Source: Pseudomonadota bacterium
GTDB lineage: Bacteria > Desulfobacterota > Desulfovibrionia > Desulfovibrionales > Desulfovibrionaceae
Length of the DNA: 64,000 nt
NCBI GenBank assembly: GCA_018817515.1
Contig: JAHIUD010000093.1
Location: 1-64,000, forward strand
Reading direction: 5' to 3'
Notes under the pieces: generated by a model
What the model saw: the letters and a program-made list of their open reading frames with translations, nothing else
The model's database searches: none
Told to the model about the DNA's origin: nothing
Part shown: piece after piece, positions 1-64,000 of the stretch
Layout: each line of letters begins with the position of its first letter
Position numbering within the stretch: position 1 is the stretch's first letter
Made by a program: the position numbers and the translations under genes

Positions 1-32
1 CAGGCCCAGAATGGCGTAGCGGCCGAGGGTTC

Positions 33-1922
33 TCATGGCGCGACCGGTACCTTGCGCTCGGCGCCCGGCAGGATCACGTGCAGGGTCGTGCCCTCGCTGG
101 CCGAGGAAGTGAACGCGATGCCGCCGCCTTGGGCCAGCACGGCCAGGCGGGCGATGTGCGTCCCAAGGCCCGTGCCCGCCGTCTTGCCGCTGGTGGCGTA
201 GCGCTCGAAAAACCGCCCGCGCACGTCTTTGGGCACCTCGCCCAGGTTGTGGATGACCACGTGAACCGCCTTTGCGGGATCGCCTTGCCAGAATTGCGCG
301 GCGTGCCCGCTGACAGCGCCCTCGTGCGGGGAATCAACGCGAACGGTGACCGTGGTGCCCTTCGGCGTGGCCTCCAGAGCGTTCTTCAAAAGGTTGGACA
401 GGGCGTGCTCCAACAGATGCTCATCGGCCCGAACCAGGCAGGAGCTCCCGGCCTGCGTGGCCTCGCCGTCCAGCAGCAGGCGCACCTCCAGGGCCTTGCG
501 CCCGCTCAAGGTCGCATGCCACATGCGCACACGCTCCAGCACCTCCAAGAGTTCCACCGGGCCCAGCTCCGGGATGTAGGTTCCCTCCTCCAGGCGGCGC
601 AGGGCCATGGACTCATCCGTCATGCGCAGGAGCCGCCAGCCGGTGTCCGCTATCATGCCGCCCATGTCGCGGACCGTGGGGGGCAGGGTCGTGTCCTCGC
701 TGAGCACGCGGCCAAGCCCGAGGATGCCGGACAGGGGGGAACGCAGCTCGTGTTGCAGGATGCGCTCCACGTCCTGGCGCAGGTTCTCCATCTGCACCTG
801 GGTGCTGATGTCGCGCAGGGAGCCGTTGAGGCGCTGCGCCTCTTCCCCTTGCGCTGGCAGAACGCTCAAGGACAGCCAGACCCGCATGCCGTCCAGGCGC
901 TGGGCGGCCAGCTCGTGTTGCAGAACCTTGCTCCCTTCCAGGGCAGGCTCCACAACCTGCCGAAACTCCTGCGGCCCGCCAGGGAAGTGGCGGCTGAGCG
1001 GCTGGCCCAAGGCAAGGGCCGCGTCACCGTAGCCCAGGACCCTGGCAAAGGCCGGGTTTGCCGCCAGGATGCGCCCCTCGCGGTCCATCTGGAACAGGCC
1101 CTCGGCGGAGTTCTCCACAATGCCCCGGAACTGGGCCTCGGCCTCGCGCAGCTTGCGGGAGATCAGCGCGTACGGCGTGGACACGCCAGTGACGAACACC
1201 GCCCGGTGCAGGCAGAGCGCGGAAAAGAGCAGCAGCATGTGCCCCGTGAAGTTGGAGAGGTCATAGACCCCGACGTAGACCGAGAAGGCCACTCCGGCCA
1301 GCGCGCTCAGGGTGATGGAGCTGAGCAGAAGCGGCACGACCGTGGAGTCGAAATACTCCCTGCGCCGGTAAAAGAGCACCCCGGCCCAGGCCAGCATGAG
1401 CATGGCCGCGAACTCCGTCCTGATCTTGAACGGGGTCAGCCCCCGGCCCTCCACGAAGCAGTCCGGAAAATTACCCGTGAACACCGCCCAGATCAGGGCG
1501 GCGGTGAGCACGGCATAAGCGCCTGCGGCGATATCCAGCCGCACCTTGCGGCCAAGCAGCAGCGCGGCCAGCAGGAAGGTCACGGCGCTCATCTGCCGCA
1601 GGGCGACCCAGAGCTGGGTTGGCAGGTTGGCGTCGTAGCCGGGGAATACGCCCATGCCCTTGTAGGCCAGGGTGTGCAGCAGGTTGAGCAGTGAGATGGA
1701 CAGGAAGGCCACGCCCAGAAGCCGCAGGGCCGCGTTCTCCAGATGCCTCCGGGCATGGACGGTCAGAAAGAAGATGCTCGCGCAGATCACCACGCTCACC
1801 ATCTCCATCAAGCCGTGGAAAAGCAGATAGTCATACCGGGACACGACGAACAACGCCACGACCAGCAGGCCCAGCATCGCCACCGTGACGAAACGTTCTT
1901 CAGCATGAATGGTCTTCAGCAT
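33..1922 (-). CDS. Membrane sensor histidine kinase (N-terminal multi-TM MASE3-like region, PAS, HisKA, HATPase)
   Basis: ORF 33..2285; likely start MLKTIHAEERF at 1922. Multiple TM helices, PAS (FRGIVENSAEGLFQMDREGRILAANPAF), H-box LQHELRSPLSGILG, ATPase G-box TGLGTHIA. Confidence 0.85.
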   Translation of the reverse strand: MLKTIHAEERFVTVAMLGLLVVALFVVSRYDYLLFHGLMEMVSVVICASIFFLTVHARRHLENAALRLLGVAFLSISLLNLLHTLAYKGMGVFPGYDANLPTQLWVALRQMSAVTFLLAALLLGRKVRLDIAAGAYAVLTAALIWAVFTGNFPDCFVEGRGLTPFKIRTEFAAMLMLAWAGVLFYRRREYFDSTVVPLLLSSITLSALAGVAFSVYVGVYDLSNFTGHMLLLFSALCLHRAVFVTGVSTPYALISRKLREAEAQFRGIVENSAEGLFQMDREGRILAANPAFARVLGYGDAALALGQPLSRHFPGGPQEFRQVVEPALEGSKVLQHELAAQRLDGMRVWLSLSVLPAQGEEAQRLNGSLRDISTQVQMENLRQDVERILQHELRSPLSGILGLGRVLSEDTTLPPTVRDMGGMIADTGWRLLRMTDESMALRRLEEGTYIPELGPVELLEVLERVRMWHATLSGRKALEVRLLLDGEATQAGSSCLVRADEHLLEHALSNLLKNALEATPKGTTVTVRVDSPHEGAVSGHAAQFWQGDPAKAVHVVIHNLGEVPKDVRGRFFERYATSGKTAGTGLGTHIARLAVLAQGGGIAFTSSASEGTTLHVILPGAERKVPVAP

Positions 1923-2058
1923 CGCGCACCCATTTGAAATTTTATACCATAAGCCAAAGGCGCCGTGCAAGGCAGGCTTTCCGGACGCGGGCCCACCGGC
2001 TTTACGAACCGCCCGGCGGGCGCGTATGCTTGGCCCACAGCCCCAAAAGGAGGACCCC

Positions 2059-2568
2059 ATGGACGCCCTAGACTGCCTCATGACCCGCCGCTCCATCCGC
2101 AAATTCAGCGCCGAGGCCGTGGCCCCGGAAATGATCCAGGCCGCGCTGGAGGCCGCCATGGCCGCGCCCAGCGCGGGCAACGCCCAGCCCTGGCATTTCG
2201 TGCTCATGACCGACCGCGCCAAGCTGGACCGCGTGCCTGATTTCCACCCCCACGCGTCCATGGCCCGGCAGGCCCAGGCGGCCATCCTGGTCTGCGCCGA
2301 ACCGGCCCTGGAGAAATACCCCGGCTACTGGCCCATCGACTGCGCCGCCGCCACCCAGAACCTGCTCCTGGCCCTGCACGCCCAGGGTCTGGGCGCGGTA
2401 TGGGTGGGCGTGTACCCCGAGCAGTCGCGCATGGACAACTTCCGCGCGCTGCTCGGCATCCCCGAGGCCGTCATCCCGCACAGCTTCGTCCCCCTCGGCC
2501 ACCCGGACATGGCCGCAGGCCGCGTGGACCGCTTCCGCCCGGAGCGCGTGCACCGCGACGCCTGGTAA
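2059..2568 (+). CDS. Nitroreductase family protein
   Basis: MDALDCLMTRRSIRKFSAEAV...AAPSAGNAQPWHFVLM; RBS aggagg upstream of ATG 2059. Confidence 0.9.
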   Translation: MDALDCLMTRRSIRKFSAEAVAPEMIQAALEAAMAAPSAGNAQPWHFVLMTDRAKLDRVPDFHPHASMARQAQAAILVCAEPALEKYPGYWPIDCAAATQNLLLALHAQGLGAVWVGVYPEQSRMDNFRALLGIPEAVIPHSFVPLGHPDMAAGRVDRFRPERVHRDAW

Positions 2569-2595
2569 CCCGGAGCGTTGCGCCAGGCACGAAGA

Positions 2596-2627
2596 AGGCC
2601 GCCCCCCGGCTTGTCGGGGAGCGGCCT
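2596..2627. terminator. Intergenic hairpin between convergent genes, probable bidirectional terminator
   Basis: aggccgccccccggcttgtcggggagcggcct: inverted arms aggccgc/gcggcct. Confidence 0.5.
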
Positions 2628-2661
2628 GTTGTCGCAAGAGGCAAAGGACGGAAAAGCGCGG

Positions 2662-3384
2662 CTAGAAGCGGGTGTCGAGCTCGTACACCAGGGTCTGCTC
2701 CAGGGCCGTGCGGCAGGTCGTCAGCGGGCAGTTGGGGACGGCGGCGCAGTCGTCCGTGGCGCGGCGGCCCACAAAGACCTCGCGCAGCGGGCCGGGACCG
2801 GCCGGGGTCAGGGTGACGAGCACCCGGCCCTGGCAGAAGGCGGGCTCCTGCTTGCCCATGGGCGCGTCGACATGGACTCCGGGGGCCCTCTCGTGCGGGG
2901 AGCCGCCAGCGCGCAGCCTCGGGCTCATCTCTTCACGCCTGCTCGCCAGGGTGCTCTGGCCAGGATTGGCCATGTCCATCTTCTGGTCGGGCAGCCAGTA
3001 GTGGATGTCCTCGCTGTAGCCCGCGCCCACGGCCTGTGCCGGGAGGCGCACCTCCTCGGCCACGAGGCCGAGGCTGGCCTTGCGCGTATCGGCGCAGAGC
3101 AGGTGGACCTGCATGGCGTAGCGCGCCGGGCCGGAGGCCTTGAGGATATAGCCCTTATCCGCCAGGGAGCGCTCGACGAAGCCGCGCGTGGAGGCGTCCT
3201 CGGAGGCGGCCAGCCTGGCATTGCCTGCGGCGTCCAGCTCATAGGTCTTGATGGTCAGGGTGTAGTCGCCCTTGGCGCGGCTGAACTCGCCAAGCCCCCG
3301 CACCAGGAGATTCGGATCGCGCTGGGCGCAGCCGCCCAGGGCCACCAGCGCGACGAGCGCCGCCAGGAGTACCTTACGCTGCAT
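2662..3384 (-). CDS. Hypothetical lipoprotein
   Basis: Signal peptide with lipobox: MQRKVLLAALVALVALGGCAQRD. Confidence 0.7.
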   Translation of the reverse strand: MQRKVLLAALVALVALGGCAQRDPNLLVRGLGEFSRAKGDYTLTIKTYELDAAGNARLAASEDASTRGFVERSLADKGYILKASGPARYAMQVHLLCADTRKASLGLVAEEVRLPAQAVGAGYSEDIHYWLPDQKMDMANPGQSTLASRREEMSPRLRAGGSPHERAPGVHVDAPMGKQEPAFCQGRVLVTLTPAGPGPLREVFVGRRATDDCAAVPNCPLTTCRTALEQTLVYELDTRF

Positions 3385-3574
3385 GTATAGCTCCTTGCCA
3401 TTTGGTCTCCCACGGCGGGAGTGTTATTCAGGGGAGATAGCGCATCAGCCGCCACGGGGCAAGCCTTAAGAGGCGGCACCGGCCCACGGCCATCTTGCCA
3501 GCAGCCCTGGCGGAGGGTACAAAGCCCCGGTGCAGGCATGAGCGCATGCGGCACATAACCGATTGTGAGGACGC

Positions 3575-4165
3575 ATGGCCTTCTTTTCCGTGCGCTCTGG
3601 CGGCTTTCTGGAGCACATGCTGCGCCTTGCCGGGCTGCTTCTGGTGTTTGGCCTGGTGGTTGTGGGCTTCTGGAAAAACAGCGAGCGCAACATTGAGCGC
3701 ATCAACACGCGCTTCGGGCTCTCCGACGAGACCAAGACCCTGTCCAAGGTCGAGCAGGAGCAGGTCCAGGCGTTCATTTCGGCCCTGCGCAAAACATATG
3801 GGATCGAAGCCAGGGTGCAGGTGCGCCAGGGGGCCCTCAGCCCGCCCGAGCAGGACGGCAAGACCCTGTTTCTGGGCCTGAGCCTGGAGGCGAAAACCGC
3901 CGTGGTCATGCTGCCGCCGCTGGTGGAGCGCGCCCTGGGCGCGGACTTCGCCCGCAGCCTGAGCACCGAGCACTTCCCCTTCCACTTCGAGTCGGGCAGG
4001 AGCTGGCAAAAAGGCCTCATCCTGGCCCTGGATCTCATCCAGACGCGCCTGGCGTCCCTTGCGACCACAGAAGCGGCACCGGACAAGGCACCGGACAAAG
4101 CACCAGACAAGGCCCCGAACGAAATTTCAGCACACACCAACGCAACACAGAAGGATATCCCGTGA
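3575..4165 (+). CDS. Hypothetical membrane-anchored protein with C-terminal APDK tandem repeat
   Basis: One TM helix, soluble domain, tail [15 protein letters not shown]; stop overlaps the rnhA start (gtga). Confidence 0.65.
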
Positions 4166-4632
4166 GCGAACTGCCCCCCGTGACCCTGTATACCGACGGC
4201 TCCTGCCTGGGCAATCCCGGCCCCGGCGGCTACGCCGCCATCCTCGTCTGCGGGGAGCACCGCATGGAGCTGGCCGAGGGCTTCTCCGGCACCACCAACA
4301 ACCGCATGGAGATCATGGGCGTCATCAAGGGCCTGGAGGCCCTGAAGCAGCAGAGCATGGTGGAGATCTTCACGGACTCGCAATACGTCATGAAGGCCTT
4401 CACCGACCGCTGGCTGGTGGGCTGGCAGAAGAACGGCTGGAAGACCGCGGCCAAGCAGCCCGTGAAGAATCAGGACCTGTGGAAGCGGCTTGTGCCGCTC
4501 ATTGCCACGCACAAGGTCACCTGGCGCTGGGTGCGCGGCCACAGCGGCCACCCGGAGAACGAGCGCTGCGACGTGCTCGCCCGCACCGCCGCCTCGGGCC
4601 GCAATCTGCCCAAGGACGAAGGCGCGGCCTAG
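4162..4632 (+). CDS. rnhA: Ribonuclease HI
   Basis: [66 protein letters not shown] start. Confidence 0.95.
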
Positions 4633-5858
4633 TCCGCCGTCCCGCCCGGAATCCCGGCCAAGCCAGGGCCCACGCCCTCGCCCCACTCCCAGGTCTTGCC
4701 AAGCAGGAGCCTGAACGAACGCCTGCCGTGGACCATCTCGGCCAGGGCCGCTGGCGCGCTTTTGACGAAACCCCGGATGGGCCCGGCCCCGATGTTCTGC
4801 ATGGCCCAGAAGAGCAGCCAGCGCAGGCGGTCGGACCAGACCAGCTCCGGGCGCACGGTGCGCGCAAGCAGCCGTTCGTACTCCGCTGCGGCGGCGGCCT
4901 CGCCGTGCTTCAGCCCGTGGAGCACGCCCGAGGCCGCGTGCGCGCCCGTGGCCAGGGCGTAGAAGATGCCCTCGCCGAACAGCGGCTCCACAAAGCCCCC
5001 GGCATCCCCGGCCAGGAGGAGCCGCCCGCTCGCAGGGCGGGCCAGGGCGTTCCCATAGGGCAGCGGATGCCCGTGCAGGGCCACGCCCTCGGGCTCGGCC
5101 ACGCCGAGCAGGAGCAGGAAATCCAGAAACAGGGCCCCGAAATCGCGCCCGTCGCGGTCCGGGCGCCGCAGCCCACAGATGCCCACCTTGGGCCCGCGCG
5201 GCCCCGGGAACACCCAGCCGTAACCGGCGGCAGGCGAGCCCACGTGCAGCTCCGGCGCCAGCACCTCGCGCGGGAACTGCCCCGGCCCGCTGCCCACAGG
5301 CAGCTCCACCTCGATGGCCGCGGCCAGGTTGCGCCGCCAGAGCCCACGCTCTAAGTCGGCAGGAGCAAGCGCCCGGCGGGTCACGGAGTTGGCCCCGTCC
5401 GCGCCGATGACGAAGCGTGCGGCCAGCTCCCCGCCGCCGCGCAGGCGCACCAGGCCCGCGGCAGCATCGCAGGCCTCCACGGTGCGGCCAGGCAGATACT
5501 CGGCCCCGCGCGCCACGGCGACGGCGGTCAAGAGCGCGTCAAAGGCCGGGCGGTCCACAAAGCGGAAAGGCTCGGCAGCGGCCCCGCGCAACAACTCGCG
5601 GCCCCGGTGCAGAAACAGGTACTGCGGGGTCTGGTGGAACAGGCCGCCACGCCGGGTCAGGTCGGCCAGCCCGAGGCCGAAGATGCGCGCCAGGGCGTCC
5701 ACGCTCTTGGCCGTCAAGAGCCCGCCGCAGAGCTTGGGGCGCGGGTGCTCCGCGCGGTCCAGCAGCGCCACGGACAGTCCACGCCCGGCCAGCACCGCCG
5801 CAGCAGCGGCCCCCGCCGGACCGGCCCCCGCCACCAACACGTCATAGCTCTTGACCAC
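4629..5858 (-). CDS. FAD-dependent oxidoreductase, geranylgeranyl reductase family
   Basis: [55 protein letters not shown]. Likely GTG start at 5858. Confidence 0.85.
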
Positions 5859-5947
5859 AGCCCCTCCCGATACTACTTGACCACGACCCGTGTACAGCGC
5901 TCCCGCCCCTGGGGCAAGACGCAGCCGCAAAGCAAAACCGAGGAACC

Positions 5948-6643
5948 ATGCCCTCCCAAAACACCCCGCCGTTTCAGGCCATCCTCTTTGACTTCGACGG
6001 CACCCTGGCCAGCCTGCACATCGACTTCACGCGCCTGCGCCGCAAGCTGACCGCCCTGGCCGAGCCCTTCCTGGGCGAAGAGCCGGAGCCCTCCGAGCTG
6101 CCCGTGCTGGAGTGGCTGGACGAGCTGGCCGACGAGATCCGCGAGTTCGACCACCCCCTGGGCCAGGAGTTCCACTGCCGGGGCAGGCTGGTCATCCAGG
6201 CCACGGAGCTCGACGCCGCGCGCGAGGCCCAGCTCTTCCCCTTCACCCGGCCCCTGCTCGCCGAACTGCGCGCGGGCGGGATCAAAACCGGCATCATCAC
6301 CCGCAACTCCACGGCCGCCGTGAAGGTGGTTTTTCCGGATGTCGCGGCCTGCTGCGACTGCTTCATGGCCCGCGAGGACGCGCCAAAGGTCAAGCCCGAC
6401 CCGGCCCACGCCCTGGCCGTGCTGGATCGCCTGGGGGTGCGCCCGGAGCGCGCCCTGCTCGTGGGCGACCACCCCCTGGACATCCTGGCCGCCCGGCAGG
6501 CTGGACTTGCCGCAGCCGCAGTGACAAGCGGCCACTCGCAACGTGAGGCCTTCGCCGCAGCCCGGCCAGACTACCTTGCGGAGGACTGCCTGGCGCTTAT
6601 GTCAAGTTTGCGTGAATTGTTCCTGTTGCCGCGAGCGCAGTGA
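5948..6643 (+). CDS. HAD family hydrolase (phosphoglycolate phosphatase-like)
   Basis: ILFDFDGTLASL; TGIITRNS; KPDPAHAL; LLVGDHPLDILAARQAG. Confidence 0.88.
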   Translation: MPSQNTPPFQAILFDFDGTLASLHIDFTRLRRKLTALAEPFLGEEPEPSELPVLEWLDELADEIREFDHPLGQEFHCRGRLVIQATELDAAREAQLFPFTRPLLAELRAGGIKTGIITRNSTAAVKVVFPDVAACCDCFMAREDAPKVKPDPAHALAVLDRLGVRPERALLVGDHPLDILAARQAGLAAAAVTSGHSQREAFAAARPDYLAEDCLALMSSLRELFLLPRAQ

Positions 6644-6675
6644 GTGCTTACTATTATTCTGCATAGGAGCACGCC

Positions 6676-7839
6676 ATGCAACAGCGGATCAAGCGCAGCG
6701 AACTCAAGGCGGGCATGTACCTCGTGAGCCACGGCCTGGGCACCTTTTCCAGCCCCCTGGTCCAGGTGGACAAACCCATCCTCACCCCCACGAACATAGA
6801 TGAATACATCCCGGCCGACGTCGAGGATGTGCTCATCGACACCAGCATTCAGCTCTCCCTGCTCGGTCAGGTCAGGCCGGTGGGAGTGCCCATCACCACC
6901 GGAATGGGAGAGGAGCTGCACATCGCCAAGCGGCTGTATGCCGACGCCCTGGTGCACGTGAAGAGCTTCGTCGACGACGTGCGCAAGGGCACGGACATCG
7001 ACTACCGCAAAGCCACGCCCCTGGTGCAGAACTTCATCGAGAGCGTGTTCCGCAACGAGGCCGCCGCCGTGACCCTGTTCAAGCTGCGCGGCTTCGACGA
7101 ATACACCTACACCCACTCCATCAACGTGAGCATCCTGGCCGTGATCCTGGGCAAGCACCTGGGCCTGGACAAGACCGCCCTGCTCAAGCTGGGCCTGGCG
7201 GGCATGTATCATGATGTGGGCAAGGCGAAGATCCCGGAGAGCATTCTGAACAAGCCCGGCAAGCTCACCAAGGACGAGTTCCAGATCATGAAGAGCCACC
7301 CGCTGGAGGGCTACCGGATCATGCAGGGCCAGAAGGACCTGGACCCGGAGATTCTGCGCGCCGTGGTGGAGCACCACGAACGCCACGACGGATCGGGCTA
7401 CCCGCGCGCCCTCAAGAGCGAGGACATCGGCAGGTTCTCGCGCATCATCGCCGTTGTCGACGTCTACGACGCCCTCACCAGCAGGCGCGTCTACAAGGAC
7501 GCCATGGCCCCGGCCAAGGCCCTGGGCATGATGTACCAGCTGCGCGACAAGGACTTCCCGCACAACGCCATCGAAAACTTCATCCGCTGCATCGGCGTGT
7601 TCCCGGTGGGCAGCTTCGTGCGCCTTTCCGGCGGCGAGTTCGGCATCGTTGCCAGCGCCAATCCCACGCGCCCCACCAAGCCCGAGGTCAAGGTCGTGCT
7701 GGACGCCAAGATGCGCCCCCAGCTCTCGCGCCTGCTCGACCTGGAGACCCTGGAGGGCACGCCACAGGCCCAGGACATCGCCGAGGTGCTGAACCCGTTT
7801 GACTACAAGCTCGATCTGGAGCGTTTCCTCAACGCCTGA
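6676..7839 (+). CDS. HD-GYP domain protein, DUF3391 N-terminus (paralogue 1 of 3)
   Basis: MQQRIKRSELKAGMYLVSHGLGTF; HDVGKAKIP; VVEHHERHDGSGYPRAL; RIIAVVDVYDALTS. Confidence 0.92.
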   Translation: MQQRIKRSELKAGMYLVSHGLGTFSSPLVQVDKPILTPTNIDEYIPADVEDVLIDTSIQLSLLGQVRPVGVPITTGMGEELHIAKRLYADALVHVKSFVDDVRKGTDIDYRKATPLVQNFIESVFRNEAAAVTLFKLRGFDEYTYTHSINVSILAVILGKHLGLDKTALLKLGLAGMYHDVGKAKIPESILNKPGKLTKDEFQIMKSHPLEGYRIMQGQKDLDPEILRAVVEHHERHDGSGYPRALKSEDIGRFSRIIAVVDVYDALTSRRVYKDAMAPAKALGMMYQLRDKDFPHNAIENFIRCIGVFPVGSFVRLSGGEFGIVASANPTRPTKPEVKVVLDAKMRPQLSRLLDLETLEGTPQAQDIAEVLNPFDYKLDLERFLNA

Positions 7840-7893
7840 GCCCCCCGAAGTCCTGCCCTACGCAGCTCCATCAGCCCCTTGGCCAGCCGCCGG

Positions 7894-7939
7894 ACCAGCC
7901 GTCGAACCAGCCGTCGAACCAGCCGTCGAACCAGCCGGC
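7894..7939. repeat. 12-bp tandem repeat accagccgtcga, about 3.8 copies
   Basis: accagccgtcga|accagccgtcga|accagccgtcga|accagccggc read directly; between HD-GYP genes 1 and 2. Confidence 0.95.
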
Positions 7940-8013
7940 CGGCCTCTCCAGGCGGCTAAAATTACGTATTGCGGTTTCCCGCCGACGAGGTCATCTTCGC
8001 GCCGGAAACAGCA

Positions 8014-9171
8014 ATGCAAAAGCACATCAAACGCAGCGAACTCAAGCCGGGCATGTTCGTTGTCAGCTACGGCCTGGGCACCTTCAGCAACCCGCTTGTC
8101 CGGGTGAATACCCACGTTTCGAGCCAGGCCGAGATCGACGCGCTCATGGTGGACGAGGCCGAGGCCATCCTCATCGACACGGGCAACACCCTCTTCCTGC
8201 GCGGCGAGCAGGAGCAGGCGCCGCCCCAATGCAGCCTGCATGAGGAGCTGCCTGCGGCCCGGCGGCTGCATGCCGATGCCCTGGAGTACGTGAAGGGGTT
8301 CTTCGAGAGCATGCGCCTGGGCACGAACCTCAGCTGCCAAGGGGCCGTTCCCCTGGTGGAGCGCTTCGTCCAGAGCGTCATGCGCAACTCCACCGCCGCA
8401 GCGACCCTGTTCAAGCTGCGCAACCACGACGAATACACTTTCTGCCACTCCATCAATGTCAGCGTCCTGTCCGTGGTCCTGGGCAAGCAGCTGGGCCTGG
8501 GCAAGGCCTCCCTGGTCAACCTGGGCCTAGCCGGGCTGCTGCACGATGCAGGAAAAGAGCGCGTGCCCGCGAGTCTTTTGACCAAGCCCGGCAGCCTCAC
8601 CGAGAGCGAGCGCAGGGTCCTGAAGACCCATCCCCTGGAAGGCTACAAGGCCCTCAGCGGTCAGGAGGACATCCCCCTTGAGGTGCTGCGCGCCGTGCTG
8701 GAGCACCACGAACGCCACGATGGCTCGGGCTACCCGCGCGGACTCAAGGGCGACGACATCGCCGCGTTCTCCCGCGTCATCGTCGTGGTCGACGTGTACG
8801 ACGCCCTCACCAGCGAGCGCGCCTACAAACGGGCCCTGCCCCCGGCCAAGGCGCTCAGCCAGATGTTCCAGATGCGCGGCAAGCAGTTCTCCGAGGACGA
8901 CATCGACCACTTCATCCGCTGCATCGGCGTGTTTCCGGTGGGCAGCTTCGTGCGGCTCACCGGCGGCGAGCACGGCATCGTCATCAGCACCAACCCGGGC
9001 AGGCCCACCAAGCCGCAGGTCAAGGTCGTGCTGAACTCCAGGATGCGCCCTGTCCTGCCCCGCGTGCTCGACCTGGAAGCCATGGAGGGCACGCCCCAGG
9101 CCCAGGACATCGCCGAAGTGCTGAACCCCGCCGACTACAGGCTCGACATGGAGCGCTTCCTCAGCGCCTGA
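8014..9171 (+). CDS. HD-GYP domain protein, DUF3391 N-terminus (paralogue 2 of 3)
   Basis: MQKHIKRSELKPGMFVVSYGLGTF; HDAGKERVP; VLEHHERHDGSGYPRGL. Confidence 0.92.
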   Translation: MQKHIKRSELKPGMFVVSYGLGTFSNPLVRVNTHVSSQAEIDALMVDEAEAILIDTGNTLFLRGEQEQAPPQCSLHEELPAARRLHADALEYVKGFFESMRLGTNLSCQGAVPLVERFVQSVMRNSTAAATLFKLRNHDEYTFCHSINVSVLSVVLGKQLGLGKASLVNLGLAGLLHDAGKERVPASLLTKPGSLTESERRVLKTHPLEGYKALSGQEDIPLEVLRAVLEHHERHDGSGYPRGLKGDDIAAFSRVIVVVDVYDALTSERAYKRALPPAKALSQMFQMRGKQFSEDDIDHFIRCIGVFPVGSFVRLTGGEHGIVISTNPGRPTKPQVKVVLNSRMRPVLPRVLDLEAMEGTPQAQDIAEVLNPADYRLDMERFLSA

Positions 9172-9301
9172 GCCCCCACAGCCCCCCGCCCATCTCTCCA
9201 GACCTCCAGGCTTGCCTGGCCGCACACATTTTTGTATTACACAGCAAAAAATGTATTGCGCTATTAGAGTAAAATAGACATAGTCCGTACCGGAAAATAA
9301 T

Positions 9302-10462
9302 ATGTACCTATGCATCAAGCGCAGCGAACTCAAGCCCGGCATGTACGTCGTCTGCCATGGGCGGGGCACCTTTGACAGTCCTTTTGTCAGGGTGGACTCT
9401 GTCACGCCCTATCAGGACAAGATCGACTCGCTTATCCCGCCAGACGCCGAGTTCGTGCTCATCGACGGAAGCAGGGCCGACGTCATCTCCACTGCGGCGG
9501 AGGCCTTGTCCGAGACAGCCAGCAGCCTGCAGGAAGATCTGGCCGTGGCCAGGCAGCTGCACGCCGACGCCCTGGATTATGTAAAACAATTCATGGAGAA
9601 CGTGCGGCACGGCACGGACATCAATGTCGGCAAAGCCGCATGCCTTGTGGATCGGTTTGTCGAGAGCGTGCTGCGCAACGGCACCGCCGCAGTGACCCTG
9701 TTCAAGCTGCGCAACTTCGACGAATACACCTACACCCACTCCATCAACGTGAGCATCCTGGCCGTGCTGCTGGGCAAGCACCTGGGCCTGGGCAAGTCCT
9801 CCCTGCTCAAGCTCGGCCTGGCCGGGCTGCTGCACGATGCAGGCAAGGAGTTCGTCCCGCAGCACATCCTGAACAAGCCCGGCAAGCTCACCGGCGACGA
9901 ATTCCGGGTCGTCAAGGCCCACCCCCTGGCTGGCTTCAACCTCCTGCGCAAACAGCGGGACATGCAGGTGGATGTCCTGCAGGCCGTGCTGGAACACCAT
10001 GAACGCCACGACGGTTCCGGCTACCCGCGCGGCCTCCGGGACGACAGCATCGGCCTGTACTCGCGGGTGCTGGCCATTGTGGACGTGTACGACGCGCTCA
10101 CCAGCAAGCGCGTGTACAAGGAGGCCCTGCCCCCGGCCAAGGCCCTGGCCCTCATGTACTCCATGCGCGACACCCAGTTCGCTGCGGACGACATCGACAA
10201 CTTCATCCGCTGCGTCGGCGTGTTCCCCACAGGCAGCCTCGTGCGGCTCACCGGCGGCGAGCACGGCATCGTCATGAGCATCAACCCGGGCAGGCCCACC
10301 AAGCCGCAGATCAAGGTCGTGCTGAACGCCAGGATGCACCCTGTCCTGCCGCGCATGCTCGACCTGGAGGCCATGGAGGGCACGCCCGAGGCCCAGGACA
10401 TCGCCGAAGTGCTGAACCCCGCCGACTACAAGCTCGACCTTGAGCAATTCCTCAGCGCTTAA
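9302..10462 (+). CDS. HD-GYP domain protein, DUF3391 N-terminus (paralogue 3 of 3)
   Basis: MYLCIKRSELKPGMYVVCHGRGTF; HDAGKEFVP; VLEHHERHDGSGYPRGL. Confidence 0.92.
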   Translation: MYLCIKRSELKPGMYVVCHGRGTFDSPFVRVDSVTPYQDKIDSLIPPDAEFVLIDGSRADVISTAAEALSETASSLQEDLAVARQLHADALDYVKQFMENVRHGTDINVGKAACLVDRFVESVLRNGTAAVTLFKLRNFDEYTYTHSINVSILAVLLGKHLGLGKSSLLKLGLAGLLHDAGKEFVPQHILNKPGKLTGDEFRVVKAHPLAGFNLLRKQRDMQVDVLQAVLEHHERHDGSGYPRGLRDDSIGLYSRVLAIVDVYDALTSKRVYKEALPPAKALALMYSMRDTQFAADDIDNFIRCVGVFPTGSLVRLTGGEHGIVMSINPGRPTKPQIKVVLNARMHPVLPRMLDLEAMEGTPEAQDIAEVLNPADYKLDLEQFLSA

Positions 10463-10543
10463 GCCCCCACAGCCCCAGTCCAGCTTCTGGCCAAGGCCCT
10501 TTCCCCTTGCCCACGCGGGCGCTTCGTGCTAGCCGCAGGCATC

Positions 10544-11203
10544 ATGCTTGAATCCGTATCCGACCAGATCGTCCGCATCAGCATTTTGGCAGTGCCGCTG
10601 CTCCTGGGCCTGACCTGCCATGAACTGGCCCACGGCCTCGTGGCCTTGTCCCTGGGAGACCCCACGGCCAAGCTCGCCGGACGGCTGACCATGAACCCCA
10701 TCCGCCACCTGGACCCCATGGGTGCCATAGCGTTCATCCTGGCCAACATCGGCTGGGCCAAGCCCGTGCCCGTGAACCCCATGTACTTCAAGCGCCCCAT
10801 GCGCGACATGATGCTGGTGTCCCTGGCCGGGCCAGGGGCAAACTTCCTGCTGGCCCTGCTCTTCGCCGGGCTGTTCCATGTGCTCCTGCCGCAGGCCATC
10901 ACCCGCCCGGAGCTGGCTTCCGTGCTGCACCCGCTGGTGCTCATCGGCCAGGCCGGGGTGGTGGTGAACCTCATGCTGGCCTTCTTCAACCTGCTGCCCA
11001 TCCCCCCGCTGGACGGCAGCAACATCCTGGCCTGGCTCTTGCCGGACAACCTGGCGTACAAGTTTCTCTCCCTGGGCCGCTACGGTTTCATGCTGCTGCT
11101 GGGCCTGCTCATCATCTCCCAACTGGCGGGCATCAGCCTGCTGGGCTCACTCATCTTTCCGCCCGTGGGCTTCGTCTCGGCCCTGCTTGGCGTGCCCCTG
11201 TAA
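10544..11203 (+). CDS. Site-2 protease family (M50) membrane metalloprotease
   Basis: LTCHELAHGLVALSLGDPTAKLAGRLTMNPIRHLDPMG; LLPIPPLDGSNIL. Confidence 0.9.
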   Translation: MLESVSDQIVRISILAVPLLLGLTCHELAHGLVALSLGDPTAKLAGRLTMNPIRHLDPMGAIAFILANIGWAKPVPVNPMYFKRPMRDMMLVSLAGPGANFLLALLFAGLFHVLLPQAITRPELASVLHPLVLIGQAGVVVNLMLAFFNLLPIPPLDGSNILAWLLPDNLAYKFLSLGRYGFMLLLGLLIISQLAGISLLGSLIFPPVGFVSALLGVPL

Positions 11204-11227
11204 CCCTCCAACCCAAAAAGCAAAATA

Positions 11228-12238
11228 ATGACCACCAACAAAGAACGCATCGTCTCCGGCATGCGCCCCACCGGGCCGCTCCACCTGGGCCACCACTTCG
11301 GCGTGCTGGCCAACTGGATCGAACTCCAGGAAGACCACGAATGCTTCTTCTTCGTGGCCGACTGGCACGCGTTGACCACCGAGTACGCCGACCCCAAGCG
11401 CATCAAGGGTTTTGTGCCCGGCCTGGTGCTGGACTGGATCGCCGCTGGCCTGGACCCGGCGAAGTGCGTCATCTTCCAGCAGTCCCAGGTCAAGGAGCAC
11501 GCGGAGCTGCACCTGCTCCTCTCCATGCTGACCCCGGTAGGCTGGCTGGAGCGCAACCCCACCTACAAGGAGGTGGCCCAGGAGCTCTCCGGCCAGAAGG
11601 ACCTGGCCACTTACGGCTTCCTCGGCTACCCGGTGCTCATGTGCTCGGACATCATCTTGTACAAGGCCACGGCCGTGCCCGTGGGCCAGGACCAGCTGCC
11701 GCACCTGGAGCTGACGCGCGAGATCGCCCGGCGCTTCAACTTCCTGAACTGCCCCGAGGACGCGCCCTTCTTCCCCGAGCCCAAGGCCATGCTCACCGAA
11801 GAGGCCAAGCTCCCCGGGCTCGACGGCCGCAAGATGAGCAAGAGCTATGGCAACTCCATCGCGCTGGGCGAACCCCTGGACGAGATCGCGCCGAAGATCA
11901 AGACCATGCTGACGGACAAGAACCGCCTGCGCAGGGCCGACCCCGGCGACCCGGAGGTCTGCAACCTCTTCCCCTACCACAAGCTCATGACCAGCCCGGA
12001 CATGTGCGCGGAGATCCGCGAGGGCTGCGCCAAAGCGAGCCTCGGCTGCGTGGACTGCAAGAAGCTGCTCATGGAGTCGCTGACGCGCTTCCTTGAGCCC
12101 GTGCACGAGCGCCGCCGCAAGCTGGAGGCAGACCCCGAGCGCCTCTGGGCCATTCTGGCCGACGGCAACGCCCGCGCCCGCGCCGTGGCGGCCAAGAATA
12201 TCGCAGACATCCGCCAGGCCCTGAACTTCGAGTTCTAG
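11228..12238 (+). CDS. trpS: Tryptophan--tRNA ligase
   Basis: RIVSGMRPTGPLHLGHHFGVL; PVGQDQLPHLELTREIARRFN; GRKMSKSYGNSI (KMSKS). Confidence 0.95.
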   Translation: MTTNKERIVSGMRPTGPLHLGHHFGVLANWIELQEDHECFFFVADWHALTTEYADPKRIKGFVPGLVLDWIAAGLDPAKCVIFQQSQVKEHAELHLLLSMLTPVGWLERNPTYKEVAQELSGQKDLATYGFLGYPVLMCSDIILYKATAVPVGQDQLPHLELTREIARRFNFLNCPEDAPFFPEPKAMLTEEAKLPGLDGRKMSKSYGNSIALGEPLDEIAPKIKTMLTDKNRLRRADPGDPEVCNLFPYHKLMTSPDMCAEIREGCAKASLGCVDCKKLLMESLTRFLEPVHERRRKLEADPERLWAILADGNARARAVAAKNIADIRQALNFEF

Positions 12239-12285
12239 ACCGGCGAACTGGCACAAGAACAAGGGCCGGGGACAGGTCGCCGTTG

Positions 12286-12312
12286 CAGGGCGGACCGCCC
12301 GGTCTTTTTTTA
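12286..12312 (+). terminator. Probable Rho-independent terminator of trpS
   Basis: gggcggaccgcccggtc followed by ttttttt. Confidence 0.6.
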
Positions 12313-12349
12313 TTCGCACCGAGTCCACGCACAGCCATGGAGCACCGTC

Positions 12350-13591
12350 ATGAATGAAGACGCCTGCGTCTGCAAACGCGCCCGGGAGATCACCCCGTTT
12401 CTGGTCATGGACATCCTGGAGGCCGCCCACAAGCTGGAGGCCCAGGGCGCTCATGTCATCCACCTGGAGATCGGCGAGCCGGACTTCGACACGCCCGAGT
12501 GCATCAAGGAGGCGGCCCGCAAGGCGCTGACCGACGGGCACACGCACTACACCCACAGCCTGGGCCTGCTTCCCCTGCGCGAGGCCATCTGCGAGGACTA
12601 CCTCACGCGCTACGGCGTCACCGTGCACCCGGACCAGGTCATCGTGACCCAGGGCACCTCCCCGGCCATGCTGCTGCTCTTCACGAGCCTGCTGGAGGCC
12701 GGCGACCAGGTCATCCTGTCCGACCCGGCCTACGCCTGCTACGACAACTTCATCCGCTTCGCCGGGGCCAGCCCCGTGCGCGTGCCCGTGAGCGAGGCCG
12801 ACAGCTTCCAGTACCGGCCCGAGGCCATTGAAGCGGCAATGGGGGCCGCGCCGACGGACAAGACAAAAGCCATCCTGCTCAACTCCCCGGCCAACCCCAC
12901 GGGCACGCTGCTCTCTGCAGAGCGCATGCGGGCCGTGGCCGACATCGCGGGCCAAAGCGGCGCACACATCGTGTCCGATGAGATCTACCACGGCCTGGTG
13001 TACGAGGGGAAAGAGCACAGCGCGCTGGAGTTCACCGACCGGGCCTTCGTCCTCAACGGCTTCTCCAAGCTCTACGCCATGACCGGCTGGCGGCTGGGCT
13101 ACCTCATCGCCCCGCCGCAGTTCATCCGGCCCATGCAGAAGCTGTGTCAGAACTTCTTCATCAGCGCGAACTCTGTGGCGCAGCATGCGGGCATCGCCGC
13201 GCTCAAGGAGTCCGCCGCAGACGTGGCGCGCATGAAGGCCACCTACGACGAGCGCCGCCGCTACCTCCTGCCGCGCATCAAGGCGCTGGGCCTGGGCGTG
13301 GCCCACGACCCCACGGGCGCGTTCTATGTGCTGGCCAATGCCAAGCATTGGGCGAAAGCGTTCGGCGGCAGCTCGCTCGCGCTTGCCTTCGACATCCTGG
13401 AAAAGGCCCACGTGGGCGTCACTCCGGGCATCGACTTCGGGCAGGGCGCCGAGGGCTTCTTGCGCTTCTCCTACGCCAATTCGCTTTCGAACATCGCGCA
13501 GGCCATGGACAGGCTGGCCGTCTACGCACAGGGCCTGGCGGGCAACGCCCAAGACATGGACAGCGCTGATACGTGTGGGGCCAAAGGCTGA
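12350..13591 (+). CDS. Class I/II pyridoxal phosphate-dependent aminotransferase
   Basis: HVIHLEIGEPDFDTPECIKEA; NSPANPTGTLLS; LNGFSKLYAMTGWRLGYLI. Confidence 0.92.
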   Translation: MNEDACVCKRAREITPFLVMDILEAAHKLEAQGAHVIHLEIGEPDFDTPECIKEAARKALTDGHTHYTHSLGLLPLREAICEDYLTRYGVTVHPDQVIVTQGTSPAMLLLFTSLLEAGDQVILSDPAYACYDNFIRFAGASPVRVPVSEADSFQYRPEAIEAAMGAAPTDKTKAILLNSPANPTGTLLSAERMRAVADIAGQSGAHIVSDEIYHGLVYEGKEHSALEFTDRAFVLNGFSKLYAMTGWRLGYLIAPPQFIRPMQKLCQNFFISANSVAQHAGIAALKESAADVARMKATYDERRRYLLPRIKALGLGVAHDPTGAFYVLANAKHWAKAFGGSSLALAFDILEKAHVGVTPGIDFGQGAEGFLRFSYANSLSNIAQAMDRLAVYAQGLAGNAQDMDSADTCGAKG

Positions 13592-13677
13592 TATCACCTC
13601 GCGGGCTTGCTTCCGCAAAATGATGTGTTAGTATAGAAACTCACGCGCGTCGCAAGCGCGGGGAGCGGAAAATCGTC

Positions 13678-14229
13678 ATGCGGCCACTGGTTGTATTGCT
13701 CTGCGCGGCGCTGTTGGCGCCAGCGCTCCTGAACCCGGCCCAGGCCGAACAGCCCGAACAGACCGGGCAGGCCAGGCACAAGGTCGGACAGAAAGCCGCG
13801 CGCGTGAAGAAGGCCCGGCAAAAGGTCTCGGCCAAAGCCCTGCAGGATCTCCTCAAGCCCAGGCTCAGCCGACGTGAGCTGCTTGAGCCGTACAGCGTCA
13901 TGAGCAGGGAGAACGTGGGACCGGCCCCTGCCGACGGCCAGGGGGCTGGCAAGGCCGCCCTTGAGGACAGCTGGCAGGCCAACGCCACAAGCTGGAAGGT
14001 GGACCCGTCCCTGGACCCGAAGCGCCTGGGCGAGGAACAAGATGACGACGCGCCGTTGCGCTTCCGCCTGGGCCGCGAAAAGGTGCTTGATCCGCTGACG
14101 CACAAGGAGCTGACCCCGCGCGCGGACCCGCTCAAGGCCAGGCAGAGCTTGGAGGAGTTGAATCTCAAGGGAGCGCTTGAGAACCTGGGCGGCAAGGCCG
14201 AAGTTCAGGTTGATGTGCTGAAATTCTAG
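13678..14229 (+). CDS. Hypothetical secreted protein
   Basis: Signal peptide MRPLVVLLCAALLAPALLNPAQA followed by a Lys/Ala-rich region. Confidence 0.6.
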   Translation: MRPLVVLLCAALLAPALLNPAQAEQPEQTGQARHKVGQKAARVKKARQKVSAKALQDLLKPRLSRRELLEPYSVMSRENVGPAPADGQGAGKAALEDSWQANATSWKVDPSLDPKRLGEEQDDDAPLRFRLGREKVLDPLTHKELTPRADPLKARQSLEELNLKGALENLGGKAEVQVDVLKF

Positions 14230-14241
14230 GGGAGCGATGGC

Positions 14242-15489
14242 ATGGCCGTACGCCTGTTCGATTTTCTCACCGGGCTCTCCGGGGCGCTGGACCTCATCAG
14301 CCCGGAGGTGGTGGGCCACCACAAACGCGTGGCTTACGCAGCGGTGCGCCTGGCCAGGGTGCTGGATCTGCCGCGCGACGAGCGCACGGACCTCTACGTG
14401 GCCGGGCTCATGCACGACGTCGGCGGCTTCTCCCTCCAGAGCAGACTGGCGGCCCTGCAGTTCGAGACCGATGGCGCCAAGCACGCCGAACTGGGCTACC
14501 GCCTGCTGCGCGGGAACCCGCTGCTGCAAAACGTGGCCCTCCTCGTGCGCCACCACCACACGTCCTACGCGCAGTTCGAGAGGCTCAACGCCCCGCCGCG
14601 CAAACTCTACCTGGCCAACGTGCTCTGCCTGGCCGATCGCGTGGACGCCCTCCTCTCCCGCGAGGGCGAGCGTTCGCCCGACCAGGTCCTCAGCCGCATA
14701 CGCTCCCTGGCGGGGTACAAGTTCGCCCCGGACATCGTGGACGCCCTGGCTGAGCTGGCCGGGGCCGAGCGCTTCTGGGCCGACATGGCCTTAAGCGACC
14801 CCACCGGCGCCCTCACCGACTCCCCGGACATGTTCGACGAACGCGCCATGTCGCGCGGGCAGCTCATGGCCGCGTCCCAGGCCTTCTCGCAGATCATCGA
14901 CTTCCGCAGCCGCTTTACGGCCACGCACACGCGCGGCGTGGCCGAGACCGCGGTGCGCCTGGCCCAAAGGGCCGGATTCAACGCCCATGAGCTGGACCAG
15001 ATGCGCCTGGCCGGAAACCTGCACGACCTGGGCAAGCTGGCCGTGCCCTCGGAAATCCTGGACAAGCCCGGCCCGCTGACTGCGGAGGAGCTCGGCGTCA
15101 TGCGCCGCCACCCGGAACTGGGCCGCGCCATCCTGGCCTCGGTGCCGGGCCTTGAGCAGGTCACGGACTGGGCCTCGCAGCACCATGAGCAGCCGGGCGG
15201 CCAGGGCTATCCCTGCAAGCTCTCCGGCCAGGCGCTGTCGCTGGGCTCGCGCATCCTCACCGTGGCCGATGTGTTCACGGCCCTGCGCGAGGACCGGCCC
15301 TACCGCGCGGGCATGGGCTCGGAGGAGACCCTGCGCATCCTCGACAACATGGCCTCCACAGGCGCCCTGGACCCGCAGGTGACCTCGCTGATGCGCGAGC
15401 ACCACGCCGAGCTCAACGAAGGCCGCCAGATCGCCCAGACCCTGGCCGCCGAGGAATTCCGCGAGTTCTATTCCAGCCTGGAGCAGTGA
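14242..15489 (+). CDS. Double-HD phosphohydrolase; C-terminal HD-GYP-like, N-terminal HD degenerate
   Basis: N-terminal GLMHDVGGFSLQ and VRHHHTSY; C-terminal HDLGKLAVP and SQHHEQPGGQGYPCKL. Confidence 0.85.
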   Translation: MAVRLFDFLTGLSGALDLISPEVVGHHKRVAYAAVRLARVLDLPRDERTDLYVAGLMHDVGGFSLQSRLAALQFETDGAKHAELGYRLLRGNPLLQNVALLVRHHHTSYAQFERLNAPPRKLYLANVLCLADRVDALLSREGERSPDQVLSRIRSLAGYKFAPDIVDALAELAGAERFWADMALSDPTGALTDSPDMFDERAMSRGQLMAASQAFSQIIDFRSRFTATHTRGVAETAVRLAQRAGFNAHELDQMRLAGNLHDLGKLAVPSEILDKPGPLTAEELGVMRRHPELGRAILASVPGLEQVTDWASQHHEQPGGQGYPCKLSGQALSLGSRILTVADVFTALREDRPYRAGMGSEETLRILDNMASTGALDPQVTSLMREHHAELNEGRQIAQTLAAEEFREFYSSLEQ

Positions 15490-15630
15490 GCCCGCGCCGT
15501 AAACCGGCCTCCTACCGGCCTCCTACCGACTGGCAACCGACCCGCAATCATCCCGCCCACTTGCCATCGCCGCCGCCAGCGGCTACGGTCAGCAAAATCA
15601 TTGTGGCCACCGGGCCGACAGGGGCAGCGC

Positions 15631-18600
15631 ATGACCAGCTTCGCGGCGGACCTGCACATCCATTCGCGCTACTCGCGCGCCACCAGCAAGGGCCTCACCG
15701 TGCGCAGCCTGGCCGCCTGGGCCGAGGTCAAGGGCATCGGCGTGCTCGGCACGGGCGACTGCACCCACCCCGGCTGGCTGGACGAGATCGCCCGCGAGCT
15801 GGTGGACGACGGAAACGGGCTCTTGCGCCTGCGCGACCCCGCACACCTCGCGGGGGAGATTCCCGGCCTTTCCGGCCACCCCAACGGCCAGCTTTCCGGC
15901 AACGCCAGGTTCATGCTCCAGGGCGAGATCAGCTCCATCTACAAGCGCGGCGGCAAGGTCCGCAAGATCCACAACCTCGTGTACCTGCCCACCCTGGAGG
16001 CCGCCAAAAGCCTCAACCTGAAGCTGGCCCAGGTGGGCAACCTGGGCTCGGACGGTCGGCCCATCCTGGGGCTCGACAGCCGCATCCTGCTCCAACTTGT
16101 GCTGGAGACCCATCCCGAGGCTTTTTTGGTGCCCGCGCACATCTGGACGCCCTGGTTCTCGCTCTTCGGCTCCATGAGCGGCTTCGACTCCGTGGAGGAG
16201 TGCTACGGCGACCTCACCGAGCACATCTTCGCCATGGAGACCGGGCTCTCGTCGGACCCCGGCATGAACTGGACCCTCTCGGCCCTGGACCGCTACCGCA
16301 TGATCTCCAACTCCGACGCCCACTCCGGCGAGAAGCTGGCGCGCGAGGCCAACCTGTTCCGGGGCGAGGCGAGCTTCACGGGCATCCGCCAGGCCCTGCG
16401 CGCCCATCTGCCGGGCGAGGTTCAGGGAGACTGCGAATTCCTGGGCACGGTGGAGTTCTTCCCGGAAGAGGGCAAGTACCATATGGACGGGCACCGCAAG
16501 TGCAACTGGTCCATGGAGCCCGGCGAAACCGTGGCCAACCGGGGCCTGTGCCCGGTCTGCGGCAAGCCCGCCACCCTGGGCGTTCTGCACCGGGTGCTGG
16601 CCCTGGCCGACCGGCCCCAGCCCGTGCAGCCCGAGGGCCAGCCCGGCTATGACTCGCTCATCCCGCTCAAGGAGGTGCTCTCCGAGGTGCTGGACGTGGG
16701 CGCAGGCTCCAAGAAGGTCGCCCAGGAATACTTCCGCCTCATCACCGCCCTCGGCCCGGAGCTGTTCATCCTGCGCGAGGCCCCATTGCCCGACATCCGC
16801 CGCGCCTCCCCGGTGCTGGCCGAGGCCGTGGAGCGCATGCGCGCGGGCAAGGTGCTGCGAAAGTCCGGCTTCGACGGCGAGTTCGGGGTCATCACCGTGT
16901 TCACGCCCGAGGAACGCGCCGAGATGCGCCACGGCGGGCGGCTGGTGGCGGCCAAGGGCCAGCGCGGACGCAAGCGCGCGGTTCCGGCCCAGGCCGCGGC
17001 CGACCCCGAGCCCGCGGGCGACCCCGAGCCCTCCCCCGCAGCAGAGGCCCCGGCAGAGCGCCAGGACGGCCTGAACCAGGCCCAGGCGGCCGCCGTGTAC
17101 GCCGGGCCGGGGCCGGTGCTGGTGCTGGCCGGGCCGGGCACGGGCAAGACCCACACCTTGATCCGGCGCGTGGAGCGCCTGCTGGCGGACGGCGTCCCGA
17201 CCGACGCCCTGGCCGTGGTGACCTTCACCCGTCGCGCCGCCAGCGAGCTGTCCGAACGCCTGGCCGCCGCGCGCGGACCTGGCGCGCCCCTGCCGCTCGC
17301 CGACACCCTGCACGCCCTGGCCCTGGCCCTGTGGACCGTGCGCCGTGGCCAGCCCCCGGTGCTCTTGTCCGAGGACGCCGCCAGAAAACTCTTCGTTGAG
17401 TCCTTGCCGGAAGGGCTGTCCAAACCGGAGCGCGAGGGCCTGTTCCGCCGCCACAGCCTGGCCCGCGAGAGCCTCAGCCCCCTCGAAGGATCCGAAGGTA
17501 CTCTGGCCCTTGCCGCCCAGGCCGAGGTCAACGAGCTCAAGGCCACGCGCAACCTGGCGGACTTCACGGACCTGATCGAGTTTCTGCTGGAGGAGGTGCG
17601 CCAGCCGGGCTTCACGCCGCCGTTCTCGCATCTGCTGGTGGACGAGATCCAGGACCTCTCGACCCTGCAACTGGAGACGGTGCTCGGCCTGGCCGGGCCG
17701 CCCGGAGTGTTTGGCGAGGGCGGCAACGGCTTCTTCGCCATCGGCGACCCGGACCAGAGCATCTACGGCTTCCGGGGCGCGGCGGGCGATGTGCGCCAGC
17801 GCTTGGCCGAGCGCTGGCCGAACCTCGCGGTGCAGGCCCTGGCCGAGAACTACCGCAGCGGGCAGGGCATCCTGGACGCCGCAGCCGCCCTGCTTTCCTC
17901 AGCCCAGCCCCTTCAGGCCAGGCCCGGCATCGCCTGCCAGGTGGAGCTTGTGCAGACCCCGAGCGCCCATTTCGAGGCGCGCTGCATCGCCGAGCGCGCC
18001 AGCAAACTCCTCGGCGGCACAAGCCACACCCTGCTGGACGCCGAGGCCGCGCCGCTGGCCCCGGGCGACATTGCCGTGCTGGTGCGCTTCCGCGCGCTGA
18101 TTCCACCGCTCAAGGCCGCGCTGGAGGAGGCCGGGCTGCCCTGCTCCGCGCCCGAGGCCGAGGTCTTCTGGGAGGAGCCGCGCGTGGCGGCCATCCTGCG
18201 CGTGGCCGAAAAGCTCTTCGGCCTGCCTGCGGTTTCCGATTCCCCAGAGGCCTCACCAGAGGCCTTACCGAATGCCTCACCGGATGCCTCAGGCGACCGC
18301 GCCGTGGCCGTGAACCTGCCGGAGTTCCTGCTGCTGCAAGGCCCGCGCGTGCTGCCCCCGGCCCTGCGCGAGAGCCCGCCCTTTGACCGCTTCTTCTGGG
18401 AAGGCCCGGCCTTCCGCGATCTTTGCCAGGAGTTCGATGCGCACCACGGCTGGGTCGGGCTGCTGGACTGGCTGCGCCTGCAGGCCGGGCTGGCCGAACT
18501 GCGGCAGAGCGCGCAAAAGGTGCGCCTCATGACCCTGCACGCGGCCAAGGGCCTGGAGTTTGAGGCCGTGTTCCTGCCTGCGCTGGAAGAGGGCATCCTG

Positions 18601-18864
18601 CCCTTTGCCCGCGCCGTGGCCGAAGGCGGCGCAAACACTCTGGAGGCGGAAGCGCTGAACGAGGAGCGCCGGCTGCTCTACGTGGGCATGACCCGCGCCA
18701 AAGCCCACCTCTGCCTGTCCTTCGCGCGGGAGCGCACGCTCTATGGCCGCAGGCTGGCCCAGACGCCCTCGCGCCTGCTCGACGCACTGCCGAAGGACGC
18801 CCTGCGGCGCAGGCAGATCGTCCAGAAGGTGCAGTCGAAACAGACGCACCTCTCGCTGTTCTGA
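15631..18864 (+). CDS. PHP-domain protein fused to UvrD/PcrA-type superfamily 1 helicase
   Basis: N-terminal FAADLHIHSRYSRATSKGL (PHP) and C-x2-C motif CPVCGKPATLG; C-terminal Walker A AGPGTGKTHT, LLVDEIQDLS, GDPDQSIYGFRGA, MTLHAAKGLEFEAVFLP, LLYVGMTRAK. Confidence 0.9.
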   Translation: MTSFAADLHIHSRYSRATSKGLTVRSLAAWAEVKGIGVLGTGDCTHPGWLDEIARELVDDGNGLLRLRDPAHLAGEIPGLSGHPNGQLSGNARFMLQGEISSIYKRGGKVRKIHNLVYLPTLEAAKSLNLKLAQVGNLGSDGRPILGLDSRILLQLVLETHPEAFLVPAHIWTPWFSLFGSMSGFDSVEECYGDLTEHIFAMETGLSSDPGMNWTLSALDRYRMISNSDAHSGEKLAREANLFRGEASFTGIRQALRAHLPGEVQGDCEFLGTVEFFPEEGKYHMDGHRKCNWSMEPGETVANRGLCPVCGKPATLGVLHRVLALADRPQPVQPEGQPGYDSLIPLKEVLSEVLDVGAGSKKVAQEYFRLITALGPELFILREAPLPDIRRASPVLAEAVERMRAGKVLRKSGFDGEFGVITVFTPEERAEMRHGGRLVAAKGQRGRKRAVPAQAAADPEPAGDPEPSPAAEAPAERQDGLNQAQAAAVYAGPGPVLVLAGPGTGKTHTLIRRVERLLADGVPTDALAVVTFTRRAASELSERLAAARGPGAPLPLADTLHALALALWTVRRGQPPVLLSEDAARKLFVESLPEGLSKPEREGLFRRHSLARESLSPLEGSEGTLALAAQAEVNELKATRNLADFTDLIEFLLEEVRQPGFTPPFSHLLVDEIQDLSTLQLETVLGLAGPPGVFGEGGNGFFAIGDPDQSIYGFRGAAGDVRQRLAERWPNLAVQALAENYRSGQGILDAAAALLSSAQPLQARPGIACQVELVQTPSAHFEARCIAERASKLLGGTSHTLLDAEAAPLAPGDIAVLVRFRALIPPLKAALEEAGLPCSAPEAEVFWEEPRVAAILRVAEKLFGLPAVSDSPEASPEALPNASPDASGDRAVAVNLPEFLLLQGPRVLPPALRESPPFDRFFWEGPAFRDLCQEFDAHHGWVGLLDWLRLQAGLAELRQSAQKVRLMTLHAAKGLEFEAVFLPALEEGILPFARAVAEGGANTLEAEALNEERRLLYVGMTRAKAHLCLSFARERTLYGRRLAQTPSRLLDALPKDALRRRQIVQKVQSKQTHLSLF

Positions 18865-18881
18865 TGCCCTGAGGCCGCGCT

Positions 18882-19127
18882 TCAGCAGCAGGCGAAGGCG
18901 TGCTTGAGGATGGTGCCGGTGCGGTAGGCGTCGTCGGTGGCGAAGCGGCGGCAGAACTGCTCAATGCGCGCGAGCGAGGCCTTGGCCGGGAAGATCTTGC
19001 GCAGCGGCGCGCCGTGCATGTCCAGAAACGGCTCGCCGCCCCGATGTATCAGGACCTCCACGCGGCCAGCCACCTGCCCGTCCGCGACCAGCTCGAAGCA
19101 ATACTCGCCGAATGTCCACTGTGTCAT
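18882..19127 (-). CDS. Hypothetical small protein
   Basis: 82-codon ORF from MTQWTFGEYCFELVADGQVAGRVEV; convergent to the helicase gene. Confidence 0.5.
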   Translation of the reverse strand: MTQWTFGEYCFELVADGQVAGRVEVLIHRGGEPFLDMHGAPLRKIFPAKASLARIEQFCRRFATDDAYRTGTILKHAFACC

Positions 19128-19328
19128 GTCCGCCTCCTGCATGCGCAGAAGGTAAGACCGCTCCGGCCACCCGGCAAGCCCCGGACGCGGGCCGCCCGCC
19201 TCGTCTTGCCCGTCGGGGCTGCCTGCCGCGCCTTGCCTGCCGCCGCCGCCTTTGCTATATTTCCCCCACCTCAGCAGGATACGCCGAAATCAACACGCCG
19301 AACCCACACGCCCGACAGGGAGAAGCAC

Positions 19329-20090
19329 ATGACCCAGCACAGCATCCAACACGTCATCCACCCCATCGTCATGGGCACCAAGATCTTCGACCATGGCATG
19401 ATGACCTACCAGCACGCCTACGGGAAGCCCTACACCATCCCCATCTACAGCTGGTACATCGAGGGCGGCGACAAGAAGATCCTGGTGGACACCGGCGAGA
19501 TGCGGCCCATCGTCTCGGCCGAACGCGAGGCCGCCATCGGGGGCAAGATCCACACCTTCGAGGAGGGCCTGGCCCTCTACGGCCTCAAGCCCGAGGACAT
19601 CGACATCGTCATCCACACCCACCTGCACAACGACCACTGCGAGAATGACTACAAGTGCGTCAACGCGCGCATCTTTGTGCACGAGGCCGAGCTTAGGCAC
19701 ATCCACGACCCGCACCCGCTGGATTTCCGCTACAACGAAGACTACATCACCGACGTGGAGGACAACGGACAGCTTGAGGTTCTCACCGGCGACGCGGAGA
19801 TCGTGCCCGGCGTACGCGTCATGCACACCCCGGCCCACACCGAGGGCGGCATGACCGTGCTGGTGGACACGGCAAAGGGCGTGGCCGCCATCACCGGCTT
19901 CTGCGTGATCATGGAGAATCTGCTGCCGCCGAGGGAGATCAAGGCCATGGAACTGGAGGTCATCCCCTGCGGCACCGTGGTCAACAGCTACCAGGCCTAC
20001 GACAACATCCTCAAGGTCAAGGCTGCGGCGGACATCCTGCTGCCCCTGCACGAGCCCCGCTTCGCCTCGACTCCCAACATCCCGGAATAG
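19329..20090 (+). CDS. MBL-fold metallo-hydrolase (N-acyl homoserine lactonase-like)
   Basis: VIHTHLHNDHCEND metallo-beta-lactamase motif; VDTGEMRP; RVMHTPAHTEGGMTVLVDT. Confidence 0.85.
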   Translation: MTQHSIQHVIHPIVMGTKIFDHGMMTYQHAYGKPYTIPIYSWYIEGGDKKILVDTGEMRPIVSAEREAAIGGKIHTFEEGLALYGLKPEDIDIVIHTHLHNDHCENDYKCVNARIFVHEAELRHIHDPHPLDFRYNEDYITDVEDNGQLEVLTGDAEIVPGVRVMHTPAHTEGGMTVLVDTAKGVAAITGFCVIMENLLPPREIKAMELEVIPCGTVVNSYQAYDNILKVKAAADILLPLHEPRFASTPNIPE

Positions 20091-20162
20091 CCCCGACATT
20101 CTGGAGCAGCCCCAAGGGCTCCGGTTCACTCCAGGCACACCCGACAAGCGCCGCAACAGAAA

Positions 20163-20200
20163 GCCGGGCCCCCGCAAGGAGGTCCGGCCTGTTTGTTTCT
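20163..20200 (+). terminator. Hairpin with T-rich tail downstream of the MBL-fold gene
   Basis: gccgggcc...ggtccggc then ctgtttgttt. Confidence 0.5.
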
Positions 20201-20232
20201 GCATGCCCTTAAGCGAAGGACTGGTCAGCGCC

Positions 20233-20556
20233 TCAGCGGTGTGGGCTGGGCCCGCCGCCGTGGCTGGGGCCCATGCCCCCGAAGCCAGCGCTCGGCTCGC
20301 CGTGCCCGCCATCTCCCCGGCCATGGGACTGGCCTTGCAAGCTTTCCTTGGCTTCTTCAGCAGAGTGGTCGGTCTCCAGCAGCAGGATCTTGGTTTTGGG
20401 CAGAGCCTTGTCCTGGACCGCGTTCTGATCCTGCGCGGCGGCACTCGGCGCCTGCTTCAGGGCCTCGCCCTGGGCCAGGGCCGGAGACAAAGAAAGGCCT
20501 GCGCCGCAGATTCCGAGCGCCACGCACAGAATAAGACGCAACGGTTTGTATCGCAT
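20233..20556 (-). CDS. Small secreted hypothetical protein
   Basis: Signal peptide MRYKPLRLILCVALGICGAGLSLSPALAQ; Gly/His-rich C-terminus. Confidence 0.55.
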   Translation of the reverse strand: MRYKPLRLILCVALGICGAGLSLSPALAQGEALKQAPSAAAQDQNAVQDKALPKTKILLLETDHSAEEAKESLQGQSHGRGDGGHGEPSAGFGGMGPSHGGGPSPHR

Positions 20557-20653
20557 GGGTGGTTCCCCTCTGGTGCGGCCAAATGGCCAGTTGTAAGAAA
20601 TGCGGGGCCGCAAGGAAGCCCGGACGGCTCCATGCATCCATGACGTGGGGGAA

Positions 20654-21025
<372 letters not shown>

Positions 21026-21154
21026 CTCCTTTGCTGTCGATACAGGGGGACAATGAATCATTGGCACACCAGCACTTTCTGGTCAACCGCCACCGCCTTG
21101 ACTCCCGGCCCGAAAATCGACAAGGGTCAGGGAGACCAATCCCCGGAGGTGCCC

Positions 21155-22099
21155 ATGCCCTTTCGCAGAAAGAAAATCTCCATCATCGGCGCGGGCCAGG
21201 TGGGCGCCACCTGCGCGCTCATGGCCGCCAGCCGCGACATGGGCGACGTGGTGCTGCTCGACCGCGCCGAGGGCACGGCCAAAGGCAAGGCGCTGGACAT
21301 CCTCCAGGCCGGGGCGGTGCAACTCTTCGACGGCACGGTGCATGGCACCATCGACTACGCCGACACGGCGGGCTCCGACGTGGTGGTGGTCACCGCCGGG
21401 TCGCCGCGCAGGCCTGGCCTCACCCGCGACGACCTGCTGGCCATCAACGCCGGCGTCGTGTCCAGCTGCTGCCGTGAGATCAGGAACACCTCGCCCGAGG
21501 CCGTGGTCATCATGGTCACCAACCCGCTGGACGCCATGACTTTCATCGCCCACCGCGAGCTTGGGTTCCCGCGCCAGCGGGTGCTGGGCATGGCCGGGGT
21601 GCTCGATTCCGCGCGCTTCCGCACCTTCGTGGCCGAGGAGCTAGGCGTCAGCGTGCGCGATGTGCAGGCCCTGGTCCTGGGCGGCCACGGCGACTCCATG
21701 GTGCCCATGCCCCGGCATTGCTTCGTGGGCGGGGTGCCGCTGACACAGCTGCTCACCCCGGAGCGCATCCAGGCCCTGGTGGAGCGCGCCCGGCGCGGCG
21801 GCGACGAGATCGTGGGCCTGCTGGCCACCGGCTCGGCCTACTACGCGCCTGCGGCCAGCATCGTGCAGATGGCCGAGGCCATTCTGCGCAACCAGCGGCG
21901 CATCCTGCCCTGCGCGGCGCTGCTGGAGGGCGAGTACGGCGTCGAGGGGCTCTTTGTGGGCGTGCCCTGCCTGCTCGGCGGCGGCGGCCTGGAGCGGGTC
22001 TGCGAGTTTGAGCTGGACGAGACCGAGCGCGCGGCGTTTGAGCGTTCCGTGGCCAAGGTGCGTGCCCTGGTGGACGACCTCTCCCGCCTGGGGCTCTAG
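21155..22099 (+). CDS. mdh: Malate dehydrogenase (LDH-like type)
   Basis: KISIIGAGQVGATCALMAASRDMGDVVLLDR; VTNPLDAMTFIAH; GMAGVLDSARFRTFVA; GGHGDSMVPM. Confidence 0.92.
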   Translation: MPFRRKKISIIGAGQVGATCALMAASRDMGDVVLLDRAEGTAKGKALDILQAGAVQLFDGTVHGTIDYADTAGSDVVVVTAGSPRRPGLTRDDLLAINAGVVSSCCREIRNTSPEAVVIMVTNPLDAMTFIAHRELGFPRQRVLGMAGVLDSARFRTFVAEELGVSVRDVQALVLGGHGDSMVPMPRHCFVGGVPLTQLLTPERIQALVERARRGGDEIVGLLATGSAYYAPAASIVQMAEAILRNQRRILPCAALLEGEYGVEGLFVGVPCLLGGGGLERVCEFELDETERAAFERSVAKVRALVDDLSRLGL

Positions 22100-22142
22100 C
22101 CCGCCAGCGCCCCCCAAAAACATTCCGAAGAGACGTTACGCC

Positions 22143-25100
22143 ATGAGAATCCCACGCGCCGCCTGCCTCTGCCTGGCCCTGCTCCTCTCGGTCGGCCTGT
22201 TCCTGCCTGGCGCGGCCCAGGCCGAGGCCGAGCGCAAGAGCGTGCTCTTCCTCAATTCGTACCACCACGGCTACGCCTGGTCCGACGACATCGTCACCGG
22301 CGTGCGCTCCTTCTTCGCCGATTCCGGCTATGCCGTGGACCTGCAGATCGAGTACATGGACACCAAGCGCTTCGCCACGCAGGAGCGTTCCACCGCGCTG
22401 TTCGAGTTCTACCGCGACAAGTTCAAGGACTCGCACTTCGACATCATCATCGTCTCCGACGACTTCGCCTACAACTTCATCCTCGACCACCAGGACAAGC
22501 TTTTGCCCGGCGTGCCCGTGGTCTTCTGCGGGGTCAACGACTTCAAGCCGCAACGCCTGGCCGGGCGCGACAACGTCACCGGCGTGGTGGAGAACGTGGA
22601 CTTCGAGGCCACCCTGCGGCTGGCCGCGCGCCTGCACCCGGAGTTGAACCGCATGATCGTCATCGGCGACCTCTCGGTCACCGGCGCGGCCATCCAGGGC
22701 CAGATCCGCGAGGTGGTGCCGAACCTCAAGGGCATCCTGGATTTCGAGTTCTGGGACAACCTGCCCCTGGACGAGATACTGCACCGCCTGCGCACCATGC
22801 CCAAGAACGCCATGCTCTTCATCATCCCCGTGTACCTGGAGCTCGACGGCAGGCTCTATTCGGCGGACGAGGTCTCGGCGCTCATCGCCGACAACGTGTC
22901 CATGCCCGCGTACAGCTGCTGGCGATTCCTGCTGGGCCACGGCATCGTGGGCGGACGCCTGCACAGCGGCGTGGACCACGGCCGCATGGCCGCGCGCCTG
23001 GCCTTCCGCATCCTGACGGGCGAAAAGCCCCAAAGCGTCCCCGTGGTGGAGCACTTCGACGACCCCTACGCCTTTGACTACAACGTGCTGCGGCGCCTGG
23101 ACATTCCACTCACCGAGCTGCCCTCCGGCAGCGACATCATCAACGAGCCCTACGCCTTCTACACCATCAACAAGAGCCTGTTCTGGACCATCATGACCAG
23201 CCTGCTGGCGCTGGTCTTCATCCTGGTGCTGCTGGTGGCCAGCATCAGCCAACGCCGCCGCATCCAGGAACGCGTCAACGACCAGCTCTCGTTCCTCAAG
23301 ATCCTCATGAACGCCATCCCGCTGCCCATCTATTCCCTCGACCGCCTGGGCGCCTTTCAGGATTGCAACCTGGCCTTCGAACGCTTCTTCGGCATCAGCA
23401 GCGAGAGCATCGCAGGCCGCCTGCCCCAGGACATCAGCGCCCCGGCCGTGGCCGGCGCGGACTGCCTGCGCGACGAGGTGGACCGCCAGCTCCTCGCCGC
23501 CCCGGGCGCGCAGGTGTACGAGTGCTCGCTGGACGGAGCCCACGGCGAGGTGCGCTCCATGATCGTGAGCAAGGCCACCTACCGCAGCGCCAAGGGCGAG
23601 ACCCTGGGCCTGGTGGGCGTGCTCTCCGACGTCACGGGACTGAAACGCGCCGAGGAGGAGCTCCGGCAGGCCGAGGAAAAGTACCGCGGCATCTTCGAGA
23701 ACTCGGTGCTGGGCATCTTCCGCGCCGCGCCGGACGGCACGCTGCTCGACGCCAACCGCGCGCTTCTGGACATGCTGGGCCAAAACGATCTGGCCGCGCT
23801 GCGGGCCATGGGCGCGGGCTTTTTGTCCGCCGACGGCTCAGAGGCCCGGCTCACCGCCGCGCCCGGCCCGGGCGGGGCCGCAGGCTACCGGCGCGAGATC
23901 AAACGCCCGGACGGCCAGCGCATCGCCGTGTTCCTGCACATCCGGGGCGTGGCCGACTCCTCCGGGAACCTGCTGGCCTTTGAGGGCATCGTGGAGGACA
24001 TCACCCAGCGCGAAGAGGCCGAGCGCGCCCTGCACGAGTCCCAGCGCATGCTCCTGCAATCCCAGAAGATGGAGGCCATCGGCACCCTGGCCGGGGGCAT
24101 CGCGCACGACTTCAACAACATCCTGACCACCATCCTGAACTCCGCCGAGCTGGCCCTGCTGGACTCGCCCGAGGGCTCGGAAATGACCAGCGACCTGCTG
24201 CGCGTGCTCAAGGCCAGCCAGCGCGGCAGCCAGCTGGTGCGCCAGATCCTGGCCTTCAGCCGCCCGTCCCAGGCCGGCTTCGTGGCGGTGAACGTGGCCG
24301 AGGTGGTGCGCGAGACCTTGAGCCTGCTCTCGGCCTCGCTGCCGCGCAACATCACCGTGCGCGAGGACATCCGGCGCGATCCGGCCCTGGCCCTGGCCGA
24401 CCCCATCCAGCTGCACCAGGTGTTCTTAAACCTCTGCACCAACGCCTTCCAGGCCATGCGCGAGGTCGGCGGCGACCTGCTGCTGACCCTGCACGACGAG
24501 ACCCTGGACGCGACCGCGGCCGAGACCCTGTCCCTGGCGCCGGGCCGCTACCTGCGCCTGTGCATCAGCGACACCGGCCCCGGCATCCCCGTGGACATCC
24601 ACGACAAGATCTTCGACCCCTTCTTCACCACCAAGGGCAAGGCCGAGGGCACGGGCCTGGGCCTGGCCGTGGTGCACGGCATCATCAAGGCCCACAAGGG
24701 CGCGGTGGTGGTATCGAGCATCCCCTGGGAGCGCACCAGCTTCGACATCTACCTGCCGCTTCTGGAACGCGAGGACGAGGCGGCCCAGATCCAGGGCGAG
24801 CAGGTGCGCCGCGGTCAGGGGCGCATCCTCTTCGTGGAGGACGACCAGGACCAGCTGGCCACCATCCCGCGCGTGTTGAGCAGGCTGGGCTACGAGGTCA
24901 CGGGCTCGTCCTCGGCGGCGGAGGCCCTGCTCTCGCTCGCGGCGTCCGGCGATGAGGCGCTGCCCTTCGACCTGGTGCTCACGGACTTCGACATGCCCGG
25001 GGTCAACGGAGTGGAGTTCGCGCGCAGGCTCCTGGCCGAGCACCCCGGCCTGCCCGTGGTCATGGTCTCCGGGCGGCTGCACTCGGGCGAGATGCCGCCG

Positions 25101-25193
25101 GACCTGCCCCCGAACATCATGCGCGTGCTGGCCAAGCCTTACAGCCAGGACGTGCTGTCCGAGGCCCTGCGCGACATCCTGGGCAGCGCGTAA
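22143..25193 (+). CDS. Hybrid sensor kinase: signal peptide, ABC substrate-binding-like sensor, TM, two PAS, HisKA, HATPase, receiver
   Basis: Signal peptide [47 protein letters not shown]-box [17 protein letters not shown]; receiver [10 protein letters not shown]...[13 protein letters not shown]. Confidence 0.9.
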
Positions 25194-25232
25194 GGCCCTT
25201 GCGGCCTCGCTGAAGGACTCGGCGGCTGGGGC

Positions 25233-26087
25233 CTACCTGGCGGGCAGGCCGATGCGGTCGCTGCGCCACTCGCCTTCGTCGCTGACGGAATAGACGATGT
25301 ACAGCGGGGTGGCCAGCATGCGCGCCCGGTTCACCGGGCCGTAGCTGCGCGAGTCAAACGTGGCGTAGCGGTTGTCGCCCAGCACGTAGTACTCGTCCGG
25401 GGCCAGGCGCGCGGCGGGCATGTCCAGGCTCTTGGAGCCCCGCGGGCGCACGGCGTAGTAGCCTTCCTCGATGGGATCGCCGTTGACATAGACCAGACCG
25501 TCCTCCACCTCCACCACCTCGCCGGGCAAGCCCACCACGCGCTTGACGAAGATCAGCGCGTGGTCCGACGGGTACTCGAAGACCACCAGCTGCCCCCGGC
25601 GGATGATGTCGCGCGGGGCCAGGGCCTGGGCGCGCAGGTGGTCGCCCGTGCGCAGGGTGGGCCGCATGGAGGTCTGGGTCACGTTGTAGATGGGGAAGTA
25701 TCGTTCCTCGGCCAGGCCGGACAAGAGCGACACCGTGGCCAGGACCACGACGCAGGCCGTGTAGAGGATGAGGCTGTTGCCCCTGCCGGGGCGAAAATGC
25801 GGCAGCGTTCTGGCCATGCGCAGGGCATCGAGGCCCGCAGCGCAGCACAAGAGGAAGTACCCGCCAAGCGATACCAGCCACCAGCGGAAGGCCTCCGCCG
25901 CGCCGATGCCCAGGGCCTGCCAGGCGCAGGCCAGGCCGAGCAGGACCAGCCCCTTGCGGGTGCGGCCATTGTACACCTGGCCCAGGCCGGGCACCAGAAA
26001 GGACAACAGTCCGGCCTGCCACGGTTTGCGTGGCTTGACCCCGGCATGGTCACCGGGTGCTGGTCTGGGCGGCAGGCTCAAGGGCAT
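25233..26087 (-). CDS. lepB: Signal peptidase I with extra N-terminal TM region
   Basis: TQTSMRPTLRTGDHL (catalytic Ser), ALIFVKRVVGLPGEVVEV (catalytic Lys), YYVLGDNRYATFDSRSYGPV; N-terminal GLGQVYNGRTRKG plus several TM helices. Confidence 0.9.
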   Translation of the reverse strand: MPLSLPPRPAPGDHAGVKPRKPWQAGLLSFLVPGLGQVYNGRTRKGLVLLGLACAWQALGIGAAEAFRWWLVSLGGYFLLCCAAGLDALRMARTLPHFRPGRGNSLILYTACVVVLATVSLLSGLAEERYFPIYNVTQTSMRPTLRTGDHLRAQALAPRDIIRRGQLVVFEYPSDHALIFVKRVVGLPGEVVEVEDGLVYVNGDPIEEGYYAVRPRGSKSLDMPAARLAPDEYYVLGDNRYATFDSRSYGPVNRARMLATPLYIVYSVSDEGEWRSDRIGLPAR

Positions 26088-26302
26088 GGAACGCTCACTT
26101 GCTTGAATCGGGCTCTTGCTGTCGGGGTGCCGACATGAACCCATACCTTGCAGCCGTCGCGAAAACAAGCGCCCCCAGCGACTTGCGGCCTGCCGCGCAA
26201 ATCCATTGACAGCCCCCGGCCTGACAAAGCACACTCGCGTCCGCCGCGGGCAGCCTCTTTCTCTGAAGTCTGCTGGCCCGCGCGGCGAAAGGGCGGACAC
26301 AC

Positions 26303-26716
26303 ATGCGCACCCTCGGCATAGACTTCGGCACCAAACGCGTTGGCCTGGCCATCACCGACCCGGACGGCCGCATGGCCTTTGCGCGCAAGAGCATCGAGCG
26401 CACCACGCGCGACGGCCTCTTCGAGGCTCTTTTGGGTCTTATCGAGGCCGAGGGCGTGGAGGCCGTGGTGGTGGGCCTGCCGCTGACGCTTGAGGGCGAG
26501 GACTCCCTGACCACGCGCCAGGCCCGCAACTTCGCCGAAAGCCTGGGCAGGCGCGTGACCTGCCCCATTCATCTCGTGGACGAGCGCCTGAGTTCCGTCG
26601 CGGCGGAAGAACAATTGAAGGAGGCCGGTCTGTGCAGCCGGAAGAGGAAAGAGAGGCTGGACAGCCAGGCGGCAGTCCAGATCCTGGAAACCTGGATCGC
26701 CCAAAATCCCGCCTGA
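26303..26716 (+). CDS. ruvX: Putative pre-16S rRNA nuclease / Holliday junction resolvase YqgF
   Basis: MRTLGIDFGTKRVGLAITDPDGRMA; VVVGLPLTLEGEDS; VDERLSSVAAEEQL. Confidence 0.93.
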   Translation: MRTLGIDFGTKRVGLAITDPDGRMAFARKSIERTTRDGLFEALLGLIEAEGVEAVVVGLPLTLEGEDSLTTRQARNFAESLGRRVTCPIHLVDERLSSVAAEEQLKEAGLCSRKRKERLDSQAAVQILETWIAQNPA

Positions 26717-27753
26717 AGCCCGTCCTGTGGACCCTGGCCGGTTTCGTGCTGACCGTGGCCGCGGCTGTGGCCGTGGCTCTGGTGGTGTTTCTCGGCCCGG
26801 CCGAGGTGCCGGGGCGCGACAAGGTGGTGGTCATCCGCCCGGGCATGACCCTGCCCGCCATCGCGGCGGACCTGGAGCGCCAGGGCCTCATCAAGAGTTC
26901 CTACGCCTTCCTGTTTTTGGCCAAGCTGCATGGCCGCATGGCCTCTGCCCGCGCGGGCGAGTTCCTGCTTGATTCCGGCTGGACCCCGCAGGAGATTCTG
27001 CGCGTGCTGACCACCACCGGCGGCATCCAGCACCGCGTCCAGGTTCGCGAGGGCCTGCCCTGGTGGACCGTGGCCAAACTCTTCGAGGCCGAAGGCCTGG
27101 CCAACCGCGACGGCTTTGCCCAGGCCATGCGCAACGCCACCCTGCTGGAAAAGTACGCCATCCCGGCGACCTCTGCCCAGGGGGCCGATGGTTTCCTGTT
27201 CCCCCAGACCTACCAGTTGCCCAAGGGCTTCGACGACACCAGCACGGCGGTGGTGGAGGCCATGCTCAAGGAGTTCGCCCGGCAGGTCAAGAAACTCTGG
27301 CCCCAGGGCCTGCCCCCGGCCGATGAGCTCCGGCGCATCGTCATCCTGGCCTCCCTGGTGGAGCGCGAGACCGGCGACCCCTCCGAACGGCCGCGCATCG
27401 CCGGGGTTTTCGCCAACCGCCTCCGGCTCGGTATGCGCCTGCAATGCGACCCCACCACAATCTACGGCCTGGGCGAGAGCTTCGGCGGCGATCTCAAGCG
27501 CTCCCACCTGGGGGACCCGACCAACCCCTACAACACCTATGCCCACGCGGGCTTGCCGCCAGGCCCCATCTGCTCCCCCGGACTCGAAGCCCTCAAGGCC
27601 GCCCTGAACCCCGAGGCCCACGAGTACATCTATTTCGTGGCCAAGGGCGATGGCACCCACGAGTTCAGCCGCACCCTTGGCGAGCACAACCAGGCCGTGA
27701 CGCGCTTTCAGCGCCACCGCGACAAGACCACCTACCGGTCCACTTTACGCTAG
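26632..27753 (+). CDS. mltG: Endolytic transglycosylase MltG
   Basis: TM helix, RPGMTLPAIAADLERQGLI, LASLVERETGDPSERPRIAGVFANRLRLGMRLQCDPTTIYG, NPYNTYAHAGLPPGPICSPG. GTG start overlaps yqgF by 85 bp. Confidence 0.92.
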   Translation: MQPEEEREAGQPGGSPDPGNLDRPKSRLKPVLWTLAGFVLTVAAAVAVALVVFLGPAEVPGRDKVVVIRPGMTLPAIAADLERQGLIKSSYAFLFLAKLHGRMASARAGEFLLDSGWTPQEILRVLTTTGGIQHRVQVREGLPWWTVAKLFEAEGLANRDGFAQAMRNATLLEKYAIPATSAQGADGFLFPQTYQLPKGFDDTSTAVVEAMLKEFARQVKKLWPQGLPPADELRRIVILASLVERETGDPSERPRIAGVFANRLRLGMRLQCDPTTIYGLGESFGGDLKRSHLGDPTNPYNTYAHAGLPPGPICSPGLEALKAALNPEAHEYIYFVAKGDGTHEFSRTLGEHNQAVTRFQRHRDKTTYRSTLR

Positions 27754-27891
27754 GGTTCCTGCGCTTGGGTTCCTACGCCAAGCCCTTATGACAAGATTCC
27801 GCCTGGTCCAACCAGCGGTAAAGTCGAGTCTCCTTGACACTCCTGGCGTGCTTCAGGCAAAATGCATGTCAAGATTGGCATACTCAGCGCG

Positions 27892-27927
27892 ACCCCGCAC
27901 GCCCCGCACGCCCCGCACGCCCCGCGC
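27892..27927. repeat. 9-bp tandem repeat gccccgcac, about 4 copies
   Basis: accccgcac|gccccgcac|gccccgcac|gccccgcgc, upstream of the moeA-like gene. Confidence 0.9.
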
Positions 27928-27956
27928 TCCATACCGCGACATACCCGGAGGCCAGC

Positions 27957-29939
27957 ATGTCTGACCCGAATACATTGAACGACCGCAACGTCTACCTTTC
28001 CACCATCCCGCCGGAGCAGGCCGTGCTCCTGGCGAAGTCCGCCCTGGACCGCCCGAAGCTCGTCCGCGAGGAAATGGTCCCGGCCCACGAGGCCTGCGGG
28101 CGCGTCACCAGCGGCCCCATCTTCGCGCGCTGCTCCTCGCCCACCTTCCATGCCGCAGCCATGGACGGCATCGCCGTGCGCGCCAGCGACACCTTCGCCG
28201 CGCGCGAGGGCAGCCCCGTGACCCTCACCAAGCCGCTCTCCTTCACCCCGGTGAACACCGGGCACAGCCTGCCCGGCGGCATGGACGCCGTGGTCATGAT
28301 CGAGCACGTGGACCAGGTGGATGATAACACCGTGCGCATCGAGGCCCCGGCCTTCCCCTGGCAGCACGTGCGCCGCATCGGCGAGGACATCGTGGCCACC
28401 GAGCTTCTGCTGCCGCAGAACCACACCCTCTCGGCCTACGACATCGGCGCGCTTCTGGCCGCCGGAATCTTCGAAGTGCCGGTGTGGGAGCGCGTGCGCC
28501 TGACCTTCATCCCCACGGGCGACGAGGTGCTGAACTTCCTGGACAAGCCCACGCCCTTTCCCGGCCAGGTCATCGAATCCAACTCCCAGGTCTTTCGGGC
28601 CATCGCTACCTCCTGGGGGGCCGTAGCCTCCTTCACCACGCCCGTGCCCGACCAGCCGGAGCTCCTGAAGGCCGCAGTGAACCAGGCCCTGCTCGACGGG
28701 GCGCACATCGTTGTGGTGGGCGCGGGTTCCTCGGCCGGGAGCAAGGACTTCACCCGCAGCACCTTCGAGGCCTTTGGCGAGGTCCTGTGCCACGGCATCT
28801 CGGTGATGCCGGGCAAGCCCACTGTGCTGGGCGTGACGTCGAGGAAATTCGGTGGCGAGCTGCGCGGGCGCCTGCTCGTGGGCGCGCCGGGCTATCCGGT
28901 GAGCGCCGTGGTCTGCCTGGAGGACGTGCTGGAGCCCATCGTGCGCTGGCTGATGCGCCAGCAGTCTCCCGGCCGCCAGAAGATCCACGCCCGGCTGGCC
29001 CGCAAGACCCCGAGCCGCCCCGGCATGGAGGAGATCGTGCGCCTGGCCGTGGGCCGCGTGGGCGATGGCTTCGTGGCCTCCCCCCTGGCTCGTGGTGCCG
29101 GGCTCATCACCAGCCTGACGCGCGCCCAGGCCGTGACGCGCATACCGGCCCAGAGCGAAGGCCTGGAGCAGGACGCCGACATCGAGGCCGAACTGCTGGT
29201 GCCGCAGGCCGGGCTGGACCGGGTGCTCATGCACATCGGCAGCCACGACAACATCCTGGACCTCCTGGCCAACGAGCTCATGGGCCTGCCCGAGCCCCTG
29301 CGCCTGGTGTCCAGCCACGTGGGCAGCATGGGCGGGCTCACGGCGCTGAAGAACGGCTCGGCCCTGTTCGCAGGCTGCCACCTCTTCGACCCCGAAACCA
29401 GGGACTTCAACTTCCCGTTTCTGCAAAAGCACCTGCCCGGGCTCGACCTCGTGGTCCTGAACCTGGCCATCCGCCACCAGGGGCTCATCGTACCCAGGGG
29501 CAACCCCAAAAACATCAAGGGCGTGGCCGACCTGACCCGTCCCGAGGTGAGCTTCATCAACCGCCAGCGCGGCGCGGGCACGCGCATCCTGCTGGACCAC
29601 CACCTGAACGTGGCGGGCATCTCGCCCACGATCGTGCGCGGCTATGACCGCGAGGAATTCACGCACATGGGCGTGGCCGTGAACGTGCTCACCGGCGCGG
29701 CGGACTGCGGCCTGGGCATCTTCGCCGCGGCCAAGGCGCTGGGGCTCGACTTCGCGCCCCTGGCCCACGAGCGCTACGACCTGATCATTCCTGCGGCCTA
29801 CCTCGACGACATGCGCATCCAGACCCTGCGCACGGTCATTGAGACCCCGCAGTTCCAGGAACGCATGAAGGACCTGGGCGGTTACGAGACCACCTTCACG
29901 GGCCGGATCATGGAGCCGGGCATGGGCTTGGGGGAATAG
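27957..29939 (+). CDS. MoeA-like molybdopterin biosynthesis domain fused to C-terminal periplasmic-binding-like (PBP) domain
   Basis: MoeA: AAAMDGIAVRA, GGMDAVVMIEHV, IPTGDEVL, GSSAGSKDF, GKPTVLGV; PBP-like: HIGSHDNILDLLA, RGNPKNIKGVADLTRPEVSFINRQRGAGTR. Confidence 0.9.
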   Translation: MSDPNTLNDRNVYLSTIPPEQAVLLAKSALDRPKLVREEMVPAHEACGRVTSGPIFARCSSPTFHAAAMDGIAVRASDTFAAREGSPVTLTKPLSFTPVNTGHSLPGGMDAVVMIEHVDQVDDNTVRIEAPAFPWQHVRRIGEDIVATELLLPQNHTLSAYDIGALLAAGIFEVPVWERVRLTFIPTGDEVLNFLDKPTPFPGQVIESNSQVFRAIATSWGAVASFTTPVPDQPELLKAAVNQALLDGAHIVVVGAGSSAGSKDFTRSTFEAFGEVLCHGISVMPGKPTVLGVTSRKFGGELRGRLLVGAPGYPVSAVVCLEDVLEPIVRWLMRQQSPGRQKIHARLARKTPSRPGMEEIVRLAVGRVGDGFVASPLARGAGLITSLTRAQAVTRIPAQSEGLEQDADIEAELLVPQAGLDRVLMHIGSHDNILDLLANELMGLPEPLRLVSSHVGSMGGLTALKNGSALFAGCHLFDPETRDFNFPFLQKHLPGLDLVVLNLAIRHQGLIVPRGNPKNIKGVADLTRPEVSFINRQRGAGTRILLDHHLNVAGISPTIVRGYDREEFTHMGVAVNVLTGAADCGLGIFAAAKALGLDFAPLAHERYDLIIPAAYLDDMRIQTLRTVIETPQFQERMKDLGGYETTFTGRIMEPGMGLGE

Positions 29940-30008
29940 CGGGCAACGGCGCGGGAATCTTGCTCACCAGCACAAGCGCTGGGCTGCTCCACGCATACGG
30001 GAAGCGGC

Positions 30009-30806
30009 TCAGCGCTTTTTCAACGCCCCGTGCTTGCCGCCCTTCCGGCCACCTTTGCTGCCAAAGGGGCACACCGACACGCAGACCCCGCAGATGCCGC
30101 CTGTGATGTGCGGCAATTTGCTGAACTCGTTCAGGATCTTGTCCCGGCAGCTCTGGAAGCGTAGCGCCTCCTCGCGCGAGGCGTAGTGGCTCGTGGTGTT
30201 CACGCCACGGATGGCCTGGGCCGGGCAGGCCTCGGCGCAGACGCGGCATTTGCCGCAGCGGTTGGCCAGCGGCGCATCCGGGGGCAGGTCGAGGTCGGTG
30301 AGCACCGTGACCAGCCGCACGCGCGGGCCGAACTGCGGCGTCACCAGCAAAAGGCTCTTGCCCTGCCAACCCAGTCCGGCGGCCAGGGCCACGGCCTTGT
30401 GTGAAATGTACGAGGTCAGGTTCTCGGCGTCGAGCACCTGCGAGGCGGGCAGCGGCAGCGCCCGGCCCCCGGCCTTCTGCAACGCCAGGGAGGTGCGCAG
30501 GGCCAGCTCGTCGAGCAGGGCGTTCACCTTCTGGTAGTGCTGGGCGTAGAGCGGCGTGGGCCGGTCCTCAATGGCGTCCAGGATCGGGTCGCTCAGGCGC
30601 ACGCCCAGGCTCACCGCGCGGGTGAAGCCGGAGAGCAGGTCAGCGGGCTCGGTCCGGATGCCGCGCAACAGCTCCAGGTCGGCGATGCCCACCAGGGTCG
30701 CGCCCCAGCCGCGCGCGCGGTCCTTCAGGCCATAGGTGTCGATTCCGCGGATGTCCTCAGTCTTCAGCCTGGGCTGCATGCAGCATCCCTCCTGTGCTTG
30801 GCCCAC
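30009..30806 (-). CDS. 4Fe-4S ferredoxin-type protein, epoxyqueuosine reductase-like
   Basis: ANRCGKCRVCAEACPAQAIRG and CGVCVSVCPFGSKGG clusters; AALAAGLGWQGKSLLLVTPQFGPRVRL. Confidence 0.8.
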   Translation of the reverse strand: MGQAQEGCCMQPRLKTEDIRGIDTYGLKDRARGWGATLVGIADLELLRGIRTEPADLLSGFTRAVSLGVRLSDPILDAIEDRPTPLYAQHYQKVNALLDELALRTSLALQKAGGRALPLPASQVLDAENLTSYISHKAVALAAGLGWQGKSLLLVTPQFGPRVRLVTVLTDLDLPPDAPLANRCGKCRVCAEACPAQAIRGVNTTSHYASREEALRFQSCRDKILNEFSKLPHITGGICGVCVSVCPFGSKGGRKGGKHGALKKR

Positions 30807-30832
30807 CTGACGAACGGGCCCTGAGTCCTTAC

Positions 30833-30876
30833 GGCACCTCTAGGGCACCTCTAGGGCACCTCTAGGGCACCTCTAG
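30833..30876. repeat. 11-bp tandem repeat ggcacctctag, 4 exact copies
   Basis: ggcacctctag at 30833-30843, 30844-30854, 30855-30865 and 30866-30876; last copy contains the argC stop (minus strand). Confidence 0.97.
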
Positions 30877-31952
30877 GGCATCAACGGGGCCAGCGGCAGG
30901 CCCATGATCTCGGGCAGGCCGAGCATCAGGTTCGCGCCCGCCACGGCCTGGCCAGACGCGCCACGGCAGAGGTTGTCGATGGCCGACAGAATGATCAGCC
31001 TGCCCAGGCGCTCGTCCACGGCCAGGCCGAGGTCGCAGAACATGGTCCCGCGCACCCAGCGCGTCTCCGGCAGGGTGCCCAGCGGCAGCACGCGCACCAG
31101 CGGCTCGTCCGCGTAGCGGGCGGCGTAGACCGCGTGCACCTCGGCCAGGGTCATGGGCTTTTTCAGGCGCGTGTAGATGGTGGACAGGATGCCCCGGCCA
31201 ATGGGCAAGAGATGCGTGTTGAACGAGAGCGCCACGTTCTCGCCCGCCAGCAGCGACACCTCCTGCTCGATCTCCGGGGTGTGGCGGTGTTTGGTCAAAT
31301 TGTAGGCGCGGAAGCTGTCGCTCACCTCGCAGAACAGCGTGCCCACCGAAGCCTTTCTCCCTGCTCCCGATGTCCCGCTCTTGGCGTCGATGACGATGTC
31401 GTCGGTATGGACGAGCCCGGACTCCAGCGCCGGGGCCAGGCCCAGGATCGCCGAGGTCGGGTAGCAGCCCGGGTTGGCGATGAGCCGGGCCCCGGCCATG
31501 TCCGCGCGGTACAGCTCGGGCAGGCCGTACACGGCCTCGGCCAGCAGCTTCGGCTCGGTGTGCGGCGTGGCGTACCAGTGCTCGTAGGTGGGCTTGTGGC
31601 GCAGGCGGAAGTCCGCCGAGAGGTCCACCACGCGCACGCCCGCTGCGATGAGCTTGCCGGCGATCTCCTGGGCGGTCTTGTGCGGCACGGCCAGAAACAC
31701 CAGTTGGCAGGCCGCCGCCAGATCCGCCGGATCGGGCTGCGTCACCGTGAGCGCGCCCATGCGGCCCAGGTCGCCGGGGCCGGAAAGATACGGGTAGAGC
31801 TCGGCCAGGGTTTTGCCCGCCTCGGAGCGCGAGGTGGCGCGCACCAGCTCCAGGCCCGGGTGCCCGGCCAGGATGCGCGTGAGCTCCATGCCGGTGTAGC
31901 CGGTGACGCCCACCAATCCGACGGGAATGCGCTTGGCGCTGGTTGCCGTCAT
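30873..31952 (-). CDS. argC: N-acetyl-gamma-glutamyl-phosphate reductase
   Basis: VGLVGVTGYTGMELTRILAGHPGLEL; IANPGCYPTSAILGLAPAL; SGTSGAGRKAS. Confidence 0.95.
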   Translation of the reverse strand: MTATSAKRIPVGLVGVTGYTGMELTRILAGHPGLELVRATSRSEAGKTLAELYPYLSGPGDLGRMGALTVTQPDPADLAAACQLVFLAVPHKTAQEIAGKLIAAGVRVVDLSADFRLRHKPTYEHWYATPHTEPKLLAEAVYGLPELYRADMAGARLIANPGCYPTSAILGLAPALESGLVHTDDIVIDAKSGTSGAGRKASVGTLFCEVSDSFRAYNLTKHRHTPEIEQEVSLLAGENVALSFNTHLLPIGRGILSTIYTRLKKPMTLAEVHAVYAARYADEPLVRVLPLGTLPETRWVRGTMFCDLGLAVDERLGRLIILSAIDNLCRGASGQAVAGANLMLGLPEIMGLPLAPLMP

Positions 31953-31954
31953 TA

Positions 31955-32239
31955 CTAGCCCACCTTGTTCACGTATTTCATGCGCAGGGTGGTCAGCATG
32001 TCGCAGAGCAGCGCCTTCTCCTCATCGGTCAGGCCCTTGTCGGTCTTCTGCTGGAGCATGCCCAGGATGTCGATGACCTGCTTGGCCAGATGCGGCTGGT
32101 AGTCGACCTGCCCCGTGCTGGGGTCCGGGGCGTCGCCCAGGTGCACCAGCGCCGAGGACGAGAGCGACAGCACGAAGGTGGTGAAATCGATCTCCGGCAT
32201 GCCCATGAGATTCTCGCCGCAGCCCTTGTTCTCGGCCAT
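31955..32239 (-). CDS. DUF1844 domain-containing protein
   Basis: PEIDFTTFVLSLSSSALVHLGDAPDPSTGQVDYQPHLAKQVIDILGMLQQKTDKGLTDEEKALL. Confidence 0.8.
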   Translation of the reverse strand: MAENKGCGENLMGMPEIDFTTFVLSLSSSALVHLGDAPDPSTGQVDYQPHLAKQVIDILGMLQQKTDKGLTDEEKALLCDMLTTLRMKYVNKVG

Positions 32240-32415
32240 GATTGCCTCCAGGAAAGTGGTATGGCGGCAAGGTACACCACCAGCGCCCGGCGCACAAGGC
32301 CGCAGGGCTGGCGCTTGGCCGCATGCCTGGAGATTTTTGCCGCTGGCAGGGCTTTGCATCGCGCCGCGAAACAGGTACAAGCTTTCAACCGCAACATAGA
32401 CGGCAAGGAGCCCAA

Positions 32416-33036
32416 ATGATCGCCATTCTGCTTATCCTCGTGGCCTTCGGCCTTGGCGCAGTGCCCTTCGGCCTGTACGTGGCGCGCTTTGTAAAAGGCA
32501 TCGACCCGCGCGACGCGGGCAGCAAGAACATCGGCGCGACCAACGTGGCGCGGCTGTGCGGCACGCAGTGGGGCGTGCTGGTGCTCGTGCTCGACATCTG
32601 CAAGGGCTATCTGCCTGCGGCCATGGCCCCGGAGGGCACGGGCTGGCTGGCGCTTTCGCTCATCGGCGCGGCGTCCATCGCGGGACACGCGTACTCGCCG
32701 CTGTTGCAGTTCAAGGGCGGCAAGGCCGTGGCCACGACCATCGGCGTGTTTTTGGCGCTGGCCCCGTGGGCCATGTTCTTCTCTGTGATTGCCTGCCTGG
32801 GGGTCATCGCGCTGTCGGGCTATGTTTCCATGGGCTCGCTCACCCTCGCTCTCGCCCTGCCGTTCTTCAGCTTCTTCACGGGCAACCTGCGCATGCTGCC
32901 GCTGTCGCTGGGCGTGATGCTGTTCCTGTTCTGGCGGCACCGCGAGAACATTCTGCGGTTGGACAGAGGGGAAGAGATGCCCTGGCGCAGGCGCAAGGAT
33001 GATCCGGTTACGGAGCCGCCGGATTTGGAGGGGTAG
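32416..33036 (+). CDS. plsY: Glycerol-3-phosphate acyltransferase
   Basis: VPFGLYVARFVKGIDPRDAGSKNIGATNVAR; GHAYSPLLQFKGGKAVATTIGV. Confidence 0.92.
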   Translation: MIAILLILVAFGLGAVPFGLYVARFVKGIDPRDAGSKNIGATNVARLCGTQWGVLVLVLDICKGYLPAAMAPEGTGWLALSLIGAASIAGHAYSPLLQFKGGKAVATTIGVFLALAPWAMFFSVIACLGVIALSGYVSMGSLTLALALPFFSFFTGNLRMLPLSLGVMLFLFWRHRENILRLDRGEEMPWRRRKDDPVTEPPDLEG

Positions 33037-33062
33037 AGGGCGGGATTTTTCATTAATATAAT

Positions 33063-33089
33063 TAAGTGAGTTTCTGTATATCTCACTTA
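33063..33089. promoter_or_regulatory. 8-bp perfect inverted repeat (candidate operator or hairpin) at the start of the AT-rich island
   Basis: taagtgag-N11-ctcactta read directly between plsY and the RelA/SpoT-like gene. Confidence 0.45.
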
Positions 33090-33197
33090 TTTTGTGTGCC
33101 CATTGACATAGCCCATCATGTTTTGCAAAAGTCATTGCATAGCTCTCGTCAAAACGCTCCACGCTCGACCTTGATTAATCATGGGGGAGTAGTAAGC

Positions 33198-34313
33198 ATG
33201 GACAAAGCCCAAAGCATATACGACGCTATTGAAGCGAAGTATCAAGAGATATACTCACTCCGAAAGCGTTTTGAAGGTGACTTCAAAAAAATCATTAGCG
33301 ATATCCTATCGTCGGAAGGTTACGAGTTCATACTATTGTCTGTTAGGACAAAAGAAGTCTTCAGCTTTGTTGCAAAAGCTAACAGGCCTAAGCAAAATGG
33401 GAAAGGCAAAAAATATAAAGACCCATTCAATCAAATCACTGACATGACTGGTGTAAGAGTTATCGTGCAATACAAAGATAAGGCACGTAAAATTGACAAG
33501 CTACTTAGATGCAAGCTGAATGTAGATGAAATAAATTCAAAAGATACAATTGCTGAATCAAATCCAAAAGAATTCTCATATCCTTCAATTCAGATAATTG
33601 CAAAGATAACCGACGAGCTAGCAGTCGAATACGACTGCCAATGTATAAAGGATTGGAAAATTGAAATTCAAGTACGTACAATCTTAGAGCACGCATGGTG
33701 TGAACTATCAAGAAGCATATTCTATAACAGAGACGTGCCAGATGAACACGTTCGCGACCTTTCTGAATTGTCAGCACGCATTGAAAGAACGGACAAAGAT
33801 TTTATTGAGCTACGGGAGAAGGTTGGCCAACTGATCGGCAAAGATAAAACAACAAATAAGGTTGACCAACCGATCGGTAAAGATAAAGTGACAAAGAGCG
33901 AAGTTAAGCAAAACATTAGCACATCTGAAATTATTGACATGCTCAATAAGTCAAACATTGTAAAAGATATTAGAAACAAATTAGCAAAACAGGGGTTGAC
34001 GGCTAGTACGTCCGCGAGGAATGACTACGCGGAAAGAATCTCAAGCATACTCAGACGGCAAGGTGCTGAAAGCAGGCAAGACGCTGAAGACAAGATGAAT
34101 GCAAAGATCGACCTTATTGTCGATGCATGCGTGTTACACATGACAGCGACAAACATGACGTCATACCCTACCGACTCACTCCTTGAAGCTGCGCTTGCCA
34201 TAGTCGATAACGGCGAGATCACAGCTGAAGAGTACAGCAAAGAGTGGAGTGATAGGTGGAAGGACGGATTTCGTAAGGCTTCGAAAGAATACGACGAGAA
34301 ACACAAGCGATAG
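33198..34313 (+). CDS. RelA/SpoT-domain protein, divergent small alarmone synthetase-like, in AT-rich DNA
   Basis: SVRTKEVFSFVAKANR, FNQITDMTGVRVIVQY, FSYPSIQIIAKI, KIEIQVRTILEHAWCELSRSIFY match the ppGpp-synthetase fold; unusual C-terminal helical region. Confidence 0.75.
   Translation: MDKAQSIYDAIEAKYQEIYSLRKRFEGDFKKIISDILSSEGYEFILLSVRTKEVFSFVAKANRPKQNGKGKKYKDPFNQITDMTGVRVIVQYKDKARKIDKLLRCKLNVDEINSKDTIAESNPKEFSYPSIQIIAKITDELAVEYDCQCIKDWKIEIQVRTILEHAWCELSRSIFYNRDVPDEHVRDLSELSARIERTDKDFIELREKVGQLIGKDKTTNKVDQPIGKDKVTKSEVKQNISTSEIIDMLNKSNIVKDIRNKLAKQGLTASTSARNDYAERISSILRRQGAESRQDAEDKMNAKIDLIVDACVLHMTATNMTSYPTDSLLEAALAIVDNGEITAEEYSKEWSDRWKDGFRKASKEYDEKHKR
33819..33896 (+). repeat. Imperfect 39-bp direct duplication in the RelA/SpoT-like gene
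   Basis: aaggttggccaactgatcggcaaagataaa... then aaggttgaccaaccgatcggtaaagataaa...; encodes KVGQLIGKDKTTN/KVDQPIGKDKVTK. Confidence 0.85.
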
Positions 34314-34326
34314 AGACGCCGCCCCC

Positions 34327-36084
34327 CTACTGCACCACCCCGCTCCCAGGCTCCCAGTCGGCCAGCCAGTCGTCGGGTGAGAGCGTATCGCTCGGCTCCG
34401 CGCCAGGCGCATTCATGGGCCCGACCATGGCGTCCATGGGCAAGCGCCCCAGGATGGCCGCCACCAGCGGGATGAGCCCCTTGCGCGCAAGCGCCGTCAC
34501 CGGAATGCCCGCCGGGTACAGCCGCTGCATGATCTCGCGCTGCTCCTCGGTGAGTAGCTCCCACTTGTTCAGCGCCAGCAGCCTCGGCGTATCGCCCAGG
34601 TCCATCTCGGAGAGGATCGACTCCACCGCCATGATCTGCTCCACCACCTCCGGGTGCGAGGCATCGGCCACGTGCACCAGCACGTCTGCGGACTCCAGCT
34701 CCTCCAGCGTGGCGCGGAAGGCTTCCTTCAGGTCCGGCGGCAGACGGCGGATGAAACCAACGGTATCGGTCAAGATCACCTCGCGCTCGCGCGGGAAACG
34801 GATGCGCCGGCTGGTGGGGTCCAGCGTGGCGAAGAGCTTGTCCTCGGCCAGCACGGCGCTGCCGGTGAGCGTGTTCAGGAGCGTGGACTTGCCCGCGTTG
34901 GTGTAGCCAACGAGCGCGATGACCGGTGCCCCGGCCTTGGAGCGGCGGTCGCGCGTGCTGGAGCGGTGGCGGCGCACGTCCTCCAGGTCCTTCTTGACCT
35001 TGGTGATGCGCTCGCGGACCCGCCTGCGGTCGATCTCAAGCTTGGTCTCGCCCGGGCCGCGCCCGCCGATGCCGCCCATGAGCCGCGACATGGCCGGGGT
35101 TTTGCCCACCAGGCGCGGCAGCGTGTACTTGAGCTGGGCCATTTCGACCTGCAGCTTTCCGGCGCGGCTGGTGGCCCGACGCGCAAAGATGTCCAGGATC
35201 AGCTGGGTGCGGTCGAGCACGCGGCGCTCGGTGGTCTCGGCCAGGTTGCGCAGTTGCGAGGGCGAGAGGTCCTGGTCGAAGATGACGATCTGCGCGCCGG
35301 TTTGCAGGCACAAGACTTCCAGCTCCTGCAATTTGCCCTTGCCCAGGATGTGCCGGGAGTCGGCGGTACTCACGCGCTGGATCATGCGCGCCGAGGCGGC
35401 AAGTCCTGCCGTGCGGGCCAGCTCGGTCAGCTCCTCCAGGCTGCGCTCCTGCACGATGCGCGGATCACGCGACACGCTGACCAAGACCGCGCGTTCGCGG
35501 CCCTTGTCCTCGGTGGTGGCGCTCTCGGCCCGGGCGAACTCGTCTTCCAGGGCGGAGACCAGCGCGGCGAAATCCACCTCGGAGCGGTCCCAGCGCACGG
35601 GCGGCAAAACGTCGTAGGGCTTGGTGTCTGCGCTGGCCGCCGGGTTGATGGGCACCACGTGGGCCACATGCAGCATCACCGGCTCGCCGAAGTCGTTGAC
35701 GGTGAGGGCCGAGACGCTGTCCAGGCGCAGGGAGACCATGTCCATGAGGTCTTCCTGGGACAGCGCCTCGCCCGAGAGGTGCGTGTGCAACAGGCGCAGG
35801 CCGCGCAGGCGCATCTCGCCCAGGCGGGCGCGGGGCAGCTCCGGTATGTAGATGGAGGACGGGTCGCCCACGATGAGCATGTCCACGCGGCCCTGGCGGT
35901 CGATGAGCAGGCCGAGCTGGCGTCCGCAATCGCGGCTGGCGAGGGTGAGCTCCCGGGCCTGGTCCGAAGTAAAGCCGCCCCCCGCAGGCGGGAAGCGGCG
36001 TGTGGTCAGGCGCGAGAGACGCTGGAGCTGGCTGGGCTTGAGCCCTTGGGTGTTGCCTTGTGGCTTTTGGGCGATGGTGGTCAC
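34327..36084 (-). CDS. hflX: GTPase HflX
   Basis: FDQDLSPSQLRNLAE, GGIGGRGPGETKLEIDRRRVRERI, ALVGYTNAGKSTLLNTLTG, LTDTVGFIRRLPPDL. Confidence 0.94.
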   Translation of the reverse strand: MTTIAQKPQGNTQGLKPSQLQRLSRLTTRRFPPAGGGFTSDQARELTLASRDCGRQLGLLIDRQGRVDMLIVGDPSSIYIPELPRARLGEMRLRGLRLLHTHLSGEALSQEDLMDMVSLRLDSVSALTVNDFGEPVMLHVAHVVPINPAASADTKPYDVLPPVRWDRSEVDFAALVSALEDEFARAESATTEDKGRERAVLVSVSRDPRIVQERSLEELTELARTAGLAASARMIQRVSTADSRHILGKGKLQELEVLCLQTGAQIVIFDQDLSPSQLRNLAETTERRVLDRTQLILDIFARRATSRAGKLQVEMAQLKYTLPRLVGKTPAMSRLMGGIGGRGPGETKLEIDRRRVRERITKVKKDLEDVRRHRSSTRDRRSKAGAPVIALVGYTNAGKSTLLNTLTGSAVLAEDKLFATLDPTSRRIRFPREREVILTDTVGFIRRLPPDLKEAFRATLEELESADVLVHVADASHPEVVEQIMAVESILSEMDLGDTPRLLALNKWELLTEEQREIMQRLYPAGIPVTALARKGLIPLVAAILGRLPMDAMVGPMNAPGAEPSDTLSPDDWLADWEPGSGVVQ

Positions 36085-36097
36085 CCTCCCGGGTTGG

Positions 36098-36694
36098 TTA
36101 CAGTGGGGTGATGGCCAGATAGCGCGCGATCATGTCGTCGTAGGCCGAGACGCGGCGGAAGGTGTCCGCGGCAAGCTCGCGGCGCAGGGCCAGGGAAACA
36201 CCGCCATGTTTGGTGATCTCTTCCTGGATGCGCGGGTAGTAGACGGGATCGGGCACCACCAGCATGGTGTGGAAATTCTTGGCCGCGGCGCGCAGCATGC
36301 AGGGACCGCCGATGTCGATTTCCTCGACGGCGTTCTTCAGGTCCAGGCCCTTGCTGGCGGCGTCGGCGAAATTGTAGAGGTTCACGCAGACCATGTCGAA
36401 GGGCTCGATGCGCAGCTCTTCAAGCGTGAGCATGTGGCCGGGGTTGTCCTTGTCGGCCAGGATGCCCGCGTGGATGCGCGGATGAAGCGTTTTGACGCGG
36501 CCGCCCAGGATCTCGGGGAAGCCCGTGACGTCGCTGACGCCCTGGACTTTTATGCCTGCAGCCACGAGCTTCTTGTGCGTGCCGCCGGTGGAAATCAGCG
36601 CACAGCCCTGCTCGGACAAAAAGGACGCGAAATCAGCCAGACCGGATTTGTCTGTGACGGACAGGATGGCCCGCCGAATAGGAAGAAAGTCCAT
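36098..36694 (-). CDS. Stand-alone IMP cyclohydrolase (PurH N-terminal/MGS-like domain only)
   Basis: RRAILSVTDKSGLADFASFLSEQGCALISTGGTHKKL...GGRVKTLHPRIHAGILAD...VNLYNF...EEIDIGGPCMLRAAAKN; no transformylase domain follows. Confidence 0.88.
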   Translation of the reverse strand: MDFLPIRRAILSVTDKSGLADFASFLSEQGCALISTGGTHKKLVAAGIKVQGVSDVTGFPEILGGRVKTLHPRIHAGILADKDNPGHMLTLEELRIEPFDMVCVNLYNFADAASKGLDLKNAVEEIDIGGPCMLRAAAKNFHTMLVVPDPVYYPRIQEEITKHGGVSLALRRELAADTFRRVSAYDDMIARYLAITPL

Positions 36695-36780
36695 GACACC
36701 CTCGCTCTTTTTCGAGGTTGTGCCAGAACTCCCAGGCCAAGGCAAGCCGGAGTAGAGGTGACGGGTCGACTGCCGATGTA

Positions 36781-36820
36781 GTCTTCCGCCCCGCCCGACC
36801 GACCGGGCGGAGCGGAAGAC
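36781..36820. terminator. Long GC-rich hairpin, 9+6 bp stem
   Basis: gtcttccgc-c-ccgccc-gaccgacc-gggcgg-a-gcggaagac, between the TPR gene and the IMP cyclohydrolase gene. Confidence 0.5.
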
Positions 36821-36843
36821 CAATAGGGAGGGGAGACCGTCAG

Positions 36844-37404
36844 TTAGTGGTGCAACTGCTCGAGCAGTTCCCGCGCCGGAGCAAAGGCGGGGTCCTTCTC
36901 CACGATGAGCTCGAGCTGGGCCTGGGCCTCTTCCTTGCGGTCGAGACAGACCATGCAGCCGGCCAGGGAGTAGCGGACGTCGCTCTTTTCCGGGTCGATG
37001 GAGAGATAGTTCTCCAGATGCGGGACGACCTTCTCCAGTGCGTCCAGCTCGTGGCCGAGGCGGATCATGCTGAGAAGCGCGACCATGTTTTCGGGGTTGC
37101 GGACTGCGGCTTCGATGAACAGGTCGAGGGCTTCCGCCTTCTGTCCCAGCTCCATCTTGACCAGACCGATCCCGGCGAAAGTTTTGTCCGTGGCGTCGAT
37201 GCCGTGGGCCTTGGAGTACAGGGCCAGGGCTTCGGCCAGTTCGCCGCGCTGAACGGCGATGGTGGCCAGGCCAAGGTACGGATCCGGGTGGATCCCGTTG
37301 GACGACGCGGCCTTCTGGTAATACCCTTCGGCCTTGTCCAACTCGCCCATGAAGAGATAGCACTCTCCAAGTTCCTTGTTGATTTCGTAATCCAGGTGAC
37401 TCAT
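36844..37404 (-). CDS. Tetratricopeptide repeat protein
   Basis: ECYLFMGELDKAEGYYQKAASSNGIHPDPYLGLATIAVQRGELAEALALYSKAHGID: TPR periodicity. Confidence 0.85.
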   Translation of the reverse strand: MSHLDYEINKELGECYLFMGELDKAEGYYQKAASSNGIHPDPYLGLATIAVQRGELAEALALYSKAHGIDATDKTFAGIGLVKMELGQKAEALDLFIEAAVRNPENMVALLSMIRLGHELDALEKVVPHLENYLSIDPEKSDVRYSLAGCMVCLDRKEEAQAQLELIVEKDPAFAPARELLEQLHH

Positions 37405-37651
37405 GGTTCCCCTCCGTTTTCCCTAAGTACCCGCGTCTCCATGCGGGCGGCAAAAGTTGCGTGGCTCATGGGAGCCTGACACGCTTAAGCAACATGCGTG
37501 CCAACTGCGCTTTCCACCACCCTCGCCCATCGCCTCCAGCCTACACGCCGCACCGTCCCGCCGTCAGCGCACCGCCATCCCTTATAGTAGAGAGCGCCAC
37601 AGCCCGGCCGCCCCACAAATATTATACAACAATACAGGCATATTACAACTT

Positions 37652-37667
37652 TGGAACGCGAGTTGCT
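37652..37667 (+). promoter_or_regulatory. Sigma-54 (-24/-12) promoter upstream of flgB
   Basis: tggaacgcgagttgct: GG at 37653-37654, GC at 37665-37666, 10 nt between, against consensus TGGCACG-N4-TTGCW. Confidence 0.85.
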
Positions 37668-37743
37668 ATGACGCTGTCGGAAGGGCTCCGGCCAGGACAC
37701 ATACGTCCGGCAGATTCTGCCCGCAAGACAAGGAGGCTCAACG

Positions 37744-38154
37744 ATGAAAGGTCTTTTTGAAGAACACATCCTGGTGACCGAAAAGGTCCTGGACCTGCGC
37801 CTGCAACGTCAAAATGTCGTCATGGGCAACATCGCCAACGTCACCACGCAAAACTACAAGCCGCGCAAGCTGGCCTTTGAAAACGATCTGCAGAACGCGC
37901 TCCAGCTGGACGCCACCGGCAAAATGGCCCGCACCGATGCCCACCACCTGCCGTCGGAGTTCGACGTCACCGGGTTCCAGGGCAAGGGGCTCACGGAATA
38001 CAAGCCCCGCGTGGTCTACGGCGAAGACGTTGTCGACCTGGACAAGGAAATGAGCACCATGGCCAAGAACACGCTCATGTACAACGCGCTGACAGACATC
38101 ATGGCCAAGAACTTCGCAGGCCTGCAAACCGCCATTCAGGAAGGGAGCAAGTAA
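37744..38154 (+). CDS. flgB: Flagellar basal body rod protein FlgB
   Basis: LRLQRQNVVMGNIANVTTQNYKPRKLAFENDL. Confidence 0.92.
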   Translation: MKGLFEEHILVTEKVLDLRLQRQNVVMGNIANVTTQNYKPRKLAFENDLQNALQLDATGKMARTDAHHLPSEFDVTGFQGKGLTEYKPRVVYGEDVVDLDKEMSTMAKNTLMYNALTDIMAKNFAGLQTAIQEGSK

Positions 38155-38592
38155 ATGGACTTCATGAGCGCACTCGACATCAGCGCCTCGGGCATGAAGG
38201 CCCAGCGCACCTATATGAACGTCATCTCCATGAACCTGGCCAACGTGAAGACCACGCGAACCAGCGAAGGCGGCCCCTACCACCGCAAGACCGTGGCGTT
38301 TGCCGCCACGCCGGTCATGAACCCCTTCGACAAGGCCATGGAGAACGCCGAGGACCGCGAACTCAAGGGCGTGACCGTGCGCGGCATCGTCACCGACAAG
38401 CGGCCCATGAAGAGGGTCCTCGAACCCGGCCACCCCGACGCCGACAAGGATGGCTACGTGAGCTACCCGGACATCAACGTGGTGGAGGAAATGGCCAACA
38501 TGATCACCACCATGCGGTCCTATGAGGCCAACGTCCAGGCCATCCAGGACACCAAGGCCATGTTCAACAAGGCCCTGCAGATCGCCCGCTAG
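38155..38592 (+). CDS. flgC: Flagellar basal body rod protein FlgC
   Basis: ALDISASGMKAQRTYMNVISMNLANVKTTRTSEGGPYHRKTV...MRSYEANVQAI. Confidence 0.94.
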   Translation: MDFMSALDISASGMKAQRTYMNVISMNLANVKTTRTSEGGPYHRKTVAFAATPVMNPFDKAMENAEDRELKGVTVRGIVTDKRPMKRVLEPGHPDADKDGYVSYPDINVVEEMANMITTMRSYEANVQAIQDTKAMFNKALQIAR

Positions 38593-38615
38593 CCGCGCGC
38601 ACAAAGGAGCACACA

Positions 38616-38948
38616 ATGATCGTCAAGTCCGTGGCCGTGCAGGCCTACCAGAACGCCCTGAAGCTTCAGCAGGATGCCCAGAACAAGGTCGGCGCCAACT
38701 TCAAGACCAACGCCGCGCCCCACCAGGGTGCAGGCTTCGTGGACGCCCTCAAGGGCAACCTGGAGAAGGTCAACGACATGCAGAACGCCAAGTCGAGCAT
38801 GGTGACCGCCTTTGCCGCAGGCAAGGAGCAGAACGTGCACGAGCTCATGATCTCGCTGCAGAAGGCCGGGTTGGCCATGAGCATGACCAGCGCCGTGCGC
38901 AGCAAGATCATGGCCAGCTATCAGGAACTCACCAAGATGCAGTTCTAG
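38616..38948 (+). CDS. fliE: Flagellar hook-basal body complex protein FliE
   Basis: Size, position and C-terminal ISLQKAGLAMSMTSAVRSKIMASYQELTKMQF. Confidence 0.9.
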   Translation: MIVKSVAVQAYQNALKLQQDAQNKVGANFKTNAAPHQGAGFVDALKGNLEKVNDMQNAKSSMVTAFAAGKEQNVHELMISLQKAGLAMSMTSAVRSKIMASYQELTKMQF

Positions 38949-39003
38949 GCCGCAGTCTCCGGCCCCAGTTTCGCCCATTTAGAGAGCAGCAAGGAGAGCG
39001 AAC

Positions 39004-40608
39004 ATGCACCCGAAGGTAATGGAATACCTGGAAAAGGCCAAGAATGTCTGGACAGGCCGCAGCCTTTCGCAGCAGGTGATTATCGGCGGCTTGGCCGTGG
39101 CCCTCATGGCCGCCTTTGTCGTCGGCGTGATCATCATGAACAAGCCCGACTACAGGGTCCTCTACTCCAAGCTCTCCCCGGAGGACGCCTCCAAGATCGT
39201 CACCATGCTCAAGAGCACCAAGGAGCCCTTCAAGCTCGAGGACAACGGCCAGACCGTGCTGGTCCAGGCCGACAAGGTTTACGAGCTGCGCCTGAAGGTC
39301 GCCGGCGAGGGAAACCTGCACGGCCAGGGCATCGGCTTTGAGATCTTCGACGAGATCAAGATCGGCCAGACCGACTTCGTGCAGCACATCAACTACCAGC
39401 GGGCCTTGCAGGGCGAGCTGGCGCGCACCATCATGGAATTTCCGCAGGTCGAGAGCGCGCGTGTGCACCTGGTGATCCCCAAGAAGAGCCTGTTCATCGA
39501 GGAGCAGACCCAGCCCTCGGCCGCGGTGGTCGTCAAGTTCAAGGATAAGGACAAGAAGCTTGAGAGCAAAGAGGTCATGGGCATCGTCAACCTGGTGACC
39601 ATGGCCGTTGAGGGCATGAACAAGAACCGCATCACCATCACCGACCAGAGCGGCCGTTCCATTTACCAGCCCAACGATGACGAAGCCACCCAGGGCATGA
39701 ACACCACCCAGCTTGATTTCAAGGCCCAGATGGAGCGCAAGATCGAGCGCCGCATCGAAGAACTTTTGACGCCCGTCATCGGCCCGCAGAAGATCATCGC
39801 CCGGGTCAACACCGAGCTTGACTTCAGCCACAAGACCATCAAGCGCGAGACCTTCAACCCCGACAGCCAGGTCATCCGCAGCGAAACGCGTTCGGAGGAG
39901 ACCGTGGCCGGCAAGGCCAACCTCGACGGCGCCGCGCCCGATGCCAACTTCCGGGGCGACGGCTTCACCGGCACCCAGAGCTCCCAGGACTCCAGCCGCG
40001 AATCTCGCACCACCAACTACGAGATCAACAAGGAAGAGCAGCAGATCGTCTCCCCTGTCGGCGAATTGAAGCGCCTGGGCGTTGCAGTTATCGTGGATGG
40101 GACGTACACTAAGGACGAGAAGACCGGCGCCTTTACCTACGTGCCCCGCACCAAGGAAGAGATCGACCGCATCAAGAGCCTGGTCTCCAGCGCCGTCGGC
40201 TTCGACAGCGTACGCGGCGACTCCATCGAGGTCTCCAGCATCGCCTTCGGCGCCATGGACATGAGCGAAGGCCCCTCGCTGGTCAGGAACTTCATCGAGA
40301 TGGGCCAGCGCCTGGGCAAGCCGCTCTTGACCGGCCTGTTGATCTTCCTCTTCCTGATCCTGGTGGTCCGTCCGGTAGTCATGGCCCTTATCCGGCCCAA
40401 GGTGGCCGAGGAGGAGGTTGAGGAAGTGGCGAGTCTGCCCACGCATGAGGAGCGCCTGGCCATCGAGGAGGCGCTCGAGATCCCCGAGGAGGCGCTCGAC
40501 ACCTCCCGCCGCCTGGAAAACGCCAAGAACCTGGCAGTGCAACTGACCGATCAGAACATGGACGCGGCCATCAGACTTCTCAAGTCCTGGGCCAGACAGG
40601 AGGCCTAA
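39004..40608 (+). CDS. fliF: Flagellar M-ring protein FliF
   Basis: Two TM segments; DYRVLYSKLSPEDASKIVTMLKS; ELARTIMEFPQVESARVHLVIPKKSLF. Confidence 0.95.
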   Translation: MHPKVMEYLEKAKNVWTGRSLSQQVIIGGLAVALMAAFVVGVIIMNKPDYRVLYSKLSPEDASKIVTMLKSTKEPFKLEDNGQTVLVQADKVYELRLKVAGEGNLHGQGIGFEIFDEIKIGQTDFVQHINYQRALQGELARTIMEFPQVESARVHLVIPKKSLFIEEQTQPSAAVVVKFKDKDKKLESKEVMGIVNLVTMAVEGMNKNRITITDQSGRSIYQPNDDEATQGMNTTQLDFKAQMERKIERRIEELLTPVIGPQKIIARVNTELDFSHKTIKRETFNPDSQVIRSETRSEETVAGKANLDGAAPDANFRGDGFTGTQSSQDSSRESRTTNYEINKEEQQIVSPVGELKRLGVAVIVDGTYTKDEKTGAFTYVPRTKEEIDRIKSLVSSAVGFDSVRGDSIEVSSIAFGAMDMSEGPSLVRNFIEMGQRLGKPLLTGLLIFLFLILVVRPVVMALIRPKVAEEEVEEVASLPTHEERLAIEEALEIPEEALDTSRRLENAKNLAVQLTDQNMDAAIRLLKSWARQEA

Positions 40609-40609
40609 C

Positions 40610-41608
40610 GTGGCAAGTTTCACCGGTCCCCAGAAAACCGCCATCATTTGCCTGGCTTTGGGCGAAAAGTTCACTGCGGAAGCCTTCAAGCGCATGGAGC
40701 GCCAGGAGATCGCCGCTGTGTCCAAGGCCATGCTCGACATCGACTCCGTGTCCCGCGAGGACGTGCTGGACGTGCTGAAGGAGTTCAACGACTCCATCAC
40801 CTACGGCTCGGAGATGCTCATGGGCGGTGCGGATCAGGTGAAGCGCCTGCTCTCCAAGGCTCTGGACAGCGAGACCGCCAAGTACATCCTGGATACGCTT
40901 GAAATCAGCTCCGGGCCGACCCCGTTCCAGGAGCTGTCCAACGTCAGCCCGCGCATCCTGGCCCAGATCCTCAGAAACGAACACCCGCAGACGCTGGCGC
41001 TCATCCTGGGCCACCTGCACCCGGACCAGGCGGCGGAGCTGCTCTCCAACCTGCCCTCCGGCGTGCGCGCAGAGGTGCTCATGCGCCTGGCCAAGCTGGA
41101 GGCCGTGGCCGAGGAAATGCTCCACGAGGTCGACAAGGTCCTCCAGAGCCAGCTCATCGCCATGGGCGGCAAGGAAGGCAAGAAGGTCGGCGGCATCAAC
41201 TCCGTGGCCGAAATATTAAACGCCGTGGACCGCGCCACCGAAGAGGAAGTGCTCTCCGAGATCGAGGAAGAGTCCCAGCAGATGGCCGACGACATCAGAA
41301 ACCTCATGTTCGTGTTCGAGGACATCAAGGCGCTGGACGACCGCAGCATCCGCGAGCTCTTGAAGGACATCTCCAACGAAGAGCTGACCAAGGCCCTCAA
41401 GGGTGCCAGCGACGACCTGAAGGACAAGTTCCTGAAGAACCTGTCCGAGCGCGCCGCCGGAATGATCCGCGAAGACCTGGAAATCATGGGCCCGGTGAAG
41501 CTCTCCGAAGTGGAAGGCGCCCAGCAGAACATCGTCAAGACCGTGCGCCGTCTGGAAGCGGAAGGCCGCATCGCCATAAGCAGAGGTGGTGGAGATGAAT
41601 TCATCTAA
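40610..41608 (+). CDS. fliG: Flagellar motor switch protein FliG
   Basis: GPQKTAIICLALGEKFTAEAFK; RNEHPQTLALILGHLHPDQAAELLSNLP; VFEDIKALDDRSIRELL. Confidence 0.95.
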   Translation: MASFTGPQKTAIICLALGEKFTAEAFKRMERQEIAAVSKAMLDIDSVSREDVLDVLKEFNDSITYGSEMLMGGADQVKRLLSKALDSETAKYILDTLEISSGPTPFQELSNVSPRILAQILRNEHPQTLALILGHLHPDQAAELLSNLPSGVRAEVLMRLAKLEAVAEEMLHEVDKVLQSQLIAMGGKEGKKVGGINSVAEILNAVDRATEEEVLSEIEEESQQMADDIRNLMFVFEDIKALDDRSIRELLKDISNEELTKALKGASDDLKDKFLKNLSERAAGMIREDLEIMGPVKLSEVEGAQQNIVKTVRRLEAEGRIAISRGGGDEFI

Positions 41609-42422
41609 TCCGGTCCCGCAGGACAAGCTCTACACCGGACGGGTCATCATGGGCTGCGATTCGCCCGGCCCGGACTACCTCACCATCCAGGAGATGGAGG
41701 GCAAGCGCCACCGCCCCATGTGGGACGAGGCCACCGAGGTCGAATACATCGAGCGCTGCCGCGAAAAGGCCCAGGACATGGCCCGGACCATCATCACCCA
41801 GGCCCTGGAAAAGGCCAGCCTCGACGCCGAGGCCATCCGCGAGCAGGGCCGCCTTGAGGTCCAGACCGCTGTGGCCGAGGCCCGCCAAAAGGCCGAGGAA
41901 GAGGCCCAGGCCCGGCTCGACGCCGAGTTTGCCGCCCAGGCCCAGGCCATGAGCTCCCTTGTCCAGGCCATCTCCGGCCTTGGCATGGAGGTCTGGCAGT
42001 CGCGCCGCCACGATTTCGCCGTGCTGGCCAAAACCTTCACCGAAAAGGCGCTGCGCGTCGAGATGGACACGCGGCGCTCCGCAATCCTGGAGAGCCTCAT
42101 GGAAGAGGCCCTCTCCCGGCTGGAGACGCACCGCGAATTCACCCTCAAGGTCGCGCCCCAGGATTATGAACTGGCTCAAGCTCTTATGGAGGAGATCAAG
42201 GCCAGCCGTCCCGACCTCGGCCAGTGGCGCCTGACCACGGACCCCGGCCTCACCGAGGGCGGCGTGGTGCTGGAGACCAGCGACATGCTGGCCGACAACG
42301 CGCTGCATAGCCGCCTGGCGGTGCTTCAGCCCTATCTGGACCAGCTGGAGCTGCCCGAGGACCTTGAGCAGGCCAGAGCGGGCGGAGAGAAGGCCGGGGA
42401 GCCGGGACAAAATGGCGCTTGA
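41595..42422 (+). CDS. fliH: Flagellar assembly protein FliH
   Basis: Between fliG and fliI; Ala/Glu-rich coiled coil and C-terminal TDPGLTEGGVVLETSDMLADNALHSRLA. Confidence 0.85.
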   Translation: MNSSNPVPQDKLYTGRVIMGCDSPGPDYLTIQEMEGKRHRPMWDEATEVEYIERCREKAQDMARTIITQALEKASLDAEAIREQGRLEVQTAVAEARQKAEEEAQARLDAEFAAQAQAMSSLVQAISGLGMEVWQSRRHDFAVLAKTFTEKALRVEMDTRRSAILESLMEEALSRLETHREFTLKVAPQDYELAQALMEEIKASRPDLGQWRLTTDPGLTEGGVVLETSDMLADNALHSRLAVLQPYLDQLELPEDLEQARAGGEKAGEPGQNGA

Positions 42423-43728
42423 TCCCAATGCCGTCGACGCCGCCTGCCAGGGGCTCGACCTCTGCCAGACCTTCGGCAAGATCACCAAGGTCGTGGGCCT
42501 CATCGCCGAGGGCCAGGGCATCAAGCCGCCGCTGGGCTCGGTCTGCCACCTTTTGCCCGAGAACCGCGACTCCACGCCCATCCCGGCGGAGGTCGTGGGC
42601 TTCCGCGAGGGCGCCTGCCTGTTCATGCCCTACGGCGACATGCGCGGCATCCGCCCCGGCAGCCTCATCCGCAACTCCGCCTCGCCCCCGCACATCCCCG
42701 TGGGCCCGGGCCTGCTTGGCCGCACGCTGGACGCCTTTGGCGAGCCCATCGACGGCAAGGGCATGATCGCCGCCGAATCCTACGCGCCGCTCTACCGCAC
42801 CCCGCCCAACCCCATGGAGCGCCCGCGCATCGACCAGCCGCTGGATGTCGGTGTGCGCGCCATCAACGGACTTTTGACGCTGGCCAAGGGCCAGAGAGTC
42901 GGCATCATGGCCGGCTCCGGCGTGGGCAAGAGCACGCTCATGGGCATGATGGCCCGCTACACCAAGGCCGACATCAACGTCATCGGCCTGGTGGGCGAGC
43001 GCGGCCGCGAGGTCGTGGAGTTCATCGAGCGCGACCTGGGCCCGGAGGGCATGGCGAGAAGCGTCGTCATCGTGGAGACCAGCGACAAGAGCCCGCTCAT
43101 CCGCATGCGCGCGGCCTTTGCCGCCACAGCCGTGGCCGAGTACTACCGCGACCAGGGCCTGGACGTTTTGCTCATGATGGACTCGGTGACGCGTTTTGCC
43201 ATGGCCGGGCGCGAGGTCGGCCTGGCAGCGGGCGAGCCGCCCACGCGCGGCGGCTATACGCCAAGCGTTTTCGCCCAATTGCCGCAACTGCTTGAGCGCA
43301 CGGGCAAGAGCGCGCTGGGGTCCATCACCGGAATCTACACCGTGCTTGTCGACGGCGACGACTTCACCGAGCCCATCGCGGACGCGGTGCGCTCCATCAT
43401 CGACGGGCACATCGTGCTCACTCGCGAGCTGGCGGACCAGTCGCACTTCCCGGCCATCGACGTCTTGAAGAGCATCAGCCGTCTGCGCAGCGAGGTGGTG
43501 GACAAGGACAACCTGGCGGCCGGGCGCACGGTGCTGCGGCTCATGAGCACCTTCAAGCGCGTGGAGGACATGGTGAACATCGGGGCGTATCAGCGCGGAG
43601 CCAGCGCCGAGGTGGACCGCGCCATAGACATGGTCGCGCCCATCAACGGCTTCCTACAGCAGCTCGTGGCCGACAACGAATCTCTGGACTCCTGCTTCGC
43701 CAAGCTCAAGGGGCTGGCGGGGGGGTAG
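42412..43728 (+). CDS. fliI: Flagellum-specific ATP synthase FliI
   Basis: Walker A GIMAGSGVGKSTLMGMMA; GLVGERGREVVEF; GEPPTRGGYTPSVFAQLPQLLERTG. Confidence 0.95.
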   Translation: MALDPNAVDAACQGLDLCQTFGKITKVVGLIAEGQGIKPPLGSVCHLLPENRDSTPIPAEVVGFREGACLFMPYGDMRGIRPGSLIRNSASPPHIPVGPGLLGRTLDAFGEPIDGKGMIAAESYAPLYRTPPNPMERPRIDQPLDVGVRAINGLLTLAKGQRVGIMAGSGVGKSTLMGMMARYTKADINVIGLVGERGREVVEFIERDLGPEGMARSVVIVETSDKSPLIRMRAAFAATAVAEYYRDQGLDVLLMMDSVTRFAMAGREVGLAAGEPPTRGGYTPSVFAQLPQLLERTGKSALGSITGIYTVLVDGDDFTEPIADAVRSIIDGHIVLTRELADQSHFPAIDVLKSISRLRSEVVDKDNLAAGRTVLRLMSTFKRVEDMVNIGAYQRGASAEVDRAIDMVAPINGFLQQLVADNESLDSCFAKLKGLAGG

Positions 43729-43787
43729 GGAGAGCGGAAAGGCCTCGACCCTCGTTACATTACACGCAGCTCTTTTACGCCCCCCCC

Positions 43788-45029
43788 CTACACATCCCCC
43801 GCCGGGACAAAGCGCTCCGCTTCCTCGCCCGATCCCACGGCGATCACGACCTGATTGCGGCCGGACACCTTGGCCTGATACAGGGCAGCGTCCGCGCTGT
43901 TGAGCAGCGCTTCCAGGCTGCCCGCGCGCGCTCCGGCCACGCCGATGCTCACCGTCACCCTTTCCCCGCCCAGAACCTCAAAAGACGCTCCCTCAACAGC
44001 CAGACGTATGCGCTGGGCCAAAAGCCCGGCCTCGCGCAATTCCGTCTGCGGGGCGATGACGACGAACTCCTCCCCGCCATACCGCGCAAACACATCCTCC
44101 TTGCGAAGCGCAGCCGCGCACAACTCCGCAACGGACTGCAAAAGCTTGTCGCCCGCCGCGTGGCCCAGGCTGTCGTTCACCTGCTTGAAGTGGTCCAGAT
44201 CGAGCATGAGCACAGCGGCAGGCATGTTCGACGCAAAGGACCGGCGCAGCGCCCCCTCTCCCAGCAGTTCCATGCCCCGCCGGTTGAGCGCCCCGGTCAG
44301 GGCGTCCGTCTGGGCCATGTGCTCAATCTGCGACTTCGCCGCCATCAGGTCGTCTTCCAGCATGGCCGAATTCATGGCGAAGACCACATAGAGTTCCAGG
44401 GCGGATTGCAGGATACGGTAGAAAACAGAATACACCCCGATGACATCGCTCTGCCCCAGGGTCAGCATGGTGAAGCCGGGAACGGCCAGGGCGTTGAAGC
44501 CGCGCAAAACCTGCAGACCGGCGGTGATAAGATAGCTGAAGCACAGGATTCGCATGCCGGGCAGGTGGCGGCGGCTGCGCCAGGGCAGCTCCAGACCAAT
44601 GCGCGCGCACAACAGCAGCGCGGCGATGGAAAAGATGACCACCCGACGCACCATGTTCGGGTCGAACACTACATCCACAGTCTGCACCAGGCACACAAAG
44701 GCGATGAAGAGTATATTCTGCATCGTGCGCGCCCGCAGGTGTGGCACCCGGCCATATTCGCCCAGGCCGTAGTACAAGAGCACATCAGGCCCCAGCAAAA
44801 CAGCGTTGGTCAAGATCACCAGCAGCACTGTATCGCCAAATTTGGCGCGCAGCATAAGCGTGCCCATGCCGGCGAACACCAGCAACGCCGCGAGCATGAG
44901 GGGGCGGAAGCCGGGGTACACGCGCCGGTTTGCGGCATAGTGCCACATGGCAAGCACCCGGACCACGGTAACGCCAAGGAGCACCGGCATGAGGGTGCCG
45001 AGCTGGAGCGAAAAAGAAAAGGAACTCAC
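43788..45029 (-). CDS. Membrane GGDEF diguanylate cyclase (GGEEF, intact I-site)
   Basis: N-terminal multi-TM region; DALTGALNRRGMELL; LDLDHFKQVNDSLGHAAGDKLL; RKEDVFARYGGEEFVVI. Confidence 0.92.
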   Translation of the reverse strand: MSSFSFSLQLGTLMPVLLGVTVVRVLAMWHYAANRRVYPGFRPLMLAALLVFAGMGTLMLRAKFGDTVLLVILTNAVLLGPDVLLYYGLGEYGRVPHLRARTMQNILFIAFVCLVQTVDVVFDPNMVRRVVIFSIAALLLCARIGLELPWRSRRHLPGMRILCFSYLITAGLQVLRGFNALAVPGFTMLTLGQSDVIGVYSVFYRILQSALELYVVFAMNSAMLEDDLMAAKSQIEHMAQTDALTGALNRRGMELLGEGALRRSFASNMPAAVLMLDLDHFKQVNDSLGHAAGDKLLQSVAELCAAALRKEDVFARYGGEEFVVIAPQTELREAGLLAQRIRLAVEGASFEVLGGERVTVSIGVAGARAGSLEALLNSADAALYQAKVSGRNQVVIAVGSGEEAERFVPAGDV

Positions 45030-45324
45030 AAAACCTCACAGTGCTGATGCAACGCCAAGGCAAGCGGTCAATCTCACACGATTTTGCAGGCATCATCCAA
45101 GAGCAAGGCTCTCGCGTCAAGCACTCTGCGCCTTAACTGCCCGCAGAGCATGCACATCGTCAGACAACCCCTGGCAAAACCATCATGCCGAAGGACTCGC
45201 CCTGTGCAAGGCAGACCCAAACACCCCAACCTTACTGGCCCAATCCTTGCTCTCTCCCCCTCACGCGGCAAAGCTTTCCGCCCGCGTCCATTCACCCGCC
45301 CAAACCAAACAGATGGAGCCGCCC

Positions 45325-46098
45325 ATGCACGCGCCAAACGCCCTGCCCGTCCCACACCCGGACTTAAGCATCTGCTTCGGCGGGGGCGACTACGCCCAGA
45401 GCGCACGCATGCTGCTCGATTTCTTCATCCGCCACGCGGACCTCAAACCCCACGAGCACCTGCTCGACGTGGGTTGCGGCGCCGGGCGCGCGGCCTGGGG
45501 CCTGGCCGAATACCTGACCCCGGAGGGCCGCTACAGCGGCTTCGACACCTTCCCCATGGGCGTCACGTGGTGCCAGGAGAACCTGTCGCCGCGCCTGCCG
45601 AACTTCGAGTTCCGCACCGTGGACGTGTTCAGCGGCGTATACAACCCCGGCGCAAACGTCAGCGCGGAAGCCTTCCGCTTCCCCTACCCCGACGCCAGCT
45701 TCGACCTCGTGATCCTGGTCTCCGTGTTCACGCACATGCTGCCCGCGGACATGGCCGGATACCTGGCCGAAATAGCGCGCGTGCTCAAGCCCGGCGGGCG
45801 CATGTTCGCCACCTACTATTTCATGAACGACGCGACGCGCGCGCTGCTCGCCAAGGGCCCGAGCAAACCGGACTTCACCAAGCGCTATGGAAACTTCTGG
45901 GTGGCCGATCCGGCCAGCAAGGAGGACGCCGTGGCCTTTGAGGAGTCCCTTGTGCGGGCCATGCTCGCACGCGAGGGCTTGACGCCAGCGAAGCTTGTGC
46001 CCGGACGCTGGTGCGGACGCGACGGCTGCGAGAACGGCCAGGACATGCTCGTGGCCGTAAAGCCCCAGTCCGGGCAGGCACACCAACTCCGAACCTGA
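45325..46098 (+). CDS. Class I SAM-dependent methyltransferase
   Basis: LLDVGCGAGRAAWGLAEYL; FPYPDASFDLVILVSVFTHML; IARVLKPGGRMFATYYF. Confidence 0.88.
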   Translation: MHAPNALPVPHPDLSICFGGGDYAQSARMLLDFFIRHADLKPHEHLLDVGCGAGRAAWGLAEYLTPEGRYSGFDTFPMGVTWCQENLSPRLPNFEFRTVDVFSGVYNPGANVSAEAFRFPYPDASFDLVILVSVFTHMLPADMAGYLAEIARVLKPGGRMFATYYFMNDATRALLAKGPSKPDFTKRYGNFWVADPASKEDAVAFEESLVRAMLAREGLTPAKLVPGRWCGRDGCENGQDMLVAVKPQSGQAHQLRT

Positions 46099-46130
46099 CG
46101 ACTCCAGCGCCTGCATGGTGCTGAAAGCGC

Positions 46131-47024
46131 TCAGGGCTCGCGGCTTGCGAGTTGCTGTGCCCGTGCGCAGGCCGTGACCGGGTCAGCGTTGAAAAATCCC
46201 GCCAGCACCGAGACCTCCGTCCCCCGCGCCTGCTCCCCGGCCCTCAGGGCCGCCAGCCACTCGGCTTCGAGCTGCGGCAGGCTGAGCCCGAACACCTCCT
46301 GCCAGGGCCGCCGCAGTTCATGGGACAACCGCTGGAGCCGCAAGATTTTGCCAAGGCCATAGGTCTGATACAGATGGTGGCCAAAGGACCCGGCCTCTGC
46401 GTATGATCGATGCTGCTTGGCCCTGTCCAGAACCATGAGCCTGCCGCCCCCGGCGTCACGCATGCCCCAGGACTCGTGATCCGGCCCCAGTTCACTGAGG
46501 GGGATGTAGACCCCGGTATAGAGCAGCGCCAGCACCCAGTCGTCGCCGCCGTAGCCGCAGCGGGGGAAAGTCAGCGGATTGCCGAGTTGCTCCTCGGCGA
46601 GAATACCCATCATGTTGCGGATGAGCTTGTCCTGTTGGGGAAGCACCGCGCTAGTGAGCTTGTGGGCCAGCATCTGCAGCGGCTTGTCGCAACCGAAGAC
46701 CCGAACCGTGCGGACGCGCTCCGGCCCCCGCCCCTCCCAATAGAACACGCAAGAATAATTGCCCCTGCGCGGCACGTCGAAAACGACCCGTATCTTGCCG
46801 AAACGGCCCACGCCGGAATCAGCGGACCAAAAGGCAACAACGCGCTCCAGCATCCCTTGGGCCTGCTCCGCCAGGAGATTGAGCCGCGCGTCGGACATAT
46901 TTCCAGTGCCATCACTGACCACGAGGTCGCGGGTCTCCACCGCTGTGCTGGCGGCCTGGGCCACACCGGCCAGCAACAACCAAACCGCAAGCATCGACGC
47001 CCCAAGCAGACTTCTGATCACCAT
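46131..47024 (-). CDS. Hypothetical exported protein
   Basis: Signal peptide MVIRSLLGASMLAVWLLLAGVAQA; no motif recognised with certainty. Confidence 0.6.
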   Translation of the reverse strand: MVIRSLLGASMLAVWLLLAGVAQAASTAVETRDLVVSDGTGNMSDARLNLLAEQAQGMLERVVAFWSADSGVGRFGKIRVVFDVPRRGNYSCVFYWEGRGPERVRTVRVFGCDKPLQMLAHKLTSAVLPQQDKLIRNMMGILAEEQLGNPLTFPRCGYGGDDWVLALLYTGVYIPLSELGPDHESWGMRDAGGGRLMVLDRAKQHRSYAEAGSFGHHLYQTYGLGKILRLQRLSHELRRPWQEVFGLSLPQLEAEWLAALRAGEQARGTEVSVLAGFFNADPVTACARAQQLASREP

Positions 47025-47455
47025 GCCCTGCCCCTCCGTGTCGTGTTGCGCCTCGGCTTCACCACCAGCCACGCCAGAAGCGTCAGCCCCAGCGCCGCCA
47101 CATACAACGCCAGGAACACCCGCTCGTCAAAGTCATAGTAGAGGAATTTGCCCAGCCAGTGGGCGATGAACCCGCCCCGGTACGGCGCGGCATCGGCTGC
47201 GGCCTTGGCAAAGCCGCGCAAGGCGGACTCCACGTCCGTCAGCGGGCAGGTCAGGCCCAAAGCGGACTCCAGCGCCACCACGCCCATGCCCGCCAGATGC
47301 AGGATGCGAAACCGGCGGTTGCGCACAAAGCCCCAGCCCAGCCAGCCCCCCAGCCAGATGACCGCCAGCCCGAGGCCCAAAAACAGCGCCAGCGCCGTGT
47401 GCGCCACCAGCACCACATCCGCCAGAAACAGCAGGGCCTTCACTTGCGTCAGCAT
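47018..47455 (-). CDS. DUF2784-like small membrane protein
   Basis: VVLVAHTALALFLGLGLAVIWLGGWLGWGFVRNRRFRILHLAGMGVVALESALGLTCPLT; multiple TM helices. Confidence 0.7.
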   Translation of the reverse strand: MLTQVKALLFLADVVLVAHTALALFLGLGLAVIWLGGWLGWGFVRNRRFRILHLAGMGVVALESALGLTCPLTDVESALRGFAKAAADAAPYRGGFIAHWLGKFLYYDFDERVFLALYVAALGLTLLAWLVVKPRRNTTRRGRAW

Positions 47456-47565
47456 CTCTGCCTCCGGCGGCCAAAGGGCCTAAGGCCCTCTGGACTCCCC
47501 CATTTGCCTGCGCCGGTTTGCGCGGCGGTCCCCGTCGTGCAAACCCGCGCCAAATGAGGGGGTCT

Positions 47566-47630
47566 GGGGGAAATCATTTCCCCCGGCGGGGTGCAGGGGC
47601 AGCGCCCCTGATTCAAGGGGCAGCGCCCCT
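47566..47630. repeat. Intergenic palindromic cluster: one 8-bp-arm palindrome plus two copies of aggggcagcgcccct
   Basis: gggggaaa-tca-tttccccc at 47566-47584; aggggcagcgcccct at 47595-47609 and 47616-47630. Confidence 0.85.
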
Positions 47631-47641
47631 GGTGTATAGGG

Positions 47642-48439
47642 CTACCCTGCCCCGTTCATGCCCTTGTTGCGGTGGTCCAGGTGCACAAGGTCTTTTTCGA
47701 AGATGCGCAGCACGAAGTCCGCATGGGTCTTGAGCCTGGAGGAGAACGCCCGGCCGCGCGTATCGGCCGCGCCGCCGCCCACGAACTCCACGGCGGCGAT
47801 ATGCTTGCCGCGCTCCTTCAGGTGCCGGATGGACGGAATGGCGTCGGCGTCGCCGGTGAGCACCACGGCCACGTCGTAGTTGTCCTGGAGCGCCACCATG
47901 TCCACGGCCAGGGCGGTGTCCAGGCCTTTTTCCTCCACCCACTTGTGCAGGAAGTTGACCTTCCAGTGCCCGGCCTCGCGGATGTCGATGAGGTCGGAAG
48001 AGGAGCGCACCCCGGCGTAGAACCGGCGCATGCCGTCGATGGCGCGGAGCTTGGCGTGGTACCAGTCGCGGAAGTCGGCATAGCAGGCCTGCCAAGCCTC
48101 CTCCTCCAGATCCGCCTCGGCCAGTTGCGGCTGGCTCATGGACACGCGCGTGAGCCACAGGGCGCGGATCTCGGCATCGCGCACAAAGGCCTGGCGCAGC
48201 GCCGCGCGCGACTGCGGGTTCTGCAGATCCCAGTCGTCGATGCCGCCCACGGCGTACCAGTACACGCGCCGAAGCTGCGCCTGTGCCGGGGCGTCCTGCA
48301 GGGTCACCTCATGCCAGGTGCTCACGGCCTCGCGGTAGATATGCGCGTAAAGTTGCGAGTAGTTGTTGATCTCCAGGTTCATGGTGCGCAGCGAACCGTA
48401 GAGGTTCGAGCCGTCGACGAAGAATGCGAAGCGTTGCAT
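47642..48439 (-). CDS. NYN domain (PIN-like) protein
   Basis: MQRFAFFVDGSNLYGSLR; KWVEEKGLDTALAVDMVALQDNYDVAVVLTGDADAIPSIRHLKERGKHIAAVEF. Confidence 0.88.
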   Translation of the reverse strand: MQRFAFFVDGSNLYGSLRTMNLEINNYSQLYAHIYREAVSTWHEVTLQDAPAQAQLRRVYWYAVGGIDDWDLQNPQSRAALRQAFVRDAEIRALWLTRVSMSQPQLAEADLEEEAWQACYADFRDWYHAKLRAIDGMRRFYAGVRSSSDLIDIREAGHWKVNFLHKWVEEKGLDTALAVDMVALQDNYDVAVVLTGDADAIPSIRHLKERGKHIAAVEFVGGGAADTRGRAFSSRLKTHADFVLRIFEKDLVHLDHRNKGMNGAG

Positions 48440-48466
48440 GGATACTCCAGTTTATAGGGATATATT

Positions 48467-50617
48467 TTAAAACAGATTCTTGACCCCTTCAAGCAGGCCG
48501 CCGGACTTCTTTCCGTCCTTGCCCTTCTTGCCGGTGAGGACATTGCCCACGCCCTGCACCACGCCGCCCACGGCGTTGATGGCGCCCTTGCCCAGCGCGC
48601 GCAGGTAGTCCGTGCCGTAGGAGGGGTTGTCGTAGGGCCCGGTGACGCGGATGGGCACCACCAGCCCGAAGATGCCGGAGCTGCCGCCCTGGCCTTCGGT
48701 GCTCGGCACCACGCGCGCCTGCACGGTGTAGTCCACTTCCTTGTTGTTCAGGTTCACCGTGCCCGTGCCCCCGGCGCGCAGGAACGGAGCCTTCACGTCC
48801 AGGTCGTTGATGGCCACCACGCCGCCATTGATGACAGCGGTGCCGGTGATGCTGCCGAATTTGGTGGACTTCTCCGTTCCGGCCTCGATGCCGGTGGTGG
48901 CCTGCTTGGCCTTTTGCGCCACCTCGGTGACGGAGCCGAGCAGGTTCACGCCGGGGAACACGCCGTCCTTGATGGCGAAGGTGGCCCGGCCCAGCAGCGT
49001 GCTCTTGAGCGCCGGGACGCTGTTGCCGTGGCAGACCAGCGGCGAGGGCGTGTCGAGGAACAGGGTGCCCGCCAGCCCGCTGGGCTTGTTGTTCAGGTCC
49101 GTGAACAGCGGCCTGGCCTGGAGGGAATCCACCGCCAGGTGCAGCGTGACGATGGGCTGCGCGCTCTGGACGTCCAGGCGCAGGGTGCCCTTGAGGGTGC
49201 CGTCGTAGAGCCGCGCATCCACCTGGCCCACCTCCAGCACGCCGTTCTGGGCGCTCATGGGCACCTTGAGCGAGGCAAAACGCAGCCCCTTGATCTTGAA
49301 GCGCTCGGCGGAAAGCTGGCCGTCCAGGCTTAGGGTCCGCAGGGTCTCCACCGGGAACAGCTCGTCCTTCTTGGGCAGGCCCGTGGCCGGGTCGATTGCG
49401 GTCTCCTTCGCGGATTCCTGGGCGGCCTCGCCGTCCTTCCTGGCGGGCAGGAAGCGGTCGGCGTCCAGGCCCTCGATGCGCACGTTGAAGTTCACCGACT
49501 TCTTCTCGATGCCGGTGAGGCGCAGGCGACCCTCCACCCGGGCCTCGTCCAGGCTGGCCTTGAACACCGGGATCTCGGTGTAGCCGCGGCCATGCTTGAA
49601 CTCCACCGAGCCGCTGATGTGCTGGTAGGCGCCAGAGTCCGCCGTGTCCGGGGACTTGCCCGTCAGCGCGGCGGAGAGCTCCCGGCCGTTGAAGTCGGCT
49701 ATCTCGATGCGGCCCTTGGTGTCTGGTCCGGCGCTCAGGTTCGAGGTCAGGAACTGGCCCGTGCCCGTGGCCCCATAGGCGCCGAAGGTCAGCCCGCTGC
49801 CCTCGGCGGTCTGCCTCTCCATGTCGAGCTTAAGCTCCGCCAGGCCGAGGGAGAATTCGCCCCTGCCGCCTGGCACGCCCTTGCCCGTGGCCGAGGCCTG
49901 GGCCGAAAGATTGGTCAGGAGGTGCCGCTGGCCCGAGAGATTCAGGGTGGCCGTGCCCGAGACCTTCATGGCGGCCTTGAACTCCGGCGCCAGGGACTCC
50001 ATGCTCCAGTGCGCCTCGAAATTAAAGGGCCTGCCTGGCCGGATGGCCTGCACCTCCACGCTCATGTTGCTGACGGCGTAGCGCTTGCCCGCCTGGCGGT
50101 CCTCCCAGAAAATCTCCGCGTCCTTGATGAGCACGCCGTCCAGGGTCAGGTCGGTGAGGGTGGCGGGACCGGAATCGGCGGGCTTCTGCGTGTCAGCCTT
50201 TTGCCCGTCCGCGTTCTCATCCGCCGGTCCGGTGAAGTCGGCCCAGCTGGCGCGGCCCTGCTCGTCGCGCACCATGTGCAGCTCCAGACCCTCCAGGGAC
50301 ACCCTGCCCACCTCGATGCGGCGGGCCAAAAGCGGCAGGATCTTGATGCTGACGCTGGCCGCGCTGATGCGCGTGAAGGGCTTGTCGCCGAAGCCCGGAG
50401 GATTGCTCAGGCTCACGCCGCCGGTCTGCACGCCCAGGCGCGGGAAAAACGACAGCTTCACGTCGCCGTCGAAAACCAGCTCGCGGCCCGTGCGCTCCTT
50501 CACCAGCCGGGTGATGTCGCCCTTGTACTTGTTGGGGTCGACCATGACTGCCAGAAGCACGGCGGCGACGACGAAAAGGGCAACGACAATGCCGCCGATG
50601 ATGACCAGGTAGCGCAT
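48467..50617 (-). CDS. AsmA family protein
   Basis: N-terminal TM MRYLVIIGGIVVALFVVAAVLLAVMVDPNKYKGDITRLVKERTGRELVFDGDVKLSFFPRLGVQTGGVSLSN. Confidence 0.88.
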   Translation of the reverse strand: MRYLVIIGGIVVALFVVAAVLLAVMVDPNKYKGDITRLVKERTGRELVFDGDVKLSFFPRLGVQTGGVSLSNPPGFGDKPFTRISAASVSIKILPLLARRIEVGRVSLEGLELHMVRDEQGRASWADFTGPADENADGQKADTQKPADSGPATLTDLTLDGVLIKDAEIFWEDRQAGKRYAVSNMSVEVQAIRPGRPFNFEAHWSMESLAPEFKAAMKVSGTATLNLSGQRHLLTNLSAQASATGKGVPGGRGEFSLGLAELKLDMERQTAEGSGLTFGAYGATGTGQFLTSNLSAGPDTKGRIEIADFNGRELSAALTGKSPDTADSGAYQHISGSVEFKHGRGYTEIPVFKASLDEARVEGRLRLTGIEKKSVNFNVRIEGLDADRFLPARKDGEAAQESAKETAIDPATGLPKKDELFPVETLRTLSLDGQLSAERFKIKGLRFASLKVPMSAQNGVLEVGQVDARLYDGTLKGTLRLDVQSAQPIVTLHLAVDSLQARPLFTDLNNKPSGLAGTLFLDTPSPLVCHGNSVPALKSTLLGRATFAIKDGVFPGVNLLGSVTEVAQKAKQATTGIEAGTEKSTKFGSITGTAVINGGVVAINDLDVKAPFLRAGGTGTVNLNNKEVDYTVQARVVPSTEGQGGSSGIFGLVVPIRVTGPYDNPSYGTDYLRALGKGAINAVGGVVQGVGNVLTGKKGKDGKKSGGLLEGVKNLF

Positions 50618-50648
50618 GGGCCCTCCAGTAGGCTGAGGTGGCCGGGCG

Positions 50649-51125
50649 TCAGCCGCCCAGGAGATCGCGGATGTTCAGGAGTTCGCTGCGGATCTCACGC
50701 AGGGTTGCCCGCAGGGTCTCGGCCTGGGGCCCAGACTCTGGCTCGGCCTCGCCGCCTGCCGGACCAGAGGCGCTGGCCGCCGCCACGGTCTTGGCCGCGA
50801 TGACGCTGGTGTAGGCGATGGCCGAGTCCTCCGGGCTTGCCGGGGCCGGGCTGGCGATCTGCGCGCGCACAACCTTGCCGTGCAACTGGCCGAGGCGTTT
50901 TTTCGCGCCCTCGATGGTCAGGCCCTCGTCGTAGAGCAGGCGCTTGATCTCGCGCACGGTGTCGACGTTCTGCTCGCTGTAGGCGCGCTGCCCGGCAGGG
51001 GTGCGGATGGGCACGAGCACGTCCCTGAACTCGCTCTCCCAAAAACGCAGGACAAAGGGCTTCACGTCGAGCAGCTTGGCAGCCTGCCCGATTTTATACG
51101 TTTTGCCTCGAATGCCTGTCTCCAT
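50649..51125 (-). CDS. MerR family transcriptional regulator
   Basis: KTYKIGQAAKLLDVKPFVLRFWESEFRDVLVPIRTPAGQRAYSEQNVDTVREIKRLLYDEGLTIEGAKKRL. Confidence 0.9.
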   Translation of the reverse strand: METGIRGKTYKIGQAAKLLDVKPFVLRFWESEFRDVLVPIRTPAGQRAYSEQNVDTVREIKRLLYDEGLTIEGAKKRLGQLHGKVVRAQIASPAPASPEDSAIAYTSVIAAKTVAAASASGPAGGEAEPESGPQAETLRATLREIRSELLNIRDLLGG

Positions 51126-51192
51126 TCTTAAAGCTATAGCAGAGGTTTTTCGCGGGGGGAAGGGGCATTATCCCCGGCAGGTACGGCCCGCC

Positions 51193-51792
51193 TCAATCCT
51201 CATCCTTGGGCCGCACATCGTCAAAGCGCTTGCGCACATCGTCCAAACCCTGGCGGTAGGCCTCGGCGTCGCCGTAGGGGAAGAACTGGCGGTAGCGGCT
51301 GTGCGTGGGCTTCACGGGCCGGGCGTGGCGGATGGGGCACCAGTACTGCTCGGTGCGGGCGGCCACCTCGCGCACGTAGCCCATGATGCCGTTGAAATAC
51401 GCGCAGTAGGTGCAGTTCAGCTTCTCGATGAAGTTCAGGTAAGGCAGGGAGTGGCGGTCAAAGACGATGTACTCCCGGCGCTTGACGAAGGGGATGCCGT
51501 ACACCGGGAAGCAGATGAGCTGGTACAGGCCGATGGCCGCGTCCAGGATGAGCATGGGGATGAGCGCGGACCAGATGAGCGGGATGGTCAAGACGATCAT
51601 GAAGCCGGAGTCGTAGACGTAGTTGAACCAACGCCTGACCAGGAGTTTCTGGCGCTTCTTGACCTCGGCGTTGAAGCGCACCTTCTTGTCCTGGATGGTG
51701 TAGCGCAGGCGGGGCTCGATGGTGCGCAGCTCGTCGCGCAGCTCCTTTTCCAGCGCCTCGATCTTGTTCAGGATGTCGTCGACTCTGCTCAT
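51193..51792 (-). CDS. Conserved hypothetical membrane protein
   Basis: Central hydrophobic helices SGFMIVLTIPLIWSALIPMLILDAAIGLYQLICF; FDRHSLPYLNFIEKLNCTYCAYFNG. Confidence 0.7.
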   Translation of the reverse strand: MSRVDDILNKIEALEKELRDELRTIEPRLRYTIQDKKVRFNAEVKKRQKLLVRRWFNYVYDSGFMIVLTIPLIWSALIPMLILDAAIGLYQLICFPVYGIPFVKRREYIVFDRHSLPYLNFIEKLNCTYCAYFNGIMGYVREVAARTEQYWCPIRHARPVKPTHSRYRQFFPYGDAEAYRQGLDDVRKRFDDVRPKDED

Positions 51793-51958
51793 GCTCCGCC
51801 TCGGGGGGTTGGGGGGGGGTCAGGCGGCGGGTTGCCGTAGGGCAGAGGGTAACAGGGGGCGGGGGCGGGGGGAAGGGCAAACCGCACCCTCGTTGACAGC
51901 CTCTAATGCCTAATACTAACGTCACCAATAACTTTCTTTACACACGGAGCAACACCCA

Positions 51959-52912
51959 ATGGTCGACCTCATTGAAGATGACAAAAGTAGTAGCCACACT
52001 GCTGGCAATCCATATCTGGACGTCAGCGGTGACCCAAAATTGCGGCGATCCGTTGTTTGCTATGCAGACATACTTGGCTTTTCAAATTTAACAACCCAGG
52101 CAATAGCCAACGGCACAGCCAATATTTTTCTTACTCGTATCAGAAATGCGCTAACTGAAGCATATGCAAGGGTAAGAGAGCAAGCGAAAAGTTTTTTACA
52201 CAAAGACTCCTTTTGCATGAAAGTATTCACTGACAACATAGTTATAGGCTATCCATTTTTTGATTTTGAACATGAACATGGAGAGATTGAACTAGGAAAT
52301 ACGATGAAAATCTTATCTGAGTTCCAAACGACACTTGCAATGGAGGGTTTTCTAATCAGAGGAGGCATTACTTGTGGTGAAATCTACATGGATGACGATA
52401 TTGTTTTTGGAAATGGCTTGCTTGAAGCTCATTCATTAGACAAGAGTGGGGGCCCCCCAAGAATTGTGATGTCAGCCTCTGCCATCAAACTTGCCCGAAT
52501 TCACTTTGGTTTTTATGCTGATCATACAGATACGCTGCAAAATAACCTTATATATAAAGACTCAGATTGTTCGTATTTTGTAAACTACCTAGACGAAGCA
52601 TTTAAATATTTCCCTGATGCTGGAATATTCCATGAGGTATTAGACAAGCATAGGCGTACAATTGAATCCGGGCTGAAAATTTACGCTCCATTCCCTCAGA
52701 TACAAGCAAAATTTCAATGGGCCGCATCTTATCACAACTATGTCTGCGGATCATTTTTCAATGCCTATGACGAACTGGATGATTCCGACATTCTGGATGA
52801 AGAACAGTATGCTAGCAGACTTGATGCTAGGTCTGTTTCAAAGCATCTTATCAATCTCGACGATTTTGCAGTTCATCCAACCCGAAATGATTTGACTCCA
52901 TTACGCAGGTAA
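51959..52912 (+). CDS. Class III nucleotidyl cyclase-like hypothetical protein in AT-rich DNA
   Basis: RRSVVCYADILGFSNLTTQ, FCMKVFTDNIVIGYPFF, GFLIRGGITCGEIYMDDDIVFGNGLLEAHSLDKSGGPPRIVMS; visibly AT-rich relative to flanks. Confidence 0.65.
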   Translation: MVDLIEDDKSSSHTAGNPYLDVSGDPKLRRSVVCYADILGFSNLTTQAIANGTANIFLTRIRNALTEAYARVREQAKSFLHKDSFCMKVFTDNIVIGYPFFDFEHEHGEIELGNTMKILSEFQTTLAMEGFLIRGGITCGEIYMDDDIVFGNGLLEAHSLDKSGGPPRIVMSASAIKLARIHFGFYADHTDTLQNNLIYKDSDCSYFVNYLDEAFKYFPDAGIFHEVLDKHRRTIESGLKIYAPFPQIQAKFQWAASYHNYVCGSFFNAYDELDDSDILDEEQYASRLDARSVSKHLINLDDFAVHPTRNDLTPLRR

Positions 52913-52951
52913 CTTTACAGAGAATGACAACGAGTTGTTGAGTGACATAAA

Positions 52952-52974
52952 GGGGGAGCCCTCAGCGGCTCCCC
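52952..52974 (+). terminator. Hairpin downstream of the cyclase-like gene
   Basis: gggggagcc-ctcagc-ggctcccc followed by a pyrimidine-rich tract. Confidence 0.5.
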
Positions 52975-53082
52975 TTCTCCTCCCCTTCCCCTTCCCTCTC
53001 CTCCCCCCCGCCCAAGGCTGGACATTCCGCCCAAATCTGACCTAACATTTCCAGCATCTTGCACCCCAAGGAGGAGACGCCC

Positions 53083-53910
53083 ATGGACCCAGCGCTGCAA
53101 TCAATCGACCAGGTGCGGGCCTCGGCCCTGGACATGGCCGTCCGCTTCGGCCCCAAGCTCCTCGTCGCACTCGTCATCATCGCCTTCGGCTACATGGTCG
53201 GCCGCTGGGTGGGCCGCTTTCTGGACAGCCTGCTCTTGCGCCTGAACCTCGAAGCCCCGGTGCGCTCGCTCCTGGTGCGCGCCACCCGCGTCCTTGTTGT
53301 CGGCATGTTCGTCATCATGGCCCTGCAAAACCTCGGCGTGGAGCTGCTGCCCCTGGTTGCCGGCCTCGGCGTGGCCGGCGCGGGCGTGGCCCTGGCCATG
53401 CAGGGCATCCTCGGCAATGTGGCCGCCGGGCTGACCATCATCTTCACGCGGCCCTTCCACGTGGGCGACTACATCTCCATCGCCAACGAAGAAGGCGAAA
53501 TCCTCGACATCAGCCTGTTCAGCACCACGCTGGGCCACACGGACCGCTCCATGGTGGTCATCCCCAACCGCAAGATCGTCGGCGAAATCCTCCACAACTG
53601 CGGCAAGATGCGCCAGCTCAACCTCGCGGTGGACGTGGCCTACGGCACGGATGTCTCCCTGGCCCTGGGCATTGTGGACGAGATACTGCGCGCCAACCCC
53701 CGCGTGCTCCAGGACCCGGCCCCGGTGCTGGGGGTGTCGCGCCTGGCCGACTCCGGCGTCACCCTGCGCGTGTCCCCGTGGGTCAGCGTGCCCGACTATG
53801 TCGACGCCACCGGCGAACTCAACCGCTCGCTGCTGGAGACCTTCCGGGCGCGCGGCATCGCCATCCCCTTCCCCCAGCGCGAGGTCAGGATGCTCGACGC
53901 CAACGCCTGA
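53083..53910 (+). CDS. MscS family mechanosensitive ion channel
   Basis: GVAGAGVALAMQGILGNVAAGLTIIFTRPFHVGDYI; VVIPNRKIVGEILHN. Confidence 0.92.
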   Translation: MDPALQSIDQVRASALDMAVRFGPKLLVALVIIAFGYMVGRWVGRFLDSLLLRLNLEAPVRSLLVRATRVLVVGMFVIMALQNLGVELLPLVAGLGVAGAGVALAMQGILGNVAAGLTIIFTRPFHVGDYISIANEEGEILDISLFSTTLGHTDRSMVVIPNRKIVGEILHNCGKMRQLNLAVDVAYGTDVSLALGIVDEILRANPRVLQDPAPVLGVSRLADSGVTLRVSPWVSVPDYVDATGELNRSLLETFRARGIAIPFPQREVRMLDANA

Positions 53911-53937
53911 GGCCAGCCCAGCCGCCAGCCACGAAAA

Positions 53938-53961
53938 AGGGGAGCCCGTTAGGACTCCCCT
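53938..53961. terminator. Bidirectional terminator hairpin between mscS-like gene and pheT
   Basis: aggggag-cccgttagga-ctcccct flanked by A- and T-rich sequence. Confidence 0.65.
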
Positions 53962-53996
53962 CTTCATTTCCTCTCCAGAATTCTTGGTGATTTCGC

Positions 53997-56426
53997 TTAG
54001 ATGCGGACCGGGAGTTTCTGCGGCAGGCCGCTCAGCACCTTGCCGTGCTCCTTGTCCACTTCCTTGTCCACCAGGGTGCGCTCTGCGTGGCGATAGGTCA
54101 GGCGGAAGGTCAGGTTGCGCTCGGCGGATGCGTCGGAGGCCGTGGCCTCGGGCGTGTACACAGCAACAAGGGCCAGGCTCTCCAGCTGCTTGGGCCGGAT
54201 GTCGCGGATGGCCGCCTCCACGTCCTGGCTCTTCAGCGTGGCCGGGCAGATGACCGTCACGTCGCGGCGCACGGGCGGGAACTTGGGCAGGCTCTTGAAC
54301 CTCGGCGTATTGGCGCGCGACAGGCTGCGCAGCAGGTCCGCGTCCAGGTCCGCCAGCCAGATGTCCTTGCGGGCGTGGTAGGCGTCGGCGATCTTGGGCT
54401 GCACGCGGCCCAGGCGGCCGATGAGCGTATCGCCATCCTTGCCGGGCAGCTCCACGCGCACGCAGGGCTCCAGGTACGCATGCCCGGGCTCCAGCACATA
54501 CTGGCCCACGCCGAGGCGGTAATGGGTCAGCAGGTTCTCGACCAGGCCCTTCACGTCCTGGTAGCCGGCCTCGCCCTGCTCCCACGGCCATTCCTGGCTG
54601 TGGCGCTGGCCGTGCACGAGCATGCCCAGGCGCGAATTCTCGCGCGCGCTGGTGTCGGAGGAGGCATCGGAAACAAAGGCCTTGGCCACCTCGAACAGCC
54701 GCAGGGACGCGTTGCCCTGGCTCAAGTTGTGGCGGACGTTGTTGAGCAGCCCCGGCGCGATCTCCAGACGCAGCACGTTCTGGTCCTCGGAGAGCGGGTT
54801 GGCGATTCTGATGCGGCCCTGCTCCGGGAGGTTCAGGCGGTCCAGGTCGTCGGTGCCCACAAAGCTGTAGTTGATGGCCTCGCGCAGGCCAGCGCCCACG
54901 GCCCAGGCCTTGAGGCCCTGGAGGAAGCCGAACTCGGTGTCGGACATCTGCACGCTGTCCAGCGACTTGGAGATCTTGGGCAGCACCGCCGGGATGCGGT
55001 CGAGCCCGTGCACGCGGCCACATTCCTCGAACAGATCCACCTCGCGCTCCAGGTCCAGCCGGTGCGAGGGCGAGCTGACCTGCCAGCAGGCCGGGTCGGA
55101 AGCGTCAACGCCGCAGCCCAGGCCGGTGAGCGTGGTGCGGCAGAACTCGTCCGTCAGGTCAAGGCCGAGCAGCGCGTTGCAGCGGGCAATGCGGAAGATG
55201 TGGCTGCGGTCGGCCCAGGGCTTGGGCTCAGCGCACGCGATGCCTTGGAGCACCTTTGCGCCGGACACCTCGGCCATGAGCTGGGCCGCGCGCTCCAGCG
55301 CAAACAGGCTGCCCACCTGGTCCACGCCGCGTTCGAAGCGGTAGCTGGCTTCACTGGGCAGGGCCAGCCTGCGGGCGGTCTTGCGGATGGTGCCGGGCCG
55401 GAAGATGGCGCATTCCAGCACGACCTCGGTGGAGGCCTCGGAGATGCTGGAGTTGCCGCCGCCCATGACGCCAGCCAGGGCCACCAGGCGCTCGGCGTCC
55501 CAGATGAGCAGGTCGGACCCCAGCAGCTTGCGCTCCTGGCCGTCGAGGGTGGTGATGGTCTGGCCGTCACTTGCTGGCGCGACGCGGATGACATCGCCCT
55601 TGAGCAGGCCGCGGTCAAAGGCGTGCAGGGGCTGGCCCAGCTCCATCAAAATGTAGTTGGTCACGTCCACGATGTTGCTGATGGGCCGCTGGCCGATGGC
55701 CAGCAAACGGTAGCGCAGCCAGTCGGGGCTGGGCCCGATCTTGGCGCCGGTCAGCACGCGCGCGCGGTACACCGGGCACAGCTCGCCATCCGCGATGTCG
55801 ATGCGCAGGACTTTGGTCGCATCGCCCGCGGCCGGGTCCTCCACGAGGTTCAGCTTGGGCATGGACAGGGGCAGGCCGAAACCCAACGCAGCCTCCCGCG
55901 CGATGCCGAGCACGGACAGACAGTCGGCGCGGTTCGGGGTGATGGACACCTCGATGACCTCGCGTTCCAGGCCCAGGGCCTCGGTCAAAAGCTGGCCGGG
56001 CTTGAACGCGGACGGCAGAACCATGATGCCCGCGTGCTCTTCGGACAGCCCCAGCTCGCGCTCGGAGCAGATCATGCCGCAGGAAACGACCCCGCGCAGC
56101 TTGGCCTTCTTGATCTCCATGCCGCCGGGCATGGTTGTGCCCATGAGCGCCACAGGCACGTTCTGGCCCTTGGCCACGTTGGGCGCGCCGCACACGATCT
56201 GCAAGGGTTCCGGCTGGCCCACGTCCACGGTGCAGACCGAGAGCTTGTCGGCCTCAGGGTGCGCCACGCGCTCGCTAACGTGACCCACGACGATGGAGGC
56301 AATGGACACGAATGGGTCGAAGACCCCCTCGACCTCCAGGCCCTGCATGGTCAGGCGGTCGGCCAGGTCCTTCACGGTGCCGGTGTAGGGCACGAACTCT
56401 CGGAGCCACTGCAAGCTGATGAACAT
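53997..56426 (-). CDS. pheT: Phenylalanine--tRNA ligase beta subunit
   Basis: MFISLQWLREFVPYTG; IVVGHVSERVAHPEADKLSVCTVDVG; FDRGLLKGDVIRV. Confidence 0.96.
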   Translation of the reverse strand: MFISLQWLREFVPYTGTVKDLADRLTMQGLEVEGVFDPFVSIASIVVGHVSERVAHPEADKLSVCTVDVGQPEPLQIVCGAPNVAKGQNVPVALMGTTMPGGMEIKKAKLRGVVSCGMICSERELGLSEEHAGIMVLPSAFKPGQLLTEALGLEREVIEVSITPNRADCLSVLGIAREAALGFGLPLSMPKLNLVEDPAAGDATKVLRIDIADGELCPVYRARVLTGAKIGPSPDWLRYRLLAIGQRPISNIVDVTNYILMELGQPLHAFDRGLLKGDVIRVAPASDGQTITTLDGQERKLLGSDLLIWDAERLVALAGVMGGGNSSISEASTEVVLECAIFRPGTIRKTARRLALPSEASYRFERGVDQVGSLFALERAAQLMAEVSGAKVLQGIACAEPKPWADRSHIFRIARCNALLGLDLTDEFCRTTLTGLGCGVDASDPACWQVSSPSHRLDLEREVDLFEECGRVHGLDRIPAVLPKISKSLDSVQMSDTEFGFLQGLKAWAVGAGLREAINYSFVGTDDLDRLNLPEQGRIRIANPLSEDQNVLRLEIAPGLLNNVRHNLSQGNASLRLFEVAKAFVSDASSDTSARENSRLGMLVHGQRHSQEWPWEQGEAGYQDVKGLVENLLTHYRLGVGQYVLEPGHAYLEPCVRVELPGKDGDTLIGRLGRVQPKIADAYHARKDIWLADLDADLLRSLSRANTPRFKSLPKFPPVRRDVTVICPATLKSQDVEAAIRDIRPKQLESLALVAVYTPEATASDASAERNLTFRLTYRHAERTLVDKEVDKEHGKVLSGLPQKLPVRI

Positions 56427-56559
56427 ATCCGCCTCGCCTAGCCTTGCGGGTCACGCCCTGGAAACGGGGGACCCCGGTGAAAGAAAAACGCCCCGCCCCT
56501 GGTCCGCCCTGGCAGCCGGGTGTGCCGGGCCTGCGGACCTGGGTCGCGGGGCAGCGCGC

Positions 56560-57630
56560 TTACGAAAACTGTTCGAGGAAGCGCACGTCGTTCTCAAAGA
56601 GCATGCGCAGGTCGCCGATGCCGTACTTGAGCATGGCCACGCGCTCCACGCCGAGCCCAAAGGCGAAGCCGGTCACGATCTCGGGGTCGTAGCCCCCCAC
56701 GCCAACGGCGTCGACAGCCCGGAAGACATTGGGGTCCACCATGCCGCAGCCCAGAATCTCCACCCAGCCGGTCTTCTTGCACACGCGGCAGGGCTCGCCC
56801 TTGATGTGGCCTTCTCCGCCGCAGAGCATGCAGGAGATGTCCACCTCGGCGCTGGGCTCGGTGAAGGGGAAGAAGCTGGGCCGGAAGCGCACCTTGGTGT
56901 TTGCCGAGAAGAGCTGGCGCACAAAGGCCGTCAGCGTGCCGCGCAGATCGGCCATGGTCACGTTCTTGTCCACCAGCAGGCCCTCGATCTGGTGGAACAT
57001 GGGCGTATGCGTGATGTCCGAGTCGCGGCGATAGACCTTGCCCGGCGCGATGACCGCCACCGGCGGCCTGCGGGAAAGCATGGTGCGCACCTGCAGGGGC
57101 GAGGTGTGCGTGCGCAGGACGATGTTGTCGGAGATGTAGAGGGTGTCCTGCATGTCGCGGGCCGGGTGGTCCGGGGGCATGTTCAGGGCCTCGAAGTTGT
57201 TCCAGTCGTTCTCGACCTCAGGCCCTGCCACGACCTCAAAGCCAAGCCCGGTCAGGACCTCGCAGATCTCCTGCATGGCCAGGGTTATGGGGTGCAGGGA
57301 GCCTGCGGCGGGGCGGCGGCCCGGCAGCGAAGGGTCGAAACCGGCCAGGGCGCCCTGGCTGCTCTCGGCCTCAAGCTCGGCCTGGCGGGATTCCAAGAGC
57401 GCGGTGAGCGCGGCCTTGATCTCGTTGGCCTTCTTGCCAGCGGCGGGTTTATCCTCGGGGCCCATCTGCGCCAGGGCGACCATGGCCCCGGCGAGCTTGC
57501 CCTTGCGGCCGAGGAATTCCACGCGCAAGGCTTCCACGTCCTTCAAACTGCAAGCCTGACCCCGGCGTGCTTCACACTCCAGGGTCAGGCCATCGAGTCC
57601 TTCCAGGAAGGACTTCAGCGTCTCGTTCAC
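56560..57630 (-). CDS. pheS: Phenylalanine--tRNA ligase alpha subunit
   Basis: [56 protein letters not shown]. Confidence 0.96.
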
Positions 57631-57635
57631 AGACT

Positions 57636-57980
57636 CTACGCCTTGGCCGCCTGGGCGATCTGGGCGAACACGGCAGGCTCACGCACGGCCAGGTCAGCCA
57701 GCATCTTGCGGTTGATGGCGATCTCGGCCTTGGACAGGCCGTGGATAAGCTTGCTGTAGGACAGGCCGTTGATGCGGGCGGCGGCGTTGATGCGCACGAT
57801 CCACAGGCGGCGGAAGTCGCGCTTCTTCACCTTGCGGTCGCGGAAGGCGAAACAAAGGGCGCGCTCAACGCGCTCACGGGCGGTGCGGTACAGGCGGGAG
57901 CCCGCGCCGATGTAGCCCTTGGCCATCTTCAGGAATTTCTTGTGCCGACGGTGGCCGGCAACTCCGCGCTTAACTCTCAT
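57636..57980 (-). CDS. rplT: 50S ribosomal protein L20
   Basis: [42 protein letters not shown]. Confidence 0.97.
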
Positions 57981-58066
57981 ATCTCAATTCCTCCGAATCG
58001 TTTCAGGCCGCCCGGCTCAAAGTCCGGATGGCACGCTCGTTGGCGTTCAACGGTTATGGGTTGTGG

Positions 58067-58264
58067 CTAGCCGTAGGGCAAAAGGCGCCGGACAGCGGCC
58101 AGGTTGGAATCGTCGACCATGGCGCCCTGACCCAGGCGGCGCTTACGCTTGGCGCTCTTCTTGGTCAGAATGTGGCGCAGGTTCTGGCGGCGACGCTTGA
58201 ACTTGCCAGCACCGTTGCTGGTGAAGCGCTTTGCGGCGCTGCGGTTGGTCTTCATCTTGGGCAT
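58067..58264 (-). CDS. rpmI: 50S ribosomal protein L35
   Basis: [45 protein letters not shown]. Confidence 0.97.
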
Positions 58265-58331
58265 GGTTTCCTCCTCAAATCAACTCGCGCCTTTTAAATA
58301 GCGCGGTGTCTGTCATTTTTCCCGGCGGGCG

Positions 58332-58877
58332 TTATTTCCTGACCGGGGTCAGCATCATAACCAGGGTGCGGCCCTCGGACAAGGACGGCTGCTCCACCTT
58401 GGCGATATCAGCCGTGTCCACGACGACCCGGTCGAGCATGATCTGTCCGCGGTCCTTGTGCACTATTTCGCGTCCTCTGAAGAACACGGCCACCTTGCAG
58501 CGGTCGCCCTCTTCCAGGAAGCGGCGGATGTGCTTCAGTTTCGTCTGGTAGTCATGTTCGTCGGTTTTGGGCCGGAACTTGACTTCCTTGATCTGAATGA
58601 CCGTCTGTTTCTTCTTGGCTTCTTGCTGACGCTTCTGCTGCTCGTACTTGAACCTGCCATAGTCCATGATGCGGCAGACGGGCGGTTCGGCGTTGGGCGA
58701 GACCTCAACCAGGTCAAATCCCTTGGCCTGTGCCAAGGCTAAGGCCTCCGAAGTCGCCATGATCCCGAGCTGCGTGCCTTCGTCATCGACGACTCGCACC
58801 TGGGGTATACGTATCCGCTCGTTTCGACGGACGCCATCATCCTTGGGATGCTGGTCCTGCCTTCTAGGAAAAGCTAT
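58332..58877 (-). CDS. infC: Translation initiation factor IF-3, probable AUA start codon
   Basis: Canonical ORF starts only at 58799; the upstream frame encodes [39 protein letters not shown] and reaches an ATA codon (58875-58877) preceded by ggaggg with 7-nt spacing. Confidence 0.85.
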
Positions 58878-60810
58878 AGCTCATCCCTCCGCGCTTGAAT
58901 GGTTCACTCGCCGCCTCGCGAACAATCCGGGCGGCTTCGGCAAGCGGCACAAGCCCGACATCAGCGCCTGCGCGCACGCGCACATTGACGCTGTCGGCTT
59001 CCACTTCCTTATCTCCAACTATAAACATGAACGGAATCCGCTCGAGCTGAGCCTCTCGAACCTTGTAGCCGAGCTTCTCATTTCGTAGATCCGCTTCGGC
59101 GCGTATGCCCTGTTCCTGCAAAAACAGCAAGACTTTTTCGGCGTGGGCGTTCTGGGCGTCGGTGACGGTGAGGACGCGCGCCTGCACCGGAGCCAGCCAA
59201 ACCGGGAAGGCCCCGGCGAAATGCTCAATGAGCACACCCATGAAGCGCTCGATGGAGCCCAGGATCACGCGGTGCAGCATCACCGGGCGGTGGCGGTTGC
59301 CGTCCTCGCCGATGTACGACAAGTCAAAGCGCTCGGGCAGGGTGAAGTCGCACTGCACAGTGGCGCACTGCCAGCTGCGCTCCAGCGCGTCCTTGATCTT
59401 GATGTCGATCTTGGGGCCGTAGAAGGCGCCGTCGCCCGCGTTGATCTCATACGGCATGCCCATGTGGTCCAGGGCGTCCTTCAGCGAATCCGTGGCGCGC
59501 TCCCAGTCCTCGTCGCTTCCGATGCTCTTCTCGGGCCGGGTGCTTATCTCGGCCGTAAAGTTGAAGCCGAAGATGTCCATGATGTCGCGCACGAATTTGA
59601 CCACGCCGATGATCTCCTCGCGCAGCTGGTCCGGACGGCAGATGATGTGGGCGTCGTCCTGGGTGAAGGAGCGCACGCGCAGCAGGCCGTGCAGCACGCC
59701 GCTCTTCTCGTGGCGGTGCACCACGCCCAGCTCGAAGTAGCGCTGGGGCAGATCGCGGTAGCTTTTCAGCTTGTTCTTGTAGATGAGCATGTGCGACAGG
59801 CAGTTCATGGGCTTGATGCCGTAGGCCTGCTCGTCGATCTCGGTGAAATACATGTTCTCGCGGTAGTTGTCGTAGTGGCCGCTCTTTTCCCACAATTCCC
59901 GCTTGAGAATCAGCGGGCCCTGCACGAGCTGGTAGCCGCGCTTGAGGTGCTCCTTGCGCTCGAAGTCCTCAAGGATGGCGCGCACAAGGGCTCCGTTGGG
60001 GTGCCACAAAACCATGCCGCCGCCCACTTCGTCGTGGAAGCTGAACAGGTCCAGCGCCACGCCGAGCTTGCGGTGGTCGCGCTTCTTGGCCTCTTCCAGG
60101 CGGTCCAGGTACTGCTTCAGGTCCTTGGGGTTGGCCCAGGCCGTGCCGTAAATGCGCTGGAGCTGCGGGTTCTTCTCGTCGCCGCGCCAGTAGGCGCCGG
60201 CCACGGTGGTCAGCTTGAAGGCCTTGAGCAGCCCCGTGCGCGGCACGTGGGGGCCCCGGCAGAGGTCGGAGAAGCCGCCCTGGGTGTAGACCGTCACCGT
60301 GGGCACGGCCAGGTCGTCGATGAGCTCCACCTTATAGGTCTCGCCCTGGGCCGCGAAACGCTCGCGCGCCTCGGCGCTGGTCATGGTCTCGCAGGCAAAG
60401 GGCTTGTCCGCCCCGACCGCGCGGACCATCTCGGCCTCGATGGCCTCCAGGTCCTCGGGCGTGAACGGACGCTCGTAGTCGAAATCATAGTAGAAGCCGC
60501 TCTCGATGGCCGGGCCGATGGTGACCTTGGCCGTGGGGAAGAGCTTCTTGACCGCCTCGGCCATGAGGTGGGCGGTGGAGTGGCGGATGACGACCAGCCC
60601 CTCGGGGGAGTCGGCGGGCACGGCCTCAAGCGCGGCGCAGTCCGCCGGGATGGGCGCGTTCATGTCGAGCTGGGTCTCGCCGCAACGGGCCAGCACGGCG
60701 TTCTTGAACTGCTTGCCGGAGAGGGCCAGCTTCAGGGCGTCGGCGCAGGTAGCCCCCGCCTCGACGGATACTTGCTGACCGGCGACTTCGATCTGTCTGG
60801 CAGGCTGCAC
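58864..60810 (-). CDS. thrS: Threonine--tRNA ligase
   Basis: [101 protein letters not shown] start. Confidence 0.96.
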
Positions 60811-60905
60811 GGCATTCTCTCCTGGCTTGACCCGGGGCGTAGGACCCGGATCTCGTTGCCCGGCCTGGCGCGCTTCCCCAAGCGGGAGCGCCGGGCCGTT
60901 TGTGG

Positions 60906-60937
60906 CAAAAAAGGGAAAGGGAGGCGCAAGGCCTCCC
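60906..60937 (-). terminator. Rho-independent terminator downstream of tRNA-Val (minus strand)
   Basis: Minus strand: gggaggc-cttgc-gcctccc-tttcccttttttg. Confidence 0.7.
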
Positions 60938-60951
60938 TCTCCGCAATAATA

Positions 60952-61028
60952 TGGTAGGCACGAGGAGACTTGAACTCCTGACCCCTTGCGTGTCGAGCAA
61001 GTGCTCTAACCAACTGAGCTACGCGCCT
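60952..61028 (-). tRNA. tRNA-Val (anticodon GAC), CCA encoded
   Basis: Minus strand aggcgcgtagctcagttggttagagcacttgctcgacacgcaaggggtcaggagttcaagtctcctcgtgcctacca; full cloverleaf, anticodon stem cttgc/gcaag, loop tcgacac. Confidence 0.93.
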
Positions 61029-61095
61029 ATTTTGCTCAAGGGAGATTCATTTAAGCCAGGGCTCCCTGGTTGTCAACAAAGAATTGCGCTGAAAT

Positions 61096-61824
61096 TCAGA
61101 TGCCCGCCAACTGTCTGCCTGCCTCGGTCGCCAGGGCCCCGGCCGTGGTCTGGCGCAGCACGCCCCCAGCGAACAGCTCCACCCCGGCGGCATCGGACGC
61201 GAGGGAGGCCAGCTGCGGCGCAGCGTCCTTGGCCCGCGCAACGCCCGCTGCCCCCAGGATGCCCAGCGCCCAGGCCGCCAATCCCCGGCAGGCTCCGTCG
61301 TCTTCGCCCAGCCCGGCCCGGAGGGTGGCTATCTCGCCCTCCAGCAGGTCCGGGTAGACCTGGGCCAGGCGGCCCAAGGCCCAGTACACGCCCCGGCGCA
61401 GGGGCACGTGGTCCAGGCTGTTGCCCTCGCCGTGCTCTTCCTCGCGCACATAGGAGGCCAGCACGCGATGGAACTCCGTGGCCAGCCGCCGGTGCCGGGC
61501 CAGCGTCTCGCCCAGGGCCTCGGGCACGCCCCAGCCCACGCCGCCGGACTCCTCGTTCAAGCGCCAGAGGCACTGGCGCAGCACCACCCGCGCGGCCTCC
61601 AGGCCCTCGCCGGGCTCCCTGCTCTCGGCCATGCGGGCCACGGTACGGCCAAAAGCCGAGACCGCGCGCCAGCGCACAGCCTCGGACTTGTCGAGCAAAA
61701 GGGAAAACAGCGGTCCGGTGAGACGGCGCGCGCCCACCTTGTCGAGGTCGGCCAGGCCCTCGGCCCAGCCGTCCTCAGACAAGAGATGGCGCAGGGTGCG
61801 CTTGAGGTCGCGAGAGTGGGGCAT
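61096..61824 (-). CDS. DVU0298-like HEAT-repeat-like protein
   Basis: LKRTLRHLLSEDGWAEGLADLDKVGARRLTGPLFSLLLDKSEAVRWRAVSAFG; alpha-helical repeats. Family name given from memory. Confidence 0.65.
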   Translation of the reverse strand: MPHSRDLKRTLRHLLSEDGWAEGLADLDKVGARRLTGPLFSLLLDKSEAVRWRAVSAFGRTVARMAESREPGEGLEAARVVLRQCLWRLNEESGGVGWGVPEALGETLARHRRLATEFHRVLASYVREEEHGEGNSLDHVPLRRGVYWALGRLAQVYPDLLEGEIATLRAGLGEDDGACRGLAAWALGILGAAGVARAKDAAPQLASLASDAAGVELFAGGVLRQTTAGALATEAGRQLAGI

Positions 61825-61856
61825 GTTCCCCCCGATAGTCTTCTCTGCCGTCGAGA

Positions 61857-62489
61857 CTATTTGGCGTTCTGGGCGATCTCGTCCAGAAAGGCCTGGGGCA
61901 CTTCGTAGCCGCTGGCCTGGGCCTTCTTGGCGGACTCGGCCGCAGCGGCCCAGTCGCCCATCTCGGCCTGCACCAGGGCCAGGTTGTTCCAGGCCGGTCC
62001 GAACATGGGCTGCAGCTCAACGGCCTTTTTGAGGTTGGTGAGCGCGTCGTCGAGCTCCCCGCGCGAGAAATACGCGCTGCCCAGGGTGGCCAGGGCCTGC
62101 ACAAAGCCGGGATCGTACTTGATGGCTTTCTTCAAGGACTCGATGGCCTTGGCGGAATCGCCCAACTGCAGGAGCACGAAGCCGATGTTGCCCCAGGGCA
62201 CGGCAAAGAACGGGCGCTGCTGCGTGGCCACGCGGTTGAAGTTCAGGCAGCCTTCCAGATCGCCGCGCTCCAGGCTGATGCCGCCCAGCTGCACGTAGGC
62301 TTCGGCCATCTTGGGCGAGTTGGCCGTGGCCTCGCGGAAGCAGTGCTCGGCATCCATGTACTCGCGCTTGGAGAGGTAGGCCACGCCCAGGTTGTAGTGC
62401 GTGTTGCCGCACTCCGGGTTGGCCATGAGCTGCTCTTTCAGGTGGTGGATGTACTCGTCGACGTTGTTGTACTTCGCTTCTTCGCTCAT
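61857..62489 (-). CDS. Tetratricopeptide repeat protein
   Basis: GNTHYNLGVAYLSKREYMDAEHCFREATANSPKMAEAYVQLGGISLERGDLEGCLNFNRVA... Confidence 0.88.
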   Translation of the reverse strand: MSEEAKYNNVDEYIHHLKEQLMANPECGNTHYNLGVAYLSKREYMDAEHCFREATANSPKMAEAYVQLGGISLERGDLEGCLNFNRVATQQRPFFAVPWGNIGFVLLQLGDSAKAIESLKKAIKYDPGFVQALATLGSAYFSRGELDDALTNLKKAVELQPMFGPAWNNLALVQAEMGDWAAAAESAKKAQASGYEVPQAFLDEIAQNAK

Positions 62490-62493
62490 GGCG

Positions 62494-62874
62494 TTATTCT
62501 CCAGCCGCGCCGGGGCGCATTGGGTTCAGGGTGATGCCTCGTTCCTTGAGCATGGAATTGTACCAGTCGCTGAACTCCAGGACGGGCCGGACCTTCTCGA
62601 TGTTCATGACCAGGAGGACCATGAACTCGGACAGGGTCTGCATGTAGTCCGGGTCCGGGATGATCGGCAGCGTCTTGAAATACTTGTTCAAAAGCTCGTG
62701 GGCGGTGAAGCCCATGGCGTCGGTGCGGATGTCGATGGGATCAAAGGGGGCCTGGAACGGGTCCCAGTTCTCGTAGCCGATGCGGTCCACGAAACGCCTG
62801 CGCCGGGGCGTCATGCGGTCGTACATGGCCTTCTTCTGCTCCTCGACCTGCGCCGGGGTATACATCTGCTCCAT
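62494..62874 (-). CDS. Conserved hypothetical protein
   Basis: MEQMYTPAQVEEQKKAMYDRMTPRRRRFVDRIGYENWDPFQAP; tightly packed between the TPR and YkgJ-family genes. Confidence 0.65.
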   Translation of the reverse strand: MEQMYTPAQVEEQKKAMYDRMTPRRRRFVDRIGYENWDPFQAPFDPIDIRTDAMGFTAHELLNKYFKTLPIIPDPDYMQTLSEFMVLLVMNIEKVRPVLEFSDWYNSMLKERGITLNPMRPGAAGE

Positions 62875-62877
62875 GGG

Positions 62878-63813
62878 CTAACCCTTGGCCTTTTTGGCGG
62901 CGGGTTTCGCGGTCTTCTTGGCCGCGGGCTTGGCAGCGGGCTTTTTGGCGGGCCGCTCCGGCGCCTGGCCGATGGTGAAGCTCTTGGGCGAGCAGCCCGA
63001 GCAGCCGCCCTGCTTGGTCTCCGGCGAGCAGCCCGAGCACTCGGCCAGCCCCTTGCCCTGGGCCTTGGCCCTGCCGGCGGCGAGCCTGGCCGCCATGCCA
63101 GCGGGTTTGCCCGCAGGCGCTGTGGCCGGTGCAGCGGCGGATGCGGCCGCAGCTTCGTCCTTGGGCTTCTTGATGCCCAGGTATTCGTCGGAATACTCGG
63201 TCATCAGCGCCAGGGAAACCGGCACCAGGACCTCGCCAAGGTCCTTGAAGCGCGTGTTCAGGCTGGCGGAAAGCTCGTGGCTCAACGCGTACAGGCGGTC
63301 CTGGATGCGGTCCAGGTAGACCGTGGGGTAGGCCTTGCCCTTCTCAAAGGCGGACTTGCCGCAGGTGTGGGCCTCGCCGCCGATGGCCGTGGGCACGCCA
63401 TAGATGCGGCAGGTCACCGGGCGGGCGTCGTACATCTCGCACAGGCCGTTGTCGTCAAGCAGCGGGCAGCGCACGCGGACCTTGGCCATCTCCAGCAGGA
63501 TGTCCTGGGCGTTCTGACCGTCCTTGACGGCGCGGAAGGCGTCGCGTTTGAGGCGGTGCACCAGGCGGTCGGCCTCGTCGGCGCGCTTGAGGATGCGGGT
63601 GCGGTCCTTGCCCTGGAAGCGGGCGTTGAAGACCGTGTTCACGAACAGGGCCTCCACCAGGGTCAGGTCAAACAGGGCGTGGCAGCAGTCGCTGCAGCCC
63701 TTTTCGCAGCGCACGTTGTCGGCGTAGCGCGAGCGCACGGTGTTGAAGACCTGGTCGGACTCAGTGATGATCGCCTCATACTTCTTGAAAAATTCGCTGA
63801 AATCCAGGGCCAT
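62878..63813 (-). CDS. YkgJ family cysteine cluster protein with Lys/Ala-rich tail
   Basis: VRCEKGCSDCCHALFDLTLVEA; CPLLDDNGLCEMYDARPVTCRIYGVPT; tail CSGCSPETKQGGCSGCSPKS...KKPAAKPAAKKTAKPAAKKAKG. Confidence 0.88.
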   Translation of the reverse strand: MALDFSEFFKKYEAIITESDQVFNTVRSRYADNVRCEKGCSDCCHALFDLTLVEALFVNTVFNARFQGKDRTRILKRADEADRLVHRLKRDAFRAVKDGQNAQDILLEMAKVRVRCPLLDDNGLCEMYDARPVTCRIYGVPTAIGGEAHTCGKSAFEKGKAYPTVYLDRIQDRLYALSHELSASLNTRFKDLGEVLVPVSLALMTEYSDEYLGIKKPKDEAAAASAAAPATAPAGKPAGMAARLAAGRAKAQGKGLAECSGCSPETKQGGCSGCSPKSFTIGQAPERPAKKPAAKPAAKKTAKPAAKKAKG

Positions 63814-64000
63814 CTAGGGACTCCTCAAGAAAATTCGCCGTGTGTGGCACGATGCCTCAGGGCCGCTGGCGTCAGGGCCGGGCAAGCCAGGCCGGGGTAT
63901 TCTGGCCGGGGCATCAGGGGAATATGGGCACGCGCCGGACATTAGTAAAGGGGTCCGGAGCATACAAAAAAGCCGGGGTCCACCCGGCGCCAGTGCCGCC

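Follow-up and report, generated by a model that had tools for sequence, protein, structure and literature searches.

The plsY-hflX locus

The window (the whole stretch of 64,000 nucleotides analysed here) has a GC content of 65.5%, and between its plsY and hflX genes lies a single gene for a RelA/SpoT-domain protein (Table 1) with a GC content of 40.7% (GC3 42.7%), as against 69.2% (GC3 91.3%) in hflX. This bears out the original prediction, made from the letters of the stretch, of one AT-rich gene of ~371 aa in a GC-rich core, and the reading frame is intact. A ribosome-binding-like GGGGGAG lies shortly before the start codon; an alternative in-frame start, GTG at 33066, would yield a product of 415 aa. 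As only 161 bp separate the gene from plsY and 13 bp from hflX, the island has no room for a second gene, and neither an antitoxin nor an alarmone hydrolase gene, by whose presence a toxSAS pair is recognised, is adjacent to it, in agreement with the earlier view that no separate antitoxin is encoded. Just 5' of the start is a palindromic stretch (GATTAATC core; 33164-33189), which could be an operator. The protein matches the Pfam RelA_SpoT model (PF04607) with 56.7 bits (E 3.4e-15), well above the cut-off of 27, and the only other match to this model in the same genome is the long Rel, a frame of 737 residues.

Table 1. Features of the plsY-hflX locus in the window
Feature	Position	Strand	Remarks
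plsY	32416..33036	+	conserved left flank
Cargo slot of the plsY-hflX hotspot	33037..34326	.	14 genomes, gap of 574 to ~2,870 bp, changing cargo
RelA/SpoT-domain gene, phrog_9640 member	33198..34313	+	ATG at 33198, stop codon ends at 34313, 371 aa
ATP-binding stretch R50-x-K52-S56-K60-R63	33345..33386	+	R50, K52 and K60 in 98/98 sequences; spacing as in FaRel2 R64/K66/S70/K74/R77 (PMC11782079)
ITDMTGVRVIV with D82 and adenine-stacking R87	33435..33467	+	D82 and R87 in 98/98 relatives
Altered G-loop F126-S-Y128-P-S-I-Q132 (usual F-G-Y-x-S-x-H)	33573..33593	+	Ser127 and Gln132 unique among 98
EIQVRT catalytic strand (E156, Q158, R160)	33663..33680	+	invariant in the alignment, partly by construction
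R172-S-I-F-Y176-N177, in place of the relatives' H-x3-Y-K	33711..33728	+	R/N only in the window protein and G009
In-frame 39-nt tandem duplication in the inter-domain linker	33819..33895	+	linker shorter in G009; pLDDT <50 at residues 217-236
Helical C-terminal domain, residues ~242-371, candidate sensor/autoinhibitor	33921..34310	+	pLDDT 89.4 and pTM 0.84 when predicted alone
hflX	34327..36015	-	conserved right flank

The SYNTH domain and its acceptor side

The N-terminal side of the protein (residues ~1-216) constitutes the SYNTH part. An AlphaFold2 model, for which the input comprised the window protein and 69 relatives found by locus search (with the G009 homologue described below left out), has a mean pLDDT of 85.6, and its best Foldseek matches among solved structures are the synthetases SaRelP and BsRelQ (E 5e-9 for SaRelP, to 1e-8), with CapRel lower (E 1.9e-5). 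In an alignment of 98 sequences, D82 and E156 fall on the catalytic Asp and Glu of all the relatives, and the predicted SYNTH fold was thus recovered both by model and by alignment; as the viral relatives were gathered with a search pattern that included the EIQVRT strand, conservation from E156 to H165 is partly by construction and was given no weight. R50, K52, K60, D82, R87 and Y128 are invariant in this alignment, S56 and R63 each match the most frequent residue in their column, and the motifs R50-T-K52, S56, K60, D82 and E156-I-Q158-V-R160-T all lie where they had been placed beforehand. Since the donor-site residues are all kept, the donor side is intact, and the earlier suggestion of a changed donor nucleotide finds no support.

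The G-loop reads S127-Y128-P129-S130-I131-Q132, in which the usual Tyr and Ser are kept and the GYxSxH pattern is broken by replacement of the Gly and the His. Position 127 is Gly in 86 of the 98 sequences and position 132 is His in 97, with Ser and Gln found there solely in the window protein. The claim of an altered loop stands, these two positions being the remarkable ones; it had named the His and an Arg after the Tyr as replaced, and the loss of the Arg is unremarkable by itself because that residue varies across the relatives (R, Q, L, K, S and others). A sequencing error is unlikely to account for the loop, as three separate codons differ. When YPSIQIIA was searched as a degenerate DNA pattern in viral contigs, five stretches were returned, none of them with a detectable RelA/SpoT relative. 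The H354Y variant of E. coli RelA was set aside as evidence on the G-loop His, because H354 presumably lies past the catalytic strand, near the equivalent of R172, and outside the G-loop.

Beyond the catalytic strand, the His and Lys of the H-x3-Y-K element, present as H172 and K177 in 96 of the 96 other relatives and retained in SaRelP and in the host's own long Rel, are replaced by R172 and N177 in the window protein and G009 alone. The substitutions cluster on the acceptor side of the site; going by sequence, a changed acceptor is plausible, although R172 with the basic residue after N177 could preserve charge there. The authors of the FaRel2 structure connect the use of tRNA as acceptor, in place of nucleotides, with a positive patch that is reduced on that side (PMC11782079).

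The C-terminal domain

The SYNTH part is followed by a linker and a discrete domain predicted to be helical (Table 1). No counterpart was recovered in the PDB by sequence or by fold, the best match having E 1.6. A search with the domain alone, over 395 genomes of the phylum, plasmids and viral contigs, recovered it in the source genome and nowhere else; in relatives it can be recognised only when the full-length profile is used. The idea of an internal antitoxin-like domain thus holds in so far as a discrete domain is present, and fails for an antitoxin of the CapRel type: the latter is a beta-type pseudo-zinc-finger with a YXXY motif (PMC9712102), whereas the window domain is predicted to be helical and a direct reading of the window protein showed no YXXY. 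CapRel of Salmonella phage SJ46 is comparable in being a phage-borne single polypeptide with an N-terminal SYNTH and a C-terminal domain, and in being without the H-x3-Y-K element; it differs as a tRNA pyrophosphokinase with a normal G-loop (GYSGIH, as against SYPSIQ). Membership of the CapRel group was rejected on the helical prediction, the lack of a PDB match for the C-terminal domain and the lack of YXXY.

A member of the phage-borne family phrog_9640

Among phage families, phrog_9640 matches best (E 5.8e-39; residues 9-312 against profile positions 5-297 of 365), and the window gene belongs to this RelA/SpoT family as a mobile gene that stands alone. Like the other members it is a single gene in an AT-rich accessory position, and the similarity extends over the full length, with most of the C-terminal domain included; it differs in Ser127/Gln132, which are its own, and in R172/N177 and a diverged C-terminal domain, which it has in common with G009. 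Two narrow viral scans returned no relatives, and a wider alignment then gave 80 viral-contig loci that encode them (64 clusters at 70% identity). At 74 of the 75 testable viral loci the relative's gene has a lower GC content than its flanks (mean difference 12 points), and the strands of the neighbours are mixed, as expected for solitary accessory genes. One set of relatives is found in P2-like prophages between the baseplate gene V and the tail gene R, and another near integrases; among the named carriers are a filamentous Vibrio phage and a prophage of Mycobacterium abscessus, as well as a Klebsiella plasmid of 3.5 kb whose largest annotated gene is the relative. A search of public genome contigs for close homologues gave one weak match, in a Bacteroidetes MAG. 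In one subgroup of relatives the upstream neighbour is constant and encodes an NA37 nucleoid-associated domain.

Two further observations concern these contexts. The V/R placement in P2-like prophages (L130, L139, L143, L145, L157, L166) differs from the better-known tin/old site. The NA37 (37-kDa nucleoid-associated) partner lies directly upstream, touching or overlapping the RelA/SpoT gene, in viral and plasmid relatives (L142, L163, L175, L177, L178; L115:6784-8867), and the two could form a two-gene system.

The sole PADLOC match is to the candidate family PDC-S33 (E 8.5e-12, no cut-off being given), a weak match that spans the SYNTH region and ~50 residues more and covers just the middle of the profile (positions 64-257 of 349). 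No PDC-S33 member is known to have been tested, and we found no activity or phage test of any phrog_9640 member.

A hotspot of cargo genes in the genus

The junction was compared in the window's genome and 14 genus mates. In 14 of these 15 genomes plsY and hflX are convergent and the gap is always filled, mostly with unrelated genes; among the genus mates, one has a RelA/SpoT homologue at the junction, 12 have other genes and in one plsY was not found beside hflX. A homologue inherited vertically throughout the genus was thus not found, and the proposal of a horizontally acquired single-gene module is supported.

Besides the RelA/SpoT gene (two genomes, the window's and G009), the cargo by Pfam and PADLOC comprises a CAP12/Pycsar-type TIR protein (PDC-S35; PADLOC E 4e-74); a weakly similar TIR/deoxyribosyltransferase-like protein (two genomes, scanned with Pfam/PADLOC in one); a protein kinase whose best PADLOC matches are mad6 and PD-T4-6; a HicA-like toxin; an NYN protein; a DUF6119 protein (two genomes, scanned in one); a DUF4747 protein with an adjoining membrane protein, and a two-gene pair resembling these; a GIY-YIG-like protein identified by eye; and, in one GC-rich case, TPR and C_GCAxxG_C_C genes, which are not defence-like. 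The NYN, DUF6119 and DUF4747 proteins are without a PADLOC match. Across the junctions (L025-L038) the cargo is mostly AT-rich.

The same core genes thus flank exchangeable cargo, predicted defence-type genes included, in 14 genomes, and the plsY-hflX junction is a small core-genome hotspot that takes up accessory genes, several of which resemble defence genes. It resembles P2/P4-type prophage and core-genome defence hotspots in its fixed flanks and exchangeable defence-type cargo (PMC9122126, PMC9519451), and differs from them in its very small size (0.6-2.9 kb), often with one gene, in its convergent flanks, in having no integrase or tRNA, and in breakpoints near stop codons: homology between species reaches both stop codons, or within a few bases of them, and then ends. 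Genomes whose hflX is closest to that of the window (94-96% identity) have other cargo at the junction, implying that turnover is fast. Recombination through the conserved flanks would be the simplest route of exchange; site-specific insertion was discarded, as no tRNA, integrase or telling repeat was found at the junction. The neighbouring junctions are mostly near-constant, with one other (genes 27786-29768 and 30009-30806) also enlarged, in two genomes. In three other genera of the family that have the plsY-hflX pair, a cation-efflux-type gene lies in the gap (ORFs read by eye).

Several features of these regions were noted in passing. G-runs often follow both flanking stop codons (TAG-AGGG ... 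CCCCTA; 33037-33050 and 34314-34329 in the window, and in genus mates), placing the cargo between short inverted G-runs. Three genus mates (L032, L034, L037) have in common a GC-rich gene of ~200-230 aa (IYAQGDLDGACFLYSIVNAY...) between cargo and hflX. Another genus of the family has a GC-rich plsY-hflX gap of ~8 kb with several apparently chromosomal genes (G030, L095:1432-9400). At another locus (L008:967-2046), the genus mate G014 has a RelA/SpoT frame of 360 residues in which the loop, GYRGVHL, is CapRel-like.

A sister gene at the same junction

The homologue in the genus mate G009 is full-length and 42% identical to the window protein (37-42% in the C-terminal half), with flanks that are 76-82% identical. 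In the tree the two proteins are sisters (support 0.995), with the viral-contig protein L118 branching beside them (0.956), and the branch leading to the window protein is long (0.93). As G009 retains a normal G-loop (GYSSIH), the change in the loop arose on the lineage of the window protein. The pair could descend from one fast-diverging ancestral cargo gene or reflect the separate arrival of two related genes. A gene beside the G009 copy is absent from the window island.

Proposed function and alternatives

By sequence, structure model and analogy, and with moderate confidence, we propose that the window protein, encoded by a mobile phrog_9640 gene in the plsY-hflX hotspot, may be a pyrophosphokinase that needs no partner, is probably autoinhibited and acts in abortive infection, possibly on a changed acceptor; the lone RelA/SpoT gene is probably one more swappable phage-defence gene. 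The SYNTH domain would bind ATP and pass its beta-gamma pyrophosphate on to the hydroxyl of an acceptor positioned against Tyr128. Attached through a flexible linker, the helical C-terminal domain would keep the enzyme inactive until it is released by infection or by some other trigger. Growth would then be halted by the product or by the acceptor once modified, and arrest or death of the infected cell would limit phage production. CapRel, with sensor and toxin in one gene, offers a precedent with a different C-terminal fold (PMC9712102), and the prophage-encoded SYNTH protein gp29 of Phrann has been linked to the exclusion of other phages (PMC8118318).

Catalytic activity, C-terminal autoinhibition and a role in defence are what we infer for the window protein. 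Of the defence module suggested originally, the part that stands is contextual, namely the PDC-S33 match, the occurrence of the family in phages and the presence of Pycsar/TIR-like, kinase and toxin-like genes at the same junction in genus mates. The defence reading is weakened by the status of PDC-S33 as a candidate family matched in the middle of its profile, and by cargo such as the C_GCAxxG_C_C and TPR genes. The loss of the nearly invariant G-loop His could mean weak or no activity. Most speculatively, the acceptor face formed by S127/P129/Q132, R172 and N177 might favour an acceptor other than GDP/GTP, with tRNA 3' ends and adenine nucleotides as candidates. We attach a small probability to the larger idea that the lineage of the window protein and G009 comprises effectors held off by a new helical domain, with a pocket rebuilt in two steps (R172/N177, then S127/P129/Q132) around an acceptor new to the superfamily.

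It is unlikely that the protein is an ordinary small alarmone synthetase, an accessory stress regulator making (p)ppGpp or pGpp in which the G-loop changes are near-neutral. RelP and RelQ, the best solved-structure matches to its SYNTH domain, have no C-terminal helical domain, carry a GYRSxH loop and score far above the cut-off of 320 of the curated NCBIfam YjbM model (RelQ/YjbM-type), which the window protein misses with 38.5 bits; that they are its closest solved relatives, and that Tyr128 and Ser130 are retained, speaks for this reading, as does the finding that the Arg after the Tyr in RelQ serves allostery and that synthesis persists without it (PMC5794853). The extra domain, patchy distribution and high turnover of the locus are unlike those of housekeeping synthetase genes, and three otherwise near-invariant acceptor-side residues (H132, H172, K177) are changed.

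A decaying or catalytically weak copy, one that persists only for a time following its transfer or that now serves in binding and no longer in catalysis, is quite unlikely. The frame is open over all 371 codons, every donor-site residue is present, the C-terminal half keeps its identity to G009, and the substitutions are concentrated in one functional patch instead of being spread over the invariant residues, even if the loss of the G-loop Gly and His in the window copy alone, the duplication in the linker and the long branch are what decay might leave. It is also quite unlikely that the protein is the toxin of a pair with its antitoxin elsewhere, neutralised for instance by the hydrolase of the long Rel that the same genome has: toxSAS enzymes are usually accompanied by dedicated antitoxins or alarmone hydrolases (PMC11782079) and the NA37-domain partner is fixed in a subgroup of relatives, but the island cannot accommodate a partner gene, the gene next to the G009 copy is missing at the window locus and neighbours vary among most relatives.

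Significance

The assignment to phrog_9640, the plsY-hflX hotspot and the 42%-identical sister gene with its shared R172/N177 are new here. On what determines the acceptor of RelA/SpoT enzymes (GTP, ATP or tRNA), the window protein and G009 offer a ready-made comparison, being a natural pair at one locus with an altered G-loop in the former and a normal one in the latter. The junction is a small, easily scanned slot in the genus, and its DUF6119, NYN and DUF4747 plus membrane protein cargo, having no PADLOC match, provides testable candidates for defence genes. The family phrog_9640 gains a proposed fold, architecture and role.
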